Below, piece after piece: positions 1-64,000 of a stretch of DNA of 64,000 nt (the first letter of the stretch is position 1; the number at the start of each line of letters is the position of its first letter). Under the pieces are notes generated by a model, which worked only from the letters and a program-made list of their open reading frames with translations, searched no databases and was not told where the DNA came from. The stretch covers positions 992,001 through 1,056,000 of the forward strand of contig NZ_JAMZDZ010000001.1 in assembly GCF_024172085.1 (NCBI RefSeq). The letters run 5' to 3'. The translations under genes were made by a program, and so were the position numbers. Origin of the DNA: Hamadaea flava. Its GTDB lineage: Bacteria > Actinomycetota > Actinomycetes > Mycobacteriales > Micromonosporaceae.

Positions 1-1
1 T

Positions 2-1459
2 CGCGTACCCGGCAACGGATTCGTCGCGGCGTTGCGCGGGCTGACCCTGGAACTGGCCCCCGGTGAGCGCCTGCTCGTGCACGGCCCGAACGGCTCCGGC
101 AAGACGACACTGCTGCGAGTGCTGGCGGGCGAGGTCTCGCCCAGCGCGGGCACGGTCACGGTCGGCGGCGTCGACCTCGTGGGCGCGCCGCAGGCTGAGA
201 CCGCGCGGCTGCGGTCTCGCGTACTCGGGCTGGTGGATCAGCAGAAGACGCTCATCCCCGAGCTGTCCGTTGTCGACAACATCGCGCTCCAGAGCCGGGT
301 GGGGACGCGGAAGGTCGACAAGCCCCGCGACACCGCGCTCAAGCTCCTCGCGACCTTGGGGCTCACCGACCTGGCGCACCGATCGCCGGGCTCGCTGTCG
401 GGCGGCGAGGCTCAGCGCGTCGCCGTCTGCGCCGCGGTGGCCCACTCCCCGACCCTCGTGCTCGCCGACGAGCCGACCGGCGAACTCGACCGGACCTCGG
501 CCGACGCGATCTACGATCTGCTCGTCGCGGCCACGGCCGCCGTCGGCGCGTCGCTGCTCGTGGTCAGCCACGACGTCCGCGCGGCGCGGATCGCCGACCG
601 GGTGGTCCGGATCCGCGACGGGCGGCTGTCCGAGGAGTGGCGTCCCGGTCAGCCGGAGGACCTGGTCGTCGACGACCGCGGCTGGGTGCGGCTTCCGCTC
701 GCCCTTCATCGGGTACGCCCAGAGCCGCGACCGGACGGGCTGCTGCTTCGTCCGTCCACACCGGTCGAGCAGACGCGACCGGAGTCGGTGTCCGTCGCAC
801 CGCACCCGCCCGGCGACGCCGTCGCCGCGCTTTCGGAGGTGGCGCTGGCCCGGGACGGCCGGGCGATCCTGACCGGACTCTCGTTCGAGGTGCGCGCGAG
901 CGCCTGGACGATCCTCAAGGGACGATCAGGTTCCGGGAAGACGACGTTGCTGCGACTGCTGGCCGGGTTGGAACGGCCGGACTCGGGCCGGGTCGTCGTC
1001 CAGGGCACCGATCTGTCCACTCTCAACCGCACCGAGCTGGCCCGGTTCCGGCGTACCTGGCTGGGCGTCGCCGGACAGCGCGCGGCACTCGTCGAGACGC
1101 TGGACGCCGTGGCCAACCTCCACGTCGCCCGGGAGGCCCGGGGGCTGCCGGAGAATCCGGAGCTGATCGGGCAGCTGATCGCCCGGCTCGGGTTGACCGG
1201 CGTACGCCACCGGCCGGTGGAGACGTTGTCGGGCGGGGAACGCCAGCGGGTCGCCGTGGCGCGGGCGCTGGCCGCCGAGCCGTCGATCGCCGTGTTCGAC
1301 GAGCCGACCTCGCAGCAGGACGAGGCACACGCCGAACTGGTGGCGGCGACCCTGCGGGCGGCGGCGCGGGCCGGGGCGGCGATCGTCGTCGCCACCCACG
1401 ACCCGCTCCTCCTTCAGGCCGCTACGTCATCGGTCGCTTCTGCTCGACCTACTTCTTGA
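2..1459 (+). CDS. ABC transporter ATP-binding protein with two ATPase domains, 5' end outside window
   Basis: The reading frame is open to the left edge, so the start lies upstream; the internal TTG at 32 would cut into the first domain. Two complete nucleotide-binding domains are joined by a charged linker. The first has Walker A GPNGSGKT (bases 83-106), signature LSGGE (395-409) and Walker B with ADEPT. The second has GRSGSGKTT (from about base 920), LSGGERQRV and FDEPTS, and ends in the H-loop ATHD. The LolD/MacB-like motifs suggest an ATPase for a lipoprotein- or peptide-export permease, expected upstream of the window. The last 11 bases overlap the convergent protease gene. Family firm, substrate unknown. 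Confidence 0.85.
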   Translation, partial: RVPGNGFVAALRGLTLELAPGERLLVHGPNGSGKTTLLRVLAGEVSPSAGTVTVGGVDLVGAPQAETARLRSRVLGLVDQQKTLIPELSVVDNIALQSRVGTRKVDKPRDTALKLLATLGLTDLAHRSPGSLSGGEAQRVAVCAAVAHSPTLVLADEPTGELDRTSADAIYDLLVAATAAVGASLLVVSHDVRAARIADRVVRIRDGRLSEEWRPGQPEDLVVDDRGWVRLPLALHRVRPEPRPDGLLLRPSTPVEQTRPESVSVAPHPPGDAVAALSEVALARDGRAILTGLSFEVRASAWTILKGRSGSGKTTLLRLLAGLERPDSGRVVVQGTDLSTLNRTELARFRRTWLGVAGQRAALVETLDAVANLHVAREARGLPENPELIGQLIARLGLTGVRHRPVETLSGGERQRVAVARALAAEPSIAVFDEPTSQQDEAHAELVAATLRAAARAGAAIVVATHDPLLLQAATSSVASARPTS

Positions 1460-4400
1460 CCTGGTACGCCCCGATGATCGTCTGCTCGACGACCACCCCG
1501 GACGCGTCGCTGCCCTGGGCGCGCAGCGAGATCGTGCTGCCCGCCTTCTGCGGCAGGAACGCGTACCAGGCGGGGCCGGCCTGGACGACCAGCACCGAGT
1601 GCCAGGTCTTGCCGCCGTCGGTGGAGTAGTCCACCTTCAGCTTGCGCAGCGGCGCCGTCCCGGAGTCCGGCTGCCCCGCCACCGTGATCGGCACCATCGC
1701 GATCGGCGCCGGCGAGGCCAGCCCGGTGGCGGCGTCGATGTCCGGGGCGAAGCTCACCGAGGTGACCGGCAGGCGGGCGAACCCGGCCAGCGGATCGTCG
1801 CCGACCTCGACGTGCTTCGACCGGAACGACCAGCTCGCAGTGACCTTCGTGGAGAACCGGCTGTCCCGGGTGACCTCGGTGACCACCTTGTAGTTCGCCG
1901 CTTCCGGCGGCACCTCGACGTCGAGGTAGGGATCGGTGGACTCGGCGATCTTCACCCCGTTGCGATAGAGCGTGGACTTCGCCGACGCGTACGCCGAGAA
2001 GCCCGCGTGCCCGGCCCCGTCGCCGAAGGTCGGCGGGCCGATGATCAGCTCGTCGCCGGACCGGACCAGGTATTGGAACGGATACTGGGCCGTGCCGAAC
2101 GCCGGCCCGAACACCGGGGCGTTCCACGACTCGGCGGTGGTGCGGCCCGGCTTGAGGACACGCCGCGGACCCGTCTGGTAGGCCCACTTGCCGCCCTCCG
2201 GATCCGACCAGTCCTGCTCCTGGTACTCGTCCTGCCAGGCGGCGTCACCGTTGAAGTACAGGGTCCGCTGGAACGGTGTCTGGAAGGAGACGCCCATCGA
2301 CCAGCCGCCCCCGAGGGGATCGTTCACCGGTGTCGGATGGCTGAAGACCACCGACTCCAGTCCGGGCGCGTTCTGGTGGTAGGTGGCCTTGACCGTGGCG
2401 AGATCCCGCTTGGCCAGTTGCTTGTCGAGGCCGGTCGGGAAACTCTTCGGGAAGTACCAGGCCAGGTTGTACATGCTGGGCGCGTTGAACAGCGTCCCGT
2501 CCGGCCCCGGCGTCGCCCAGCCCGAGGTGACCGAGCTGGACAGACCCTCCACCGGCGACGGGCCGATCAGCCCGCTGTAAAGCTTGCCGAGGCCCTCGTC
2601 CCCGAGCAGCCCGAAGCCGGCCGCGCTGCCGTTCGGGAAGGTGTACTCGGCGTCCAGGATGGTGGCGACGTTGATCGCGGCCGGATCGGGCACCTTGGTC
2701 CGCACCGGCCGCGCCGTACGCATGTCGAGGACGGCCGTGCCGGTGGCGGCCACGACGAGCTTCGGCTGGATCAGCATCGTGGTCGACCGCTCGTCGAGGT
2801 CGTCCAGCCAGCTGTTGACGAAGTACTCGCCCTTGGGCAGCCGGATGGTCTCCGCACCGCCGCCGAAGAGCACGTATTCACTGACGCCACCGCCGTTGAG
2901 GATCGTCAGGTGGCTGTCGTTCGGCGTACCGTCACGCGAGATGTGCTCGAAGGTGATGTCGTAGCTTTCCACCTCCTTCTCCACGCCGTAGGGGACGCTC
3001 ACGCTCACTCCGGACGCGGTTCCGACGAGCTGGCCGCTGTAGAAGCCGTCAGCAACGTCGGCGCGAGTGTCCGCGGTGAGGGTGACCGATGCCGAACCGC
3101 CGGCGGGGACCGTCACGGTCGGCGCGCTGAGCGAGAACAGCGAGCCCGGGTCGCCGGCCCCCGTTGTGTGCAGGGCCAGGGTCAGCGTTACGTCGGCCGT
3201 CCCGCTGTTGTGATAGGTGACCGTCTTGGTGATCGGGGTGTCGTCGCCGTGCGGCCACGCGGCCAACCCGAAGCTGACGGACGGCGCTTCCGCCGTGATC
3301 GTCTGCCCGATCGCGCGGGCCACATCGACCCGGCCCGCACCCTGACCGAACGCGGCAATCCCGTCCAGCGGCTTGGCCGAGCCCATCAAGGTCGCCTTCA
3401 CCTGCGCCGGAGTCCACTGCGGATGCTCCTGCACCAGCAATGCCGCCGAACCCACGGTATGCGGGGTCGCCATCGACGTGCCCGAGAGCGTCGCGTACGG
3501 CTCGCCGGGGGTGCACAGGAAACCCACCGAGCTGCACGCGGCCACGATGTCCACGCCCGGCGCGGAGATCTCCGGCTTGACCGCCGCGTCGCCGACCCGC
3601 GGGCCTCGGCTGGAGAACTCGGCCAGCTCGTCGGTCTTCGACGTCGCGGCCACCGCCAACGCAGCGTCGGCACTGGCCGGTGAGCCGACCGTCCGGTCAC
3701 CGAACTCGCCGTCGTTGCCCGCCGCGATCACGAACAACGTCCCGTACTGCGCGGTCAGGTCGTTGACCGCCTGCTCCAGCGGATCGATGTCAGGAGTGTC
3801 CGGCCCGCCCAGGCTCAGGTTGACCACGTCGGCGCCCTGCTCGGCCGCCCACTGCATGCCCGCCAGGATCCATGACTCGGCACACCCGACGTCGACGCAG
3901 ATCTTGCCGTTGAGCAGCTGCGCATCCGGGGCGACGCCCTTGTACCTGCCGCCCGACGCCGCACCACTACCCGCGATCGTCGACGCGACATGCGTACCGT
4001 GCCCGACATGATCACGGTCGTCCTCGTCGGGGTAGTCGGCAGCGGCGAAGTTCTGCCGAGCGATCACCTTTCCCGCCAGATCCGGGTGGGTCTCGTCGAT
4101 GCCGGTGTCCAGCACCGCCACCTTCACCCCAGCCCCGGTGTAGCCGGCCTGCCAGGCCGTAGGCGCCCCGATCAGCGGAACGCTGACGTCCAGCGTCGGC
4201 TTGCGTACCCCATCGAGCCAGATCTTCGCCGTGGCCAGCGGCTGAGCCGCGAGCCGCGAGTCCGAACCGGTCAGGCCCTTCCACAGGGTGCCGAGCTTGC
4301 CCTTGTCAGCTCGCCCGGCCGAGCCGTGCACCGCCTTGAGCGAGCGGGTCAGCTTCAGACCGGTGTCGGCCGGTGGCGCGGACTTGGCCGTCACGATCAG

Positions 4401-4805
4401 CGGCAGATCGACCCGGCGATCGTCGTAACGGAACTGGATCAGCGCGGTGACGTCGAACAACCGCGAGTCCAGTCGGCCCGCCGCCAGCAACGGCCGGGCA
4501 TCGGACGGAATGACGTGCAGATGACCTTTCGACTGGTAACTCGCGAACGTGATGTGATCGCGGCCGTTCCCTCGGATCACGCTGATGCGCCCGGAGTCGG
4601 CGACGCGCAGAACGTCGCCGGTGATCAGCGTGACGGTGTGAGCCCGGCCCGGAAGCGTGGCACGGATGCCCCCGTTGGTCGTGGCGGTCGGGTTTGCGTT
4701 GACGGGTCCGGACGGCGCCGCCCCGGCGGGTACCCCGCCGACCAGCACCGCCAGCGCGAAGGCGGCCGCCAGAACGCGGCTTCCTTCTCGTCGGTGTCGA
4801 AGCAT
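1449..4805 (-). CDS. Secreted S8 (subtilisin-family) serine protease, large multidomain
   Basis: An 1118-residue exported endopeptidase. The start at 4805 is chosen because GGGGAGGTC directly precedes the ATG and a classical signal peptide follows (MLRHRREG, a hydrophobic stretch, then PAGAAP). Catalytic triad: Asp233 in VLDTGID, His269 in HGTHVAS, Ser444 in SGTSMATPH. A propeptide-like region precedes the protease domain, and about 650 residues of beta-rich C-terminal domains follow. Use of the longer upstream frame would remove the signal peptide from the N-terminus, so it is disfavoured. A perfect palindrome lies just upstream of the ribosome site. The natural substrate is not evident; extracellular protein degradation is the family role. 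Confidence 0.93.
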   Translation of the reverse strand: MLRHRREGSRVLAAAFALAVLVGGVPAGAAPSGPVNANPTATTNGGIRATLPGRAHTVTLITGDVLRVADSGRISVIRGNGRDHITFASYQSKGHLHVIPSDARPLLAAGRLDSRLFDVTALIQFRYDDRRVDLPLIVTAKSAPPADTGLKLTRSLKAVHGSAGRADKGKLGTLWKGLTGSDSRLAAQPLATAKIWLDGVRKPTLDVSVPLIGAPTAWQAGYTGAGVKVAVLDTGIDETHPDLAGKVIARQNFAAADYPDEDDRDHVGHGTHVASTIAGSGAASGGRYKGVAPDAQLLNGKICVDVGCAESWILAGMQWAAEQGADVVNLSLGGPDTPDIDPLEQAVNDLTAQYGTLFVIAAGNDGEFGDRTVGSPASADAALAVAATSKTDELAEFSSRGPRVGDAAVKPEISAPGVDIVAACSSVGFLCTPGEPYATLSGTSMATPHTVGSAALLVQEHPQWTPAQVKATLMGSAKPLDGIAAFGQGAGRVDVARAIGQTITAEAPSVSFGLAAWPHGDDTPITKTVTYHNSGTADVTLTLALHTTGAGDPGSLFSLSAPTVTVPAGGSASVTLTADTRADVADGFYSGQLVGTASGVSVSVPYGVEKEVESYDITFEHISRDGTPNDSHLTILNGGGVSEYVLFGGGAETIRLPKGEYFVNSWLDDLDERSTTMLIQPKLVVAATGTAVLDMRTARPVRTKVPDPAAINVATILDAEYTFPNGSAAGFGLLGDEGLGKLYSGLIGPSPVEGLSSSVTSGWATPGPDGTLFNAPSMYNLAWYFPKSFPTGLDKQLAKRDLATVKATYHQNAPGLESVVFSHPTPVNDPLGGGWSMGVSFQTPFQRTLYFNGDAAWQDEYQEQDWSDPEGGKWAYQTGPRRVLKPGRTTAESWNAPVFGPAFGTAQYPFQYLVRSGDELIIGPPTFGDGAGHAGFSAYASAKSTLYRNGVKIAESTDPYLDVEVPPEAANYKVVTEVTRDSRFSTKVTASWSFRSKHVEVGDDPLAGFARLPVTSVSFAPDIDAATGLASPAPIAMVPITVAGQPDSGTAPLRKLKVDYSTDGGKTWHSVLVVQAGPAWYAFLPQKAGSTISLRAQGSDASGVVVEQTIIGAYQVKK

Positions 4806-4826
4806 GACCTCCCCTATCCGTGTAAT

Positions 4827-4850
4827 GGCATCCATGAGTTCATGGATGCC
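4827..4850. promoter_or_regulatory. Perfect 24-bp palindrome in front of the S8 protease
   Basis: Arms GGCATCCATGA and TCATGGATGCC are perfect 11-bp inverted repeats separated by GT. The element ends 21 bp before the protease start codon, immediately upstream of its Shine-Dalgarno sequence. The placement suits a repressor operator or an mRNA hairpin affecting translation. Neither role is proven and no cognate regulator is adjacent. Confidence 0.6.
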
Positions 4851-5017
4851 TGCACTCCGGAAGACGCCACTAATGGAGATCGCGTTGCACCGGAAACGGG
4901 CCAATTTCGCCTGCGCCCTAGTCGATCCGCGTTACGGGCAAGTGCCTGAAATATTCAAATGTGGTTGCGGGTCTTCCGGAGGAAGAGTCATCCGAGATAC
5001 AGTCCTTCGCAATAGCG

Positions 5018-5031
5018 TGGGAACGCTCCCA
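5018..5031. promoter_or_regulatory. CebR-type operator 1 upstream of GH1 beta-glucosidase
   Basis: TGGGAACGCTCCCA differs by one base from the CebR consensus TGGGAGCGCTCCCA known in Streptomyces cellulose/cellobiose regulation. It is paired with a second site 88 bp downstream. A LacI-family repressor released by cello-oligosaccharides is the expected ligand. No cebR gene lies in the window. Confidence 0.85.
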
Positions 5032-5105
5032 CGGCCGGCGGCAAAGACTGGATCGCAGCGCAACACTGCGACCCGGTCGCAGATAAGGCGACGCCCGGCC
5101 GAACG

Positions 5106-5119
5106 TGGGAGCGTTCCCA
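5106..5119. promoter_or_regulatory. CebR-type operator 2 upstream of GH1 beta-glucosidase
   Basis: TGGGAGCGTTCCCA differs by one base from the CebR consensus and ends 40 bp before the beta-glucosidase start. With the site at 5018 it forms a two-operator control region, which could allow cooperative or looping repression. Confidence 0.87.
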
Positions 5120-5159
5120 CATACACTACGTCCAAGGTCCACAACTGAAGGAGTCGACC

Positions 5160-6647
5160 ATGCCGGTGCTCACCCGCCGGAGGCTGCTGGAAGGGGCCGC
5201 GGCGTCGGCCTACAGCGCGGCGGTCACCACGGCCCGCACGACCGGCGCGGCGGCAGCCGCGGCGGCTGTAGGCACAACCGTGGCCGCCTGCGACGACAGC
5301 CCCGGGCAGCCCATCCCCGAACCCACCCTCGGGCTGAGCTTCCCCACGGGATTCGTGTGGGGCGCCGCGACGTCGGCGTACCAGATCGAGGGCGCCGCCG
5401 CGGAGGACGGCCGGACGCCGTCCGTGTGGGACACGTTCAGCCACACGCCCGGCAAGGTCCGCAACGGCGACACCGGCGACGTGGCCGCCGACCACTATCA
5501 CCGGTTCGCGGCCGACCTCGACCTGATGAAGTCCATCGGTCTGTCCTCCTACCGGTTCTCCATCTCGTGGCCGCGGGTGATCCGCGACGGGAAGGGCCCG
5601 ATCAACCAGCAGGGCCTGGACTTCTACAAGCGACTCGTCGACGGCCTGCACGAGCGCGGCATCACCCCGATGGCGACCCTCTACCACTGGGACACCCCAC
5701 AGGCGCTGCAGGACGCGGGCGGCTGGGAGAACCGCGACACCGCCTACCGCTTCGCCGAGTACGCCGCCGCCGTGACCGAGGCGCTCGGCGAGTCGGTGCC
5801 GACCTGGCTGACGCTCAACGAGCCGAAGACGGTCGTGCAGAACGGCTACCTCAACGGCGGGCACGCCCCGGGCTTCCGCGACCCGTCGAAGGCGTACGTG
5901 GTGGCGCACCACCTGATGCTCGCGCACGGCCTGGCGGTGGAGGCCGCGCGCCCGCACATCGGCGGTGGCCGGATCGGCCCGGCGCTGAACCTGCACCCGT
6001 GCTACCCGGCCGACGAGAGCCCGGAGGCCGCCGAGCAGACGCACCTGATGGACGGCTACGAGAACCGGCTCTACCTCGACCCGGTGTTCCGGGGCGAGTA
6101 CCCCCGGGACACCCTCGAGTCGATCGCCGAGTTCAGCCCGATGGCGAAGTACATCAAGGACGGCGACCTGAAGATCATCTCGGCGCCGATCGACGTGCTG
6201 GCGGTGCAGTACTACACGCCGATCTACGTGACGGCCACCGGCGGCACCGTCCAGAAGCACCCGCTGACCGAGGCGTTCTGGCAGCAGATCTACCCCCGCG
6301 GCCTGACCGACATCCTGGTCCGCGTCAAGAAGGACTACGGCGACGTGCCGTTGACCATCACCGAGAACGGCCTGCCCACGCCCGACCAGCTCGGCGAGGA
6401 CGGCAAGGTCGACGACGCGGGCCGGATCGCCTTCCTGCGCGACCACTTCGCCGCCGCGCACGCCGCGATCGCCCAGGGCGTACGCCTGGAGAGCTACCAC
6501 GTGTGGTCCTTCATGGACAACTTCGAGTGGCAGGAAGGCTACGAGCAGCGCTGGGGCCTCATCTACGTGGACTACCCCACGCAGCGGCGGATTCCTAAGC
6601 GCAGCGCGCTGTGGTACTCCGACGTGATCCACGCCAACAAGGTCTGA
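5160..6647 (+). CDS. GH1 family beta-glucosidase, Tat-exported lipoprotein
   Basis: A 495-residue enzyme that hydrolyses cellobiose or other beta-glucosides. The N-terminus has a twin-arginine stretch (TRRRLLE), an alanine-rich hydrophobic segment and a lipobox-like VAAC (Cys about residue 39), so it is probably a membrane-anchored lipoprotein exported folded. Catalytic residues are visible: acid/base Glu221 in TLNEP and nucleophile Glu402 in ITENG. A GGAG precedes the ATG by about 7 bases. Two CebR-type operators upstream imply induction by cello-oligosaccharides together with the GH6 cellulase at 33 kb. Most CebR-controlled BglC enzymes are cytoplasmic, so the export signal is noteworthy. 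Confidence 0.93.
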   Translation: MPVLTRRRLLEGAAASAYSAAVTTARTTGAAAAAAAVGTTVAACDDSPGQPIPEPTLGLSFPTGFVWGAATSAYQIEGAAAEDGRTPSVWDTFSHTPGKVRNGDTGDVAADHYHRFAADLDLMKSIGLSSYRFSISWPRVIRDGKGPINQQGLDFYKRLVDGLHERGITPMATLYHWDTPQALQDAGGWENRDTAYRFAEYAAAVTEALGESVPTWLTLNEPKTVVQNGYLNGGHAPGFRDPSKAYVVAHHLMLAHGLAVEAARPHIGGGRIGPALNLHPCYPADESPEAAEQTHLMDGYENRLYLDPVFRGEYPRDTLESIAEFSPMAKYIKDGDLKIISAPIDVLAVQYYTPIYVTATGGTVQKHPLTEAFWQQIYPRGLTDILVRVKKDYGDVPLTITENGLPTPDQLGEDGKVDDAGRIAFLRDHFAAAHAAIAQGVRLESYHVWSFMDNFEWQEGYEQRWGLIYVDYPTQRRIPKRSALWYSDVIHANKV

Positions 6648-6664
6648 TCCACCGGTTCGGCCCG

Positions 6665-6695
6665 GGAGCCTCGGTCACTTGGTGGCCGAGGCTCC
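6665..6695. terminator. Bidirectional hairpin between GH1 and cvnD
   Basis: Perfect 10-bp stem GGAGCCTCGG / CCGAGGCTCC with an 11-base loop that contains the stop codon of the minus-strand gene. It lies at the tail-to-tail junction, so it can serve both transcripts. There is no strong T-tract. Confidence 0.6.
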
Positions 6696-7262
6696 TCCCG
6701 TACGCAGGATGTATTCCAGCAGCGTGATCAGCACTTCCTTGACCGATTCCCGTTCCCGGGCGTCGCAGAGCACCACCGGGACGTGCTGCTCCAGGTCCAG
6801 CGCCGTACGCACCTGGGTCGAGGTGTGCGTACGCACCCCGTCGAAGCAGTTGACCGCCACCATGAACGGTGTGCCTCGCCGCTCGAAGTAGTCGATGACG
6901 TTGAAGCTGTCGGCCAGCCGCCGGGTGTCGGCCATGACGACCGCGCCGAGGCTGCCCGAGGCCAGCTCGTCCCACAGGAACATGAACCGGTCCTGGCCGG
7001 GGGTGCCGAACAGGTAGAGCACCAGATGCGGGGCGATGGTGATGCGGCCGAAGTCCATCGCCACCGTCGTGGTCCGCTTGGCCTCCACCCCGTTGATGTC
7101 GTCCGTTTCCTCCCCCGCGCTGGTCAGCACCTCTTCGGTCCGCAGCGGGCTGATCTCGCTGACCGAGGACACCAGCGTCGTCTTGCCGACCCCGAAGCCG
7201 CCCGCGATGAGGATCTTCAGCGCCTGCGGCACCGCCGTCCGCTCAGATCGTCCGGAGGCCAT
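6675..7262 (-). CDS. cvnD: Conservon GTPase (CvnD-like ATP/GTP-binding protein)
   Basis: A 195-residue small Ras/Arf-like GTPase. It has a P-loop GGFGVGKTT near residue 21, a switch/G3-like region (LFGTPGQDR) and the ending typical of conservon GTPases. It is the last gene of a four-gene minus-strand operon and its start overlaps the end of the DUF742 gene by 20 bp. In Streptomyces, CvnA-D form a membrane complex reminiscent of eukaryotic G-protein signalling that influences development and secondary metabolism. Which cvn set this matches cannot be decided from sequence alone. Confidence 0.9.
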   Translation of the reverse strand: MASGRSERTAVPQALKILIAGGFGVGKTTLVSSVSEISPLRTEEVLTSAGEETDDINGVEAKRTTTVAMDFGRITIAPHLVLYLFGTPGQDRFMFLWDELASGSLGAVVMADTRRLADSFNVIDYFERRGTPFMVAVNCFDGVRTHTSTQVRTALDLEQHVPVVLCDARERESVKEVLITLLEYILRTGGASATK

Positions 7263-7611
7263 GGATCACCGCCTGGAGCAGCTGCTCGGTCGGACCGTCG
7301 GGAGTGGACGGGGGGTCGTAGCGCTCGATGAGGCCCTCGGCGTGCAGGTCGGCCAGCAGGACCCGGACCACGCCGAGTGGGAGGTCGACGACGGCCGCCA
7401 CCTCCACCACCGCGCAGGGCCGCTCGGCGGCGGCGAGGATGGCCCGCTTCTCCGGAGTCTGTGCCTGGGCCGGGTCGTCGACGGTCGCCACGACGTGGGC
7501 GATGAGGTCGAAGCCTGCGGGGTCGACCCGGCCGCCGGTGATCGCGTAGGGACGGACGACCGGACCGGCCTCTTCGTCGAGCCAGTCGGACTCCCAGTCC
7601 TCCGCGTTCAC
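7243..7611 (-). CDS. cvnC: DUF742 protein (CvnC)
   Basis: A 122-residue DUF742 protein with a winged-helix-like C-terminal part (VVDLPLGVVRVLLADLHAEGLI). The GTG start at 7611 is chosen because it overlaps the stop of the upstream roadblock gene in a GTGA junction (7608-7611), indicating translational coupling; longer versions would run through that gene. It is an adaptor linking the kinase and roadblock subunits to the GTPase in the conservon complex. The reading frame contains the usual VRPYAITGGR segment. Confidence 0.9.
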   Translation of the reverse strand: MNAEDWESDWLDEEAGPVVRPYAITGGRVDPAGFDLIAHVVATVDDPAQAQTPEKRAILAAAERPCAVVEVAAVVDLPLGVVRVLLADLHAEGLIERYDPPSTPDGPTEQLLQAVIHGLRTI

Positions 7612-8009
7612 CGCGCTCCAGTCGCCAGGTGCTCGCCCACCCGGGTGACCATCAGTTCGGCCTCGTACGCCAGCAGCCCGAGATCGGTGTCGGCGCCGGT
7701 CAGCACGGCCAGACAGGTGCGGTGGCCGGCGTCCGAGATGAGCAGGTACGCCGTGTCGAACTCCACCACGGTGGACCGGACGGCGCCGCCCTCGAACCGG
7801 CGGCCCGCGCCCCGGGCCAGGCTGGCCAGGCCGGCAGCGGCCGCTGCCAGGTGATCCGCCTCGTCCGCGTCGAACTTCGCGTCGCGGCCGAGTACGAGAC
7901 CGTCGACCGACAGCAGGACCGCGTGCCGGGCGGCGGGCACCTTGCCCACGAGGTCGTCGAGCAACCACCCGAGTCCGGTCGGCGCGGCGGTGTCGCTGGT
8001 GGACGTCAT
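7608..8009 (-). CDS. cvnB: Roadblock/LC7 domain protein (CvnB)
   Basis: A 133-residue roadblock/LC7 fold protein with the typical GLGWLLDDL and SVDGLVLGRD segments. Such proteins often act as regulators of small GTPases. The ATG overlaps the stop codon of the histidine-kinase gene (ATGA, 8006-8009), and its own stop overlaps the next start, so all four cvn genes are translationally coupled. Partner inferred from context: CvnD. Confidence 0.92.
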   Translation of the reverse strand: MTSTSDTAAPTGLGWLLDDLVGKVPAARHAVLLSVDGLVLGRDAKFDADEADHLAAAAAGLASLARGAGRRFEGGAVRSTVVEFDTAYLLISDAGHRTCLAVLTGADTDLGLLAYEAELMVTRVGEHLATGAR

Positions 8010-10384
8010 GGCTGGGTCTCCCCCTCGTCGCGCGCGGGCTGGTCGCCCTCGACCGGACCGGTCTCCGGTTTCTTCGCCGCCGGGCTCGGCTGTGCCGCCG
8101 ACGGACCATTATCACCCTTGTGGACGGTCGTGGAACTGTCGGTTTCCCCACCGACCGCAGCCGGCTGCTCCGCGACCGCGTCCGCCTTCTCGGTCACCGG
8201 GTCGAGGGACGCCCGGCCGGACGCGGTGCCCCGCTGGAACGCCGCCAGGTTGGCCCGCACCCGCTGGGGCGTACGCTCGCTGACCGGACCGGCCGCCTCC
8301 GCCGCGGGCGAGGTGGGCGGGTCGGGCGGCGCCTGGCGCGACCGGCGCGGCAGTCCCCCGACGTCGATCCCCCCGGCGGTCTGAACGACCGGTTCCGGGC
8401 GGGCCGACACCTCGGCCTGCGCCGGCATCCTCACCCCGGCCGGGCGCCTGGGCAGGTCGGTCGTCACCGGCGCGGGCTTGGCGGCCGGCTTGGGGACGGT
8501 CGCGATCAGCGACTGCGGAATCAGCGCCTCGGCACACACGCCGCCCTGCTCCGACCGGGTCAGCTCCACGGCGATCCCGTGCCGGGCGGCCAGCCGCGCC
8601 ACCACCAACAGGCCCAGCCGGGCACTGTTGGCCGGGTCGAAGTCCGGCGGGACGGCCAGCCGGGCGTTCGCCTCCTGCAACGCCTCCTCCGTCATGCCCA
8701 GGCCCCGGTCGGCGACCCGGACCAGCAGACCGTCGGACCGGCTCTCGGCGCTGACGGTCACCCGGGTCTGCGGCGGGGAGAACGACGTGCCGTTCTCGAC
8801 CAGCTCGGCCAGCAGATGGATGATGTCGCCGACGGCCCGCCCGGCGATCGCGACGTCGGGGATCTTCTCGACGACGACCCGGACGTACTCCTCGATCTCG
8901 CTGACCGAGCCGCGGATGACGTCGACCGCCGCCACCGGGTGCCGCCAGCCCCGCCCCGGCGCGCCGCCGGCCAGGATCACCAGGTCCTCGGCGTGCCGCC
9001 GCATCCGGGTCGACAGGTGGTCGAGCCGGAACAGGTCTTCCAGTTCCTGTGGGTCGCGGGCGCGCCGCTCCATCCGGTCCAGCAGGCTCAGCTGCCGGTG
9101 CAGCAGGGTCTGGCTGCGCCGGGCGACGTTGAGGAAGACCTCGTTCAGCCCGTGCCGCAGCACCGCCTCGTCCACCGCCGAGCGCACCGCGGTCTGGCGT
9201 ACCTCGGCGAAGGCCCGGCCGACCTCGCCGATCTCGTCGTGCCCGAAGCTCAGCTCGGCCTCGGCCACCTCGACCCGTTCGCCCTTGCGTAGGCGGGCGA
9301 CGACGGCGGGCAGTTCGACCTCGGCCAGGTCGGTCGCGGTGTCCCGCAGGCGCAGGAGCCGGCCCGCGACCGAGCGCGAGACCCGCAGGCCCACCCACAG
9401 CGCCAGCGCGACCGAGATCAACCCGGCCAGCCCGGTCGCCACGATCCGGGTGTACGCCGCCGACACCGCGGCCTCCGACCGCTCGGCGGGCGCGGCCGCC
9501 GCCTGCTCCTCGAACGAACGCAGCGCCTTGAGCACTGCGTTGGTCGCCGTACGCCAGTTGGCCGCGTTGATCGGCAGCGGGTTGTTCGGCTGGCCCCGGC
9601 TGAGGAACGCCTCCTCCATCACCGCGAGCTGCACGAACGCGTCGCCGCGGACCATCTCCTGATACCGGGCGCGGTCGGCGTCGGGCAGCTCCCCGACGGC
9701 GTCGGCGAACAGTTGGCGCTGAGCGCCGATGGCTCCGGCGATCTGGGTGACGTCGTTCATCGTCGGCTTGCCAACCGCGAAGACCGCGCTGACCAGCGCG
9801 TCCTCCTGAGCGACCAGCTCCCGGGCCCGGCTGAGCCCGATGAGCGTCCGGGACAGCTGCGACAGCTGCGGGTCCTGCACCTCGGCCAGCGGCACGAACA
9901 ACCGGTACGCCGAGTCGATGATCTTCGTGTACCCCGTCATCGCGGCGGCCCGCAGATCGGCGCTGCGCCCGGCGCCGCCCGCGTCCGCCGCGTTCCGGGC
10001 GGCCTGGAGCTGATCCAGCTCGGCGGTGAACTCGCTCAACCGTCGCTTGATCAGGTCGTCGGCCCGGTCGGTGACGTCCCCGCTCGCCGACTGCTGTCGG
10101 AAGTCGCGTACCGCGGTGTCGGTCGCGTCGCGCTGGGCCGTGATCTCGGCGGACGTGCCGGGCTGGGCCAACTGGACGACGGTGAGCCGGCGCTCGGTCT
10201 GCAGTTCGGCGACGACCTGGGCGGCCGGTCCGCCGACGTGCCGGGCGAACAGGCCGGCGTCGGCCAGGTTGCGCGCCGGTCCGACGGTCAGCGCCGTGGC
10301 CAGCAGCCACAGCCCGAGCAGCGCCACCAGGGGGATGATGACCAGGGCCGCCATCTTCGCCCGGATCGACCGTCTCTTCAACAC
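8006..10384 (-). CDS. cvnA: Conservon sensor kinase with nitrate/nitrite-sensing-like ectodomain (CvnA)
   Basis: A 792-residue membrane kinase. The GTG at 10384 is preceded by GGAGG with 6-base spacing, so it is preferred over the TTG seven codons earlier. Order: transmembrane helix (about 8-28), a NIT-like helical sensor domain outside the cell, a second transmembrane helix (about 315-336), HAMP linker, an H-box-like LDHLSTRMRRHAEDL, HATPase with N-box ELVENGTSFSPP and G-box ADRGLGM, then a long Pro/Ala-rich tail. It heads the cvnABCD operon. The sensed signal is unknown, and classical response-regulator partners are absent here. Confidence 0.92.
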   Translation of the reverse strand: MLKRRSIRAKMAALVIIPLVALLGLWLLATALTVGPARNLADAGLFARHVGGPAAQVVAELQTERRLTVVQLAQPGTSAEITAQRDATDTAVRDFRQQSASGDVTDRADDLIKRRLSEFTAELDQLQAARNAADAGGAGRSADLRAAAMTGYTKIIDSAYRLFVPLAEVQDPQLSQLSRTLIGLSRARELVAQEDALVSAVFAVGKPTMNDVTQIAGAIGAQRQLFADAVGELPDADRARYQEMVRGDAFVQLAVMEEAFLSRGQPNNPLPINAANWRTATNAVLKALRSFEEQAAAAPAERSEAAVSAAYTRIVATGLAGLISVALALWVGLRVSRSVAGRLLRLRDTATDLAEVELPAVVARLRKGERVEVAEAELSFGHDEIGEVGRAFAEVRQTAVRSAVDEAVLRHGLNEVFLNVARRSQTLLHRQLSLLDRMERRARDPQELEDLFRLDHLSTRMRRHAEDLVILAGGAPGRGWRHPVAAVDVIRGSVSEIEEYVRVVVEKIPDVAIAGRAVGDIIHLLAELVENGTSFSPPQTRVTVSAESRSDGLLVRVADRGLGMTEEALQEANARLAVPPDFDPANSARLGLLVVARLAARHGIAVELTRSEQGGVCAEALIPQSLIATVPKPAAKPAPVTTDLPRRPAGVRMPAQAEVSARPEPVVQTAGGIDVGGLPRRSRQAPPDPPTSPAAEAAGPVSERTPQRVRANLAAFQRGTASGRASLDPVTEKADAVAEQPAAVGGETDSSTTVHKGDNGPSAAQPSPAAKKPETGPVEGDQPARDEGETQP

Positions 10385-10529
10385 CTCAAGCCTCCGGCGG
10401 AGCAAATCAGCACGCCGGACATGGCATCACAGGTGGGCCCGCTTGTCCACTACGTCCGTCTTCAATAGACAGTCAAGCCCGGCCGGGCGGAGGATGCCGC
10501 GATTGCGGGCTTACCGGCAGAATGCCGCC

Positions 10530-11369
10530 GTGGACAACCTGATCGGCATCCTCTCCGCCATCGTCTCCGTCGTCGGCGCCATCGTCGCCGGCGTCATGAC
10601 CAGCTGGTCCAGCCGCAAGGCGAGCGCGTTCGACGCCAAGCTGGAACGGGAGCGGCACGAGGAGACCAAGGCCGAACAGGCCGAGAAGGTGCTCGGCCGC
10701 TATCGTGAGCCGCTGCTGCTGGCGGCCAACAGCCTCCAGTCGCGCCTGTTCAACGCCGTACGCGACGAGTACCTACCGGTCTACCTGCGGTGCGGCGACA
10801 AGGAGCAGGAAGACTACGCCCGGCAGTTCACCGTTTACACCCTGGCGGAGTACCTCTGCTGGGTGGAGATCATCCGGCGCGAGCTGCGTTTCCTCGACCT
10901 GGGCGGCGAGGAGCAGAACCGGGTGTTCACCAAGCGGCTGCTGGACGTGACGAACACGCTGTCCAGCCAGAAGTACGAGCAGGCGCACTACCGGCTGTTC
11001 CGCGGCCAGCAGCGGGCGATCGGCGAGTTGATGATGCAGCCGGGCGCCGACGGGCACCACGACTGCATCACCTACCCGGAATTCACCCGCCGGTTGGACG
11101 ACGACCCGCGGTTCCGCTCCTGGTTCGAGCGGCTGCTCCGCGAGGTCGACGACATCGCCGACCAGAGTGAGGCCGGCAACGCCCGCGTCATCGACACGCA
11201 GCGGTCGCTGATCGACCTCATCGACTTCCTCGACCCGGACAAGACCCGGCTCGGCGCGGACCACCGGGAGAAGTACGTGGAGGCGACACCTTCCCCTGCG
11301 CCGCCTAGCACGTCACCCACCGGTTCGTCACACTCCGTGACGGTCAGCGCCCAGCCAGCAGCCGGTTGA
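10530..11369 (+). CDS. Membrane-anchored protein of unknown function
   Basis: About 279 residues. One N-terminal transmembrane helix (LIGILSAIVSVVGAIVAGVM) is followed by a charged, possibly coiled-coil segment (KLERERHEETKAEQAEKVL) and a helical cytoplasmic domain containing YREPLLLAANSLQSRLFN. The GTG at 10530 puts the helix at the very N-terminus; an in-frame ATG at 10494 has a GGAGG with no spacing and is less likely. It is divergent from cvnA across about 145 bp, and its last 26 bp overlap the convergent SsgA-like gene. Homologues with this layout are common in actinomycetes, but no function is known to me. Confidence 0.75.
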   Translation: MDNLIGILSAIVSVVGAIVAGVMTSWSSRKASAFDAKLERERHEETKAEQAEKVLGRYREPLLLAANSLQSRLFNAVRDEYLPVYLRCGDKEQEDYARQFTVYTLAEYLCWVEIIRRELRFLDLGGEEQNRVFTKRLLDVTNTLSSQKYEQAHYRLFRGQQRAIGELMMQPGADGHHDCITYPEFTRRLDDDPRFRSWFERLLREVDDIADQSEAGNARVIDTQRSLIDLIDFLDPDKTRLGADHREKYVEATPSPAPPSTSPTGSSHSVTVSAQPAAG

Positions 11370-11775
11370 CCGCCGCGTCGACGTCCAGGTGCTCGGTCTC
11401 CCGGCCCCTCGGCACGACGACATAGGTACGCCGCAGGAAGCGTACGAGCACGCTCCGCGGCACTTCGAACAGGGCGTTCCCGTCGGGTGACGAGAGCGCC
11501 AGCGCGACGAAGTCGCCGCGCGGCGTGGCCCACGGCCAGACGCGTACGTCGCCGATCCCCGCCGGCTCGTCGAGGCCGGTCACTAAGAGTTCCCGAGCGA
11601 ACGACCAGCTGACCGCCTCCCCTCCGGCGGACTCGGCATGGAAGATCACTTGGACCGCGTACGGGTCAGCCGGGTCATAGCGCAGGCTGGCGCGTACTGG
11701 TAGCGCTGTCGCGTCCGGCGCGACGAGCCGCAGCGAGGTCTCGACCTCGACGGTCGTTGGTCGGATGGCACTCAT
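11344..11775 (-). CDS. SsgA-family sporulation/cell-division regulator
   Basis: A 143-residue SsgA-like protein (SALP) with the family hallmarks SLRYDPADPYAVQVIFH, WSFARELL and the C-terminal FLRRTYVVVPRGRE. SALPs position the division and cell-wall machinery during septation in morphologically complex actinomycetes; SsgB recruits FtsZ. Length and sequence are closest to SsgB-type members, but the assignment is not certain. The ATG is preceded by GGGGGAG. It is monocistronic and divergent from the membrane gene at 12037. Its presence supports a sporulating, filamentous host. Confidence 0.9.
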   Translation of the reverse strand: MSAIRPTTVEVETSLRLVAPDATALPVRASLRYDPADPYAVQVIFHAESAGGEAVSWSFARELLVTGLDEPAGIGDVRVWPWATPRGDFVALALSSPDGNALFEVPRSVLVRFLRRTYVVVPRGRETEHLDVDAAVNRLLAGR

Positions 11776-12036
11776 GTCGTACTCCCCCCGGCACCGCTGC
11801 GAGGCTGGTCTCGCCCCGCCTTCCCATACTCAGGCGCACTCCGGCAATTACGCTCCGTCATACGATGATCTCACCCAGTAGTGGGAAGACAGGCAGAAAC
11901 CCGGCCCAATGGGGGCCGGATTTCGTTAAAATCCGCAGCTCGCTGCGGGGTGCCTGTCGGCGCCGGGTGCATTCAACGTCGACTCACCTCCGTAACGTGC
12001 GCACCACTTGTAAGGTGACGGGCGAGGAGCACCGCC
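11776..12036. promoter_or_regulatory. Intergenic control region between ssgA-like gene and PGPGW gene
   Basis: Divergent intergenic region. It holds a hairpin at 11897-11923 (CCGGCCC paired with GGGCCGG, flanked by AAA and TTT) and a small hairpin at 11933-11948 (CCGCAG-CTCG-CTGCGG). Their role is unclear; they could be a transcription stop or an mRNA leader structure of the plus-strand gene. No other gene seen. Confidence 0.4.
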
Positions 12037-12486
12037 ATGCCTGTCGAGTCACCCAGAAAGACCGCCACACGCGATATGAGTACGCCCGATGACCCCACGG
12101 GAGGGTCGAAACCGGACAGTCCCGGTGGGATCAAGGGAAAAATAGCCGCAATTCGGGCACATCCCACGGGAAGTGTCGCCTTTCGGACCGGTATCGCCAT
12201 TCTCGGCGGCCTGATCGTCGTCCTTGGACTCGCCCTGGTTCCGTTGCCCGGACCCGGCTGGCTCATCGTCTTCTTCGGCGTGAGCATCTGGGCCATCGAG
12301 TTCGTCTGGGCCCGCCATCTGCTCCAGTACGGCCGGCGCAAGCTCGGCGCGTGGACCGCCTGGGTCAGCCTCCAGCCGTGGCCGGTCAAGGCGCTCATCG
12401 GTGCGGTCGGCCTGGTCTTCGTGTCCTTCGTGGTCTGGCTGACGCTCAAGCTCAGCTTCGGCGTCGACCTGCTGAGCTACCTCTAG
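12037..12486 (+). CDS. TIGR02611/PGPGW family membrane protein
   Basis: A 149-residue inner-membrane protein. A polar N-terminus is followed by a helix ending in the signature VPLPGPGWLIVFFG, an amphipathic segment (EFVWARHLLQYGRRKLGAW) and another hydrophobic helix. The PGPGW signature is the family definition. GAGGAG lies about 8 bases before the ATG. Function unknown; it stands alone with its own promoter region. Confidence 0.88.
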   Translation: MPVESPRKTATRDMSTPDDPTGGSKPDSPGGIKGKIAAIRAHPTGSVAFRTGIAILGGLIVVLGLALVPLPGPGWLIVFFGVSIWAIEFVWARHLLQYGRRKLGAWTAWVSLQPWPVKALIGAVGLVFVSFVVWLTLKLSFGVDLLSYL

Positions 12487-12522
12487 CGCCCGGCACTACA
12501 GCGCTGTCTCCAGCGCACCGCA

Positions 12523-14772
12523 TCACGGCGTGAGCCGGTGGTCCAGCGCGGTCCACCGGCGGCCCGCGCCCAGGGTGCGTACGGCGACGCCGAGCGCCTT
12601 GAACGAGCCCACCAGCACCACGAGCCTCTTCGCCCGGGTGACGGCGGTGTAGAGCAGGTTGCGCTGCAGCATCATCCACGCGCCCGTGGTCAACGGCACC
12701 ACCACCGCCGGGTACTCGCTGCCCTGCGAGCGGTGGATCGTCACGGCGTACGCGTGCGCCAGCTCGTCCAGCTCGTCGAAGGCGTACTCGATCTCCTCGT
12801 CCTCGTCGGTGCGCACGGTCAGCTTGTGGTCCTCCACCGACAGTCCGGTCACGACACCCAGCGTCCCGTTGAACACCCCGGCGACGCCCTTGTCGTAGTT
12901 GTTGCGGATCTGCGTGACCTTGTCGCCGACCCGGAACACCCGCCCGCCGAACCGCTTCTCCGGCGCGCTTTCCCGGCCCGGCGTGAGCGCCTCCTGCAGC
13001 AGCGCGTTGAGGTTGCCGGCGCCGGCCGCGCCCCGATGCATCGGGGCGAGCACCTGCACATCCCGCCGGGGGTCGAAGCCGAACTTCTGGGGGATGCGCT
13101 TGCTCACCAGGTCGACGACGAGCTGCGCGGTGGCCTCGGCGGTCTGCGCCGGCTCCTCGTCCTCACGCTGGTCGCGGGCGAAGAAGAAGAAATCGCCGAA
13201 GCCCCGCAGCTGCGGCGGCTCGCCGTTGTTGATGCGGTGGGCGTTCACCACCACGCCGGACTCCTGAGCCTGCCGGAAGATCCGCGTCAGGCGTACGCGG
13301 GGAACGGTGTCGGCGTTGAGCAGATCCCGCAGAACCTCGCCCGCGCCGACCGAGGGCAGCTGGTCGACGTCGCCGACGAACAACAGATGCGCCCCCGGCG
13401 CGACGGCCTTCACGAGCTTGTTGGCGAGCAGCAGATCCAGCATCGAAGCCTCGTCCACGACGACCAGATCGGCGTCGAGCGGGTTCTCCCGGTCGTAGGT
13501 CGCGTCGCCGCCGGGCTTGAGCTGGAGCAGCCGGTGCACCGTGGTCGCCTCGTGGCCGGTCAGTTCGGCCAGCCGTTTCGCGGCCCGTCCGGTCGGCGCG
13601 GCCAGCACGATCTTCGCGCGCTTGGCGCGAGCGAGTTCGACGACCGAGCGCACGGTGAAGCTCTTGCCGCACCCGGGGCCGCCGGTAAGGACCGCGACCT
13701 TCTCGGTCAGCGCGAGGCGGACCGCCTGCTCCTGCTCGGCGGCCAGCTCGTGCCCGGTGACGGTACGCAGCCAGGCCAGCGCCTTCACCCAGTCCACATC
13801 GGCGAACCCAGACATCCGGTCGCGACTGGTGTTCAGCAGTCCCAGCAGGGTGTTGGCCAGCGACGTCTCCGCCCGATGGAACGGCACCAGGTACACGGCC
13901 GGGATGGTGGCCGGGCCGTCGGCCGAGGCCGGACCCGGAACCTGCTCCCGGACGACGCCCTCGGTCGCCACGAGGTCTTCGAGGCACTCGGTGACCAGCG
14001 CCGCCGGCACCTCCAGGATCTTCACCGCATCGCCCACCAGGTTGGGCTGCGGCAGGAAGCAGTGCCCGGAGTCGGCCGCCTCGTTCAGCGTGTACTGCAA
14101 CCCCGCCTTGACCCGCTCAGGACTGTCCCGGGGGATGCCGACCGCCTGCGCGATCGTGTCGGCCGTCTTGAACCCGATCCCCCACACGTCGGCGGCCAGC
14201 CGGTACGGCTCGTTCTTCACCACCGAGATGGCCGAGTCGGTGTACTGCTTGTAGATGCGTACGGCCAGCGAGGTGGACACGCCGACGCCCTGGAGGAACA
14301 GCATGACCTCCTTGATGGCCTTCTGCTCGTCCCAGGCGGCGGCGATCATCCTGGTCCGCTTCGGGCCGAGCTTGGGCACCTCGACGAGTCGCGCCGGCTC
14401 CTCCTCGATGACACGCAGGGTGTCCGCGCCGAAGTGGCCCACGATCTTCTCCGCCAGCCGTGGCCCGATGCCCTTGATGAGCCCGGAGCCGAGGTACCGC
14501 TCGATCCCCTTGATGGTGGCCGGAAGAACAGTCTTGTAGGACCAGACTTCGAACTGGCGGCCGTACTTAGGGTGGGAGGTCCAGCGGCCGGTCAGCCGCA
14601 GGCTCTCCCCCGGCTGCGCGCCCAGCAGCGGCCCGACGACCGTCAGCAGATCGGTCGCGCTCCGATCAGTGGCCACGCGCGCGATCGTGTAGCCGGTCTC
14701 CTCGTTGGCGTACGTGATCCGTTCGAGGACGGCCTCCAGCACCGCGCCCTTCGGGGGAGACTGCTGCAGCAC
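12523..14772 (-). CDS. recD2: RecD2-type SF1B DNA helicase
   Basis: A 749-residue helicase. The N-terminal region carries OB-like and helix-hairpin-helix parts (GSGLIKGIGPRLAEKIVGHFG). The motor has Walker A TGGPGCGKS (about residues 363-371), Walker B VVVDEASMLD, and the late motif AYAVTIHRSQGSEY with TAVTRAKRLVVLVG at the C-terminus. RecD2 enzymes are 5'-3' helicases found without RecBC and act in DNA repair and replication restart. The GTG start follows a 30-bp gap from the upstream GT39 gene, so co-transcription with GNAT-VOC-GT39 is plausible but probably not functional coupling. Confidence 0.93.
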   Translation of the reverse strand: MLQQSPPKGAVLEAVLERITYANEETGYTIARVATDRSATDLLTVVGPLLGAQPGESLRLTGRWTSHPKYGRQFEVWSYKTVLPATIKGIERYLGSGLIKGIGPRLAEKIVGHFGADTLRVIEEEPARLVEVPKLGPKRTRMIAAAWDEQKAIKEVMLFLQGVGVSTSLAVRIYKQYTDSAISVVKNEPYRLAADVWGIGFKTADTIAQAVGIPRDSPERVKAGLQYTLNEAADSGHCFLPQPNLVGDAVKILEVPAALVTECLEDLVATEGVVREQVPGPASADGPATIPAVYLVPFHRAETSLANTLLGLLNTSRDRMSGFADVDWVKALAWLRTVTGHELAAEQEQAVRLALTEKVAVLTGGPGCGKSFTVRSVVELARAKRAKIVLAAPTGRAAKRLAELTGHEATTVHRLLQLKPGGDATYDRENPLDADLVVVDEASMLDLLLANKLVKAVAPGAHLLFVGDVDQLPSVGAGEVLRDLLNADTVPRVRLTRIFRQAQESGVVVNAHRINNGEPPQLRGFGDFFFFARDQREDEEPAQTAEATAQLVVDLVSKRIPQKFGFDPRRDVQVLAPMHRGAAGAGNLNALLQEALTPGRESAPEKRFGGRVFRVGDKVTQIRNNYDKGVAGVFNGTLGVVTGLSVEDHKLTVRTDEDEEIEYAFDELDELAHAYAVTIHRSQGSEYPAVVVPLTTGAWMMLQRNLLYTAVTRAKRLVVLVGSFKALGVAVRTLGAGRRWTALDHRLTP

Positions 14773-14802
14773 GGATGCAACCTAACAGGTAGGTCTCACA
14801 GG

Positions 14803-16326
14803 TCAGAGGTGCCGCAGCTCCGGCCACAGCTCAGCCCACGTACGCCGCGGCCCCCGGCAGATCCAGACGTCCGCGCCCTGCTCGTCGTTGTCGAGGTGCA
14901 CGCCGTTGTCGAAGGTCGCCGCGTGGACCACGTCGGCGCACTCACGACGCAGATCGGCCTCCTCGAAGCCCTCCCCGACGACGAGCACCGGACCCGGTCC
15001 CTCCGGCGGCGGCCCCCAGCGCCAGTACGCCAGGTGCCCGGAGTAGACCTGGGGCAGGCCCAGCGACGGTCCATAGTGGTCGAGCGCGCCTGCCTCGCCG
15101 TAGTTCCCGGCCACCAGGACGGCGGTCGCCCGCTCCGCCTCCGGCAGGCCCCGATAGACCGCCGCCACCTGGGCGGCGAAGTCCGGCCAGCCGACCGTCT
15201 CCCCGGCGTCGTAGTTGACCGCGGGCTGCAACGTCGCGTGCAGCATCGAGACCGGGTACACCGGCAGGCCCAGCGAAAGCGTGCTGAGCGCGGAGATCCC
15301 GGCCACCCAGCCGACGGTCCGACGACGCTTCACGCTGTCGCCCAGCCAGCCGTCGAGCAGGATCGCGCCCGAAGCCAGCAGCGCCGGGTACGCCCCGGCC
15401 GGGTAGTACTCCCGTCCACCGGTCGCCAGGACGAGCCCGACCACCACGAGGTACGCCCACCCCAGCGCCCGGAACCGGGCCGCCGCCGGATCACGGAGCA
15501 GCCGCCACAGCCCGGTCGCCCAGACGATCGCCGCCGGTACGCCGAGCAGCAGCACCTGGAACGGGAGGAGCCCGGCCCGGCCGCCCCAGTCGGCGTCCTC
15601 CCGGATCACCGCCGTCATCTGGAGCTGCGGCCAGTCGTGACTGGCCTGCCACCAGAGGTTGGGCGCCCAGATGAGCAGCGCGATCAGCCCGCCCGCCCAC
15701 AGCTGCCAACGCCGGAACACCTCCCGGGGCCCGGCGATGAGCAGCCCGGCGACCAGCCCGGCGGCGTAGATCAGCGGCAGGTTCTTCAGCTGAAGACCGA
15801 CGCCGGCGGTGATCCCGAGCAGGAGCAGGAGCCGGTCGTCGCGCGTACGCAGCCAGCGGGCGAGCAGCCAGGCCAGCACACTCCAGACGAGGATGTCGAA
15901 GATCGTGGTGGACAGCAGGTGTCCCGAGATCACCACGGCCGGTGCGGTCGCCGTCGCCAGCCCGGCCAGCGCCTGCGCCCGCCGACTGCCCCCGAATTCG
16001 GCCGCGATCCGGCCGGCGACGAGCACGATCGCGCCGAGCGCCAGCGCGGACGGCAGCCGCAGCAGCATCAGCTCCAGCCAGTCCGGCCAGCTGCCGGCGA
16101 CCAGCCCGGTGAACCCCGCCCACAGCGGCGCCAGCGGAGGCTGGTCGTCGTAGCCCAACGCCGGATGCCGACCGGCCGCCAGGTAGTACAGCTCGTCGCG
16201 GTGGAAGCCGTACCGGCCGCTGAACGCGAACTCGACCAGCGCTGCGACGAGCGCGATCAGCCGGAGCGGGCGGTTGCTCCGCTCGGTGGGAGCGGCCTGG
16301 ACAGTGTGGACGGTCGCGGCGGTCAC
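14803..16326 (-). CDS. GT39/ArnT-like membrane glycosyltransferase
   Basis: A 507-residue polytopic membrane protein with about ten hydrophobic helices and the family's first-loop motif (FHRDELYYLAAG, then GYDDQPPLAP), in which the acidic residues contact metal and lipid-linked sugar. These enzymes transfer sugars from polyprenyl-phosphate donors to proteins or envelope glycans on the outer face of the membrane. The start is GTG. It follows the VOC gene by about 39 bp on the same strand. The acceptor cannot be deduced. Confidence 0.88.
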   Translation of the reverse strand: MTAATVHTVQAAPTERSNRPLRLIALVAALVEFAFSGRYGFHRDELYYLAAGRHPALGYDDQPPLAPLWAGFTGLVAGSWPDWLELMLLRLPSALALGAIVLVAGRIAAEFGGSRRAQALAGLATATAPAVVISGHLLSTTIFDILVWSVLAWLLARWLRTRDDRLLLLLGITAGVGLQLKNLPLIYAAGLVAGLLIAGPREVFRRWQLWAGGLIALLIWAPNLWWQASHDWPQLQMTAVIREDADWGGRAGLLPFQVLLLGVPAAIVWATGLWRLLRDPAAARFRALGWAYLVVVGLVLATGGREYYPAGAYPALLASGAILLDGWLGDSVKRRRTVGWVAGISALSTLSLGLPVYPVSMLHATLQPAVNYDAGETVGWPDFAAQVAAVYRGLPEAERATAVLVAGNYGEAGALDHYGPSLGLPQVYSGHLAYWRWGPPPEGPGPVLVVGEGFEEADLRRECADVVHAATFDNGVHLDNDEQGADVWICRGPRRTWAELWPELRHL

Positions 16327-16365
16327 GCGCCCAGTCTGATCGATCCGCGACGTTGTTCGCAGCCC

Positions 16366-16734
16366 CTATTTCTTCAGCTGGGTGAGTGCGATCTTGTGCC
16401 CGTCCGGGTCCTCGAGGAACGTCATCCAGAGGTCGCCGGAGTCGTCCCGGTGCACCACGTGCGGCTCGTCGAGGAACTCGACGCCCAGCGCCTGGAGCCG
16501 GGCGTACTCGGCGTCGAGGTCGGTGACCGAGTAGTAGTGCACGGTCCGGGTGCGGAACTCCGGGTTCTCCGGCACACCCAGATAGAGCCGGACGTCGCCG
16601 CTGGCGAAGAACGCCATCGGCTGGCCGGGCACCACGAATTGCAGCGACATGCCGAGGACGTCCCGGTAGAACGCCACCGAGCGGTCGAGGTCGGTGACCG
16701 AGATATGGATCTGTGCGACTGGTCCGAGCGCCAT
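16366..16734 (-). CDS. VOC superfamily (glyoxalase/bleomycin-resistance fold) protein
   Basis: A 122-residue protein with one vicinal-oxygen-chelate domain: start MALGPVAQIHISVTDLDRSVAFYRDVLGM, metal-ligand-type His and Glu positions, and the ending WMTFLEDPDGHKIALTQ. The ATG at 16734 gives the standard N-terminus; the upstream extension lacks conserved features. Possible lactoylglutathione-lyase-like or dioxygenase-like enzyme. Substrate unknown. It sits between a GNAT gene and the GT39 gene in a same-strand run. Confidence 0.85.
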   Translation of the reverse strand: MALGPVAQIHISVTDLDRSVAFYRDVLGMSLQFVVPGQPMAFFASGDVRLYLGVPENPEFRTRTVHYYSVTDLDAEYARLQALGVEFLDEPHVVHRDDSGDLWMTFLEDPDGHKIALTQLKK

Positions 16735-16763
16735 GGGAACGAGGCTATGCCCCGATCCGCCGA

Positions 16764-17372
16764 TCAGCCGCGCGACGCTCGCGTCCGGGGCGGCGAGACC
16801 CGCCGGGTCAGCCACTCCGACTCGAGGATGGCGTACACCAGCTCATCGGTCCACTCGCCCTTGACGTACTCGTTCTCCACGAAGTGCGCCTCCCGGCGCA
16901 GACCCAGCCGTTCGAGCACCTTCGCCGAGGCCGTGTTGCGCGCGTCCAGCCGCCCGATCACCCGGTGCAGGCCCAGCCCGCCGTCCACCGGCAGGGTGAA
17001 CGCCAGCCGCAGCAGCGCCGAGGTCGCCTCGGTCGCCAAACCGTGCCCGGAGAACTCCGGGTTGAAGACGTAGCCGATCTCGCCGCCGCCGTCCTCCCGG
17101 CTCAGCCAGGTCAGCGTCACCCCGCCGACGACCCGCTCGACCTCCCGCCAGACCACGGCGAGGAAGAGGCGGTCGCCCACCTCGCGGATCTCCGACGCGC
17201 CCATCTTGGCCTGCAGGTCCGCCCGGACCGCCGCCTCGTCCCGGGTCTCCCAGTAGAGATAGCGCGTGACCTCGGGGTCCGACTGGATCGCGTAGAGGTC
17301 GTCGAAGTCGTCCAGCGTGTAAGGGCGCAGAGTCAGCCGGGCGGTGTAGATCGGGTAGGACGGCTTGAGCAC
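16764..17372 (-). CDS. GNAT N-acetyltransferase (RimJ/RimL type)
   Basis: About 202 residues. RimJ-like signature: TARLTLRPYTLDDFDDLYAI at the N-terminus, GEIGYVFNPEFSGHGLATEA for the acetyl-CoA loop, and IGRLDARNTASAKVLERLGL. It acetylates an amino group on a protein N-terminus or small molecule. The GTG at 17372 is chosen because conserved sequence begins there and this leaves about 148 bp for divergent promoters; an ATG at 17414 is possible but has no ribosome site. First gene of a minus-strand run ending in recD2. Confidence 0.87.
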   Translation of the reverse strand: MLKPSYPIYTARLTLRPYTLDDFDDLYAIQSDPEVTRYLYWETRDEAAVRADLQAKMGASEIREVGDRLFLAVVWREVERVVGGVTLTWLSREDGGGEIGYVFNPEFSGHGLATEATSALLRLAFTLPVDGGLGLHRVIGRLDARNTASAKVLERLGLRREAHFVENEYVKGEWTDELVYAILESEWLTRRVSPPRTRASRG

Positions 17373-17520
17373 CCGCCGATGGTAGGTCGAGGCGACTCCC
17401 AGCGGCCACCTCATTCGGCCGTGGGTGAACACCGGCCGGCCGACGCCTCCTGTGAACTGTCTGCAAAATCTTTCCGGCAAAGGGCCCTCCGCTGTGCGTA
17501 CAACCGGGAAGATTCTCGTG

Positions 17521-20169
<2,649 letters not shown>

Positions 20170-20214
20170 CTCCCCCTCGCCTCCCCTTCCGCGCCGCGCG
20201 CTCCCGCCTGGCCA

Positions 20215-20318
20215 TGATCGTCGGCAGCCGCCGTTCATGGCGGTCTGCGTCTCCATGATCGGCGGCGGCCGCCGTTCTTGGACCGATTTCCGAGATGATC
20301 GTCGGCAGCCGCCGATCA
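20215..20318 (+). repeat. Left 104-bp inverted repeat of the DUF559 cassette
   Basis: Three copies of a 23-bp palindromic unit at 20215, 20256 and 20296, spaced 41 and 40 bp. Each has arm TGATCGKCGG, a centre (CAG in two copies, CGG in the middle one), and an arm close to CCGCCGWTCA. The whole block matches the reverse complement of 21357-21460 at 87 of 104 positions by hand alignment. The innermost copy supplies the stop codon (20316-20318) of the minus-strand DUF559 gene. Confidence 0.9.
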
Positions 20319-21212
20319 TGCGGCGAGGCCACCTTGGGCCGCCGAAAGCCGCCGCACCATGTGAACGATCTCCGCGACCACCTTCTCCGGCCGATGCGTC
20401 AGGTCGTACCAGGTGTACCGCAGCACCTTCCAACCAGCCGCTACCAGGCGATTCTGCCGCTCACGGTCGCGCTGGAACCGATCGCCGGCGGAGTGCCAAG
20501 CGCGCCCGTCCATCTCGACGGCCAACTGGATGTCCTCGAACGCGAGATCGATCTCCCCGATCAGTCCTTCTTCGTCGTACGCCGGGAAATTCGCCCGCCA
20601 GCCCGTCACGCGCGCTCCTCGAAGGTGGCCGATGAGCAGTCGTTCGGCAACGGAACGGGCACCTGGGACCGTCCGCCGCACCAGGCGTACCAGATGGTTG
20701 ATCCCACGACGCCCGGCGAAGTCGTGGACCCTGGCCACGAGCTCATCGAATGTGATCCACCGCTGCTGAAACGCCCGGTCGAGCAGGCTGTCCGCCTTGT
20801 CGTCGTCGAGAATCCGCAGGCAGTCGAAGACGGTCCGGGCGCGGCCGGTGATCAGGATCCCGTCCACGAACTCCAGGTCGGCATCGGGTAGGTCTTCGTA
20901 CCAGACCTGGACGCCGGCCAGTCGGCAATGGCCGTGCCGCCTCACGGTGAGCCAGGTCCCACGGTCCGGCACCTCGATGCCGTGACGTCGTGCGGCCGAC
21001 GACGCGCTGAGAACGGCGGCCGGCGCGGCAAGCACTGCGGCCAGGTCCCGCAGCCGCGGCGTAACCACCAGGCCGCGAAGCGACAGGACCGGACCGAGCA
21101 CCACCTGCCACTGCCCGGAGCGGATCCGATGAGCGATCTGCCCGGCGGTGAACCCGGCCTTTCGCGCGTCCGTACGCGTGAACAAGCCGGACCGCGTCGA
21201 GATGGTGGGCAT
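20316..21212 (-). CDS. DUF559 protein with AbiEi-like N-terminal wing and Vsr-like nuclease fold
   Basis: A 298-residue protein. The N-terminus (SGLFTRTDARKAGFTAGQIA, then VVLGPVLSLRG) resembles the winged-helix part of AbiEi-type antitoxins. The C-terminal DUF559 domain, related to Vsr/restriction endonuclease folds, has GEIDLAFEDIQLAVEMDGRAWH followed by DRERQNRLVAAGWKVLRYT. The ATG at 21212 is preceded by GGAGGTC about 8 bases upstream. It separates two alpha-glucan genes and is enclosed by 104-bp inverted repeats, suggesting insertion of a unit. Biochemical role untested for the family; nuclease or antitoxin-like functions are possible. Confidence 0.88.
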   Translation of the reverse strand: MPTISTRSGLFTRTDARKAGFTAGQIAHRIRSGQWQVVLGPVLSLRGLVVTPRLRDLAAVLAAPAAVLSASSAARRHGIEVPDRGTWLTVRRHGHCRLAGVQVWYEDLPDADLEFVDGILITGRARTVFDCLRILDDDKADSLLDRAFQQRWITFDELVARVHDFAGRRGINHLVRLVRRTVPGARSVAERLLIGHLRGARVTGWRANFPAYDEEGLIGEIDLAFEDIQLAVEMDGRAWHSAGDRFQRDRERQNRLVAAGWKVLRYTWYDLTHRPEKVVAEIVHMVRRLSAAQGGLAA

Positions 21213-21356
21213 GGAGCATCGACCTCCGTCCGTGGCACGCCACGGGCTGAGGGAGGCACAAAGGCGTGGGAACCGAAGGCCAGAAGGTATCCGGCTGGGT
21301 GGCCGAGGTCCAGCAGAGCGCGACACCTGTGGAAAACCCTCCATGACCCGTGTTGG

Positions 21357-21460
21357 TGATCGGCGGCAGCCGACGATCAGGCCGTTCAGCGCTCCAATAT
21401 CGGCGGCAGCCGACGATCACGAAGACGCAAACCGCCATGAACGGCGGCAGCCGACGATCA
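21357..21460 (-). repeat. Right 104-bp inverted repeat of the DUF559 cassette
   Basis: Mirror image of 20215-20318: three 23-bp palindromic units at 21357, 21397 and 21438 (spacing 40 and 41) with central CAG on this strand. It lies in the 290-bp divergent region between the DUF559 start (21212) and the debranching enzyme start (21503). No target-site duplication was found directly outside the outer edges (GCCA before 20215, ACGT after 21460). Confidence 0.9.
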
Positions 21461-21502
21461 ACGTGCCCCGGGGTCTCGGGAACGCGGCTGATAATCGGAG
21501 GC

Positions 21503-23350
21503 ATGACGATCCGGTTCGGACCACAGCTCTGCACCGACCTGTCGGCGGGCGCGCGACGGGAGTGGCTGGTCACCGACGGCCTCGGCGGGTACGCCATGGG
21601 CACGGTCGGCGGTCTGCGTACGCGGCGCTATCACGGGTTGCTGATCATGGCCGATCCCGAGCACGGGCCGGCCCGCCGGCACCTCGGCCTGGCGAGCCTG
21701 GACGCGACGGTGACGCTGGAGTCGGGCCGGACCGTGCGGTTGGGCGTGCACGAGTGGGCGGACGGGACGGTCGACCCGTGCGGTCATGAGCTGCTGACCA
21801 GCTTCGACTTGACCGACGGCGTACCCCGGTGGCGGTGGCAGATCGGCTCGGTGGTGATCGAGCGCGAGATCGCCATGCGGCACGGGGAACCGTCGGTCGC
21901 GGTGGTGCACCGGCTGGTCGGCGGCGGCCCGGTCGAGCTGACCTTGGCGGTGCTCGGCACCTGGCGCGACGTCCACGGGGAACGGACCGCGCAGGGCCCG
22001 CCGCCCCAAGCGACGACGACCGCCGACGGGGTGATCGTCGAGGGGGCGTATCGCGTACAGGGGGACGCGGAGTGGCGGCCGAAGGGCGAGTGGTGGTTCG
22101 GCGTACGCCATCGGGAGGAAGCCGAACGCGGGCTGACCCCGGTCGAGGATCTGCGGCACCTCGGGGAGTACTCCGGCCGCCTGGACCGACCCGGCCAGTC
22201 CATCGGGGTGACCGCTTCCGCCGAAGGCACCCGGGTCGAGCCCGCCGAGACGACGGTCGAGCGAGCGCGCGACCGGGGACGGCGACTGGGCGACGACGGC
22301 AGGGCCGCCGACCAGTTCGTCATCCGTACGCCCACCGGTCCGGACGTCGTGGCGGGCTATCCGTGGTTCGGGGCCTGGGGTCGCGACACGATGATCTCCT
22401 ACGAGGGGCTCTTCCTGACCACCGGCCGGGTCGACGAGGGCCGCCAGCTGCTGCGGAACTATGCGGCAACGCTCAGCGAGGGCATGCTGGCGAACACGTG
22501 TGACACGGGGTCCCGGGAGTACAACACCGCCGACGCCACGCTCTGGTTCCTGCACGCGGTCGACCGGCACGCGCAGGTCGACCCGGATCTGGCCGAGGAG
22601 CTGCGGTCCCAGGTGCGGTCGGTGGTGGACCACCACACCTGGGGCACCCGGTACGCGATCAAGATGGACCCGGTCGACGGCCTGCTGGGCCAGGGCGCCG
22701 AGGGTGAGGCGTTGACCTGGATGGACGCCCGGGTCGGCGGAGTGCCGGTGACGCCGCGCGCGGGCAAGGCGGTCGACATCAACGCGCTGTGGGTCAACGG
22801 GCTGGCCGGGCTGGCCGAACGCTGGCCCGAGGACGGCTATCGGCAGTTGCACGACCGGGCCAGGCAGTCGTTCCAGAGGTTCGTCCGGCCGGACGGTCTG
22901 CTCCACGACGTGCTCGATCAACCCGAGCCGGGGGTCCGGCCGAATCAGCTCCTGGCCTGGTCGCTCCCCCACGCACCACTCGTCCCGGAGGCTGATCCGC
23001 TCCGGCGGCTGACCGAACAGCTGCTCACCCCGATGGGCCTGCGCAGCCTGTCCCCGGCGGCCGACGGCTACCGGGGACGTCACCGGGGTACGCCGGCGGA
23101 CCGAGACCGGGCGTACCACCAGGGGACGGTGTGGCCCTGGCTGCTCGGCCCTCTCGCCGACGCGACCGGCAGACTCGCGAACGACAGAGTCGGAACGCCG
23201 GCGGACGGCATCGAAGGCCATTGGAGCGACTACGGCCTCGGCTCGGTGAGCGAGACCGCCGACGGGGACGCACCGCACGGAGCCACCGGCTGCCCCTTCC
23301 AAGCCTGGTCCGTCGCCGAGACCACCCGCGTCAGGGAGACAACGCCCTGA
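21503..23350 (+). CDS. Amylo-alpha-1,6-glucosidase (glycogen debranching enzyme)
   Basis: A 615-residue enzyme that removes alpha-1,6 branches of glycogen-type polymers. The N-terminal domain begins with SAGARREWLVTDGLGGYAMGT and RTRRYHGLLI. The GDE-type (alpha/alpha)6 catalytic domain has YPWFGAWGRDTMISYEGL, NTADATLWFLHAV, and GTVWPWLLGPL. The ATG at 21503 begins the family's conserved N-terminus, although its GGAGG is only one base away, which is unusually close. It sits just before the glycogen synthase/glgB pair; the 287-bp gap to that pair suggests separate transcription. Confidence 0.9.
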   Translation: MTIRFGPQLCTDLSAGARREWLVTDGLGGYAMGTVGGLRTRRYHGLLIMADPEHGPARRHLGLASLDATVTLESGRTVRLGVHEWADGTVDPCGHELLTSFDLTDGVPRWRWQIGSVVIEREIAMRHGEPSVAVVHRLVGGGPVELTLAVLGTWRDVHGERTAQGPPPQATTTADGVIVEGAYRVQGDAEWRPKGEWWFGVRHREEAERGLTPVEDLRHLGEYSGRLDRPGQSIGVTASAEGTRVEPAETTVERARDRGRRLGDDGRAADQFVIRTPTGPDVVAGYPWFGAWGRDTMISYEGLFLTTGRVDEGRQLLRNYAATLSEGMLANTCDTGSREYNTADATLWFLHAVDRHAQVDPDLAEELRSQVRSVVDHHTWGTRYAIKMDPVDGLLGQGAEGEALTWMDARVGGVPVTPRAGKAVDINALWVNGLAGLAERWPEDGYRQLHDRARQSFQRFVRPDGLLHDVLDQPEPGVRPNQLLAWSLPHAPLVPEADPLRRLTEQLLTPMGLRSLSPAADGYRGRHRGTPADRDRAYHQGTVWPWLLGPLADATGRLANDRVGTPADGIEGHWSDYGLGSVSETADGDAPHGATGCPFQAWSVAETTRVRETTP

Positions 23351-23430
23351 CGGAGACGAGACGACGCGCGCCTGACAGAGACGAGACCGCGCCTGACAGC
23401 GCCGAGACGACGCCCTGACAGCGACGAGAC
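23346..23430 (+). repeat. Four degenerate 17-bp direct repeats after the debranching enzyme
   Basis: CCTGACRGMGMCGAGAC-like units at 23346, 23371, 23392 and 23414, irregularly spaced by 25, 21 and 22 bp. The first overlaps the debranching enzyme stop codon. No reading frame is preserved across them. Function unknown; it may be replication slippage or a 3'-end structure. Confidence 0.6.
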
Positions 23431-23565
23431 ACACCGCCGCGACGACACGCGTTACAGAGAGACACGCCGGACGAAACGCCGATGCAAGGCGAACGTTACA
23501 TACCGAAAACCTGAACTTCTCCGCCGGTAACGCACGATCGGCAAGGATAGAGGCACCCTGTCGAA

Positions 23566-23595
23566 CCACTAGGCGCCTGGTCAGGTGCCTAGTGG
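23566..23595. promoter_or_regulatory. 30-bp near-perfect palindrome upstream of the glycogen synthase gene
   Basis: Arms CCACTAGGCGCCTG and CAGGTGCCTAGTGG (one G/T mismatch) around GT. It lies 42 bp before the glycosyltransferase start, in a 287-bp gap after the debranching enzyme. It could be an operator or leader hairpin controlling glycogen synthesis. An A/T-richer stretch (GGTAACGCACGATCGGCAAG, then GATAGAG) just upstream may hold the promoter. Confidence 0.5.
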
Positions 23596-23637
23596 CGTGT
23601 GTACGGGCGGCGGGGCGCGAGCACCCTGGGGGCCGGT

Positions 23638-25029
23638 ATGTCGCTTGTCATGGATCAACTCACCGCTGGGCCCGCCGGCTCGGAACGAGCCACCGGGGCC
23701 GGCAGCACGGGACGAGCCGCCGGAGTCGCCGGCTCGGAGCCGGCCACCAGAGAGGCAGGGCGGGCAAAGCCGCTTCGCATCCTGATGCTCTCCTGGGAGT
23801 ACCCGCCACTGGTCGTCGGCGGCCTCGGCCGCCACGTCCACGCGCTCGCGACCTCCCTCGTCGCGGTCGGGCACGACGTCACCGTCGTGACGCGGCACGC
23901 GCCGGGCGCTCCGCTCGACGAGGTCGTCGAGGGCGTACGCGTCGTCCGGGCACCGGAGGATCCGCCGCAGTTCCCGCTCGCCACCCCGTCACTGCTGGCC
24001 TGGACGATGGCGTTCAACCACACGCTGACCCGGGCGGCGCTGCGCGCGACCGACGGCGGCGCGGCGTACGACGTGATCCACGCGCACGACTGGCTCGTCA
24101 CCCACACGGCCGTGACGCTCAAGGAGCACCTCCGCGTCCCGCTGGTCGCGACGATCCACGCGACCGAAGCCGGCCGCCATCAGGGCTGGCTGCCGGACGA
24201 GATGAACAAGTGCATCCACTCCGTCGAGTGGTGGCTGACCCACGAGGCGAACCGGGTCCTCGTCTGCTCCGAGTACATGAAGTGGGAGGTCGGCAAGCTC
24301 TGGGCGCCGCCGCTCGACCGGGTGGAGGTCATCCCGAACGGCGTCGACGACCGCGCCTGGGCGGCGGCCCCGGAGGAGGTCGCGCAGGCCCGGGCTCGCC
24401 TCGGCGGCAAGGGCCCGCTCGTCGGCTTCGCCGGCCGGCTCGTCTACGAGAAGGGCGTACAGCACCTGGTCGGCGCGATCCCCCAGTTGCGCGCCGACCA
24501 TCCCGGCCTCCGCGTCGTCATCTCCGGCGACGGCCCCTACCGCACCGAACTGCAGGAGCAGGCGGCGAAACTGCGGCTCGGCGCCAGCGTCACCTTCACG
24601 GGTTTCCTCAGCTCCCGCGAACTGCCGGCGGTCCTCGGCGCCACCGACGCCACCGTGGTACCCAGCCTCTACGAACCGTTCGGCATGGTCGCGCTCGAAG
24701 CGGCGGCCGCGGGCGCGCCGCTCGCCGTGGCTGCCACCGGCGGGCTGGCCGAGATCGTCGAGTCCGGCGTCAACGGCGTCACCTTCCCGCACAGCGATCC
24801 CGACGCGCTGGCCACCGCCGTCGGCAGCCTGCTGGCGGACCGGTGCGGCGCGCGGCGCATGGTCGAACACGGCAGACTCGTGCTCCGCGAACGCTACGCG
24901 TGGCACGGCATCGCCTCACGCACCGCGGCGGCGTACCGGCGAGCGGGCACGGCCGGCACCGTCGGGGTCAAGGTCGGGACCCTCCCCCAGCTCTCGGTTC
25001 CCTCCGGCATCAATCTGTTGTACGCATGA
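23638..25029 (+). CDS. GT4 glycosyltransferase, glycogen synthase-like
   Basis: A 463-residue cytoplasmic enzyme. A non-conserved Ala/Gly-rich N-terminus is followed by the GT4 start ILMLSWEYPPLVVGGLGRHV, AYDVIHAHDWLVTHTA, GFAGRLVYEKGVQHL and the nucleotide-sugar motif PSLYEPFGMVALEAAAAG (E-x7-E). The stop codon overlaps the glgB start (ATGA, 25026-25029), tying it to glycogen branching, so it most likely extends alpha-1,4-glucan chains from ADP- or UDP-glucose, or makes a maltooligosaccharide precursor as GlgM does. ATG 23638 chosen; an ATG four codons later is also possible. Confidence 0.88.
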   Translation: MSLVMDQLTAGPAGSERATGAGSTGRAAGVAGSEPATREAGRAKPLRILMLSWEYPPLVVGGLGRHVHALATSLVAVGHDVTVVTRHAPGAPLDEVVEGVRVVRAPEDPPQFPLATPSLLAWTMAFNHTLTRAALRATDGGAAYDVIHAHDWLVTHTAVTLKEHLRVPLVATIHATEAGRHQGWLPDEMNKCIHSVEWWLTHEANRVLVCSEYMKWEVGKLWAPPLDRVEVIPNGVDDRAWAAAPEEVAQARARLGGKGPLVGFAGRLVYEKGVQHLVGAIPQLRADHPGLRVVISGDGPYRTELQEQAAKLRLGASVTFTGFLSSRELPAVLGATDATVVPSLYEPFGMVALEAAAAGAPLAVAATGGLAEIVESGVNGVTFPHSDPDALATAVGSLLADRCGARRMVEHGRLVLRERYAWHGIASRTAAAYRRAGTAGTVGVKVGTLPQLSVPSGINLLYA

Positions 25030-26855
25030 AGCAGCCGACCGATCTCGATCTGTTCCTGTTCGCCCAGGGTCGCCACGAGCGATTGTGGACCGTCCTCGGC
25101 GCACACGAGGTGGACACCGGCGGCTGTCGCTTCGCGGTGTGGGCGCCACAGGCCCGTGAAGTCCGAGTCGTCGGCGACTTCACCGGCTGGGGCGCTGCCG
25201 ACGGCGTACCCCTGCAGTTGGATGGACCGAGCGGTGTCTGGAGTGGAGCCGCAGACCCAGCGCGGCGCGGGCAGCGGTACAAGTACCGGATCCTGGGCGC
25301 GGACGGAGTGTGGCGGGACAAGGCCGACCCGATGGCAAGCCGGGCCCAGACGCCGCCGGACACCGCGTCGGAGATCTGGACCAGCGAGTATCAGTGGGGC
25401 GACGACGCGTGGATGAAGGACCGCCAGGGTGAGCATCACCGGCGGCCGATGAGCGTGTACGAGGTCCACCTGGGATCGTGGCGGCCCGGGCTGTCCTATC
25501 GGGAGCTGGCCGACGAGCTGACCGAGCACGTCGCCGACCTGGGGTTCACCCACGTCGAGTTCCTGCCCACGATGGCCCACCCGTACGGCCCGAGCTGGGG
25601 TTATCAGGTCACGGGCTACTACGCGCCGGACGCCCGCCTCGGTACGCCCGACGACTTCCGCCACCTGATCGACCGCCTGCATCAGGCCGGGATCGGCGTG
25701 CTCCTGGATTGGGTGCCCGCACACTTCCCGAAGGATGACTGGGCGCTGGCCCGGTTCGACGGCACTCCGCTCTACGAGCATCCCGATCCGCGACGCGGTG
25801 AGCATCCGGACTGGGGCAGCCTCGTGTTCGACTACGGACGGCCCGAGGTCCGCAACTTCCTCATCGCCAACGCCCGCTACTGGTGCGACGAATTCCATGT
25901 GGACGGGCTTCGGGTGGACGCCGTCGCATCGTTGCTCTATCTGGACTACTCCCGTGGGCCGGGCGAGTGGACGCCGAACATCCACGGCGGCAACACGCAC
26001 CTGGAGGCGGTCGACTTCCTCCGCGACCTCAACGCCGCCGTGTACGCCGACCATCCGGGCGTCGTGATGATCGCCGAGGAGTCGACGGCGTGGCCGGCGG
26101 TGTCCCGGCCGGTCGACTGGGGCGGGCTGGGCTTCGGCCTCAAGTGGAACATGGGCTGGATGCACGACACGCTGTCCTATGTCGAGCAGGATCCACTGTG
26201 GCGGCACGAGCGGCACGATCAGCTGACCCTGCCCGGCCTGTACGCCTTCGACGAACAGTTCCTGCTGCCGCTGAGCCACGACGAGGTGGTCCACGGCAAG
26301 CGGTCGCTGGTCGGCAAGCTGCCCGGAGACCGGTGGCAGCGGGTCGCCGGACTACGCGGGCTGCTGGCCTACATGTGGGCGTTCCCCGGCAAGAAGCTCG
26401 TCTTCATGGGCGCGGAACTGGCCGTCGAACACGAATGGAGCGAGGCGTGGGGGCTCGACTGGGCGGTCCGGTCGGATCCGCTCGTCGGCGGGGTCCATTC
26501 GCTGTTCCGCGACCTCAACTCGCTCTACCGTACGCACCCGGCACTGTGGGAACTGGACACCTCGCCGGACGGCTGGCAATGGCTGCACTCCGATCCAGCG
26601 TCCAATGTGGTGGCTTTTGCTCGCCGGTCGCACGACCGTACGCCTGTGGTGTGTGTGGCGAACTTCGCCGGGGTGCCGCAAACGGCGTACCGGGTGCCGC
26701 TGCCCGCCCCGGGCACGTGGCGCGAGGTGCTGAACACCGACGCCACGTGCTACGGGGGTTCGGGGGCGGGCAACCTGGGTTCCGCCGTCGCCGACGCGAC
26801 CGGGTGCGCCTCGCTGACGCTCGGCCCCCACACCACCCTCTACCTCACCCCCTAA
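25026..26855 (+). CDS. glgB: 1,4-alpha-glucan branching enzyme
   Basis: A 609-residue GH13 enzyme that forms alpha-1,6 branches in glycogen. The N-terminal CBM48-like domain (FAVWAPQAREVRVVGDFTGW) is followed by the catalytic barrel: VPAHFPKDDWALARFDGT, nucleophile Asp298 in VDGLRVDAVAS, acid/base in MIAEEST (Glu351/352), and LSHDEVVHGKRS. It lacks the extra N1 domain of many GlgB proteins, explaining its shorter length than the 728-residue E. coli enzyme. Translationally coupled to the GT4 gene by an ATGA overlap, which supports one glycogen-building unit. Followed by a palindromic terminator. Confidence 0.95.
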   Translation: MKQPTDLDLFLFAQGRHERLWTVLGAHEVDTGGCRFAVWAPQAREVRVVGDFTGWGAADGVPLQLDGPSGVWSGAADPARRGQRYKYRILGADGVWRDKADPMASRAQTPPDTASEIWTSEYQWGDDAWMKDRQGEHHRRPMSVYEVHLGSWRPGLSYRELADELTEHVADLGFTHVEFLPTMAHPYGPSWGYQVTGYYAPDARLGTPDDFRHLIDRLHQAGIGVLLDWVPAHFPKDDWALARFDGTPLYEHPDPRRGEHPDWGSLVFDYGRPEVRNFLIANARYWCDEFHVDGLRVDAVASLLYLDYSRGPGEWTPNIHGGNTHLEAVDFLRDLNAAVYADHPGVVMIAEESTAWPAVSRPVDWGGLGFGLKWNMGWMHDTLSYVEQDPLWRHERHDQLTLPGLYAFDEQFLLPLSHDEVVHGKRSLVGKLPGDRWQRVAGLRGLLAYMWAFPGKKLVFMGAELAVEHEWSEAWGLDWAVRSDPLVGGVHSLFRDLNSLYRTHPALWELDTSPDGWQWLHSDPASNVVAFARRSHDRTPVVCVANFAGVPQTAYRVPLPAPGTWREVLNTDATCYGGSGAGNLGSAVADATGCASLTLGPHTTLYLTP

Positions 26856-26871
26856 CTCCCCCACCGCCTTT

Positions 26872-26907
26872 CCGGTTGATCATGAACCTTCGGTCATGAT
26901 CAACCGG
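26872..26907. terminator. Perfect 14-bp-stem palindrome at convergent gene ends
   Basis: CCGGTTGATCATGA pairs perfectly with TCATGATCAACCGG around an 8-base loop (ACCTTCGG). It lies 16 bp after glgB and before the end of the opposing gene at 26977, so it probably terminates in both directions. There is no T-tract. Two further CCTGATCAAC words follow at about 26928-26957. Confidence 0.7.
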
Positions 26908-26976
26908 CGTGTCGTGTCCCTACCGCCCTGATCAACTCCGTACGGCCCTGATCAACAGGGAGGCGTAGCGGGCGGC

Positions 26977-27909
26977 TCAGGGGCGGCGGAGGGAGACCAC
27001 GTCGTAGGTCGTCGTCGGCGTCACCGGCGTGGTGAACCGGGCGTTCGTGAAATACAACCGGCCCGCGTACGCGGCGAAGGTGGCGGGCGTGTCGAACGAC
27101 GGATCGGTGATCCGCGCGGTCACCGTCCCGGTCGGGAGGTCGACGACGGCCAGCTGGTTGGCCCGGTTCTGGACGGCGTACAGGGTGTCGCAGTCGCGGA
27201 GCAGCCCGTCGCCGAAGGTGAGCAGCTCACCGCCCAGGTCCACCTGGGTCGCCGCCCCGGTCGTGGCGTCCACCCGGAACAGCAGGCCGGTGTTGGACTG
27301 CACCACGAGCAGCGCCCGGCCGTCCGGAGTGTCGACGATGCCGTTCACGTTGACCGCGCCCGGCGTGTACGCGATCCCGCTCAGCGGAATGGTCGTCACC
27401 TCCGACTCGTGCGGCAGCCCGTCGGTCAACGGCAGCCGGTAGAGCACCGGATTCCACGAGTCCGTGAAGTACGCCGCCCGCCGGGTCAGCACGACGTCGT
27501 TCACGAAGGCGGTTCCGGCGGCGGCGAACCGGTAGCCGGCCAGCACTTCGCCGGTCGCCGCGTCGACGATCCGGGCGTCGCCGCCGGTGCCACCGGAGAC
27601 GAACAACCGGTTCCGGCGGTCCAGCTTCAGGCCGAGCGACGGCGTACCGGGGCCGGTCACGAAGACCGAACCCGTCCCCGTCTTCAGATCCGCTCGATAG
27701 ATCGAGCCGCTGACCCGGCTCGTCACGTACGCCGTCCCCCGAGGCGAGATCTCGATGCCCTCCGGCGCGAAGCCGTCCGGCAGCGGTACGCGATCGGGCC
27801 GCCCGGCGGCGTCGGCCGCGGTCGGCAGGCTCACTGCGGCGACAAATCCGGCCGCGACGGTGGCGGAGGCACGAAGAATCCCACGACGCGAATGCATGGA
27901 AGAGTTCAT
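26977..27909 (-). CDS. Exported SMP-30/NHL-like beta-propeller protein
   Basis: A 310-residue protein with a Tat-like signal (HSRRGILRASATVAAGFVAAV, then TAADAAG). The mature part has propeller-type repeats: APEGIEISPRGTAYVTSRVSG, GLKLDRRNRLFVSGG, VNGIVDTPDGRALLVV. It resembles SMP-30/gluconolactonase-like lactonases, but catalytic metal ligands could not be confirmed by eye. The ATG at 27909 is chosen; in-frame ATGs at 27924 and 27897 are alternatives. It is a lone gene, divergent from the small membrane protein at 28053. Substrate unknown. Confidence 0.75.
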   Translation of the reverse strand: MNSSMHSRRGILRASATVAAGFVAAVSLPTAADAAGRPDRVPLPDGFAPEGIEISPRGTAYVTSRVSGSIYRADLKTGTGSVFVTGPGTPSLGLKLDRRNRLFVSGGTGGDARIVDAATGEVLAGYRFAAAGTAFVNDVVLTRRAAYFTDSWNPVLYRLPLTDGLPHESEVTTIPLSGIAYTPGAVNVNGIVDTPDGRALLVVQSNTGLLFRVDATTGAATQVDLGGELLTFGDGLLRDCDTLYAVQNRANQLAVVDLPTGTVTARITDPSFDTPATFAAYAGRLYFTNARFTTPVTPTTTYDVVSLRRP

Positions 27910-28052
27910 GACTGCCGATCCCATCACGACTCGGCGATCCGCGCATTCCGGGATATCCAGACAACTCACAGGCTGTTCGGAGGGTTCCAGGACGACCCGC
28001 TCGTAGCTTTCGACGGGCGTCGGCGAGTGCCGCGCAGTCAGGAGTACCGATC

Positions 28053-28571
28053 ATGAGTGACGCCTCGTCCACGCCGGTGCCCGCCGAGGAACCGGCCCGG
28101 GACTTCGCCGCAGAGCCGACCCGGGACTTCGCCGCAGAGCCGGCCCGGGACTTCGCCGCACTGAACGCCCCGCTGTACGCGACCCCGCCGAACGCGCCGA
28201 ACACGTCAGACCCGGCCGGGCCGACTGCGCCTACCGCTCCGAAGCGGGCGATCAAGCCGTGGCAGAAGATCGCCGGTGGGGTGGCCGCGCTCGGCATCGC
28301 GTTCGCGGCCGGGTTCGGCGTCTCGTCCGCCACGTCCGGCTCGTCCGGCACGGACGGGCAGAGCGGGCAGGGCGGACCGCCCGGCATGACCCAGGACGGG
28401 TACGGCTTCGGCGGCCAGGGCGGCTTCGGCGGAGGCGGGTTCCCGGGAGGAGGCGGCGGTTTCTCCGGCCGGCAAGGCCAAGACGGCACCCAGCAACAGA
28501 ACGGCACCCAGCAACAAGACGGCACCCAACAGGGCGGCACCCAACAGGGCACCACCGGCACCGGCACCTGA
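28053..28571 (+). CDS. Single-pass membrane protein with Gly-rich tail, unknown function
   Basis: 172 residues. The N-terminal cytoplasmic part carries three direct repeats of ARDFAAEP-like octapeptides, then a Pro/Ala/Thr stretch, one transmembrane helix (IAGGVAALGIAFAAGFGV), and an extracellular Gly/Gln-rich tail with GTQQQNGTQQQDGTQQ repeats. AGGAG lies about 8 bases before the ATG. The composition suggests a wall-spanning or low-complexity surface protein. I do not recognise the family. Confidence 0.72.
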   Translation: MSDASSTPVPAEEPARDFAAEPTRDFAAEPARDFAALNAPLYATPPNAPNTSDPAGPTAPTAPKRAIKPWQKIAGGVAALGIAFAAGFGVSSATSGSSGTDGQSGQGGPPGMTQDGYGFGGQGGFGGGGFPGGGGGFSGRQGQDGTQQQNGTQQQDGTQQGGTQQGTTGTGT

Positions 28572-28655
28572 CCCCTCCCCACCCACCCCACCCACCCCGC
28601 CCACTCCGTCGCGCCGCCCACTCCGTCGCCCGCCCACCCCACCCACTCCGTTAGG

Positions 28656-28715
28656 TGCAGATCAGGGTTACGCATGCTTCAACCGGCCGAGGATGCCTGC
28701 ATAACCGTGATCCGC
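28656..28715. repeat. GATC-type intergenic palindrome, copy 1 of the GCAGATCA family
   Basis: Imperfect hairpin between convergent gene ends: TGCGTAACCCTGATCTGC (complement of the left arm) matches right arm TGCATAACCGTGATCCGC at 15 of 18 positions. Its sequence is related, in inverted orientation, to the element at 39237-39294. Possible transcription terminator or REP-like repeat. Confidence 0.6.
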
Positions 28716-28746
28716 AACCCAAAAGCGGGCGGAAAGCGGGAGTGGG

Positions 28747-30114
28747 TCAGCGGGTGCCGCGCGGGAACGAGCGGGACCGCGCGCCCCCGCGAGGAACAGC
28801 CCGAGCGGCGGCGGCGAGAACCGAGGCAAGCTCGGGGAACCCGTCGCGCACCAGCCCAACGGTGACGCGTACGTGGTCCTGGCCGAGCGGCGCGGCTTCG
28901 AACGGTGCGCCCGGTGCGACGGCCACTCCGTGCGCCGCCAACGCGACCAGCGCGGCGCGTTCGTCGGCGACTTCCAGCCAGAGGTTGATCCCGTCGTCGG
29001 CGGTCGCGACCGCGCCTTCCTGGGCGAGCGCGGCGAGCAGGGCCAGCCGGCGGCGGGCGTACTCGGATCGGGCGGTCTCCAAGAGGATGGCTGTCGACGG
29101 TGATGCGAGCAGGTCGAGCAGGATGTGCTGGAGGAGGCGGCTGGACCAGCCGGGCCCGAGCATCCGGCGGTCGACGACCGGGGCGAGCACGGACACCGGA
29201 CCGCCCACGACGGCGAGCCGCAGATCCGGGCCGAGGCTCTTGGCGTAGCTGCGGATGTGGACGGTACGCCCCGGCAGGAAGCAACCCAGCGACACCGGAG
29301 GCGCACTGGTGATGTCGGCCGCGTGGTCGTCCTCGACGACGATGACGGACGGATGGCTCGTCAGCAGGGCGGCCAAATCGGAGGCACGCCGTCCGGTCAT
29401 CGAAACGCCGGTCGGGTTGTGCGCCCGGGGCTGGAGGATCAGCATCAACGCACCGGCTTCGAGCCCTAGGGCCAGCGAGTCCGGCGTGATCCCCTGCCGA
29501 TCCAGCGCCACCGGGACAGCCGTCGCCCCGGCGGCGTCGATGAGGTCGAGGATCGGCGGGAAGGTCGGATTCTCCACCAGTACGCGGTCGCCGAACCGGA
29601 CGTGGGCGCGGACGACGCGATCGAGAGCGTCGAGCGCGCCGTCCACGACGGTGAGCTGCTGGGCGGCGTACGGCCAGTGGTCGAGCAGGTGCGCTTCCAG
29701 CGCGGGGAGCACCGGGTCGTCCAGGTAGCTGGTGGTGAGCGGCTCCGCCCCGAGCCGGCGCAGCGACTCGGTCAGCTCCGGCAGCAGCTCATGATCCGGT
29801 ACGCCGGTCGACAGGTCGGTGGCCGCCGCCACCCCGGGGGCGAGCCGGGCGTACCGCAGCCGGGACCGCAGCCGGTCGCCGCCGAGCACGATCGTCCCGG
29901 ACCGGCCGCGGGTGGCGATCAGCCCGGCCCGGGTCAGCCAGCTCCACGCCTCGCTGACCGTGGTCGGGCTGACCCCGAGTTCGCGGGCGATCGCGCGTAC
30001 GGTGGGCAGCCGAGCGCCGGCGGGCAGCTCACCACTGTGCACGAGTCGGCTGACCGCGGCGGCGATGCCCTGCGCGCCCCGGTCCGTGACCGCTTTCGTG
30101 ATGAGCTGCAGCAC
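28747..30114 (-). CDS. MocR-type GntR regulator with aminotransferase-fold domain
   Basis: 455 residues. The N-terminal GntR winged helix (LPTVRAIARELGVSPTTVSE) is joined to a class-I aminotransferase fold with NPTFPPILDLID, QPRAHNPTGVSMT and the PLP-lysine segment HIRSYAKSLGPDLRLAV. MocR proteins are PLP-dependent regulators, often of vitamin B6, GABA or transporter genes (PdxR, GabR, YczR). The start is GTG, 8 bp after the upstream tandem-GNAT gene on the same strand, so it may be co-transcribed with it. Target genes not identifiable. Confidence 0.92.
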   Translation of the reverse strand: MLQLITKAVTDRGAQGIAAAVSRLVHSGELPAGARLPTVRAIARELGVSPTTVSEAWSWLTRAGLIATRGRSGTIVLGGDRLRSRLRYARLAPGVAAATDLSTGVPDHELLPELTESLRRLGAEPLTTSYLDDPVLPALEAHLLDHWPYAAQQLTVVDGALDALDRVVRAHVRFGDRVLVENPTFPPILDLIDAAGATAVPVALDRQGITPDSLALGLEAGALMLILQPRAHNPTGVSMTGRRASDLAALLTSHPSVIVVEDDHAADITSAPPVSLGCFLPGRTVHIRSYAKSLGPDLRLAVVGGPVSVLAPVVDRRMLGPGWSSRLLQHILLDLLASPSTAILLETARSEYARRRLALLAALAQEGAVATADDGINLWLEVADERAALVALAAHGVAVAPGAPFEAAPLGQDHVRVTVGLVRDGFPELASVLAAAARAVPRGGARSRSFPRGTR

Positions 30115-30122
30115 CAGTACGC

Positions 30123-31034
30123 CTAGACGGTCATCGTCCGCATTTGGCTCGTCGGCCGGTAGCCCAGGCTGGTGTAGAGGCGCAGGGCGACCTCGTTGTG
30201 CCCGAACACGTTCAGGCCCAGCACCTGCGCTCCGGCGTCGAGCGCGGACTGCTCGGCGGCGAGCATGGCGGCCCGGCCGTATCCCTTGCCCCGGTGGCCG
30301 TCGTCGACCACGACGTCGAAGACGAAGCTCGTGTCCGGCTCGACCTCATGGCACACCCAGATCGACGCCACCGGCTTGTCCTCGGCGACGATCGTGTAGA
30401 TGTCGTGCCCGGGAGTGTCCAATCCGGACGGAAGCAGCTCGGCCGACTGCCGCTCGGCGCGTTCGCGGGCTTCCTCCTCGGTCAGCAGTCCGTTGAGAAC
30501 GAACGACTCGGCGTACCCGGCCATCTGCTCGGTCCACCACGGACCGAACTCCGTCGCGGACATCCGGCGCACGGTCACGCCGTCCGGCAACGCAGGGCGC
30601 TCGCCGAGGTCCTTGTGCATGTTCTGCGAGCCGAGCGGCACATCTCGGAACAGCGCCTGCTGCGCGGGATCGGTCGGGTCGACCCCCATGTTCACCCGCG
30701 GCGACCGGCCCCGGGTCCACTCACGAGCGATCGCCAGCGCCGCCCGGCCGTAGCCTCGGCGCCGGTAGGGCTCCTCGATGTGCAGATCTTCGAGGACCAC
30801 CATCCGCGCGCCGTCCTGCTCGATCTGCAGCAGGCTCAGGTAACCCACCGGCTCGTCGCCGTCGATCAGGCGCAACAGCACGGCCTCCTCGGCCCGCTCC
30901 CGGCGCGCGGCCGCCTGCGCGGTCCGCGCCGGCCGGCGGGTCCGCGCGGCGTACTGGGTCAGCCGGTCCATCCACAGCTCACGCCAGGTCTCGGTCTCTT
31001 GGACGTCAGCCGGACGCGTCGTCAACTCACTCAT
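30123..31034 (-). CDS. Tandem GNAT acetyltransferase
   Basis: 303 residues with two GNAT folds, as in mycothiol synthase-like proteins. The first has VVLEDLHIEEPYRRRGYGRAAL; the second has FVFDVVVDDGHRGKGYGRAAML and the ending GLNVFGHNEVALRLYTSLGY. Only the second retains the full pattern expected of an active acetyltransferase. Only 29 bp separate its start codon from that of the divergent ATPase gene, and no ribosome site is seen, suggesting leaderless transcription both ways. Substrate unknown; a link to the neighbouring ATPase/HNH pair is possible but unproven. Confidence 0.88.
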   Translation of the reverse strand: MSELTTRPADVQETETWRELWMDRLTQYAARTRRPARTAQAAARRERAEEAVLLRLIDGDEPVGYLSLLQIEQDGARMVVLEDLHIEEPYRRRGYGRAALAIAREWTRGRSPRVNMGVDPTDPAQQALFRDVPLGSQNMHKDLGERPALPDGVTVRRMSATEFGPWWTEQMAGYAESFVLNGLLTEEEARERAERQSAELLPSGLDTPGHDIYTIVAEDKPVASIWVCHEVEPDTSFVFDVVVDDGHRGKGYGRAAMLAAEQSALDAGAQVLGLNVFGHNEVALRLYTSLGYRPTSQMRTMTV

Positions 31035-31063
31035 GCGACGAACCTACCGTTACGCTCATCATC

Positions 31064-31810
31064 ATGTACGCCCAGCGCATCCGACCGCCTGCCGAACGCT
31101 CCGGCGCCCGGCGGCTGGAGCTGTCCCAGCCGGACGGGACGTATCCCGGGTGGGTGGTGATCACCGGCCCGAACGGCGCCGGGAAGTCCGCCCTGCTGGC
31201 GCGGATGGCGGCCGGCGACGGCGAGGTGGTCGAGCCCGCGCCCCGGGTGCTGGCCTTCTACGACAGCGGTCGGACCTTGCCGGCCGGCGATCGGGTCGCC
31301 GTGCTGCTGGACGATCTCGCGTCGCGGGCGGCGGCCGACGCCGAGGGGCTGGTGCTGATCGACGAGCCCGAGCTGCATCTCGACCTGGTCGCGCAGCGCG
31401 CGGTCGGGTTCCGCCTCAAGGAGGCGTTCCCGGGAGTGCAGTTCGTGGTGGCGACCCACAGCCCGTACGCGTGCCAGGCGGCCGACGTCGCGATCCGGCT
31501 CGACCCCGGGCGTACGCCGTTCCGGGCCGACGACGACCTGCTGCATCGGGTGATCTTCGGCAGTGGTGACGACGCCGCCCAGTCCGAGCTGTTCGGCGTG
31601 GTCTCGCCGTACTCCGACGGAGCCCGGCGGCTGCGGGAGGAACTGGTCGCGCTGGAGATGGCGGTGCTCGACGGGACGGCCACCCCGGCCCAGGCCGAGC
31701 GCTTCGCCGATCTGCGGGCGCTGCTGACCAGCTCGCCCGAGGCGAGGAGCGAGGAGGTCCGGGCCCGGCTCCGGCGGCGGGCGGCGTACCTGCGGGAGCG
31801 GCGCGCGTGA
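31064..31810 (+). CDS. Compact AAA/ABC-type ATPase, PtuA-like (Septu-like pair)
   Basis: A 248-residue ATPase. Walker A GPNGAGKS is at 35-42, Walker B LVLIDEPELHLDL at 96-108 and an H-loop ATHSPYA at 130-136. Only about 53 residues separate Walker A and B, so the LSGGQ signature and the long insertion of ordinary ABC/SMC or PtuA proteins (usually about twice this length) are missing. The DEPELHLD form is typical of OLD/AAA_21 ATPases in defence systems. The stop overlaps the HNH gene start (GTGA), indicating stoichiometric expression. No Shine-Dalgarno; TACGCT about 7 bases before the ATG suggests a leaderless mRNA. Confidence 0.85.
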   Translation: MYAQRIRPPAERSGARRLELSQPDGTYPGWVVITGPNGAGKSALLARMAAGDGEVVEPAPRVLAFYDSGRTLPAGDRVAVLLDDLASRAAADAEGLVLIDEPELHLDLVAQRAVGFRLKEAFPGVQFVVATHSPYACQAADVAIRLDPGRTPFRADDDLLHRVIFGSGDDAAQSELFGVVSPYSDGARRLREELVALEMAVLDGTATPAQAERFADLRALLTSSPEARSEEVRARLRRRAAYLRERRA

Positions 31811-32547
31811 TTCCGCTGCGGCGCCCCGAGCTGCCCTCCGACGCCCTGGCCCGCATGATCGACCTGACCGACAGGATCGCTGCCGTTCCCGGCCCGCGCC
31901 GGTCGGCCGAGGCCCGCCGCATCTGGTCCCGGGATCGCACGGTCCGCCCGACCATCCGTCAGACCCTGGGCGGCATGGCGCCGGGGCTGGAACGGTGCAT
32001 GTACTGCGGCGACAATCAGGGTTCCGATGTGGACCACTTCGAGCCGCTGTCGCGCAACCCGCTGCGTACCTTCGACTGGCTCAACCACCTGCTGGCCTGC
32101 TCGATCTGCAACGGGCACTTCAAACGCGACCGGTTTCCGCTGGACGCCCAGGGCAATCCGCTGCTCGTCGATCCGACCGTCGACGACCCGGCCGATCACC
32201 TGCGGCTGTCGCTGACGACCGGCTCCTTCGTCGGGCTCACCGCCCGGGGCGAGGCCACCATCGAGGTCTGCGGACTCAACCGGCCGATCCTGACCCGGGG
32301 CCGACTCGCCGCGCGGACGACGATCGAGCGCTGTCTGCGGATGTGGGACCGCGCCCGGCGGCTCGACGAGCCCGAGTTGGCCGCCGAGCTGCTCGACACC
32401 GCCCGGGAGCAGCCGTTCACCGCGGTCGCGTACGCGATGGTGCGGGCGGCCGAGCTGCCGACGGCCGCCGCCGTCCTCCCCGCGGAGATCGTCCGGCTGC
32501 TCCGCCTCACCCCGGTACGCCGGGCGCTGGGCGCCGGGCACGCCTGA
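31807..32547 (+). CDS. HNH endonuclease, PtuB-like partner of the ATPase
   Basis: A 246-residue nuclease. A zinc-type HNH core shows Cys64-x2-Cys67 (CMYCGD), DVDHFEPLS with His77, Asn93 (WLNHLLAC), and Cys98-x2-Cys101 followed by NGHFKRDRFP; residues 65-110 match the PtuB/TIGR02646-like arrangement. The start is GTG overlapping the ATPase stop. An ATPase plus HNH nuclease in one operon is the definition of Septu (PtuAB) anti-phage systems, where the complex cleaves nucleic acid when triggered. Here both proteins are similar in size, unlike typical Septu. Defence role inferred from architecture. Confidence 0.85.
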   Translation: MIPLRRPELPSDALARMIDLTDRIAAVPGPRRSAEARRIWSRDRTVRPTIRQTLGGMAPGLERCMYCGDNQGSDVDHFEPLSRNPLRTFDWLNHLLACSICNGHFKRDRFPLDAQGNPLLVDPTVDDPADHLRLSLTTGSFVGLTARGEATIEVCGLNRPILTRGRLAARTTIERCLRMWDRARRLDEPELAAELLDTAREQPFTAVAYAMVRAAELPTAAAVLPAEIVRLLRLTPVRRALGAGHA

Positions 32548-32550
32548 GAT

Positions 32551-32835
32551 TCACGGGCGGAACAGGGCGTTGCCGGGTGGCCCATCGGTGTCGGTTCCGG
32601 TGGGCCCGCCGCCCGGTGTGGAGGGCCGTTCGCTGGGCCGGGGCGACGGCGAGATCATCGGCGGCGGGGGCGGCGGCTGGCGGTCCTTCTGGACCACGAC
32701 GATCATCCCGGCCAGGCAGCCGATCGCAGCCAGTACCGCCACCACCAGGGCGATGATCAGCAACGGCAGCCGACCGCGCCGGCGGCGCTTCCCCGGTTCA
32801 TCCGGCGCCGACGGCGGAGGCGTGCCATTAGTCAC
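32551..32835 (-). CDS. Small membrane protein with Pro-rich ectodomain
   Basis: 94 residues. A short basic N-terminus (EPGKRRRRGRLP) is followed by one transmembrane helix (LLIIALVVAVLAAIGCLAGMIVV) and a Pro/Ser-rich external tail. The GTG at 32835 is preferred; TACCGT lies 7-8 bases upstream with no ribosome site, which suits a leaderless mRNA. It ends 3 bp from the convergent HNH gene. Function unknown. Confidence 0.65.
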   Translation of the reverse strand: MTNGTPPPSAPDEPGKRRRRGRLPLLIIALVVAVLAAIGCLAGMIVVVQKDRQPPPPPPMISPSPRPSERPSTPGGGPTGTDTDGPPGNALFRP

Positions 32836-32962
32836 GATCTGACGGTATCGCCCCACCCGCCCCGAGTCCGGCAGACCCACCGCGTGACCTGACGGGAGTG
32901 AGATCGACTGACCACAATGGATCGGTCCACATCATTTCCAGGCAGTTACCTACCTGTTGCCA

Positions 32963-32976
32963 TGGGAGCGTTCCCA
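32963..32976. promoter_or_regulatory. CebR-type operator upstream of GH6 cellulase
   Basis: TGGGAGCGTTCCCA, identical to the proximal operator of the beta-glucosidase (5106) and extended by CA/TG on both sides. It ends 44 bp before the cellulase start. It links both enzymes to the same cellobiose-responsive repressor. Confidence 0.88.
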
Positions 32977-33020
32977 TGCCATGATGACGGTCACTTCCTC
33001 CACGCCCAAGGAGTGTCCTG

Positions 33021-34889
33021 ATGAGATCTGTCCCCCTCCACGGCAGGATCCGGCAGGCGTTGCGGTCGCCCGTACGCCGGGCGGTCGCCACGGCCGGAGT
33101 CGTCGCCCTGGCCTCGGCCGGCGTCGTCGCCATGGCGTCCTCAGCGAGTGCGGCCGCCGGCTGCCGGGTCACCTACACGTCCAGCCAATGGCCGGGTGGG
33201 TTCACGGCGTACGCCACGATCACCAACCTCGGTGACGCGATCAGCAGCTGGAACCTCGGCTTCGACTTCCCGGCCGCCGGCCAGAGCGTCACGCAGGGTT
33301 GGAGCGCCACCTGGACCCAGTCCGGGCAGCACGTCAACGCCGCCAGCCTCAGCTGGAACGGCGCCCTCGCGACCAACGCCTCGACGCAGATCGGGTTCAA
33401 CGGCGCCTGGACCAGCAGCAACCCGAGCCCGACCGTGTTCACGCTCAACGGCGTGACCTGCACCGGCGCGACCTCCTCGCCGTCGGCGAGCAGCAGCGCC
33501 AGCTCCTCCCCCTCCACGAGCACGTCGCCGAGCTCGAGCACCTCGCCGTCGTCCAGCACGTCGCCGAGTTCGAGCACGACGTCGAGCCCGCCCCCGCCCG
33601 GAACGCACGTCGACAACCCGTACGCGGGCGCGACCGGGTACGTCAACCCGGAGTGGAAGGCGAAGGCCAACGCCGAGACCGGCGGCAGCCGCATCTCGAA
33701 CACGTCGACGGCGGTGTGGCTCGACCGGATCGCCGCGATCAACGGCGTCAACGGTGGCATGGGCCTGCGGGCGCACCTGGACGCGGCGGTCACCCAGGAC
33801 GCCGCCAATGGCAGCACTCCGCTGACCATCCAGTTCGTCATCTACGACCTGCCCAACCGTGACTGCTCGGCGCTGGCCTCCAACGGTGAGCTGTTGATCG
33901 CCAACAACGGGCTGGCTCGGTACAAGACGGAATACATCGACCCGATCGCCGCGATCATGGCCGACAGCAAGTACCGCAACCTGCGGATCTCGACGGTCAT
34001 CGAGCCGGACTCGCTGCCGAACCTGATCACCAACCTCAGCTTCGCCAAGTGCGCGGAGGCCAACAGCACCGGGGCCTACGTCCAGGGTGTCCAGTACGCC
34101 CTGAACAAGCTGCACGCGCTGTCGAACGTCTACACCTACATCGACGCGGCGCACCACGCGTGGCTCGGCTGGGACAGCAACTTCGGCCCCACCGTGAACC
34201 TCTTCTACACCGTCGCCTCCGGCACCACCGCCGGGGTGAGCAGCGTGGACGGATTCATCGTCAACACCGCGAACACCTCCGCCACGGTGGAGCCGAACTT
34301 CACCGTCGGCACCACCGTGAACGGAACCTCGGTGCGTCAGTCGAAGTGGGTCGACTGGAACCAGTACGTCGACGAGCAGTCCTTCGCGATCGGACTGCGC
34401 AACGCGCTGGTGTCGAAGGGCTTCCAGTCCGGCATCGGCATGCTGATCGACACCTCCCGCAACGGCTGGGGCAACTGCGTCCAGACGCCGTGCGCCGCCG
34501 GCGGACCGGCCACCCGCCCGACGTCGGCCAGCACCTCGACCGACGTCAACACGTTCGTGAACAACTCCCGTATCGACCGCCGGATCCACGCCGGCAACTG
34601 GTGCAACCAGTCCGGTGCGGGCATGGGCTACCGGCCCACCGCCAGCCCGGCCGCGGGCCTGGACGCCTACGTCTGGATCAAGCCGCCGGGCGAGTCGGAC
34701 GGCTCCAGCACGGAGATCCCGAACGACGAGGGCAAGGGCTTCGACCGGATGTGCGACCCGACCTACACCGGTAACAGCCTGAACGGCAACAACCTGTCCG
34801 GCGCCCTGCCCAACGCGCCGCTGGCGGGCCAGTGGTTCTCGGCTCAGTTCCAGCAGCTGATGGCGAACGCCTACCCGCCGCTCAGCTGA
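33021..34889 (+). CDS. Secreted GH6 cellulase (cellobiohydrolase type) with N-terminal CBM2
   Basis: 622 residues. Signal peptide (to about ASSASAAA), family-2 cellulose-binding domain (AAGCRVTYTSSQWPGGF through VTCTG, with exposed Trp residues), Ser/Thr/Pro linker, then a GH6 catalytic domain. Conserved GH6 sites: YDLPNRDCSALAS (Asp281) and the catalytic acid in VIEPDSLPNL (Asp330), plus AAHHAWLGW. The long loops and overall length fit an exo-acting, Cel6B-like cellobiohydrolase. AAGGAG lies 7 bases before the ATG and a CebR-type operator sits in the promoter. The cellobiose produced would feed the GH1 enzyme at 5160. Confidence 0.95.
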   Translation: MRSVPLHGRIRQALRSPVRRAVATAGVVALASAGVVAMASSASAAAGCRVTYTSSQWPGGFTAYATITNLGDAISSWNLGFDFPAAGQSVTQGWSATWTQSGQHVNAASLSWNGALATNASTQIGFNGAWTSSNPSPTVFTLNGVTCTGATSSPSASSSASSSPSTSTSPSSSTSPSSSTSPSSSTTSSPPPPGTHVDNPYAGATGYVNPEWKAKANAETGGSRISNTSTAVWLDRIAAINGVNGGMGLRAHLDAAVTQDAANGSTPLTIQFVIYDLPNRDCSALASNGELLIANNGLARYKTEYIDPIAAIMADSKYRNLRISTVIEPDSLPNLITNLSFAKCAEANSTGAYVQGVQYALNKLHALSNVYTYIDAAHHAWLGWDSNFGPTVNLFYTVASGTTAGVSSVDGFIVNTANTSATVEPNFTVGTTVNGTSVRQSKWVDWNQYVDEQSFAIGLRNALVSKGFQSGIGMLIDTSRNGWGNCVQTPCAAGGPATRPTSASTSTDVNTFVNNSRIDRRIHAGNWCNQSGAGMGYRPTASPAAGLDAYVWIKPPGESDGSSTEIPNDEGKGFDRMCDPTYTGNSLNGNNLSGALPNAPLAGQWFSAQFQQLMANAYPPLS

Positions 34890-34908
34890 TCGAGTAACGC
34901 TGCACGAC

Positions 34909-34937
34909 GAAGGCCCCGGGCTTGCCCCGGGGCCTTC
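34909..34937. terminator. GC-rich hairpin terminator after GH6 cellulase
   Basis: Perfect 12-bp stem GAAGGCCCCGGG / CCCGGGGCCTTC with a 5-base loop, followed by CCTCATT. It lies between the convergent cellulase and oxidoreductase genes and ends 2 bp before the latter's stop codon, so it may act both ways. Confidence 0.8.
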
Positions 34938-34939
34938 CC

Positions 34940-35842
34940 TCATTCTCCCAAAGAGATGGTGCGACCGAACTCGACAGACTCCAGCGCGGCGAACAGAACG
35001 CGTACCACTTGAGCTGCGAAGACCACGTCACAGGGGTGACCGGCCCCCGGAGTCTGCGCCAGCGCGAGGAGTTCGTCGACCGCGTTGCCGAACGCCTCGA
35101 CGGCGCTGATGGACCCGCCCGGCACCTCGCGAACGCCGGCTTCGCCGTAGAAGACGTTGCTGAAATGGCCCGCCGCCGCCGGCGCGTGGACGGTCAGGCC
35201 CATCTCGCTCACCGCGCCGGACTCGTGGCGCAGCAGGACGTGCCCGGTCTGCCGGGTGCCGGCCACCGCCGTCACCTGGCGCACCGGGCCGAGGACCGGC
35301 AGCAGCCGCGCGAGCGCGTGCGGGCCGACGTCCCAGAGACCGCCGTGCTCGTGCCGCCACTGCGACTGCGCGTAGGGCGAGCCGGGCGTGTCGATCGCGC
35401 CGAACAGCGTGACGCGCCCCGCGAACCAGCCGCCGGTCTGCTCGGCGTCGGCGAGAGCCTCGGCGACCACCGGGTCATAGCGGTTGGTGAAGAACACGAG
35501 GTTGGCGACGCCCGTCTCGCGGGTCGCGGCCACCACGTCCTCGGCGTCCTCGATGTCCAAGGCCAGCGGCTTGTCCAACAGCAGGTGCTTGCCCGCCCGC
35601 GCGGCCCGCGCGGCCAACGGGGCCTGCACGTGCGGGGGCAGCGCCACGGCCACCGCGTCCACGTGGGCCAACAGGTCGTCGATCTGCTCGTACGCCTGGA
35701 GCCCGAACCGTTCGGCGACCGCCCCCGCCTTGGCCGGATCGCGGCCCCACACGGCGACCAGCTCCGCCCGCGGATGCGCGGCCAGCGCCGTCGCCTGAGT
35801 CTCCGTCGCCCAATATCCGGTGCCGAGAAGTCCGAAGCGCAT
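34940..35842 (-). CDS. Gfo/Idh/MocA family oxidoreductase
   Basis: A 300-residue NAD(P)-dependent sugar or cyclitol dehydrogenase-like enzyme. Rossmann start MRFGLLGTGYWATETQA, then VAVALPPHVQAPLAARAARAGKH and the family's EKP-like motif, here DKPLALD; HGGLWDVGPHALARLL follows in the substrate domain. Starts with ATG 38 bp from the divergent PEBP gene. Substrate not predictable. Asp replaces Glu in the EKP motif; the catalytic lysine is kept. Confidence 0.9.
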   Translation of the reverse strand: MRFGLLGTGYWATETQATALAAHPRAELVAVWGRDPAKAGAVAERFGLQAYEQIDDLLAHVDAVAVALPPHVQAPLAARAARAGKHLLLDKPLALDIEDAEDVVAATRETGVANLVFFTNRYDPVVAEALADAEQTGGWFAGRVTLFGAIDTPGSPYAQSQWRHEHGGLWDVGPHALARLLPVLGPVRQVTAVAGTRQTGHVLLRHESGAVSEMGLTVHAPAAAGHFSNVFYGEAGVREVPGGSISAVEAFGNAVDELLALAQTPGAGHPCDVVFAAQVVRVLFAALESVEFGRTISLGE

Positions 35843-35880
35843 GCCGGAAACGGTACCGGATCTCCATTAGGCTGGGACTC

Positions 35881-36390
35881 ATGCGAGCCAAGGCGCAAAT
35901 TCCATATGACGCCCTTCCCGAGGTTCCGTCGTTCGAGCTGGTCAGCGACGATCTGACCGAGGGCAAGCCGGTGCCGCTCGACTTCGTCCACACGTACGCC
36001 GGCGGCGGGAACAACATCCCGCACCTGCGCTGGTCGGGCTTCCCCGCCGAGACCGCCGGCTTCGCCGTGACCTGCTACGACCCGGACGCGCCCACCGGCA
36101 GCGGCTGGTGGCACTGGTCGGCCGTCGGCTTCCCGCCCGACGTCACGGAGATCGTCGACGGACGGCTGCCCGGCGAGGTCTTCGCCGTCCGCAACGACTT
36201 CGGCGACAAGGAGTACGGCGGCCCGTGCCCGCCGCCGGGCGACGCCCCGCACCGCTACATCTTCGCGGTGCACGCTCTGGGTTCGGTGCTGACCGACGTG
36301 GACGACGACGCCAGCCCGGCGGCGGTCGGGTTCAACCTGACGTTCGCGACGATCGCCCGCGCGACCCTCACCGCCCTCTACTCCCGCTGA
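35881..36390 (+). CDS. YbhB/YbcL (PEBP) family protein
   Basis: 169 residues of the phosphatidylethanolamine-binding/Raf-kinase-inhibitor-like fold. Signature CYDPDAPTGSGWWHWSAVGFPP and GDKEYGGPCPPPGDAPHRYIFAVHAL. No signal peptide, so cytoplasmic. Function in bacteria is poorly defined. Divergent from the oxidoreductase; the downstream CGTase gene converges on it. Confidence 0.92.
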   Translation: MRAKAQIPYDALPEVPSFELVSDDLTEGKPVPLDFVHTYAGGGNNIPHLRWSGFPAETAGFAVTCYDPDAPTGSGWWHWSAVGFPPDVTEIVDGRLPGEVFAVRNDFGDKEYGGPCPPPGDAPHRYIFAVHALGSVLTDVDDDASPAAVGFNLTFATIARATLTALYSR

Positions 36391-36436
36391 CAGATAGACC
36401 GGGTGACGCGCCCCCGTGGCGCGCCACCCGGACCCG

Positions 36437-38596
36437 TCAGTACTGCCAGCCGACCGTTGTCGAGCCGGTGCTCGAACACGGGGTGGTGTAACTGTGGTTG
36501 GAGCCGTTCTCCCAGGTCACCGCGCCACCTGAGGTGATCTTGAGGAACTTGAACTGGATCGTCGTGCACGCCGGCACGCTCGCCGTCACGTACCAGGTCG
36601 GATAGTTCGGCGCCAGCATCGGCCCGATCGCCACGGACTTGCTCGTCGACCAGTTGCCCAGTTCGGCGACGCTGCCGGAGAGATAGATGTTGTCCCCGAC
36701 GCTCGTCGGCGAGGCGTTGGTGACCGTGAAGGTCACCGGCACCTGCGCCCCCGACTCGGTGACCACGTCGTAGCCGTTGCTCGTCCCACCACTCGTCGTG
36801 ACGGTCACCGAGGCGGTCCCAGCCGTCACGCCGGACGGAACGGTCGCGGTGATCCGGTTCGCCGCCCAGCTGGTCGTCGACGCCGTGACGCCGCCGACCT
36901 TGAGGGTGCCGCTCGTGCCGAAGCCCCGGCCCTCGACCGTGATCGTGTTCCCGGCCCGGGTCAGCGTCGGGCCGACGCTGCCGATCTGCGGTGCACTCGG
37001 CTCAGCCGGGTGGTAGGACCACACCGCCACGTTCCCCGCGTTCAAGGTGAACGAGTTCGCCGGGTTGTTGCCGCCGGATCCACTGGTGACGGTCAGCGAG
37101 CCGCCGCCGAGCGTACCGGTGAGCTGGTCGCCGTAGGTTCCGGCGGGCAGTGCGGTGTTGAGCCCGGTGATGCTCGCCGCCGACGCGCCCTTGTTGATCG
37201 CCACGAGGACGACGTCGTTGTTGAACTTGCGCTCGTAGATGTAGACGTTGCTGTTGATCCACCGCTGCTGGTGGGTGCCCCAGGCCAGCGCCGGATTGGT
37301 CTGGCGCAGCGCCGACAGCTTCTTGACCACCTGGTACGCCGTCGTCGTCTCGCTGAAGCCGGGCATCATCGGCCGGTTCCACGGGTCGCCGCCGCCGCTG
37401 GTGTCGTTGTGCAGGTACTGCTCGGTGCCGTAGTAAAGGCACGGCGTACCCCGGACGGTCAGCATGAACGCCAGCGCCTGGTGCAGCAGCGACTGGTTGT
37501 TGTTCAGCGTCAGGAACCGCGACATGTCGTGGTTGTCGATGAAGGTGACCAGGTTTTCCTTGTACTTGTAGTCCGCGCCCGTCTTCGTGATCGCCGCGTC
37601 CAGCGCCGTCATCGAGCCGCCCGAACCGAACGCGTTGCGCATCGCGATGTTCAGGTAGAAGTCGAGCACCGAGATGCCGCTCGTGTTGGCGAACCGCACG
37701 TTGTCGTCGTAGAGCGGATCGGACTGGCTGCCCAGGTACCACTCCCCGAACAGGGTGGTGTCCTTGTGGCTGAGCACGGTGTCGGCGAAGGACTTCTGCC
37801 AGCCCGCCGTCATGTGCTTGACCGCGTCCACGCGTACGCCGTCGACCCCGCGGTCCATCCAATAGTTGGCGTCGGTCTTGAGCAGGTTGTTGATCGTGGG
37901 GTTCTGCTGCTCCAGATCGGCCAGGTCGGCGAGGTTGAGGTACTGCGTCTGGTAGCGGTCGTCCCAGTTGGTGATGCCGCCGTTGTGGTGGAAGTAGCCG
38001 TTCGGGTCGGAGACGTAGTTGCCGAGGAAGGTCCCGTTGTCGTAGAGCGCACCCGCTTCGGCGAAGGTGGCGTCGGCGGGGTTGGCCGGGCTCGTGTGGT
38101 TCGGCGCCCAGTCCATGATCACCTTGATGCCGTTGGTGTGCGCGGCCGCGATGAGCGCGTCGAACTCGGCGAGCGTACCGAAATGCTCCTCGGGCTTCTT
38201 GAAGTCGCGTGTCCAATAGCCGTGGTAGCCGGCGTTGGCGGTGCCGCTGTAGACCGCCGCCTTGTCGATGTTGTCGACGTGCGGCGAGATCCAGATCGAG
38301 GTCACCCCCATGTTCTTCAGGTACGCCAGCTTCTGCTGGATGCCGGCGAAGTCGCCGCCCCAGTAGAGCTTCCAGTTGGCCTTGGTCGAGTCGTACAGCC
38401 CCGGGCTCTTCGTCGGATTGTTGTTGCCGGTGTTGCCGTCGAAGAACCGGTCGGTGGCGATCTGGTAGCAGAGGTCTTGTTTGAGGCTCGCCCGGTTGCT
38501 CACCGGTGCGTCGGCCCGGACGGACGTGGCCGGTCCGAGCGCCGCCAGCAACACGCCGGCGCTGAGGACGGCGGTCAGGCGGGATCTCCGCTGCAT
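36437..38596 (-). CDS. Secreted cyclodextrin glucanotransferase-type GH13 enzyme (five-domain)
   Basis: 719 residues with a signal peptide. Layout is that of CGTases: A/B catalytic barrel, C domain, IPT/TIG D domain (QIGSVGPTLTRAGNTITVEG) and C-terminal CBM20 starch-binding domain (VAELGNWSTSKSVAIGP, ending GSTTVGWQY). Catalytic residues: Asp257 in VDGVRVDAVKHM, Glu285 in LFGEWYLG, Asp357 in FIDNHDM. AYHGYW-like and LYYGTEQYL segments also match CGTases. It could alternatively be a maltogenic or liquefying amylase of the same architecture, since product specificity depends on loops. GAGGAG precedes the ATG. Its start overlaps the end of the MarR gene by 22 bp. Confidence 0.88.
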   Translation of the reverse strand: MQRRSRLTAVLSAGVLLAALGPATSVRADAPVSNRASLKQDLCYQIATDRFFDGNTGNNNPTKSPGLYDSTKANWKLYWGGDFAGIQQKLAYLKNMGVTSIWISPHVDNIDKAAVYSGTANAGYHGYWTRDFKKPEEHFGTLAEFDALIAAAHTNGIKVIMDWAPNHTSPANPADATFAEAGALYDNGTFLGNYVSDPNGYFHHNGGITNWDDRYQTQYLNLADLADLEQQNPTINNLLKTDANYWMDRGVDGVRVDAVKHMTAGWQKSFADTVLSHKDTTLFGEWYLGSQSDPLYDDNVRFANTSGISVLDFYLNIAMRNAFGSGGSMTALDAAITKTGADYKYKENLVTFIDNHDMSRFLTLNNNQSLLHQALAFMLTVRGTPCLYYGTEQYLHNDTSGGGDPWNRPMMPGFSETTTAYQVVKKLSALRQTNPALAWGTHQQRWINSNVYIYERKFNNDVVLVAINKGASAASITGLNTALPAGTYGDQLTGTLGGGSLTVTSGSGGNNPANSFTLNAGNVAVWSYHPAEPSAPQIGSVGPTLTRAGNTITVEGRGFGTSGTLKVGGVTASTTSWAANRITATVPSGVTAGTASVTVTTSGGTSNGYDVVTESGAQVPVTFTVTNASPTSVGDNIYLSGSVAELGNWSTSKSVAIGPMLAPNYPTWYVTASVPACTTIQFKFLKITSGGAVTWENGSNHSYTTPCSSTGSTTVGWQY

Positions 38597-39123
38597 TGCG
38601 GTCTCCTCTGTGGACGTGCCGCCGGTCCGGGCGGACCGGCGGCAGGCGAAGTCAGCGCGGGCGGGTGGAGTCGCTGGAGTCCTTCGAGGTGTTTGCCCAA
38701 CTGCTCGGCGAGTACGCCGGCCAGCTCGGTCAGCTGCCGCAGGTCGGCCTCCGGCAACCCGGCGAAACGCAACCGGTTCGCCGCCGCGTGGTACACGGAC
38801 GCGGCCGCGAGCCGATCCGCGCCCGCGTCGGTGAGGTAGACCTGCACCAGCCGCTGGTCGCCGCGATCCGAGCCGGTGGTGACCAGACCGGCCTCGGTCA
38901 GCCGCTGCACCAGCCGCGTCGCGTTGCCCCGTGTGCAGAGCATCAGCTCGGCGAGCCGGGTGATGGTGCGCCCGGTCTCGCGGGCGGGGTCCAGCAGTCG
39001 CAACAGGGTGAAGTGCGTCGGGGTCAACCCGACCGATCGCAACGCGCGCCGGTCGCCGTCGTCCAGCAGCACGTAGACCTGCTGAAGGCGGTCGTACAAC
39101 TCGCGATGCGGATCGTCAGACAA
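38575..39123 (-). CDS. MarR family regulator upstream of CGTase
   Basis: 182 residues. Winged-helix core: LTPTHFTLLRLL, ITRLAELMLCTRGNATRLVQRL (recognition helix), GDQRLVQVYLTDAG (wing), then a dimer helix and a disordered Pro-rich tail. The TTG start has GGAG seven bases upstream. The gene overlaps the downstream amylolytic gene by 22 bp, so the two form one transcript. It probably controls its own promoter; a TGACTAGTCA palindrome lies in front. The inducer is unknown, and starch-derived control is only a guess from the neighbour. Confidence 0.9.
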   Translation of the reverse strand: MSDDPHRELYDRLQQVYVLLDDGDRRALRSVGLTPTHFTLLRLLDPARETGRTITRLAELMLCTRGNATRLVQRLTEAGLVTTGSDRGDQRLVQVYLTDAGADRLAAASVYHAAANRLRFAGLPEADLRQLTELAGVLAEQLGKHLEGLQRLHPPALTSPAAGPPGPAARPQRRPQCSGDPA

Positions 39124-39141
39124 CGTTGAACTCCGATGTGT

Positions 39142-39151
39142 TGACTAGTCA
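39142..39151. promoter_or_regulatory. Candidate MarR operator
   Basis: TGACTAGTCA is a perfect 10-bp palindrome 18 bp upstream of the MarR start, overlapping a TTGACT that could be a -35 element. Typical position for MarR autorepression. Inferred, not proven. Confidence 0.5.
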
Positions 39152-39236
39152 CCAAACACGTTGCGCAGAGGTTAAGCCCACCTCACATCGATGTCAACGC
39201 CCACTCATCCACCCGACATGCCGACGCCCGTCAGCG

Positions 39237-39294
39237 GCGGATCACGGATATGCAGGCTTCGGCGGCGAGGGAAGCATGCATATCCGTGATCTGC
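39237..39294. repeat. GATC-type intergenic palindrome, copy 2 of the GCAGATCA family
   Basis: Long hairpin with 24-base arms matching at 22 positions; the arms contain GGATCACGGATATGCA and its complement, and the loop is GGCGGCGAGG. It lies 12 bp past the valS stop and could end that transcript, though no T-tract follows. Same family as 28656-28715 but in inverted orientation. Confidence 0.75.
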
Positions 39295-39306
39295 ACCAAA
39301 AGCGGG

Positions 39307-41811
39307 CTAGAGGGTGACGGTGACGGTGAGAGCGCCGGAGGATTCGGTGAGGATCAGCGAACCGATCTGGCCGGCGGCCTGAAGGTCGTCGGCGACGAGC
39401 CGCAACGCCGCAAGCGAAGCGGCCGGTCCGGTGACGGTCACGGCCGACGCCGGAGCGCGCTGCGACAGCCGGGCCGCCGACTTCGCCCGCCGAACCGCCG
39501 CGATCACCTCGGACGCCGCCGCCAGGGCAGCATCATCACCTGAGGGCAGCCCAGCGGAGGAAGGCCACGCGGCGAGATGGATCGACCCCGTACGCCACCA
39601 GGACCAGATCTCCTCGGTCACGAACGGCAGGAACGGCGCGAAGAGCCGCAGCAGCGTGTCCAAAGCGGTACGCATGGCGGCGACAGCCGACCCGCCGTCC
39701 GGCGAGTATGCGCGGGGCTTGGCGAGTTCGAGGTAGTCGTCGCAGAACTCCCAGAAGAAGCGTTCCACAGTCGACAACGCACCCGGATAGTCGTACGCCT
39801 CGAACGCGGCGGTCGCCGACGCCACGACGCTCTCCAACCGAGCCAGCATCGCCGAGTCCAATGGGGAGGTCACCAGCTCGGACGGCGACGGGAACGTGAG
39901 CACGAAGCGGGACGCGTTGAGCAGCTTCACCGCGAGCCGCCGCCCGATGCGCATCTGCTCGCGCGACGGCGTGATGTCCACGCCGGGGCGCCCGGACGCG
40001 GCCCAATAACGCACCGCGTCCGGCCCGTGCTCTGCGATCGCCTCCAGTGGTGGAGCGACGGTGTTGTGGCTCTTGGACATCTTGGAACTGTTGTCGGCGA
40101 GCACCCAGCCGGAGATCACCGCGTTCTTCCAGGGCAGCTCGTCGTACTCCAGATGCGACCGCAGCACGGTGGTGAACAGCCAGGTCCGGATGATCTCGTG
40201 CGCCTGCGGGCGCAGGTCCATCGGGAACACCTTGTCCATCAGGTCACCCGCCGCGATCACCGGCGACAGCGACGAAGTCGCCCAGGTGTCCATCACGTCC
40301 GGGTCGGCGGTGAAGCCGCCCGGCTCGTCGCGCTGCTCCGGGGCGTACCCGTCGGGCACCTCGGCCCGAGGATCGACCGGCAGCCGGCCCTCCGCGGGCA
40401 GCAACGGCTGGTCGTAGCGGGGTTCGCCCTGGTCGTCGAGGCGGTACCAGACGGGGATCGGCACGCCGAAGTACCGCTGGCGGCTGATGAGCCAGTCACC
40501 GGTCAGCCCGCGCACCCACGACTCGTAGCGAGCGCGCATGTGCGGCGGGTACCAGTTCAGGGCCTCGCCTCGGCGCAGCAGCTCGTCCCGCAGACGGTCG
40601 TCGCGGCCACCGTTGGTGATGTACCACTGGCGGCTCGTGACGATCTCCAGCGGAAGGTCGCCCTTCTCGTAATACTTCACGGCGTGCCGCAGCGGGCGCT
40701 CGCCCAGCAGCAGGCCCGCCTCCCGCAGGGTCCGCACGGTCTCGCGGCGCGCGGCCTTCACCGTCAGCCCCGCCAGCGGCGCGTACCGCTCGGCGTCCAC
40801 TCCGGACGGAGCGTCGGGCAGCAGGCGCCCGTCGCGGCCCACGATCGCACGGATGGGCAAACCCAGATCACGCCACCAGGTCACATCGGTCAGGTCGCCG
40901 AACGTGCACACCATGACCAGGCCCGTGCCCACCGCCGGATCCGCGTCCTTGTGCGGCAGCAGGGGCACTTCCGCTTCCCACCAAGGGGTACGCACAACGC
41001 TGCCGAACAGGTTCTGATAGCGCTCGTCGTCCGGGTGTGCCACCAGCGCCACGCAGGCGGGCAGCAGCTCCGGCCGGGTGGTGGCGATGGTCAGCGGTCC
41101 GGTCGGCCCGTCGAACCGCAGGTCGTAGAAGGTGCTGTCGGCGTCGCGGAACTCCACCTCGGCCTGCGCCACGGCGGTCTGGAAGGTGACGTCCCAGAGC
41201 GTCGGCGCCTCCGCCAGGTACGCCTCACCGCGGCGCACGTTACGCAGGAAGGCGCCCTGCGCGGTGGCCCGCGCCCGGTCGCCGATCGTCTGATAGGTCA
41301 GCGACCAGTCGACGCTGAGTCCGGTGGCCCGCCACACGTCCTCGAAGTGTCGCTCGTCGTACGCGGTCAGCTCTTGGCACAGTTCGATGAACCGTCGCCG
41401 GGACACCGGAGTCTGTTCCTTGCCCTTCGCCGGATGCTCCAGCGAACCGGGCGTGGCTTCGCCGGGGGCGTACGCCAGAGTCGGGTCGCAGCGCACGCCG
41501 AACACGTTCTGCGCCCGGCGTTCGGTGGGCAGTCCGTTGTCGTCCCAGCCCATCGGGTAGAACACGGCTTTGCCGGTCATCCGGTGATACCGGGCGAGCA
41601 CGTCGGTCTGGGTGAATGAGAAGACGTGCCCGATATGCAGCGAGCCGCTCACCGTCGGCGGCGGCGTGTCGATGGAGTAGACCTGGTCGCGGGACGCCGA
41701 CCGGTCGAAGCGGTAGGTCTGATCGGTCGCCCAGCGGGCCGACCACTTCTCGCCCAGCCCGTCGAGGCTGGGCTTTTCCGGGATCGCAGTTTCCGGGATC
41801 GCGGGATGCAT
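39307..41811 (-). CDS. valS: Valyl-tRNA synthetase, type 2 (archaeal/rickettsial-like)
   Basis: An 834-residue class-I synthetase that charges tRNA-Val. HIGH motif at 59-62 (SGSLHIGHVFSF) and KMSKS at 577-581. The segment MGWDDNGLPTERRAQNVFGV and the DTPPPTVSG N-terminus match the type-2 ValS group known from archaea, Rickettsia and some actinobacteria, not the usual bacterial type; the C-terminal coiled-coil arm of type 1 is not apparent. The ATG at 41811 has AAAGGTG seven bases upstream; longer versions run through the leader. A valine-rich leader peptide precedes it by 74 bp, suggesting control by Val-tRNA charging. Confidence 0.92.
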   Translation of the reverse strand: MHPAIPETAIPEKPSLDGLGEKWSARWATDQTYRFDRSASRDQVYSIDTPPPTVSGSLHIGHVFSFTQTDVLARYHRMTGKAVFYPMGWDDNGLPTERRAQNVFGVRCDPTLAYAPGEATPGSLEHPAKGKEQTPVSRRRFIELCQELTAYDERHFEDVWRATGLSVDWSLTYQTIGDRARATAQGAFLRNVRRGEAYLAEAPTLWDVTFQTAVAQAEVEFRDADSTFYDLRFDGPTGPLTIATTRPELLPACVALVAHPDDERYQNLFGSVVRTPWWEAEVPLLPHKDADPAVGTGLVMVCTFGDLTDVTWWRDLGLPIRAIVGRDGRLLPDAPSGVDAERYAPLAGLTVKAARRETVRTLREAGLLLGERPLRHAVKYYEKGDLPLEIVTSRQWYITNGGRDDRLRDELLRRGEALNWYPPHMRARYESWVRGLTGDWLISRQRYFGVPIPVWYRLDDQGEPRYDQPLLPAEGRLPVDPRAEVPDGYAPEQRDEPGGFTADPDVMDTWATSSLSPVIAAGDLMDKVFPMDLRPQAHEIIRTWLFTTVLRSHLEYDELPWKNAVISGWVLADNSSKMSKSHNTVAPPLEAIAEHGPDAVRYWAASGRPGVDITPSREQMRIGRRLAVKLLNASRFVLTFPSPSELVTSPLDSAMLARLESVVASATAAFEAYDYPGALSTVERFFWEFCDDYLELAKPRAYSPDGGSAVAAMRTALDTLLRLFAPFLPFVTEEIWSWWRTGSIHLAAWPSSAGLPSGDDAALAAASEVIAAVRRAKSAARLSQRAPASAVTVTGPAASLAALRLVADDLQAAGQIGSLILTESSGALTVTVTL

Positions 41812-41818
41812 TCGTGTG

Positions 41819-41908
41819 CACCTTTCGAGACGCCACACCGGGTGAGGTGGGCTTGACAGGAGAAGGGGGTCGACGGGCTCCGGCGTCAGCCGGCTACCCG
41901 TACTCGAC
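41819..41908 (-). promoter_or_regulatory. Candidate attenuator / ribosome-site sequestering structure of valS leader
   Basis: Read on the minus strand: GTCGA(GTA)CGGG (41908-41897) overlaps the last valine codons and pairs with CCCGTCGAC (41877-41869). A small GCCGG hairpin sits inside. Further on, CACCT (41849-41845) can pair with AGGTG (41823-41819), the valS ribosome site. A ribosome stalled on valine codons would open the first helix. Pairings seen in sequence; mechanism inferred. Confidence 0.4.
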
Positions 41909-41990
41909 GTACGCGTACGCCGCATACCTCGACGACCGGCCGCGGCATCGCCAGCGGGGCTCGGTTCATCGGGTTCGCGGTCGTCGCCAC
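41886..41990 (-). CDS. Valine-rich leader peptide upstream of valS
   Basis: A 34-codon reading frame starting GTG after an excellent AGGAGG (5-base spacing) and ending TGA 74 bp before valS. Residues 19-32 read VVEVCGVRVRRVRV: 7 of 14 are valine, five of them encoded by GTA. This is the arrangement of amino-acid attenuators, where ribosome stalling on the regulatory codons reports low charged tRNA. Caveat: the CGTACG word is common in this genome and can itself create GTA codons. Too short for homology support. Translation and stalling are predicted, not shown. Confidence 0.55.
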   Translation of the reverse strand: MATTANPMNRAPLAMPRPVVEVCGVRVRRVRVAG

Positions 41991-42154
41991 GTCGCCCTCC
42001 TGTGTGGTCTCGGGTGTCAGTGCGTTCCACGGTACCAGTCCGGCGGGCGGCGGGGCGGTCCCGCCGGGTCGGCCAGTCGACCTTGACTGGTTTGTGCCGC
42101 CAGAGCGACGCGTTCTGGGCAAGGTCAACCCCCGAGAGCCGTAGACTGGGTGAT

Positions 42155-42763
42155 ATGTCCGATACGACCCGAGCCAGCCTGCCGGAAGTCGCTCTCGGCA
42201 GCGCCGTGCTGGCCGCCGACACCGCCCGAGACTTGGTCAAACGGGCGGCGTACGCCGGGATCCGCACCGTGAGCGACACGCGGGACGCCGCCGTGGACCA
42301 GGTCCAGACGAGGGTGCGCGCGATCGCCCGCGCGGTCGCCCCCGGCATCATCGACGAGCTGATGCCCTACCTGACCAGCTCGGTGCTGCCCCGCTTCCTC
42401 GACGCGGCGCTGCCGCTCATCGAGGCCAAGCTGCTCCCCCGCCTGATGGAGTCGGCCATGCCGCTGATCGAGGAACGGATGATGCCGCGCCTGATGGAGT
42501 CGGCACTGCCGCTCATCGAGAAGCAGATGATGCCCGGCCTCCTCGACGCCGCGATCCCGCTGTTGCAGGACAAGGTCGTGCCACTGATGATCAAGGACCT
42601 GACCGAGAGCGAGGAGCTGCGGGAGTTGATCACCGAGCAGAGCCGGGACGTCGTCGCCGACGCGGCCGGGGATCTACGGGACAGCACCGCCGCCGCCGAC
42701 GACCGGCTGGAGATCGGGTTCCGGCGGCTGTTCCACCTCTCCAGCTCCGCCTCGGCGAAGTAG
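42155..42763 (+). CDS. Helical-repeat protein of unknown function
   Basis: 202 residues, no signal or clear transmembrane helix. The centre carries four tandem repeats of about 16 residues of the type PRLMESALPLIEKQMM (FLDAALPLIEAKLLP, LMESAMPLIEERMMP, LMESALPLIEKQMMP, LLDAAIPLLQDKVVP), forming amphipathic helices that could bind membrane or self-associate. TAGACT is 7 bases before the ATG with no ribosome site, so translation is probably leaderless. It is followed 3 bp later by an RDD membrane protein, a likely partner. I do not recognise the family. Confidence 0.8.
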   Translation: MSDTTRASLPEVALGSAVLAADTARDLVKRAAYAGIRTVSDTRDAAVDQVQTRVRAIARAVAPGIIDELMPYLTSSVLPRFLDAALPLIEAKLLPRLMESAMPLIEERMMPRLMESALPLIEKQMMPGLLDAAIPLLQDKVVPLMIKDLTESEELRELITEQSRDVVADAAGDLRDSTAAADDRLEIGFRRLFHLSSSASAK

Positions 42764-42766
42764 CCG

Positions 42767-43213
42767 ATGGAGCACCGGGCGTACGCGGGGCTGGTGTCGC
42801 GGCTGGCCGGGCTGGGCCTGGACGTGCTCATCACCGCGATCACGGTCGTGGTGGTGGGCCGTGGGCTGCCGGAGGTGTGGCGCCTGGTCGCCGGTACGCC
42901 GCCGCACTGGGTCCTCACGGCGTTCGACTGGGGCGCCAACATCACCCCCGCGGTGTACTTCGCCGGGTCCTGGCGGCTGACCGGGCAGACCATCGGGGCC
43001 AGCGTGTTCGGCACCGTCGTACGCCTGGCCGACGGAAGCCCCATCGGCCTGATCCGGGCGATCCTCCGTGCCGCCATCGGCCTGCTGTTCGCCCCGATCT
43101 GGTTCGTCGGCACGGTGACGGTGCTGTTCGACGTCCGCCGCCGCTCGCTGCTGGACATGGCGTTCGGCACAGTCGTCCAGTACCTCGGCCGCCCCGGACG
43201 CCCGACGCCCTAA
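42767..43213 (+). CDS. RDD family membrane protein
   Basis: 148 residues with the RDD pattern: YAGLVSRLAGLGLDVLITAI at the N-terminus (Arg and Asp in the first helix), three or four hydrophobic helices, and GASVFGTVVRLADGSPIGLIRAILR. Some RDD proteins act as Na+/H+ transporters; most are uncharacterised. It starts 3 bp after the helical-repeat gene and is followed 9 bp later by the HAD gene, so a three-gene operon is likely. Confidence 0.88.
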   Translation: MEHRAYAGLVSRLAGLGLDVLITAITVVVVGRGLPEVWRLVAGTPPHWVLTAFDWGANITPAVYFAGSWRLTGQTIGASVFGTVVRLADGSPIGLIRAILRAAIGLLFAPIWFVGTVTVLFDVRRRSLLDMAFGTVVQYLGRPGRPTP

Positions 43214-43222
43214 GGTGGCGGC

Positions 43223-43867
43223 GTGGCAAAACCTGAACTGGTCATCTTCGACTGCGACGGCGTACTGGTCGACAGCGAGCGCATCGCCATCCGGCTCAAC
43301 ATCGAGTTGCTGGCCGAGTACGGGCATCACGCCACCGAGGCCGACATCGTCGACCACTTCGTCGGCAAGTCGCTGCCGTCCATCCAGGAGCTGATCGCCG
43401 AATGGCTGGGCCGGCCGGTGCCCGAGTGGCCAGATCTGTGGATGACCCGGATGACGGCGGCCCACGACGCCGAACTGACCGCGGTGGACGGCATCGCCGA
43501 GGCGCTGGACCGCATCGACCTGCCCGTCTGCGTGGCGTCCAGCGGGCGGCTGGAGAAGACGCGGCACAGCTTGAAGCTGACCGGATTGAGTCACCACTTC
43601 GGGGATCGGCTGTTCAGCTCCACAATGGTCGAACGGGGCAAGCCGTTCCCCGACCTGTTCCTGCACGCCGCGCGTACGCTCGGCGTCGAGCCGACCGCCT
43701 GCGTCGTCGTCGAGGACAGCGAGCCCGGCGTACGCGCGGCCCGGTCGGCGGGCATGCGCTGCTTCGCGTACGCCGGTGGAGTCACCTCTGGCGAGAAGCT
43801 CATCGGAGACGGTACGGTCGTCTTCGATGACATGCGCCGGTTGCCGGAGCTGCTCGCCGCGAGTTGA
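43223..43867 (+). CDS. HAD-superfamily phosphatase/phosphoglucomutase-like
   Basis: 214 residues. HAD motif I IFDCDGVLVDSE (Asp10, Asp12), motif II VASSG, motif III lysine in VERGKPFPDLFL, motif IV VVVEDSEPGVRAARSAGM. Cap type matches the YcjU/beta-phosphoglucomutase-like group, which dephosphorylate sugar phosphates or isomerise beta-glucose-1-phosphate. Start GTG with AAGGTGG upstream. The maltose-type cluster just downstream makes a sugar-phosphate substrate plausible. Confidence 0.9.
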   Translation: MAKPELVIFDCDGVLVDSERIAIRLNIELLAEYGHHATEADIVDHFVGKSLPSIQELIAEWLGRPVPEWPDLWMTRMTAAHDAELTAVDGIAEALDRIDLPVCVASSGRLEKTRHSLKLTGLSHHFGDRLFSSTMVERGKPFPDLFLHAARTLGVEPTACVVVEDSEPGVRAARSAGMRCFAYAGGVTSGEKLIGDGTVVFDDMRRLPELLAAS

Positions 43868-43900
43868 CGGGAATCCCACCCGGCGGAAATCCCAGAGGAT

Positions 43901-43940
43901 GCGTGCAAGCCACTTGCACGCTGATGCACTACGCTTGCAC
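43901..43940. promoter_or_regulatory. LacI-type operator cluster (CTTGCA boxes) at the regulator's own promoter
   Basis: GCGTGCAAG and CTTGCACGC form a perfect 9-bp inverted repeat with a 3-bp spacer (43901-43921). A third CTTGCAC lies at 43934-43940, next to the start codon at 43943 and overlapping a possible -10 (TACGCT, 43930). Autoregulation by the LacI protein is likely. CTTGCA-type repeats are reported for actinobacterial MalR. Confidence 0.75.
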
Positions 43941-43942
43941 TC

Positions 43943-44935
43943 ATGACGCGCAGACTGGCTGAGGTAGCGAAGTACGTCGGAGTCAGTGAGGCCACGGTCT
44001 CCCGGGTGCTGAACGGCAAGCCCGGGATCTCCGAGGCGACGCGGACCGCCGTGCTGACCGCGCTCGACGTGCTGGGGTACGAGCGCCCGACCAAGCTGCG
44101 CGGCGAACGGGCCCGCCTGGTCGGCCTGGTCCTTCCCGAGCTGGGCAACCCCATCTTCCCGGCGTTCGCCGAAGTGGTGGCCGACGCGCTCGCCCGTCGC
44201 TCGTTCACCCCGGTGCTCTGCACCCGTACGCAGCACGGCGTCTCCGAAGGGGACTATGTCGACATGCTGCTCGACCAGCATGTCTCCGGGGTCATCTTCG
44301 CCGGCGGCAACTACGCCCAGGGCGCGGCCGACCACGAGCACTACCACCGCATCGCCGACCGGGGACTCCCGGCGGTGCTTGTCAACGCAGCCATAGACGG
44401 GCTCAAGTTCCCGCGGGTGTCGACCGACGACTCGCACGCGGTCGAGCAGGCGTACCAGCATCTCGTGGCGCTCGGCCACGAGCGGATCGGGCTGATCATC
44501 GGCCCCGAGGACCACATGCCGTCGCTGCGTAAGCTCACGGCGTACCAGGGCAAGGCGGCCGAGCCCGGCCTGTTCGAGCACACGATGTTCTCCCTCGAGG
44601 GCGGCCACGCCGCCGGGACGCGGCTGATGAACCGGGGCGCGACCGCGCTCATCTGCGCCTCCGACGTCCTGGCGCTCGGCGCCATCCGGGCCGTCCGGCG
44701 GCTGGGCCGCAGCGTGCCCGGCGACGTCTCCGTGGTCGGCTACGACGACTCGTCCTTCATGACCTGCACCGAGCCGCCGCTGACCACCGTCCGGCAGCCG
44801 ATCGAGGCGATGGGTCAGGCAGTGGTCGCGCTGCTCATCAACGCCATCGCGGGCAACCCGATCCCGACCGACGAGTTGCTCTTCGAGCCCGAGTTGGTGG
44901 TCCGCGGCTCCACTGGTCCGGCACCCGCCGCGTAA
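43943..44935 (+). CDS. LacI family regulator of the downstream sugar transporter (MalR-like)
   Basis: 330 residues. N-terminal LacI helix-turn-helix (RLAEVAKYVGVSEATVSRVLNG) with a hinge, then a periplasmic-binding-like effector domain (LVGLVLPELGNPIFPAF, GVIFAGGNYAQG, VSVVGYDDSSF). It precedes a maltose-type ABC transporter and alpha-glucosidase and is flanked by CTTGCA boxes that recur in front of the transporter. It is most likely the repressor released by maltose or maltodextrin. A leaderless start is possible. It is not obviously the CebR of the cellulase operators, since its own boxes differ. Confidence 0.9.
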   Translation: MTRRLAEVAKYVGVSEATVSRVLNGKPGISEATRTAVLTALDVLGYERPTKLRGERARLVGLVLPELGNPIFPAFAEVVADALARRSFTPVLCTRTQHGVSEGDYVDMLLDQHVSGVIFAGGNYAQGAADHEHYHRIADRGLPAVLVNAAIDGLKFPRVSTDDSHAVEQAYQHLVALGHERIGLIIGPEDHMPSLRKLTAYQGKAAEPGLFEHTMFSLEGGHAAGTRLMNRGATALICASDVLALGAIRAVRRLGRSVPGDVSVVGYDDSSFMTCTEPPLTTVRQPIEAMGQAVVALLINAIAGNPIPTDELLFEPELVVRGSTGPAPAA

Positions 44936-44949
44936 CACGTTTCTTGCAC

Positions 44950-44980
44950 AGCCCCGCCGGGCGTACGCCCCGGCGGGGCT
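44950..44980 (+). terminator. Rho-independent-type terminator after LacI gene
   Basis: 12-bp stem AGCCCCGCCGGG / CCCGGCGGGGCT with a 7-base loop, followed by TCTTTGT. Separates the regulator transcript from the transporter operon. A CTTGCAC box lies just before it (44943-44949). Confidence 0.85.
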
Positions 44981-45014
44981 TCTTTGTGCCCGCAAAACCA
45001 CAGGTCAGACCGCT

Positions 45015-45062
45015 TATGCAAGAGTCCTTCGCGATCACCGTTGCAAAGTCGTAATTTTGCAT
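45015..45062. promoter_or_regulatory. LacI-type operators in front of the sugar transporter operon
   Basis: TATGCAAGA (45015), TTGCAAAG (45041) and TTTTGCAT (45055) repeat the TTGCA core of the LacI gene's own sites. TGCAAA and TTTGCA form an inverted repeat with an 8-bp spacer (45042-45061). They lie 87-134 bp before the binding-protein gene. Confidence 0.65.
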
Positions 45063-45148
45063 TGTGTTGTCGGAGTATTGCCGCCAGGAGTCGCCATAGT
45101 TACAGTGAGCGCACTCAGCGACAACCCGTTCCCCGAAGGGATGGATAG

Positions 45149-46528
45149 ATGTCCGTAACGCAGTACCGCAGGGTGGCAGCCCTCGCGGCCGTGGCCGGAC
45201 TGGGGCTCGCCCTCGCGGCCTGTTCGACGAAGGGCGACGACTCGTCCAGCAGCGGTGACAAGGTCACCATCACCGTGGACTGCATGCCCGTGGGCTCGCA
45301 GAAGGAGCTGCTGAAGGACTGGAACGCCGACGTCGAGGCGTTCCAGAAGCTCTACCCGAACATCACGATCAAGAGCGTCTCGGTCGGCGCCCAGTGCAAC
45401 AACCCGCCGGACTTCACCGCCCGGCTCGCCGGCGGCACCGTCACGGACGTCTTCTACGCGTACATGACGGACCTTCAGCAGGTGCTGGACTCCGGTCAGG
45501 CCATGGAGATCACCCAGTACGTCAACAAGGACCAGATCTCGACCTGGGACAGCATCTCCAAGGAGGCCAAGGCCGCCTTCAGCGAGGGCGACAAGCTGTA
45601 CGGCATCCCGACCAAGAACTACTCGATGGGTCTGCTGTACAACAAGAACCTCTTCCAGCAGGCCGGTCTGGACGCCAAGAACCCGCCCAAGACGTGGGAG
45701 GAGGTCCGGGACGCGGCCAAGAAGATCGCCACCCTCGGCAACGGCATCGCCGGCTACTCCGACTACAGCGCGGGCAACACCGGCGGCTGGCACTTCACCG
45801 CCGAGCTGTTCTCGCAGGGCGGCCAGGTCGTGACGGCCGACGGCAAGAAGGCCGACTTCAACAACGACCTCGGCAAGAAGGTCCTGCAGAACCTCAAGGA
45901 CATGCGGTACACCGACAACAGCATGGGCTCCAAGCAGCTGTTGCAGTGGGCGGACCTGTTGACCAACGCCGGCGCCGGCAAGGTCGGCATGTTCGTCGGC
46001 GCGCCCGACGCCACCACCGCGATCGTCACCCAGTTCCAGGGCAAGTACCAGGACTGGGCGATGGCCCCGATGCCCGGCCAGGGCGGCGCGGCCAAGGGCA
46101 CGCTCGGCGGCGGTGAGGGCTACTTCTTCAAGAAGGGTCTGTCCAAGGCGCAGGTCGAGGCGGGCCTGAAGTGGCTGGCCTACGAGAAGCTGACCGTCGG
46201 CAAGGGCCAGTTCGACTACGTCCGGGCCAAGCCGGAGAACAACCCGGTCGGCCTGCCGCAGCCGCAGCTGTTCATCCCGGGCAGCGACGCGTTCAAGGCG
46301 GACAACGACCTGAAGGTCGCCAACGCGAACGTGACCGTGGACGACTTCGCGCTCTTCGCGAACAACCCCGTCCCGATCAAGTTCGAGCCGGCCAACGCCC
46401 AGGCGATCTACGCGGTCCTCGACTCGGCGATGTCGGCGATCCTGACCAACCCGAACGCGAGCGTCGACGACGAGCTCAAGAAGGCCGAGGACAAGGTCAA
46501 CCAGGCCTTGGCCGCCGCCGCCAAATAG
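45149..46528 (+). CDS. Sugar ABC transporter substrate-binding lipoprotein
   Basis: 459 residues. Lipoprotein signal with lipobox LAAC (Cys about residue 25), then a family-1 extracellular binding protein with sugar-contacting segments (YGIPTKNYSMGLLYNKNLF, AGLDAKNPPKTWEEV). It captures the sugar outside the membrane and delivers it to the two permeases encoded next. The neighbouring alpha-glucosidase and MalR-like regulator point to maltose or maltodextrin. No ATPase gene is present in the operon; a shared MsiK-type ATPase elsewhere is the usual arrangement. Confidence 0.92.
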   Translation: MSVTQYRRVAALAAVAGLGLALAACSTKGDDSSSSGDKVTITVDCMPVGSQKELLKDWNADVEAFQKLYPNITIKSVSVGAQCNNPPDFTARLAGGTVTDVFYAYMTDLQQVLDSGQAMEITQYVNKDQISTWDSISKEAKAAFSEGDKLYGIPTKNYSMGLLYNKNLFQQAGLDAKNPPKTWEEVRDAAKKIATLGNGIAGYSDYSAGNTGGWHFTAELFSQGGQVVTADGKKADFNNDLGKKVLQNLKDMRYTDNSMGSKQLLQWADLLTNAGAGKVGMFVGAPDATTAIVTQFQGKYQDWAMAPMPGQGGAAKGTLGGGEGYFFKKGLSKAQVEAGLKWLAYEKLTVGKGQFDYVRAKPENNPVGLPQPQLFIPGSDAFKADNDLKVANANVTVDDFALFANNPVPIKFEPANAQAIYAVLDSAMSAILTNPNASVDDELKKAEDKVNQALAAAAK

Positions 46529-46623
46529 CGGTCGGGGCTAGCGCCACCCCAGCGGCGCAGCCAGTAGGCGTGGGGGCCGGTCCTGAGCGAGAGCCGGCCC
46601 CCACCTCACCCCAAGGAGCAGTC

Positions 46624-47574
46624 ATGCCTTCGGCGACCGTGGCGCCCAGCCCCATCCACGCTTCACCCCCCGCCCCCACCACGCGCCGTACGCGCCGCGC
46701 GGGCGGCCAGCGGATCACCAACAACCTGACGGGATACGGCTTCCTGATCGGCGCGATCCTCTGTTTCGCGCTGTTCTCCTGGTACCCGATGATCCGCGGC
46801 GTCGTCATGAGCTTCCAGCGCACCCGCCGCGGGGTGACGACCTGGGTCGGCTGGGACAACTACGAGCGCATCCTCCAGGACCCGAGCTTCTGGACGGCCT
46901 GGAAGAACACGGCGTACTTCACGGTGCTGGCGCTGGTCCTCGGCTACGCCGTCCCGTTCGTCGTGGCCATCATCTTCAACGAACTGCGGCACGCGCGCGG
47001 ATACCTGCGCGTACTGATCTATCTGCCGGTCATGCTGCCGCCCGCGTCGGCGCTGTTCCTGTTCAAGTACTACGCGTACGACCCGAGCGACGCCGGCCTG
47101 TTCAACGCGATCCTCAAGGTCATGCACCTGCCGACCTCCCAGTGGATGCAGTCCACCTCGATGGCCGTGCCCGCGATGGTGCTCGCCTCGACCTGGATGA
47201 ACATGGGCGGTGCCGTGCTGATCTATCTGGCGGCGTTGCAGAACATCCCGGGCAGCCTCTACGAGGCGGCCGAACTGGACGGCGCCGGGCTGTTCAAACG
47301 CATCCGCCACGTCACCATCCCGCAGACCAAGCTGATCCTGTCGCTGATGGCGATGCTTCAGGTCGTGGCGACGATGCAGCTGTTCATCGAGCCCCTCATC
47401 CTGGCCAACGGCGCCGGTACGCAGGACTCGGCGACGTCGGTCGCGTACCTCATCTATCAGCACGGCTTCTTCCAGAACGACCTCAACGGCGCCGCCGCCC
47501 TCGGCGTGATCATGCTCCTGGTGCTGGGCGGCTTCTCCGCGGTCTACCTCCGCCTGAGCGCGAAGCAGGAATGA
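46624..47574 (+). CDS. Sugar ABC transporter permease (MalF type)
   Basis: 316 residues with six transmembrane helices. A short cytoplasmic N-terminus ends in TRRTRRAGGQR. The cytoplasmic EAA loop is present (YEAAELDGAGLFKRIRHVTIP). AAGGAG lies 7 bases before the ATG at 46624. The stop overlaps the start of the second permease (ATGA, 47571-47574). It forms the membrane channel with that partner. Confidence 0.93.
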   Translation: MPSATVAPSPIHASPPAPTTRRTRRAGGQRITNNLTGYGFLIGAILCFALFSWYPMIRGVVMSFQRTRRGVTTWVGWDNYERILQDPSFWTAWKNTAYFTVLALVLGYAVPFVVAIIFNELRHARGYLRVLIYLPVMLPPASALFLFKYYAYDPSDAGLFNAILKVMHLPTSQWMQSTSMAVPAMVLASTWMNMGGAVLIYLAALQNIPGSLYEAAELDGAGLFKRIRHVTIPQTKLILSLMAMLQVVATMQLFIEPLILANGAGTQDSATSVAYLIYQHGFFQNDLNGAAALGVIMLLVLGGFSAVYLRLSAKQE

Positions 47575-48467
47575 CGATGACGACACGTGAATACGGCCCG
47601 CGTACGCTGCTGTCGCACACGCAGCTCACCCGGGGCAGAGGACCGGCGGTCTACTGGACGCTGCTGATCGCCATCGTGGTGATCTTCACGCTGGCCTTCA
47701 TCGGCCCGCTCTACTGGATGGTGACCAGCGCCCTGAAGACAGGCCAGGAGGTCGCGCAGACCCCGCCGACGCTGTTCCCGGCCGATCCCGATCCGCAGAA
47801 CTACATCGACGCGTGGAACAACCTGACCCTCGGCAAGCTGCTGTTCAACACCATCTACTACGCGGTCGGGGCGCTGCTGTTCCAGCTCGTGCTGGACACG
47901 GCGGCGGCGTACGCACTGTCGAAGCTGCGGCCGATCTTCGGCAACGTGGTGCTCGGCGCGATGCTGGCCACGCTGATGATCCCGGCGATGGTCCTCATCG
48001 TCCCGCAGTACCTGACCGCGATCGACCTGCCGATCCTGCACATCAGCCTGCTGGACTCGCCGTTCGCGATCTGGCTGCCGGCGGTGGCCAACGCGTTCAA
48101 CATCTTCCTTTTGAAACGGTTCTTCGACTCGGTGCCGCAAGACCTGATCTACGCCGGGATCGTCGACGGGGCCGGACCGTTGCGCATCCTCTGGTCGATC
48201 ATCCTGCCGATCTCCCGGCCGATCCTCGGCGTCGTGTCGATCTTCGCGGTGACCGCCGTCTGGAAGGACTTCCTCTGGCCCAAGCTGGTGGAGCCGTCCC
48301 CGGAGACCCGGACGATCAGCGTCGGCATCTACGCCTTCGCCGGCGGCACCCCGCAGAACGTCGTGATCGCCGCGGCCGTCATCGCCGCGATCCCGACCGT
48401 GATCTTCTTCCTGATCTTCCAGCGCAGCATCATGGCCGGCCTCACCACAGGCGCCGTGAAGGAGTAG
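47571..48467 (+). CDS. Sugar ABC transporter permease (MalG type)
   Basis: 298 residues with six transmembrane helices; MalG-like start (FIGPLYWMVTSALKTGQEV) and EAA loop (IYAGIVDGAGPLRILWSIILPISRP). The ATG overlaps the previous stop, indicating translational coupling. Second half of the transmembrane channel. Followed 53 bp later by the alpha-glucosidase. Confidence 0.93.
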   Translation: MTMTTREYGPRTLLSHTQLTRGRGPAVYWTLLIAIVVIFTLAFIGPLYWMVTSALKTGQEVAQTPPTLFPADPDPQNYIDAWNNLTLGKLLFNTIYYAVGALLFQLVLDTAAAYALSKLRPIFGNVVLGAMLATLMIPAMVLIVPQYLTAIDLPILHISLLDSPFAIWLPAVANAFNIFLLKRFFDSVPQDLIYAGIVDGAGPLRILWSIILPISRPILGVVSIFAVTAVWKDFLWPKLVEPSPETRTISVGIYAFAGGTPQNVVIAAAVIAAIPTVIFFLIFQRSIMAGLTTGAVKE

Positions 48468-48520
48468 CCGCGCAGCGTGACCTCCCATTGCAGGCGATCC
48501 AACACTAGAAAGAGACTGCC

Positions 48521-50140
48521 TTGACGAACTCCGCCGCTTGGTGGCGCACCGCCGCGATCTACCAGGTCTACCCCCGCAGCTTCGCCGACGGCAACGGCGA
48601 CGGCGTCGGCGACGTGGCCGGCATCCGTGCCCGCCTGGGCCACCTCAAGACCCTCGGTATCGACGCGATCTGGTTCAGCCCCTGGTACTCGTCGCCCATG
48701 GCGGACGCCGGCTACGACGTCGCCGACTATCGCGACATCGACCCGATCTTCGGCACGCTGGCGGAGGTGGAGGCGCTCATCGGTGAGGCCCACGACCTCG
48801 GGCTCCGCGTGATCGTCGACATCGTCCCCAACCACTGCTCGGACCAGCACGCCTGGTTCCGCGCAGCGGTCGAGGCCGGCCCGGGTTCGCCCGAGCGCGC
48901 GCGGTTCCATTTCCGGCCGGGCCGGGGCGCGAACGGCGAGCTGCCGCCGAACGACTGGCAGTCGAACTTCGGCGGCTCGGGCTGGACCCGCGTCCCGGAC
49001 GGCGAGTACTACTTCCACATGTTCGCGCCGGGGCAGCCCGACCTGAACTGGGGCAACCCGGAGGTGGTCGAGGAGTTCGACGGCATCCTGCGGTTCTGGC
49101 TGGACCGCGGGGTCGACGGCTTCCGCATCGACGTCGCGCACGGCCTGGTCAAGGCCGACGGCCTGCCCGACATCGCGTCGCTGGCTCCGGGCGCGGGCAA
49201 GCCGTACGAGGACCAGCCCGGGGTGCACGCCATCTACCAGCGGTGGCGCGCGATCGCCGACGAGTACACCGCCGCCGACCCGAAGCGGGAACGCGTCTTC
49301 GTCGGCGAGATCGTCGGTCCCGACCCCGAGGGGTTCGCCCGCTACCTGCGCGCGGACGAGCTGCACTCGGCGTTCAACTTCGACTTCCTGTTCTGCCCGT
49401 GGGACCCGGCGCGGCTGCGTACCGTCATCGACGACACGAACTCGGCGCACGCGCTGGTCGGCGCGCCGCCGACCTGGGTTCTGTCCAATCACGACGTCAC
49501 CCGGGTGGCCACCCGGTACGGGCGGCTCGACTACACCGGGTTCGGCTTCGACGACCGGCGGCACGGCGTACCGTCTGATCTGGAGCTGGGGACCCGGCGG
49601 GCGCGAGCCGCCGCGTTGCTGTCGATGGCCCTGCCGGGCGGGGTCTATGTCTATCAGGGCGATGAGCTGGGCCTGTGGGAGGTCGAGGACCTCGACGACG
49701 ACCTACGGCAGGACCCGATCTGGGAGCGGTCCGGGCACACGGAGCGGGGCCGCGACGGCTGCCGGGTGCCGCTGCCGTGGTCCGGCGACCAGCCGCCGTT
49801 CGGCTTCTCCAGCGACTCTGGCGACTCGGAATCCGAACCGTGGCTGCCGCAGCCGGCGGCCTGGAAGGACTACACCGCCGAGGCGCAGGAAGGCGACCCC
49901 GCCTCGATGCTGTCGCTCTACCGGTCGGCGCTGGCGATCCGGCCCGGCTTCGGCGATACGCCGATGACGTGGCTCGACTCGGCGCCCGAGGTGCTGGCCT
50001 TCCGGCGGGGCGACCTGATCAGCGTGTCCAACCTCGGCTCGACGCCGGCCGAGCTGCCCACCGGGACGATCGTGCTGGCCAGCGGCCCGCTCGAGGACGG
50101 CCGGGTGCCGTCGGACACGACGGTGTGGTTGCGCGCGTAA
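48521..50140 (+). CDS. GH13 alpha-glucosidase (oligo-1,6-glucosidase/AglA type)
   Basis: A 539-residue cytoplasmic enzyme. TTG start with AGAAAGAGA upstream. GH13 regions: AIYQVYPRSFADGNGDGVGD, VDIVPNHCSDQH, nucleophile in GVDGFRIDVAHGL, acid/base in VFVGEIVG, and VLSNHDVTR. It probably hydrolyses imported maltose, maltodextrin or isomaltose to glucose. It is the last gene of the transporter operon; a TTGCAGG word at 48488 resembles the LacI boxes. A strong terminator follows. Confidence 0.93.
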   Translation: MTNSAAWWRTAAIYQVYPRSFADGNGDGVGDVAGIRARLGHLKTLGIDAIWFSPWYSSPMADAGYDVADYRDIDPIFGTLAEVEALIGEAHDLGLRVIVDIVPNHCSDQHAWFRAAVEAGPGSPERARFHFRPGRGANGELPPNDWQSNFGGSGWTRVPDGEYYFHMFAPGQPDLNWGNPEVVEEFDGILRFWLDRGVDGFRIDVAHGLVKADGLPDIASLAPGAGKPYEDQPGVHAIYQRWRAIADEYTAADPKRERVFVGEIVGPDPEGFARYLRADELHSAFNFDFLFCPWDPARLRTVIDDTNSAHALVGAPPTWVLSNHDVTRVATRYGRLDYTGFGFDDRRHGVPSDLELGTRRARAAALLSMALPGGVYVYQGDELGLWEVEDLDDDLRQDPIWERSGHTERGRDGCRVPLPWSGDQPPFGFSSDSGDSESEPWLPQPAAWKDYTAEAQEGDPASMLSLYRSALAIRPGFGDTPMTWLDSAPEVLAFRRGDLISVSNLGSTPAELPTGTIVLASGPLEDGRVPSDTTVWLRA

Positions 50141-50154
50141 CCCTTCTCCAGGAG

Positions 50155-50189
50155 TAAGGCCGGTGAGGTTGACTCACCGGCCTTATTTT
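50155..50189 (+). terminator. Strong rho-independent terminator of the sugar operon
   Basis: Perfect 13-bp stem TAAGGCCGGTGAG / CTCACCGGCCTTA with a 5-base loop, followed by TTTTG. It lies 14 bp after the alpha-glucosidase stop. Confidence 0.93.
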
Positions 50190-50235
50190 GTTCACGGCCC
50201 GGGAGTACGCTTCCCACACGATCTTGGGAGGAACC

Positions 50236-51003
50236 ATGGGTGACGATTCCCCGGCCGGCTGGCAGAGCTGGCGGGAACGGCGCGACCGCGGCCTGCGCAA
50301 CCCGCACGGCTGGTTGAGCCTCACCGGGCTGCACTGGCTGGGCACCGATCCGGCCGGCTTCGACACGGTCCCCGGCCGGTGGCGCGTACTGGACGACACC
50401 GTCTACGTCGCGGCCGGTATAGCCGACGGACTGACCTACGGCGATCACCCCGTCGACGGCGAAGTGGCGGTGACCGGATCGGACCGCGTACGCCACGGCG
50501 ACGTCGAGGTGGAGGTCATCCAGCGCGGCGGCTGGTGGGCGCTGCGCGTACGCGATCCGCATTCCCCCACGCTGACCGCGTTCACCGGTGTTCCGGCGTA
50601 CGCCTTCGACCCGGCCTGGATCGTCGACGGAACCTTCGAGCGGTTCCCCGAGGCGCACGAGGTCAAGATCGGCTCGGTGATCGACGGGCTCACCCACGCC
50701 GAGTCGGCGGTCGGCGTACTGCGGTTCACGGTAGCCGGCCAGGAGCTGGCGCTCACCGCGTTCGACGGCGGCGACGGCTCGCTCGACCTGCTCTTCCGCG
50801 ACGCCACCAGCGGAGTCACCACGTACGCCGCCTCCCGGTCGCTGTCGGTGCCGGCGCCCGACCCGGACGGGCGGGTGCGCATCGACTTCAACCGCGCCTT
50901 CAACATGCCGTGCGCGTTCACCGAGTACGCCACCTGCCCGCTGCCGCCGCCGGAGAACACGCTGCCGGTCGAGATCACCGCAGGCGAGCAGAAGTACCAC
51001 TGA
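50236..51003 (+). CDS. DUF1684 protein
   Basis: 255 residues, soluble. Family features: WRERRDRGLRNPHGWLSLTGLHWL, FPEAHEVKIGSVIDG, RVRIDFNRAFNMPCAFTEYATCPLPPPEN. The ATG at 50236 has GGGAGGAA four bases upstream; the longer version beginning at 50188 lacks any ribosome site. Members are widespread in actinomycetes but uncharacterised. Own promoter after the sugar-operon terminator. Confidence 0.88.
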   Translation: MGDDSPAGWQSWRERRDRGLRNPHGWLSLTGLHWLGTDPAGFDTVPGRWRVLDDTVYVAAGIADGLTYGDHPVDGEVAVTGSDRVRHGDVEVEVIQRGGWWALRVRDPHSPTLTAFTGVPAYAFDPAWIVDGTFERFPEAHEVKIGSVIDGLTHAESAVGVLRFTVAGQELALTAFDGGDGSLDLLFRDATSGVTTYAASRSLSVPAPDPDGRVRIDFNRAFNMPCAFTEYATCPLPPPENTLPVEITAGEQKYH

Positions 51004-51046
51004 CCCAGCCGTGCTCCGGCCCCGCGCTCGTCGCGCCGGGGCCCCG

Positions 51047-51105
51047 CTGGATCACGGATCTCGGTCAAATCTTGGGTCAAGATTCGACCCGGAACCCTGA
51101 TCCAG
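51047..51105. repeat. GATC-type intergenic palindrome, copy 1 of the CTGGATCA family
   Basis: 28-base arms matching at 23 positions around GGT; core AATCTTG-GGT-CAAGATT, ends CTGGATCA and TGATCCAG. It lies between convergent gene ends (51003 and 51151). The same family recurs at 57356. Could act as a bidirectional terminator or REP-like element. Confidence 0.8.
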
Positions 51106-51150
51106 CGCGGAATGCGGAGCCCGGAAGGCGCGAGCGGAGCCGAGTCGGGG

Positions 51151-51921
51151 TCACGGGTCGAAGCGGCCGGCGACCAGCTCCTGGAGCCAGATCTTGGCGC
51201 GGATGAGCGGTCGCCGGATCCGCCGTTCGCGCCATTCCGCCTTCGCCAGCTTCGCGCGGGCCCGGGACGTGTCCTTCAAATAGCGCCACCGCGCCCAGGG
51301 CGAGCCTGGCCGGGCGAGCCGGAACGCTCCGACATATAAGAGGACGGGGACGAACAACCCGACGAGTCCGGTCCAGATCTTGCCCTTGAGCAGGGTGATC
51401 GCCGCGAGGGCCAGGTTGAGCAGCGTACCGCCGAGGGCGACGACCCAGTTGACCCAGCCGCCGCCTTCGGACCGGGCGAACAGGAACTCGTCGATGGCGA
51501 TGGGTCGCAGGCCCAGCAGCAGCATCCCGGAGACGGCCACCGCGACGAAGACGGCGTCGACCGACGTACGCCCCTGCTCCGACCAGTAGACGTCGTCGAG
51601 GTGCAGGATCAACGCGAACTCGTCGAGCACGAGTGCGGATCCGATCCCGAAGAGTGCCGCGACCACGGACAGCGCTGCCGTGTGACCCCGGGGGATGGCG
51701 AGCGCGGCCACTCCGCCGACGAGCATGAAGATCACGCCGAACACGACGTGGTGGATGTGCAGTCCGCCCGGGGTGACGTTCCCGGGCCACCAGCTGACCT
51801 GAGCGCGGATGAGGCGTACCGAGATCCGGATGAACGCGAAGCCGATCACGACGCCCGCGAAGAAGCAGAACAACGGCAACCGGCCGGTCTCGACGATCTC
51901 GTGGTCGAACCAATGCCCCAT
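51151..51921 (-). CDS. Integral membrane protein, unknown function
   Basis: 256 residues with about six or seven hydrophobic helices and a basic C-terminal tail. The strongest motifs are WWPGNVTPGGLHIHHVVFG and LDEFALILHLDDVYW, where clustered His and Asp residues suggest a metal site or catalytic centre in the membrane. Similar proteins are found as hypotheticals in actinomycetes. Start ATG at 51921. Single gene, converging with DUF1684. Confidence 0.8.
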   Translation of the reverse strand: MGHWFDHEIVETGRLPLFCFFAGVVIGFAFIRISVRLIRAQVSWWPGNVTPGGLHIHHVVFGVIFMLVGGVAALAIPRGHTAALSVVAALFGIGSALVLDEFALILHLDDVYWSEQGRTSVDAVFVAVAVSGMLLLGLRPIAIDEFLFARSEGGGWVNWVVALGGTLLNLALAAITLLKGKIWTGLVGLFVPVLLYVGAFRLARPGSPWARWRYLKDTSRARAKLAKAEWRERRIRRPLIRAKIWLQELVAGRFDP

Positions 51922-52297
51922 GCCTAGATCTGATCACGAGCCGTCCGGCCACTGGGCCGGAACCCGCCCGGTCGGCCGCGCCAACCACGGAGCGTGACAC
52001 ATAGATCGCTATGCGTATAAGATTGCCCGTCTGAGACCGATTTGTGACCCATCCCCTAGGGGTTTACGCTTGGTGTTCACGCCGTGACGGAGCATTGAGA
52101 TCGGCACCGGGGGATCCGCCCTTGACCCACGCGCTGAGCGCGAGAGTGGCGGAATGGGTGTTTTGCGAGTTGTGTCCGCTCAACTGCCTTCCCGGACCCA
52201 TCGCGTACAGTCTATCCCCCACATAGACGCCTTACATAGTGATCATTCGACGTATGTGCAGGTGGGCAGGGCTCTGGATGGTCGCTAAGGTCGACCG
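51922..52297. promoter_or_regulatory. 376-bp divergent region, probable promoters and long leader
   Basis: No gene seen. It contains the perfect palindrome CCCCTAGGGG (52053-52062), a small GCGCTGAGCGC hairpin (near 52131) and an A/T-richer stretch just before the lysozyme-fold gene (TCTATCCCCCACATAGAC region, 52211-52228, itself an imperfect palindrome). The length suggests a structured 5' leader for the plus-strand gene, but no known riboswitch core could be matched by eye. Confidence 0.35.
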
Positions 52298-53050
52298 ATG
52301 CGCCGAGACAACGACGTCAAGAGTGTGCTTACCGCCAAGGTTTCGCACGCCTTCACCCTCATCCGCGAACGCTTCACGACCAGCCCGCGCCGTGTCGCAG
52401 CGTTCGGCCTGGTGGCCGTCGCTGGGGCAAGCGCCCTACTCCACACTTCCGCTGCCACGGCCGAGCCGAGCAGCTTGAACACCGCCAAGGCGGCCCAGGT
52501 GGTCACCGCCACCAAGGCCGCGTCCCCCGCCAAGTCGGCGGCCGCCAAGGCCACCGAGAAGTCGGCAGCCGCCAAGGCCACCACCGCGCCGAAGACCGCT
52601 GCCAAGGTCAAGCCCACCGCCGGCTACAACCAGACGCAGATGAACAACGCCGCCCTCATCGTCAAGGCCGGCAAGGACCTCGGCATCTCCGAGAAGGGCC
52701 AGATCATCGCGGTCGCCACCGCGATGCAGGAGAGCAACCTCTACAACCTGGCCAGCCACGTGGTGCCGGAGTCGCTCAAGTACGCCCACCAGGGCACCGG
52801 GGCCGACTACGACTCGGTCGGCCTGTTCCAGCAGCGGTACACCACCGGCTGGGGCACGGTCAAGGAGATCATGAACCCCTCCGAGTCCGCCAAGAAGTTC
52901 TACCGCGCCCTCCAGCGCGTACCGGGTTGGCAGAACATGGCCGTCACCGTTGCCGCGCAGACGGTTCAGGGCTCCGCGTTCCCCGACGCGTACGCCAAGC
53001 ACCAGGGCAACGCGACCGCGGTCGTCAAGGCGGTCAACTCCGTCAAGTGA
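52298..53050 (+). CDS. Secreted lysozyme-fold (transglycosylase-like) protein
   Basis: 250 residues. Signal peptide after a basic N-terminus (AAFGLVAVAGASALLHTSAATAEP), then an Ala/Lys-rich linker (SPAKSAAAKATEKSAAAK), then a compact domain with IIAVATAMQESNLYNL and DSVGLFQQRYTTGWGTVKEI. The Glu in MQES and the GLFQQR loop match lytic transglycosylase/goose-lysozyme-type folds found in peptidoglycan-remodelling proteins. AAGG lies 8 bases before the ATG. Cell-wall remodelling is the likely role; activity not certain from sequence. Confidence 0.78.
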   Translation: MRRDNDVKSVLTAKVSHAFTLIRERFTTSPRRVAAFGLVAVAGASALLHTSAATAEPSSLNTAKAAQVVTATKAASPAKSAAAKATEKSAAAKATTAPKTAAKVKPTAGYNQTQMNNAALIVKAGKDLGISEKGQIIAVATAMQESNLYNLASHVVPESLKYAHQGTGADYDSVGLFQQRYTTGWGTVKEIMNPSESAKKFYRALQRVPGWQNMAVTVAAQTVQGSAFPDAYAKHQGNATAVVKAVNSVK

Positions 53051-53065
53051 CCATAGGTAGCCCCC

Positions 53066-53104
53066 AAGGGCGGGCCGTGACGTTCATCGTCACGGCCCGC
53101 CCTT
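53066..53104. terminator. Perfect 17-bp-stem terminator
   Basis: AAGGGCGGGCCGTGACG pairs perfectly with CGTCACGGCCCGCCCTT, loop TTCAT, followed by TAT. It lies 15 bp after the lysozyme-fold gene and 18 bp before the end of the convergent gene, so it serves both. Confidence 0.93.
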
Positions 53105-53122
53105 TATGCGTTGACCGGGGCG

Positions 53123-54100
53123 CTACGCAGCTCGTGGCGAGTGGACGATTCGGCCCAGCAACTCGTCGCGGATGCCGGGGCGGCTGCCGAACACGAGCAG
53201 GAACGCGGCCTCCCGGACCAGCCGTTGGGCGGCGGAATCGAGCAGCACCGACCGGCTGCCGGTCTGGACCGCCAGCACCGTCGCGCAACGCATCGCCAGC
53301 TCGGACGCGGTCGCCCGGGCGGCCGGGGTCGATGTCGCGTCGGCCGTCAGCAGCGCGGTGCGGCAGGCGGCCACCTCCGCCGACAGTTGCGGGACGGCCG
53401 GGGCGTCACCCAGCAGCCGGACACAGCGCTCCGCGACACCGAGCGCCAGGAATCCGTTGAGCGCCCAGCCCGACGCCTCCCGGGCGGCCCAGTCGGCGTA
53501 CGGCTCGGCGGCCACCAGGCGATCCGCCGGAAGGAGGTGATCGGCGAACGACACCGTCGCCGTCCGGCTGGCATTGGCCGCCGACAACGGAACCACGGTC
53601 GCCCGCAGGGTGTCCGACTCGACGGCGTCGACGAAGAAGAACCGGACCCAGCCGTCGTCGCCGACCGCCGCCACGTGCAGCACGTCGATGAGATCCCAAC
53701 CGGTGACCCAGGCCGCCTCCCCGGTCAGCCGCCAACCCCCGGCCGACTCGTACGCCTTGAGCCCGCTGGCGCCCGGCCGGGCGCCCGAATGGGCGATCCC
53801 GCCACGGAGATCGCCCCGTCCCAACGACGCCTGCCACTTCTCGCGTACACCCGGCTCGTCGGAAGAACCCGCCGCCCGCAGCGGCCCGCGATGCTGGAGC
53901 CAGACGAAGGCGGTGGCCAGGCAGCCGCCCGCGAACGTCGCCACCAGCGGTCCCACCTGCTCGATCGGACCGCCGACCGCCTCGTAGAAGCCCTCGCGGG
54001 CGAGCAGGTCCAGCTGCGACACCGGTACGCGCTCGGCTCGGTCGACCGCGCCGGCCGCCGGAAACAGCACCTCGTCGGCGATCCGCGCGGCCGTGTTCAT
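53123..54100 (-). CDS. Acyl-CoA dehydrogenase-like protein
   Basis: About 325 residues. Acyl-CoA dehydrogenase fold pieces are visible: N-terminal helices (LDLLAREGFYEAVGG), the middle beta domain (GGWRLTGEAAWVTGWDLIDVLHVAAV) and the C-terminal helical bundle. No clear catalytic Glu could be assigned, and the length is shorter than typical, so it may belong to the flavin monooxygenase/dibenzothiophene-desulphurisation branch or be non-catalytic. Two adjacent ATGs (54103, 54100) are both possible. Divergent from egtA. Confidence 0.75.
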   Translation of the reverse strand: MNTAARIADEVLFPAAGAVDRAERVPVSQLDLLAREGFYEAVGGPIEQVGPLVATFAGGCLATAFVWLQHRGPLRAAGSSDEPGVREKWQASLGRGDLRGGIAHSGARPGASGLKAYESAGGWRLTGEAAWVTGWDLIDVLHVAAVGDDGWVRFFFVDAVESDTLRATVVPLSAANASRTATVSFADHLLPADRLVAAEPYADWAAREASGWALNGFLALGVAERCVRLLGDAPAVPQLSAEVAACRTALLTADATSTPAARATASELAMRCATVLAVQTGSRSVLLDSAAQRLVREAAFLLVFGSRPGIRDELLGRIVHSPRAA

Positions 54101-54200
54101 CATCCGGCGAAGATACCGCAACACAAGCTGGCCTTCTGGATACTTCACATTTCCCATATGATTTATGGATATCTTTGTCTCCGCCGAGCCGGAGGGCGCC

Positions 54201-55511
54201 ATGAACGCTCGCCCCTCGTCCGTAACCCCGGCAGTACCCGACACGCCACCGGAACCCGAACCCGCGCGCCCGATCGGCGAGCGCGCGGCCGAGGAGTTCG
54301 TCGCGGCGCGCACCGTTCACCCGGGGGCCGACCCGCAACTCGGAGTCGAGCTGGAATGGCTGCTCGTGGACAAACGGCAGCCGCGCGAACGAATACCGTT
54401 CGACACCGCGCAGGCGGCCCTGGCCGACGCCGCCGGATTCCCCACGCTGGCCACGCTGACCTGGGAACCGGGCGGCGCGCTCGAACTCAGTTCCCGGCCC
54501 GCGAGCACGGTCCCCGCCGCCCTGGCCGAGATGACCACCGATCTGGCCGCCGTTCGCTCGGCGCTCGGCAAGGCCGGGATCTCGCTGGTCGGCGCGGGGC
54601 TGGATCCCGTCCGGCCGCCGCACCGCCTGCTCGACGCGCCCCGGTACGCGGCGATGGAGGCCTACCTGGACCGCCGGGGCGACGCCGGACGATGGATGAT
54701 GACCGGCACCGCCTCCGTGCAAGTGTGTGTCCATTCCGGACACGAAGGCCGGGGCCCGCTCGGCTTCCGGGAACGGTGGCGGCTCGCCCACGACCTCGGG
54801 CCGGTCCTGGTGGCGACCTTCGCGAACTCGCCGATCGCCCGGGGCCTGCCGACCGGCTGGCGGTCGACGCGGCAAGCGATCTGGGCCGCGCTCGATCCGA
54901 GCCGTACGCGAGCGCCGGTCGGCGACGATCCCCGCGAAGCCTGGGCGCGGTACGCCCTCGACGCCGGCGTGCTCTGCGTCCGCACCGAGAACGGACCATG
55001 GCTGGTGCCGGACGGACTGACGTTCCGCGACTGGATCCGCACCGGGCTGCCTCGTCCGCCGACCGCCGACGACTTGGCCTATCACCTGACCACGCTGTTT
55101 CCACCGGTACGCCCCCGCGGCTACCTGGAGCTGCGGATGATCGACGCCCAGCCCGGCGATCGCTGGACCGTGCCGTTCGCCGTCGCGACCGCGTTGCTCA
55201 CCGACGCGCGGGCGGCCGACCGAGCGGCCGACGCCTGCGAACCGTTACGGCGTGTGCCGAGAGTGTGGCAGGACGCGGCCCGCCACGGGCTGACCCGGCC
55301 GGCGTTCGCCACCGCCGCGGCGACCTGTTTCGAGGCGGCGCTCGACGCCCTGCCGCGATTGGGCGCACCGCCACTGGTCAGCGCCCGCGTCGCCCAGTAC
55401 GCCGAACGCTTCGTCGCGCGCGGGCTGACGCCCGCCGACACTCTGCTCGACAAGCTGCGTGTCCGATCGGAGGATGATCAGGCCGCCCTGTGGACAGCCT
55501 CAGAGCAATAG
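54201..55511 (+). CDS. egtA: Glutamate-cysteine ligase EgtA (ergothioneine pathway)
   Basis: 436 residues. GCS2-like ligase making gamma-glutamylcysteine, the sulphur donor for EgtB in ergothioneine biosynthesis. Family features: GVELEWLLVD near the N-terminus, TWEPGGALELSSRP, MMTGTASVQVCVHSG and YLELRMIDAQPGDRW. The ATG at 54201 has GGAGGG closely upstream, whereas the ATG at 54165 has none. No egtB, egtC or egtD follows, unlike the usual egtABCDE cluster; the next genes encode an ABC exporter. Confidence 0.9.
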   Translation: MNARPSSVTPAVPDTPPEPEPARPIGERAAEEFVAARTVHPGADPQLGVELEWLLVDKRQPRERIPFDTAQAALADAAGFPTLATLTWEPGGALELSSRPASTVPAALAEMTTDLAAVRSALGKAGISLVGAGLDPVRPPHRLLDAPRYAAMEAYLDRRGDAGRWMMTGTASVQVCVHSGHEGRGPLGFRERWRLAHDLGPVLVATFANSPIARGLPTGWRSTRQAIWAALDPSRTRAPVGDDPREAWARYALDAGVLCVRTENGPWLVPDGLTFRDWIRTGLPRPPTADDLAYHLTTLFPPVRPRGYLELRMIDAQPGDRWTVPFAVATALLTDARAADRAADACEPLRRVPRVWQDAARHGLTRPAFATAAATCFEAALDALPRLGAPPLVSARVAQYAERFVARGLTPADTLLDKLRVRSEDDQAALWTASEQ

Positions 55512-55542
55512 GGGTCAACCCTGATGGTTCCGCGTTGACCCC
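55511..55542. promoter_or_regulatory. Inverted repeat between egtA and ABC exporter
   Basis: GGGGTCAAC and GTTGACCCC form perfect 9-bp arms 14 bp apart, starting at the egtA stop codon. It could terminate egtA or act as an operator: GTTGACC resembles a -35 element for the ABC genes, and GTAGGAC follows before the start codon. Confidence 0.55.
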
Positions 55543-55560
55543 GTAGGACACACTGTGCCG

Positions 55561-56478
55561 ATGGGCAGTGAGATCACCAACGGTGAGATCGTCGTGTCCG
55601 GCCTGACCAAACACTACAAACAGGTCAAGGCCGTCGACGGGCTGTCGTTCACCGTGAAGCCGGGGCGTGTGACCGGTTTCCTCGGGCCGAACGGCGCCGG
55701 CAAGACCACCACGTTGCGAATGTTGTTGAACCTCGTCCGTCCCACCGCCGGGACGGCGACCATCGGCGGAAAGCGATACGCCGACCTGAGCGACCCGATG
55801 AGCGGCGTCGGGGCGGTGCTGGAGGCGTCCAGCGCGCACAAGGGCCGGACCGGCCGCAATCACCTCCGGGTGATCTGCGCGGCGGCAGGGCTGCCGTCGG
55901 CGCGGGCCGACGAGGTGCTCGAGATCGTCGGGCTGACCCCGGCGGCGAACCGGAAGTTCAAGGGCTACTCGCTGGGCATGCGCCAGCGGCTCGGCATCGC
56001 GACGGCGATGCTCGGCAACCCGCAGGTGCTCATCCTCGACGAGCCGGCCAACGGCCTGGACCCCGAGGGCATCCGCTGGATGCGTGACTTCCTGCAGTCC
56101 CTGGCCGCCCAGGGCCGGACCATCCTCGTCTCCAGCCACCTGCTCTCGGAGATGGAGCTGCTCGCCGACGACGTCGTCATCATCGCGGCCGGCAAGCTCG
56201 TCGCGCAGGGCGCCGTCGGCGACATCGTCGGCAACATGGGCGACGGCGGCCTGGTCCGGGTGCGAACGCCCAAGCCGGACGAGCTGATCGCGGCGCTGGA
56301 CTCGGCGAGCGTCGTACGCCAGGAGGACGGCGCGCTCGTCGTCACCGGCACGACCGCCGCCGTCGTCGGCGAAGCGGCCCTCCGGGCCGGGGTGGCTCTG
56401 CACGAACTGGTCACCGAACGGCCCGACCTCGAACGGGTCTTCCTCGACCTGACCGCCGGCAAGGAGGCGATCCGATGA
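55561..56478 (+). CDS. ABC transporter ATP-binding protein (exporter, DrrA/CcmA-like)
   Basis: About 305 residues. Walker A GPNGAGKTT, signature YSLGMRQRLGIA (LSxG form degenerated to YSLGM), Walker B VLILDEPANGLDPEG and H-loop LVSSHLL, then a C-terminal regulatory tail typical of ABC-2 drug or lipid exporters. The ATG at 55561 is preferred; a GTG two codons earlier is possible. The start of the permease gene overlaps its stop (ATGA). Substrate unknown. Confidence 0.92.
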   Translation: MGSEITNGEIVVSGLTKHYKQVKAVDGLSFTVKPGRVTGFLGPNGAGKTTTLRMLLNLVRPTAGTATIGGKRYADLSDPMSGVGAVLEASSAHKGRTGRNHLRVICAAAGLPSARADEVLEIVGLTPAANRKFKGYSLGMRQRLGIATAMLGNPQVLILDEPANGLDPEGIRWMRDFLQSLAAQGRTILVSSHLLSEMELLADDVVIIAAGKLVAQGAVGDIVGNMGDGGLVRVRTPKPDELIAALDSASVVRQEDGALVVTGTTAAVVGEAALRAGVALHELVTERPDLERVFLDLTAGKEAIR

Positions 56479-57296
56479 GGCTGATCCGCAGCGAGTTCCT
56501 GAAGATCCGCACCACCAACGTGTGGTGGCTGTTCGTCCTCGGCACGCTGGGCCTCTGGGCGATATCGTTCTTCTTCAACGTCCTGCAGGCGCACTTCGTC
56601 CTCAACCCCGAAGGCGTGCCGGACGACCAGGCGGCGACCTTCAGCGCGATGGCCAAACCGGCCGCGCTGACGGCGTACCTGGCGACGAGCGGGCAGTACT
56701 TCGGGCTGATGTTCGTGATGTTGCTGGGCATCCTGACGGTGACCAACGAGTTCCATCACCAGACGGCCACGACGACCTTCCTGGCGACCCCGCACCGGAC
56801 CTCGGTCATCATCGCGAAGACGGTCGCGGCGGCCATCTTCGGCTTCCTGCTATGGCTGCTGACGACCATCCTCAGCGTCGTCGGCACGGTCATCTTCCTC
56901 AACATCGAGAACGCGGAAGCGGCGTTCGGCGACTCGGCGGTCATCCGGTCGATCCTGCTGAACCTGATCGCGTTCGCGCTGTGGGGCCTCATCGGCGTCG
57001 GCTTCGGCGTCCTGATCCGCAGCCAGATCGGGGCCACCGTCACGGCGCTGATCCTGTACCTCGTCGGCACCATCGCGGTCTCGATCATCGTCCAGCTGCT
57101 CTACGTGTGGCTGGAACAGGAGTGGATCAAGCAGCTCCAGTGGGTGATGCCGTCGATCGCGTCGAGCCTGCTCGTCAGCGGGGTCGACCTACCGGACCAG
57201 CCGCACTACTGGGTCGGCGGGCTCGTCCTGCTCGCCTGGGCCGCGGTCACCGGCGTCATCGGCACCCTCATCACCCGCAACCGCGACATCTCCTAA
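56475..57296 (+). CDS. ABC-2 type exporter permease
   Basis: 273 residues with six hydrophobic helices. It starts MRLIRSEFLKIRTTNVWW, the common N-terminus of ABC-2 permeases partnered with DrrA-like ATPases, and has the conserved TNEFHHQTATTTFLATPHR loop. Translationally coupled to the ATPase by an ATGA overlap. Export of a hydrophobic compound or lipid is the general role. Confidence 0.92.
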   Translation: MRLIRSEFLKIRTTNVWWLFVLGTLGLWAISFFFNVLQAHFVLNPEGVPDDQAATFSAMAKPAALTAYLATSGQYFGLMFVMLLGILTVTNEFHHQTATTTFLATPHRTSVIIAKTVAAAIFGFLLWLLTTILSVVGTVIFLNIENAEAAFGDSAVIRSILLNLIAFALWGLIGVGFGVLIRSQIGATVTALILYLVGTIAVSIIVQLLYVWLEQEWIKQLQWVMPSIASSLLVSGVDLPDQPHYWVGGLVLLAWAAVTGVIGTLITRNRDIS

Positions 57297-57355
57297 CTCG
57301 CACTCTCGGACGCGCTTTTCGGCGCCTTCGTGCGCCGGCGTCCGCGCTTTGGGCG

Positions 57356-57413
57356 CTGGATCAGGGTTCCGGGCCGAATCTTGGGTCAAGATTCGACTTG
57401 GAGCCCTGATCTG
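57356..57413. repeat. GATC-type intergenic palindrome, copy 2 of the CTGGATCA family
   Basis: Same family as 51047-51105 but inverted: starts CTGGATCAGGGTTCCGGG, has the core AATCTTG-GGT-CAAGATT, and ends CCCTGATCTG. Lies between the convergent ends of the ABC permease and the SUFU gene. Confidence 0.8.
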
Positions 57414-57445
57414 TTTGGTTGCGTCCGCGCTTCGCGCGACGGCTG

Positions 57446-58066
57446 TCACCAGAGGGACGGGCGCGACGGGTCGATCACATGCAGCGGGACCTTCTCCCCG
57501 AGCGCGTCGAGCACCACCTGCGCGCCGGCTTCCTGCGCGGCGGCGTACTCGGCGTCGGTGAGCGCCACGATCTGCAGGAACGCCAGCCCGCCGAACGGCG
57601 TCGGGATGGTGCCCAGCTCACTGTCCACAGTGAAGCCCAGCGCGGCCAGCCGGGTGTCCCGGTCGCCCAGCGTCAACCGGCCCGGCCGCAGCGTCTGCCC
57701 CGGCGCGAACCACTCCCCCGTCGCGTGCACGTACGCCGACAGCTGCTGGATCAGCATGACCGCCCAGGCCGGCGGCGCTTCCCCGGCCGGACGGCGTACG
57801 GCGCGGAGGGTGAACTCGAACCCGAAACCGGAGTCCACCGGGTTCTCACTGTGCTTCTCGTACAGCTCCGACATCCCGTAGCTGATCAGGTGCCAGTGCG
57901 GCACCGGATCCTCCCGCGCGAAGATGCTGATCCCGTCGAGCGCCTCCACGCCGCCCAGGTAGGACGGCAGTTCCGGGGCGACATGCAGCGGGACCGCGTC
58001 ACCGTAGAGCCGCTCCAACGCGGCGTCGATCGCGCTCCAGCCAGGCGCCGAGTCATCGCCCACCAT
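57446..58066 (-). CDS. Suppressor-of-fused (SUFU) domain protein
   Basis: 206 residues. SUFU-type pattern: WHLISYGMSELYEKHSENP, SGFGFEFTLRAVR, GGLAFLQIVALTDAEYAA. In bacteria SUFU proteins are mostly immunity proteins of polymorphic toxins or of unknown role. No toxin gene is adjacent. The upstream gene on the same strand encodes a 45-residue membrane peptide (35-bp gap). Confidence 0.88.
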   Translation of the reverse strand: MVGDDSAPGWSAIDAALERLYGDAVPLHVAPELPSYLGGVEALDGISIFAREDPVPHWHLISYGMSELYEKHSENPVDSGFGFEFTLRAVRRPAGEAPPAWAVMLIQQLSAYVHATGEWFAPGQTLRPGRLTLGDRDTRLAALGFTVDSELGTIPTPFGGLAFLQIVALTDAEYAAAQEAGAQVVLDALGEKVPLHVIDPSRPSLW

Positions 58067-58101
58067 GCACGCACGGTACCCCGCGAATCGCGGAGCTCAA
58101 C

Positions 58102-58239
58102 CTACTTCTTCTTGCCGAAGATGGACCGGATCGCGAACCAGAGGATGGCGACGCCGATCGCGATGCCGACCAACCGCAGATAGCCCTGTTCGCTCCAGCC
58201 CTGGCCAGGGGTGTCGGCCAGGAGGGTGAGTCGGCGCAT
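58102..58239 (-). CDS. 45-residue single-pass membrane protein
   Basis: A short gene with GGAG five bases before the ATG. A polar N-terminus (MRRLTLLADTPGQGWSEQGY) is followed by one transmembrane helix (VGIAIGVAILWFAIRSIF) and the ending GKKK. It lies 67 bp from the divergent hemerythrin gene and upstream of SUFU. Small, but the ribosome site and helix make it credible. Function unknown. Confidence 0.65.
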   Translation of the reverse strand: MRRLTLLADTPGQGWSEQGYLRLVGIAIGVAILWFAIRSIFGKKK

Positions 58240-58306
58240 CGGCACTCCGTGAGGGTTTCGGAATCCGGCCGGGCGGGCACATTCCTGGTCGACCGAAGGA
58301 GGAGCT

Positions 58307-58960
58307 TTGACTGTAACGGATCCGGAGGGCTGGGAGTCCGAGGAGTGGGGCGGGCGCAGCATCGCGCGCGTTCTCGCCGATGAGCACACCCGGCTCCAGA
58401 CCCTCCTTGACGACGCCCTGGCGGCGACCGGCCCGGCCTTCGCAGGTGGAGAGACAGCCGCTGGAGCGACATCCGCTGGAGCGACCCCGCCGCGGCAGGT
58501 CGCCGACGCGTTCATCGCCGCGATGAGCCGCCACCTGTCCGCCGAGGAGCAGGAGCTCTACCCGGCCGCCCGCACGGCCCTCGACAACGGCGATCGGCTT
58601 GTCGACGACGAGATCGAGGCCGATCGGGAGATCCTGCGCGTGCTCGCCGATCTGCACAAGGCGGACCCGGACGGCGAGGACTTCGCCGCCCTGCTCGCAC
58701 GGGCCGACCTGCACCTGCGCCGGCACGTACGCACCGCCGACGAGGACATCTTCCCGGAGCTGCGCCGCCGGCTCGACCGGGAGCAGCAGGTGAAGCTGGG
58801 CAACCGGATCGACATCTTCGAGGAGGCCGCACCGACCCGGCCGCACCCGAACACGCCCTCGACCCCGCCGCTGAACAAGGTCGTCGACCCCGCGATCGGC
58901 ACCGTCGACAAGGTGCGCGACGCACTCTCCGGCCGCAAGACGCGTCCGCAGGACTTGTAG
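58307..58960 (+). CDS. Hemerythrin-like (HHE) protein
   Basis: 217 residues. Four-helix HHE domain: ARVLADEHTRLQTLLDDAL, IAAMSRHLSAEEQELYPAA, EADREILRVLADLH, LLARADLHLRRHVRTADEDIFPEL; the His and Glu residues can bind a di-iron centre for O2, NO or redox sensing. A disordered Pro-rich tail follows. Start TTG with AAGGAGGAG upstream. A strong palindrome follows the stop by 9 bp. Confidence 0.87.
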   Translation: MTVTDPEGWESEEWGGRSIARVLADEHTRLQTLLDDALAATGPAFAGGETAAGATSAGATPPRQVADAFIAAMSRHLSAEEQELYPAARTALDNGDRLVDDEIEADREILRVLADLHKADPDGEDFAALLARADLHLRRHVRTADEDIFPELRRRLDREQQVKLGNRIDIFEEAAPTRPHPNTPSTPPLNKVVDPAIGTVDKVRDALSGRKTRPQDL

Positions 58961-58969
58961 CCCCAGCCC

Positions 58970-59021
58970 GTGATCTTGAATGGAAAACGCTGTCATAGCA
59001 ACGCTTTCCATTCAAGATCAC
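58970..59021. terminator. 20-bp-stem palindrome after the hemerythrin gene
   Basis: Arms GTGATCTTGAATGGAAAACG and CGCTTTCCATTCAAGATCAC match at 19 of 20 positions, with a 12-base loop. It begins 9 bp after the hemerythrin stop and runs directly into the tandem repeat at 59021. Likely terminator; same general type as the other GATC palindromes. Confidence 0.8.
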
Positions 59022-59170
59022 CCGGCCGGAGCGCACCCGGCCGGAGCGCACCCGGCTGGAGCGCACCCGGCTGGAGCACACCCGGCTGGAGCACACCCGG
59101 CTCGAGCGCACCCGGCTGGGGCGCACCCGGCCGGAGCGCAGCCGGCCGGAGCGCACCCGGCCGGAGTGCG
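59021..59170 (+). repeat. Ten tandem copies of a 15-bp unit
   Basis: Exactly ten 15-base units of consensus CCCGGCYGGAGCGCA, with no insertion or deletion and a few substitutions (CACA in units 4-5, CTCG in unit 6, GCCGG in unit 9). The block sits between two long hairpins (58970-59021 and 59179-59226) in the intergenic space. Because the unit is a multiple of three, an open frame (HPAGA repeats) exists by default, but no ribosome site supports it. Confidence 0.92.
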
Positions 59171-59178
59171 CAGAAAAC

Positions 59179-59226
59179 GATCTAGGCGGGAAATGGTCGC
59201 TCAGGCAACCGTTTCCCGCCTAGATC
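59179..59226. repeat. 15-bp-stem palindrome closing the tandem-repeat block
   Basis: GATCTAGGCGGGAAA pairs perfectly with TTTCCCGCCTAGATC around an 18-base loop. It lies 8 bp after the last 15-bp unit and 52 bp before the end of the minus-strand small gene, for which it may be the terminator. Confidence 0.8.
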
Positions 59227-59278
59227 ATTTACGGTGGCTCGCACGGACGGCTCGCAGGGCCCGCGCGAACCCAGTGGG

Positions 59279-59455
59279 TCAGCGGCGACGGCCCCGCCAG
59301 GCTGCCCGAGGTGCCCACCCGGCCAGGCTCAGGGCTACGAACAGCAGGCCCGCGGTGTTGAGCGTCGACGAGTTGACGATGTTGTTGGTCGACACGTCCA
59401 GCCACTGCACGAGCAGCGAGAGCGCGAAGAGCACAACTCCGATCCAGGCGAACAT
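59279..59455 (-). CDS. 58-residue two-helix membrane protein
   Basis: ATG preceded by AAGGGG (7-base spacing). Two hydrophobic helices (WIGVVLFALSLLVQWL and TAGLLFVALSLAGW) are separated by a short polar loop with NIVNSSTLN; the basic tail is RAAWRGRRR. Divergent from the penicillin acylase gene by 99 bp. Probably a small integral membrane protein of unknown function. Confidence 0.7.
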   Translation of the reverse strand: MFAWIGVVLFALSLLVQWLDVSTNNIVNSSTLNTAGLLFVALSLAGWAPRAAWRGRRR

Positions 59456-59554
59456 CTTTGACCCCTTCACATTGAGGGCGCTAAACGTTACTGTCCGGTA
59501 AACGCGACAACCTTTCGCATTACCCGAGAGTTCCGTCGTGAAGGGACACTGCCC

Positions 59555-62500
59555 ATGTCCGTCAAAATCCAAACCAGGGCGACCCTCGTCCTCGCCCTCA
59601 CCGCTGCGATGGTCGCCGTCGCCCCGGCCGCACCCGCGTCCGCCGCGAGCGCGTACCTCAAGACGAACGACTACTGCCTCGACCAGTGCAACGACATCCT
59701 GCCGCCGGGCGAGAACGGCAACGCCACGTTGGCCGGAATCCTGTTGCACCAAAGCATCGGCACCCGCCCAGCCCACTCCGCCGACCAGCTCGCCGCGTAC
59801 GCCAACCTGCTCAGCGCGTACACGGGGTTGACGGACGAGCAGATCGGCCAGTTCTACAACGACGGCGCCTTCGGGGTGCCGGCCGGACAGGTGGAGAGCA
59901 CCATCAGCCCCCGGTCCGACGTCACCATCGTGCGCGACAAGGCGACCGGCGTACCACACGTCACGGGCACGACCAGGGAAGGCACGATGTTCGGCGCCGG
60001 GTACGCCGGAGCGCAGGACCGGCTGTTCCTCATGGATCTGCTGCGGCACGTCGGCCGGGGCACCCTGACGAGCTTCGCGGGTGGCTCACCCGGCAATCAG
60101 GACCTGGAGCAGAGCGTCTGGCGCAACTCGCCCTACACCGAGGCCGACCTCCAAGCTCAGGTCAACGCCCTGCAGAACAACGGCACCCGCGGCGCGCTGC
60201 TGTACGCCGATATCACGCAGTACATCGCGGGCGTCAACGCGTACATCAACCACTGCATGACACAGTCGCCGGTGGACTGCCCCGGCGAGTACGTACTGAC
60301 CGGCCACCTGGACGCGATCACCAACGAGGGCGGGCCCGAACCGTTCAAGGTGACCGACATCGTGGCAATCTCCGGCGTCGTCGGCGGCCTGTTCGGCGGT
60401 GGCGGCGGCGGTGAGATGGCTTCGGCCCTCGTCCGTGTGGAAGCCCAGGCGAAGTACGGCGCCACCGTCGGCGACCAGGTCTGGCGCGCCTTCCGGGAGC
60501 AGAACGATCCCGAGACGCTGCTGACTCTCCACAATGGCCAGAGCTTCCCGTACGGGCAGTCGCCCGCGAACGCCACCGGGGTGGTACTCCCCGACCGGGG
60601 CACGACGGCCGGCGTACCAGTGGTCTACAACCGGACCGGGTCGGCCGGGGTCTCCGCCGAGGCCGTCGAACCCGCCACCGAACGCAAGGGCATGTCGAAC
60701 GCGATCGTGGTCTCCGGCTCGATGACGGCGACCGGCAACCCCATCGCCGTCTTCGGCCCGCAGACCGGCTACTTCTCCCCGCAGCTGCTCATGCTGGAGG
60801 AGTTGCAGGGACCGGGCATCAGCGCCCGCGGCGCGTCCTTCGCCGGAGTCAACCTCTACGTGCAGCTCGGCCGAGGCCAGGACTACGCCTGGAGCGCCAC
60901 CTCCGCCGGGCAGGACATCACCGACACGTACGCCGTCCAGCTGTGCGAGACCAATGGGTCCACCCCCACGGTGAACTCGATGGCGTACCTGTTCCGTGGG
61001 GTGTGCACGCCGATGGAGACGCTGCGGCAGAACAACGCCTGGCAGCCGACCACGGCGGACTCGACGCCGGCTGGCTCCTACTCCCTGATCACCTATCGCA
61101 CGAAGTACGGCCTGGTCACGCATCGCGGGCTGGCCGGGGGCGTGCCGACGGCGTACACGTCGCTGCGCTCGACCTATCGGCACGAGGCCGACTCCGCGAT
61201 CGGCTTCCAGATGTTCAACGACCCGTCGCAGATGGGCGACGCCGTCGCGTTCAACAACTCGGCGTCCAACGTCGGGTATGCCTTCAACTGGTTCTACGTG
61301 AACAACACCCAGGCGGCGTACTTCAACTCGGGTTCGAACCCGCAGCGGCAGTCCACCGCCGATCCGAACCTGCCGCAGAAGGCCGACGCCGCACACGAAT
61401 GGGTCAACTGGAACCCCGACACGAACACGGCGGCGTACACCCCGGCGAGTGCCCATCCGCAGGCGGTGAACCAGGACTTCTTCGTCAGCTGGAACAACAA
61501 GCAGGCCGGGGACTACAGCGCCGCCGACGGCAACTTCAGCTTCGGCCCCGTTCATCGGGCGCAGTTGCTGGACAAGGGCGTACGCGCGGCCAGTGCGGGC
61601 GGGCACAAACTCACCCGCGCCGACGTCGTCCGCGTCATGGCCGACGCGGCGGTCTCCGACCTGCGGGTGACCGAGACGCTGGACCTGGCGCTGGACGTCA
61701 TCGAGAGCCAGACCGTCACCGACGCCGGCCAGGCCGCTCTGGTCAGCAGCCTGCGAACCTGGCTGAACGCGGGCGGGCGACGGGTCGAGACGTCGGCCGG
61801 CTCGCACGCCTACCAGTACGCCGACGCGATCCGCGTGTTCGACGCCTGGTGGCCGCTGCTGGTGTCCGGCGAGTTCAAGTCCTCGCTGGGCGACGGCCTA
61901 TACAGCTCGCTCGTCGGCGCGATGCAGATCAACGAGTCGCCGTCGGGCGGGCAGCAGGATCCGGCCGGCAGCGGCGGATCGCTGAACGACACCCAGGGGC
62001 ACAAGGGCTCGTCGTTCCAGCACGGCTGGTGGGGCTACGTGAGCAAGGACCTGCGCTCGGTGCTCGGCCGGCCGGTCAGCGGCCCGCTCGCCGCGACCTA
62101 CTGCGGCGGCGGCAGCCTGACCGCCTGCCGGTCGATGCTGCTCAGCACGTTGAGCAGCGCCTCGGCGACCCCGGCGGCGACGGTGTACCCGGCGGACAAG
62201 TACTGCTCGGCGGGCGACCAGTGGTGTGCCGACAGCGTCGTGCAGTCCCCGCTCGGCGGGATCACCGACGACAAGATCAGCTGGCAGAACCGCCCGACCT
62301 ACCAGCAGGTCGTCTCGTTCCCCGCGCACCGCGGCGACAACATCGCCAACCTGGCCAACGGCAGGACCGCCACCGCGTCCAGCACGCAGTTCCTCACCAG
62401 CAACACTCCGGGCAAGGCGGTCGACGCCAGTGACGGCTCGCGCTGGTCCAGCTCCTACAACGACAGCAATTGGATCAAGGTCGATCTCGGCTCGGCCCAG

Positions 62501-62734
62501 ACCGTGGGCCGGGTGTTGCTCCACTGGGAGTCGGCCTACGGGCGCGCGTACCGGATCGAGGTCTCCTCCGACAACAGCACCTGGACCACCGTCTGGTCGA
62601 CCACGACCGGCAACGGCGGTCTCGACATCGACGCCTTCAGCCCAGTGACCGCGAGATACGTCCGCATGACGGGAGTCACGCGCGGCACGTCCTACGGCTA
62701 CTCGCTCTGGGAGTTCGAGGTGTACGCGAAATAG
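59555..62734 (+). CDS. Secreted penicillin-acylase family hydrolase with C-terminal F5/8 type C domain
   Basis: 1059 residues. A signal peptide (ending PASAAS) is followed by the Ntn-hydrolase precursor: alpha-chain with VTIVRDKATGVPHVTGTT and GAGYAGAQDRLFLMDLLRH, a spacer, then the beta-chain starting at the predicted nucleophile Ser381 in KGM-SNAIVVSGSM. Maturation would be autocatalytic. Residues from about 928 to the end form a discoidin-like F5/8C (CBM32) domain (NLANGRTATASSTQFL, SSSYNDSNWIKVDLG, YGYSLWEFEVYA), a glycan-binding module. It cleaves an amide, e.g. a beta-lactam side chain, N-acyl-homoserine lactone or lipopeptide acyl group. Substrate unknown. Confidence 0.92.
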   Translation: MSVKIQTRATLVLALTAAMVAVAPAAPASAASAYLKTNDYCLDQCNDILPPGENGNATLAGILLHQSIGTRPAHSADQLAAYANLLSAYTGLTDEQIGQFYNDGAFGVPAGQVESTISPRSDVTIVRDKATGVPHVTGTTREGTMFGAGYAGAQDRLFLMDLLRHVGRGTLTSFAGGSPGNQDLEQSVWRNSPYTEADLQAQVNALQNNGTRGALLYADITQYIAGVNAYINHCMTQSPVDCPGEYVLTGHLDAITNEGGPEPFKVTDIVAISGVVGGLFGGGGGGEMASALVRVEAQAKYGATVGDQVWRAFREQNDPETLLTLHNGQSFPYGQSPANATGVVLPDRGTTAGVPVVYNRTGSAGVSAEAVEPATERKGMSNAIVVSGSMTATGNPIAVFGPQTGYFSPQLLMLEELQGPGISARGASFAGVNLYVQLGRGQDYAWSATSAGQDITDTYAVQLCETNGSTPTVNSMAYLFRGVCTPMETLRQNNAWQPTTADSTPAGSYSLITYRTKYGLVTHRGLAGGVPTAYTSLRSTYRHEADSAIGFQMFNDPSQMGDAVAFNNSASNVGYAFNWFYVNNTQAAYFNSGSNPQRQSTADPNLPQKADAAHEWVNWNPDTNTAAYTPASAHPQAVNQDFFVSWNNKQAGDYSAADGNFSFGPVHRAQLLDKGVRAASAGGHKLTRADVVRVMADAAVSDLRVTETLDLALDVIESQTVTDAGQAALVSSLRTWLNAGGRRVETSAGSHAYQYADAIRVFDAWWPLLVSGEFKSSLGDGLYSSLVGAMQINESPSGGQQDPAGSGGSLNDTQGHKGSSFQHGWWGYVSKDLRSVLGRPVSGPLAATYCGGGSLTACRSMLLSTLSSASATPAATVYPADKYCSAGDQWCADSVVQSPLGGITDDKISWQNRPTYQQVVSFPAHRGDNIANLANGRTATASSTQFLTSNTPGKAVDASDGSRWSSSYNDSNWIKVDLGSAQTVGRVLLHWESAYGRAYRIEVSSDNSTWTTVWSTTTGNGGLDIDAFSPVTARYVRMTGVTRGTSYGYSLWEFEVYAK

Positions 62735-62745
62735 CAGCGACACGA

Positions 62746-62777
62746 CAGGGCGGACCCCCGTCGGGGAGTCCGCCCTG
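62746..62777. terminator. Hairpin terminator between acylase and MFS genes
   Basis: CAGGGCGGAC pairs with GTCCGCCCTG, and an inner CCCC/GGGG pairing extends it; TTCC follows. It lies between convergent genes, so it may work both ways. Confidence 0.85.
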
Positions 62778-62792
62778 TTCCGTGCGGTGAAG

Positions 62793-64000
62793 CTATCCGA
62801 TGTGGACGGCAGCGCCCGCGGCGACCGAGTTGGTCTTGTCCCGGCGGATCATCACGAAGGTGATGACCGCGGAGACCGCCAGCAGGATCGCGCTGACCGT
62901 GAACGCCACGTTGTAGCCGTGGATCGCGCCCAGCGCCTGGTTCTGCGGGGTCGGACCGCCATTGTCGACGATGTAGTTGGCCACCGCCGTGGTGAACACC
63001 GTGTTGAGCACGGCGACGCCGAGCGAACCGCCGACCTGCTGCGAGGTGTTGATCATCGCGCTCGCCACGCCGGCGTCGTGGTTGGCCACGCCCGACAGCG
63101 CGGTGTTACCGAGCGGCACGAAGCAGCAGGCCATGCCGACCGCCATGATGACCAGGGCGGGCAGGATCAGCTTCGGGTAGGACGAGTCCGCCTTCAGCTG
63201 AGTCAGCCACAGCATGCCGCCGGTCGCGAGCAGCGCGCCGACGGTCATCATCACGCGCGGGCCGACCTTGGGCAGGATCGCGCTGCCGAGCCCGGCGGTG
63301 AGGATGATCCCCGCCGAGAACGGCAGGTACGCCACACCGCTCTTGAGCGGCGAGTACTGCAGGGTGCCCTGGAAGTAGTAGGTCATGAACAGGAACATGC
63401 CCATCATGCCCGCGCCCAGGGTGACCGAGGTGAGGTACGAGCCGCCCCGGTTGCGCTGCAACACGACACGCATCGGCAGTAGCGGGTGCGAGCTGCGCAC
63501 CTCGACGATGACGAACGCGATGAGCAGCACCGCCGAGAGCGCGAACAGGCTCAGCGTCACGCCGGAGGTCCAGCCGTCCTCGGCGGCCTTGGTGAAGCCG
63601 TAGACGAGGGTGACCAGGCCCGCGGTGGACAGCACCGCGCCGGGGATGTCGTACTTGGTGTCGCCCTCGGCCTTGCTCTCGCGGACGATCGGGATCGCCA
63701 GGAAGATCGCGATCGCCGCGACCGGGATGTTCACCAGCAGGCACCAGCGCCAGTCGAGGTACTGGGTGAGCAGACCGCCCAGGATCAGGCCGATCGCCGC
63801 GCCGCCGCCGGAGATGGCGCCGAACACGCCGAACGCCTTGGCGCGCTCCTTGACCTCGGTGAACGTCACCGTGATCAGGGACAGCGCGGCCGGAGCGAGC
63901 AGCGCGCCGAAGACGCCCTGGAGCGCACGGGCGGCGAAGAGCATCCCGGCGTTCTGCGCCACACCGCCCAGCGCGGAGGCGAGCGCGAACCCGGCGAGGC
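62793..64000 (-). CDS. DHA2-type MFS exporter (EmrB/QacA family), N-terminus outside window
   Basis: The frame stays open to the right edge (residues reading ASALGGVAQNAGMLFAARALQGV at the boundary), so the start and first helices are missing. At least 400 residues are present with some ten to twelve helices: FGAISGGGAAIGLILGGLLTQYLDWRWCLLVNIP (motif C/B region of 14-helix drug:H+ antiporters) and VASAMINTSQQVGGSLGVAV. Proton-driven export of drugs or metabolites. Pairing with a TetR-type regulator is common in the family but would lie outside the window. Confidence 0.9.
   Translation of the reverse strand, partial: LAGFALASALGGVAQNAGMLFAARALQGVFGALLAPAALSLITVTFTEVKERAKAFGVFGAISGGGAAIGLILGGLLTQYLDWRWCLLVNIPVAAIAIFLAIPIVRESKAEGDTKYDIPGAVLSTAGLVTLVYGFTKAAEDGWTSGVTLSLFALSAVLLIAFVIVEVRSSHPLLPMRVVLQRNRGGSYLTSVTLGAGMMGMFLFMTYYFQGTLQYSPLKSGVAYLPFSAGIILTAGLGSAILPKVGPRVMMTVGALLATGGMLWLTQLKADSSYPKLILPALVIMAVGMACCFVPLGNTALSGVANHDAGVASAMINTSQQVGGSLGVAVLNTVFTTAVANYIVDNGGPTPQNQALGAIHGYNVAFTVSAILLAVSAVITFVMIRRDKTNSVAAGAAVHIG

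Follow-up and report, generated by a model that had tools for sequence, protein, structure and literature searches.

The DUF559 gene of Hamadaea flava considered here lies between two opposite-orientation copies of a dispersed intergenic element, which has so far been found only in some members of the genus Hamadaea (Micromonosporaceae). The window, i.e. the whole stretch of 64,000 nucleotides that was analysed, was compared with the genome it belongs to (G000, 8.86 Mb in one contig) and with other Hamadaea genomes (G039, G080, and G061). The element is dispersed, has a recurrent three-palindrome architecture with sharp edges, is restricted to one genus within what was searched, and is placed at the 3′ ends of genes in G000. 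According to the preferred reading, to which we assign a probability of roughly 0.8, this element spread in the past in trans and has persisted at 3′ ends, and the DUF559 gene is not part of it. This does away with an attractive but probably mistaken connection between a nuclease gene and the repeats around it. It also provides, in an actinobacterial genus, a REP-like family with clear borders that lacks the Y1 transposase usual for such repeats, which makes the spreading agent a testable question.

Anatomy of the element

The DUF559 gene (20316..21212, minus strand, 298 amino acids with the start set by a codon-usage gene caller; the longest open reading frame starts at 21344) is convergent with an upstream gene (17425..20169, plus strand) and is neighboured on its other side by a downstream gene (21503..23350, plus strand), both labelled as putatively of alpha-glucan type by the first-pass annotation. 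The left copy of the ≈ 108-bp element occupies 20213..20320, with its canonical orientation on the minus strand (106.3 bits against a three-unit model), and the right copy occupies 21355..21462 on the plus strand between divergent genes (90.8 bits); both belong to the 28 sequences from which the model was built. The 23-bp palindromic units H3, H2, and H1 of the left copy are located at 20215..20237, 20256..20278, and 20296..20318 (minus strand), and H1, H2, and H3 of the right copy at 21357..21379, 21397..21419, and 21438..21460 (plus strand), the first of these being identical to the search consensus. The six palindromes, their mirrored spacings of 41 and 40 bp in the left and 40 and 41 bp in the right flank, and the inverted match between two arms of 104 nt each (20215-20318 and 21357-21460, complementary at 87 of 104 positions, or 84%) had been described in the first-pass annotation and were all reproduced. 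The same holds for its statement that the inner repeat supplies the stop codon of the gene: the TGA (20316-20318) falls inside the nearest palindromic unit, H1 of the left copy. With up to three mismatches, eight unit matches were obtained on both strands of the window, at five distinct places, and none in 100 dinucleotide-preserving shuffles, such that chance does not explain them.

The gene call itself was confirmed, with two Pfam domains above their cut-offs, PF18741 (MTES_1575, 44.5 bits, cut-off 38.2) and PF04480 (DUF559, 32.9 bits, cut-off 20.6). The N-terminal part resembles AbiEi (AbiEi_4 below threshold in Pfam; PADLOC E 5.8e-18), and the predicted assignment of the protein as a DUF559/MTES_1575 nuclease-fold domain with an AbiEi-like N-terminal part holds.

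The element is built as H1, a 17-nt spacer, H2, an 18-nt spacer, and H3, with a consensus for each spacer and with a 10-bp stem and a 3-nt centre as the form of the palindrome. Its edges are short inverted ends, CA[A/T]GATCGTCGG ... CCGACGATC[A/T]TG. Copies with exactly three units at 40/41 spacing (11/11 in G000, 17/22 in G039) could be aligned without gaps over 108 columns, and the mean pairwise identity rose from ≈ 0.3 outside the element, or 0.40-0.48 over the final 10 nt of the left flank, to ≈ 0.5-0.95 inside; the step coincides with the CA ahead of the first unit and the TG behind the last, which defines sharp borders. Arrays were assembled by recruiting neighbouring units with up to five mismatches at a spacing of 39-42 bp, and within this range the G000 spacings were 40 bp (51 cases), 41 bp (44), and 39 bp (4), with 56 of 67 consecutive pairs reading 40/41 or 41/40. 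The longer arrays include repeats that are almost the same, matching at up to 97/104 positions within one locus, which points to tandem duplication. Two G000 copies 4.6 Mb apart (L044 at 5884 and L059 at 5949, genome positions 2727883 and 7329948) match at 91/104 positions, their flanks looking unrelated; this pair gives the clearest hint that copying took place comparatively recently.

The tetranucleotide CGTC is present in the units, but within the paired stem, and GTAG or CTAC occurs anywhere in only 7 of 68 arrays, with no consistent GTAG head. Neighbouring units share the same orientation in 50 cases in G000, 23 in G039, and 17 in G080, and are opposite in 14, 3, and 5 cases, respectively (35, 40, and 9 undecidable). 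The two arms differ in information content at positions 4/20 and 5/19, and in G000 also at 7/17, an asymmetry which arises partly by construction, the arrays having been oriented by their better-conserved arm; where the weaker arm has changed, its partner shows no compensating change. In G039 the central trinucleotide is found in both complementary forms at similar frequency (AAG in 32 and CTT in 28 of 101 units), giving the impression that the loop flips.

Dispersal, placement, and turnover in Hamadaea

In G000 a unit search allowing three mismatches returned 68 matches on the forward and 66 on the reverse strand, a palindrome often being matched on both, and the reversed unit returned none in the same search. 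The fetched array places comprise at least 33 arrays with 132 units, at 1-7 units per array; one further place (5501731) was matched by the three-unit model outside these 33, which are therefore a minimum. At least 35 arrays were found in the partial set from G039, 22 of them with exactly three units, and at least 13 in the partial set from G080. Several draft contigs of G080 (L094, L098, L103, L104, and L105) begin or stop at or inside palindrome units, and array counts in drafts are thus likely to be low. No arrays were detected in G061, neither by a two-mismatch unit search nor by the three-unit model. Across the family, the two-mismatch search matched 4 of 300 genomes, the own one included and G037 with one stray unit, and the three-unit model, under strict filters, matched 3 of 150, all Hamadaea and again including the own genome. 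A two-unit pattern run over wider genome contigs gave 46 stretches, of which 45 belong to two Hamadaea sp. MAGs and the remaining one, in a Micrococcales genome, looks like chance. A literature search on Hamadaea repeats, DUF559, REP/REPIN/RAYT/BIME, and actinomycete palindromes yielded, among the papers listed, no description of this element; the main text of the RepRanger repeat survey (PMC12306157) contains neither Micromonospora nor Streptomyces.

The placement of the arrays was scored on gene calls from our own codon-usage gene caller for 31 of the 33 G000 arrays, those of L186 and L187 being left out. All 31 sit in intergenic gaps, with an overlap of gene ends of at most 29 nt: 16 gaps are convergent, 14 tandem, and 1 divergent, to be compared with 12 convergent, 73 tandem, and 57 divergent among 142 control gaps of at least 80 nt from the same fetched loci (Fisher test for convergent versus divergent, 4.5e-9). 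The tandem gaps agree with this bias, 13 of their 14 arrays lying closer to the 3′ end, and the sole divergent case is the right copy of the window. In G039 the 3′-end bias is weak (11 convergent, 8 tandem, and 6 divergent among 25 scored arrays, p 0.04; 3′ end closer in 5 of 8 tandem gaps), and one array overlaps a called gene. A unit provides the stop codon at 4 of the 31 scored G000 arrays, the one in the window included, and at 1 of 25 in G039.

Arrays persist at orthologous sites, although their number of units is not always the same. Shared sites are over-represented, all fetched loci being array-bearing; among these loci, nine array sites are common to G000 and G080, two of them cut by contig ends, and at the seven uncut sites the unit number differs at four and is equal at three. 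Seven sites are common to G000 and G039, with a different unit number at six and an equal one at one, and one G000 array is absent from G039. A clean pair of filled and empty sites was not obtained: only one compared array, present in both G000 and G039, is missing from G080, and that site differs by more than the array.

A second, more abundant repeat of ≈ 95 bp, rich in TGATCA motifs, was noticed at 26865-26960 of the window. At least 41 matches were counted in G000, 42 in G039, and 43 in G080 (in a first look, 40 candidates were scored of 174, 241, and 129, respectively), and none in G061, such that its presence and absence over the four Hamadaea genomes is identical to that of the three-palindrome element.

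The DUF559 gene and its two flanking copies

The first-pass annotation had viewed the locus as a mobile or domesticated unit resembling a REPIN or MITE, with the DUF559 protein as its cargo or mobiliser. One part of this view stands, namely that the flanks are REP/MITE-like dispersed repeats; the idea of a DUF559 cassette is not supported, given that the gene and the arrays dissociate both ways. Homologues of the protein at E 1e-20 occur in 28 of 121 genomes, the own one included, and among them is the array-free G061 (45% identity). On the other hand, the array-bearing G039 and G080 yielded no homologue at this threshold (19/29 and 19/21 candidates scored; G080 87% complete), and a tblastn search with the DUF559 protein over 74 array loci (778 kb, three genomes) at E 0.01 gave no match outside the window. 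G000 has seven distinct loci with a match to PF18741 or PF04480 (E 0.001), and six of these are 121-530 kb away from the nearest of the 34 array places; units are spread over the whole genome without a DUF559 gene beside them, as had been named beforehand as evidence against the cassette. Eight homologue loci in eight other genomes were free of unit-like sequence (exact degenerate pattern), with one 13-nt match at most as a flank-to-flank repeat, and for the own-genome paralogue L032 a single weak direct flank match of 33 nt was seen. No DUF559 relatives were confirmed in the wider genome contigs. Since arrays and DUF559 homologues separate in both directions, the cassette reading is unsupported, and the gene between the window copies is probably a bystander, an unrelated neighbour. 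A Pfam scan of 20 proteins beside or between arrays (19 from G000 and 1 from G039, selected from among the flanking genes) revealed no transposase and no DUF559; 17 of the 20 gave Pfam matches, all of different kinds. In G039, a gene for a GGDEF/EAL protein is likewise bracketed, by a three-unit array on one side and a single unit on the other.

The orthologous intervals differ from the window. In G039 the DUF559 gene and the arrays are both absent and other open reading frames are found instead, and flanks kept where the gene is lacking, the other pattern named beforehand as speaking against a cassette, were not encountered there. A copy of the ≈ 95-bp TGATCA repeat (L091, 6425-6513) lies inside this G039 interval, the counterpart of which in the window holds the DUF559 gene. 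The G061 interval (L093) is rearranged, the upstream gene being inverted relative to the downstream one, and in G080 a contig starts inside the downstream gene; the exact insertion boundary at the window locus could not be recovered from these three genomes.

The two window copies stand out by their mutual likeness. Among 36 canonical 104-nt segments of G000 they are each other's best match, and their 87/104 compares with a mean of 72.7 (sd 5.0) over 619 between-locus segment pairs, only three of which reach 87. As mutual best matches they are not independent draws from the repeat family. This likeness would also suit an analogue of the REP-RAYT system, in which the DUF559/AbiEi-type protein would be the enzyme that binds and mobilises the 23-bp units, with its home copy in the window, the more so as the protein combines a nuclease-fold domain with an AbiEi-like part and its gene lies between two inverted copies, as RAYT genes always do according to PMC2817692. 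The arrays without a homologue in G039 and G080, the homologue without an array in G061, the empty search of 74 array loci, the distant DUF559-type loci of G000, and the unit-free loci elsewhere argue so consistently against it that this proposal is largely refuted and has to be considered very improbable. The likeness of the two copies, together with the divergent position of the right one, allows for local duplication, gene conversion, or inversion. Along these lines, recombination between the inverted copies might have inverted the DUF559 segment, captured it, or duplicated it; in the inversion variant, the gene would formerly have been co-directional with its neighbours and both arrays downstream of stop codons. 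Such an event would account for the only divergent array of the 31 and would fit the differing interval content in G039 and G061, but the gene was not seen in the opposite orientation in any relative, the case is a single one, and two arrays within 1,142 bp of each other somewhere in the genome have a probability of 0.13 under uniform placement. We consider this composite origin rather unlikely.

Spread, function, and relation to known repeats

All eight folds of four copies, computed for both strands, have low energies (z -2.4 to -7.5). Covariation was not seen, with 84.5% of cells paired versus 84.8% in partner shuffles, and a T run longer than 1 was absent in 62 of 66 array flanks, such that classic terminators lack support. 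Two sub-threshold Rfam matches were the only hints at a known RNA family and were taken as chance. Given the missing covariation, the uncompensated arm changes, and the missing T runs, the copies are more likely to have been spread and conserved as DNA than selected for an RNA fold; a mild role at 3′ ends, or mere tolerance there, is conceivable. The Y1 transposase PF01797 (RAYT) was found in none of the four Hamadaea genomes, with 5 of 14 control genomes positive, E. coli included. Direct flank repeats of at least 5 nt, as expected for target duplication, were present at 0 of 33 arrays in G000 and 1 of 35 in G039, the means for shuffled partners being 2.28 and 1.27.

Two functional explanations can be weighed against these data. 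The arrays might be bidirectional 3′-end structures selected for termination or mRNA protection and kept for their function rather than merely tolerated; the placement at 3′ ends, the low folding energies, and the long life at orthologous positions are in favour of this, but repeats tolerated only outside promoters would give the same placement, and the missing T tract, the missing covariation, and the absence from G061 count against it. This explanation is conceivable, with the odds somewhat against it. Alternatively, the arrays could represent phased binding sites of a nucleoid or boundary factor, for which the conserved arm CCGACGATC every 40 or 41 bp matters and not the hairpin. The more informative arm with its uncompensated partner and the spacing of 39-41 bp throughout (looked for at 39-42) fit this proposal, although the arm asymmetry stems partly from how the arrays were oriented, the spacers are conserved as well, the weaker arms, which are particular to each unit, seem to descend from a single ancestral element, and the placement tracks gene ends instead of promoters; phased binding sites are rather unlikely.

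According to the preferred reading, i.e. a dispersed element independent of the DUF559 gene, copies would have spread in the past by means of an enzyme that worked in trans, with the palindromes or the ends as its substrate, and the arrays would then have expanded and contracted in steps of ≈ 81 bp or 41 bp by slippage or unequal recombination. Copies would persist just after stop codons, where harm may be small or help may be given; hairpins at this position could serve to cap mRNA ends or make them more stable, and to keep convergent transcripts apart. The DUF559 gene would have ended up between two copies without belonging to the element, and these copies probably swapped sequence, or one gave rise to the other locally.

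Several features recall known repeat families. As with REP and BIME sequences (PMC2817692), the palindromes are short and extragenic, number more than 100 units per genome, are clustered, and are regularly spaced. The size criterion for REPs (palindromes of 20-40 bp, extragenic, in high copy) agrees with units of 23 bp and the 132 fetched from G000, whereas the unpaired GTAG or CGTC end tag of REPs is lacking. The Hamadaea element departs from RAYT-associated REP/BIME by having no Y1 transposase match in four genomes, from BIMEs by neighbouring units that are more often of the same than of opposite orientation (regular spacing and recurrent spacers being present), and from both by spacers that mostly alternate between 17 and 18 nt and by the inconsistent GTAG head. 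According to PMC3733652, the ends of GTAG REPs are a frequent source of stop codons for adjacent open reading frames, and CGTC-tagged REPs have no dedicated transposase and are placed at 3′ ends in convergent and tandem gaps, both of which resemble the situation in Hamadaea, where likewise no dedicated transposase is known. By the same source, however, CGTC is an unpaired tag in those REPs and lies inside the stem here, their stems of 8-9 bp with loops of 4-5 nt contrast with 10 bp and a 3-nt centre, and they form head-to-head dimers instead of a three-unit element. The element is small and dispersed, with terminal inverted repeats and sharp borders, but with no target duplication seen at its arrays. 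The first four of these properties are those of MITEs, to which target duplication belongs as well. BOX-type repeats are modular, with a variable number of internal modules, and the Hamadaea arrays also vary in module number. Tentatively, and with less than even odds, the family may be seen as a genus-restricted actinobacterial counterpart of REP/BIME, with a fixed 108-bp element, amplification steps of ≈ 81 bp, and a non-RAYT enzyme that is possibly common to the second repeat family.
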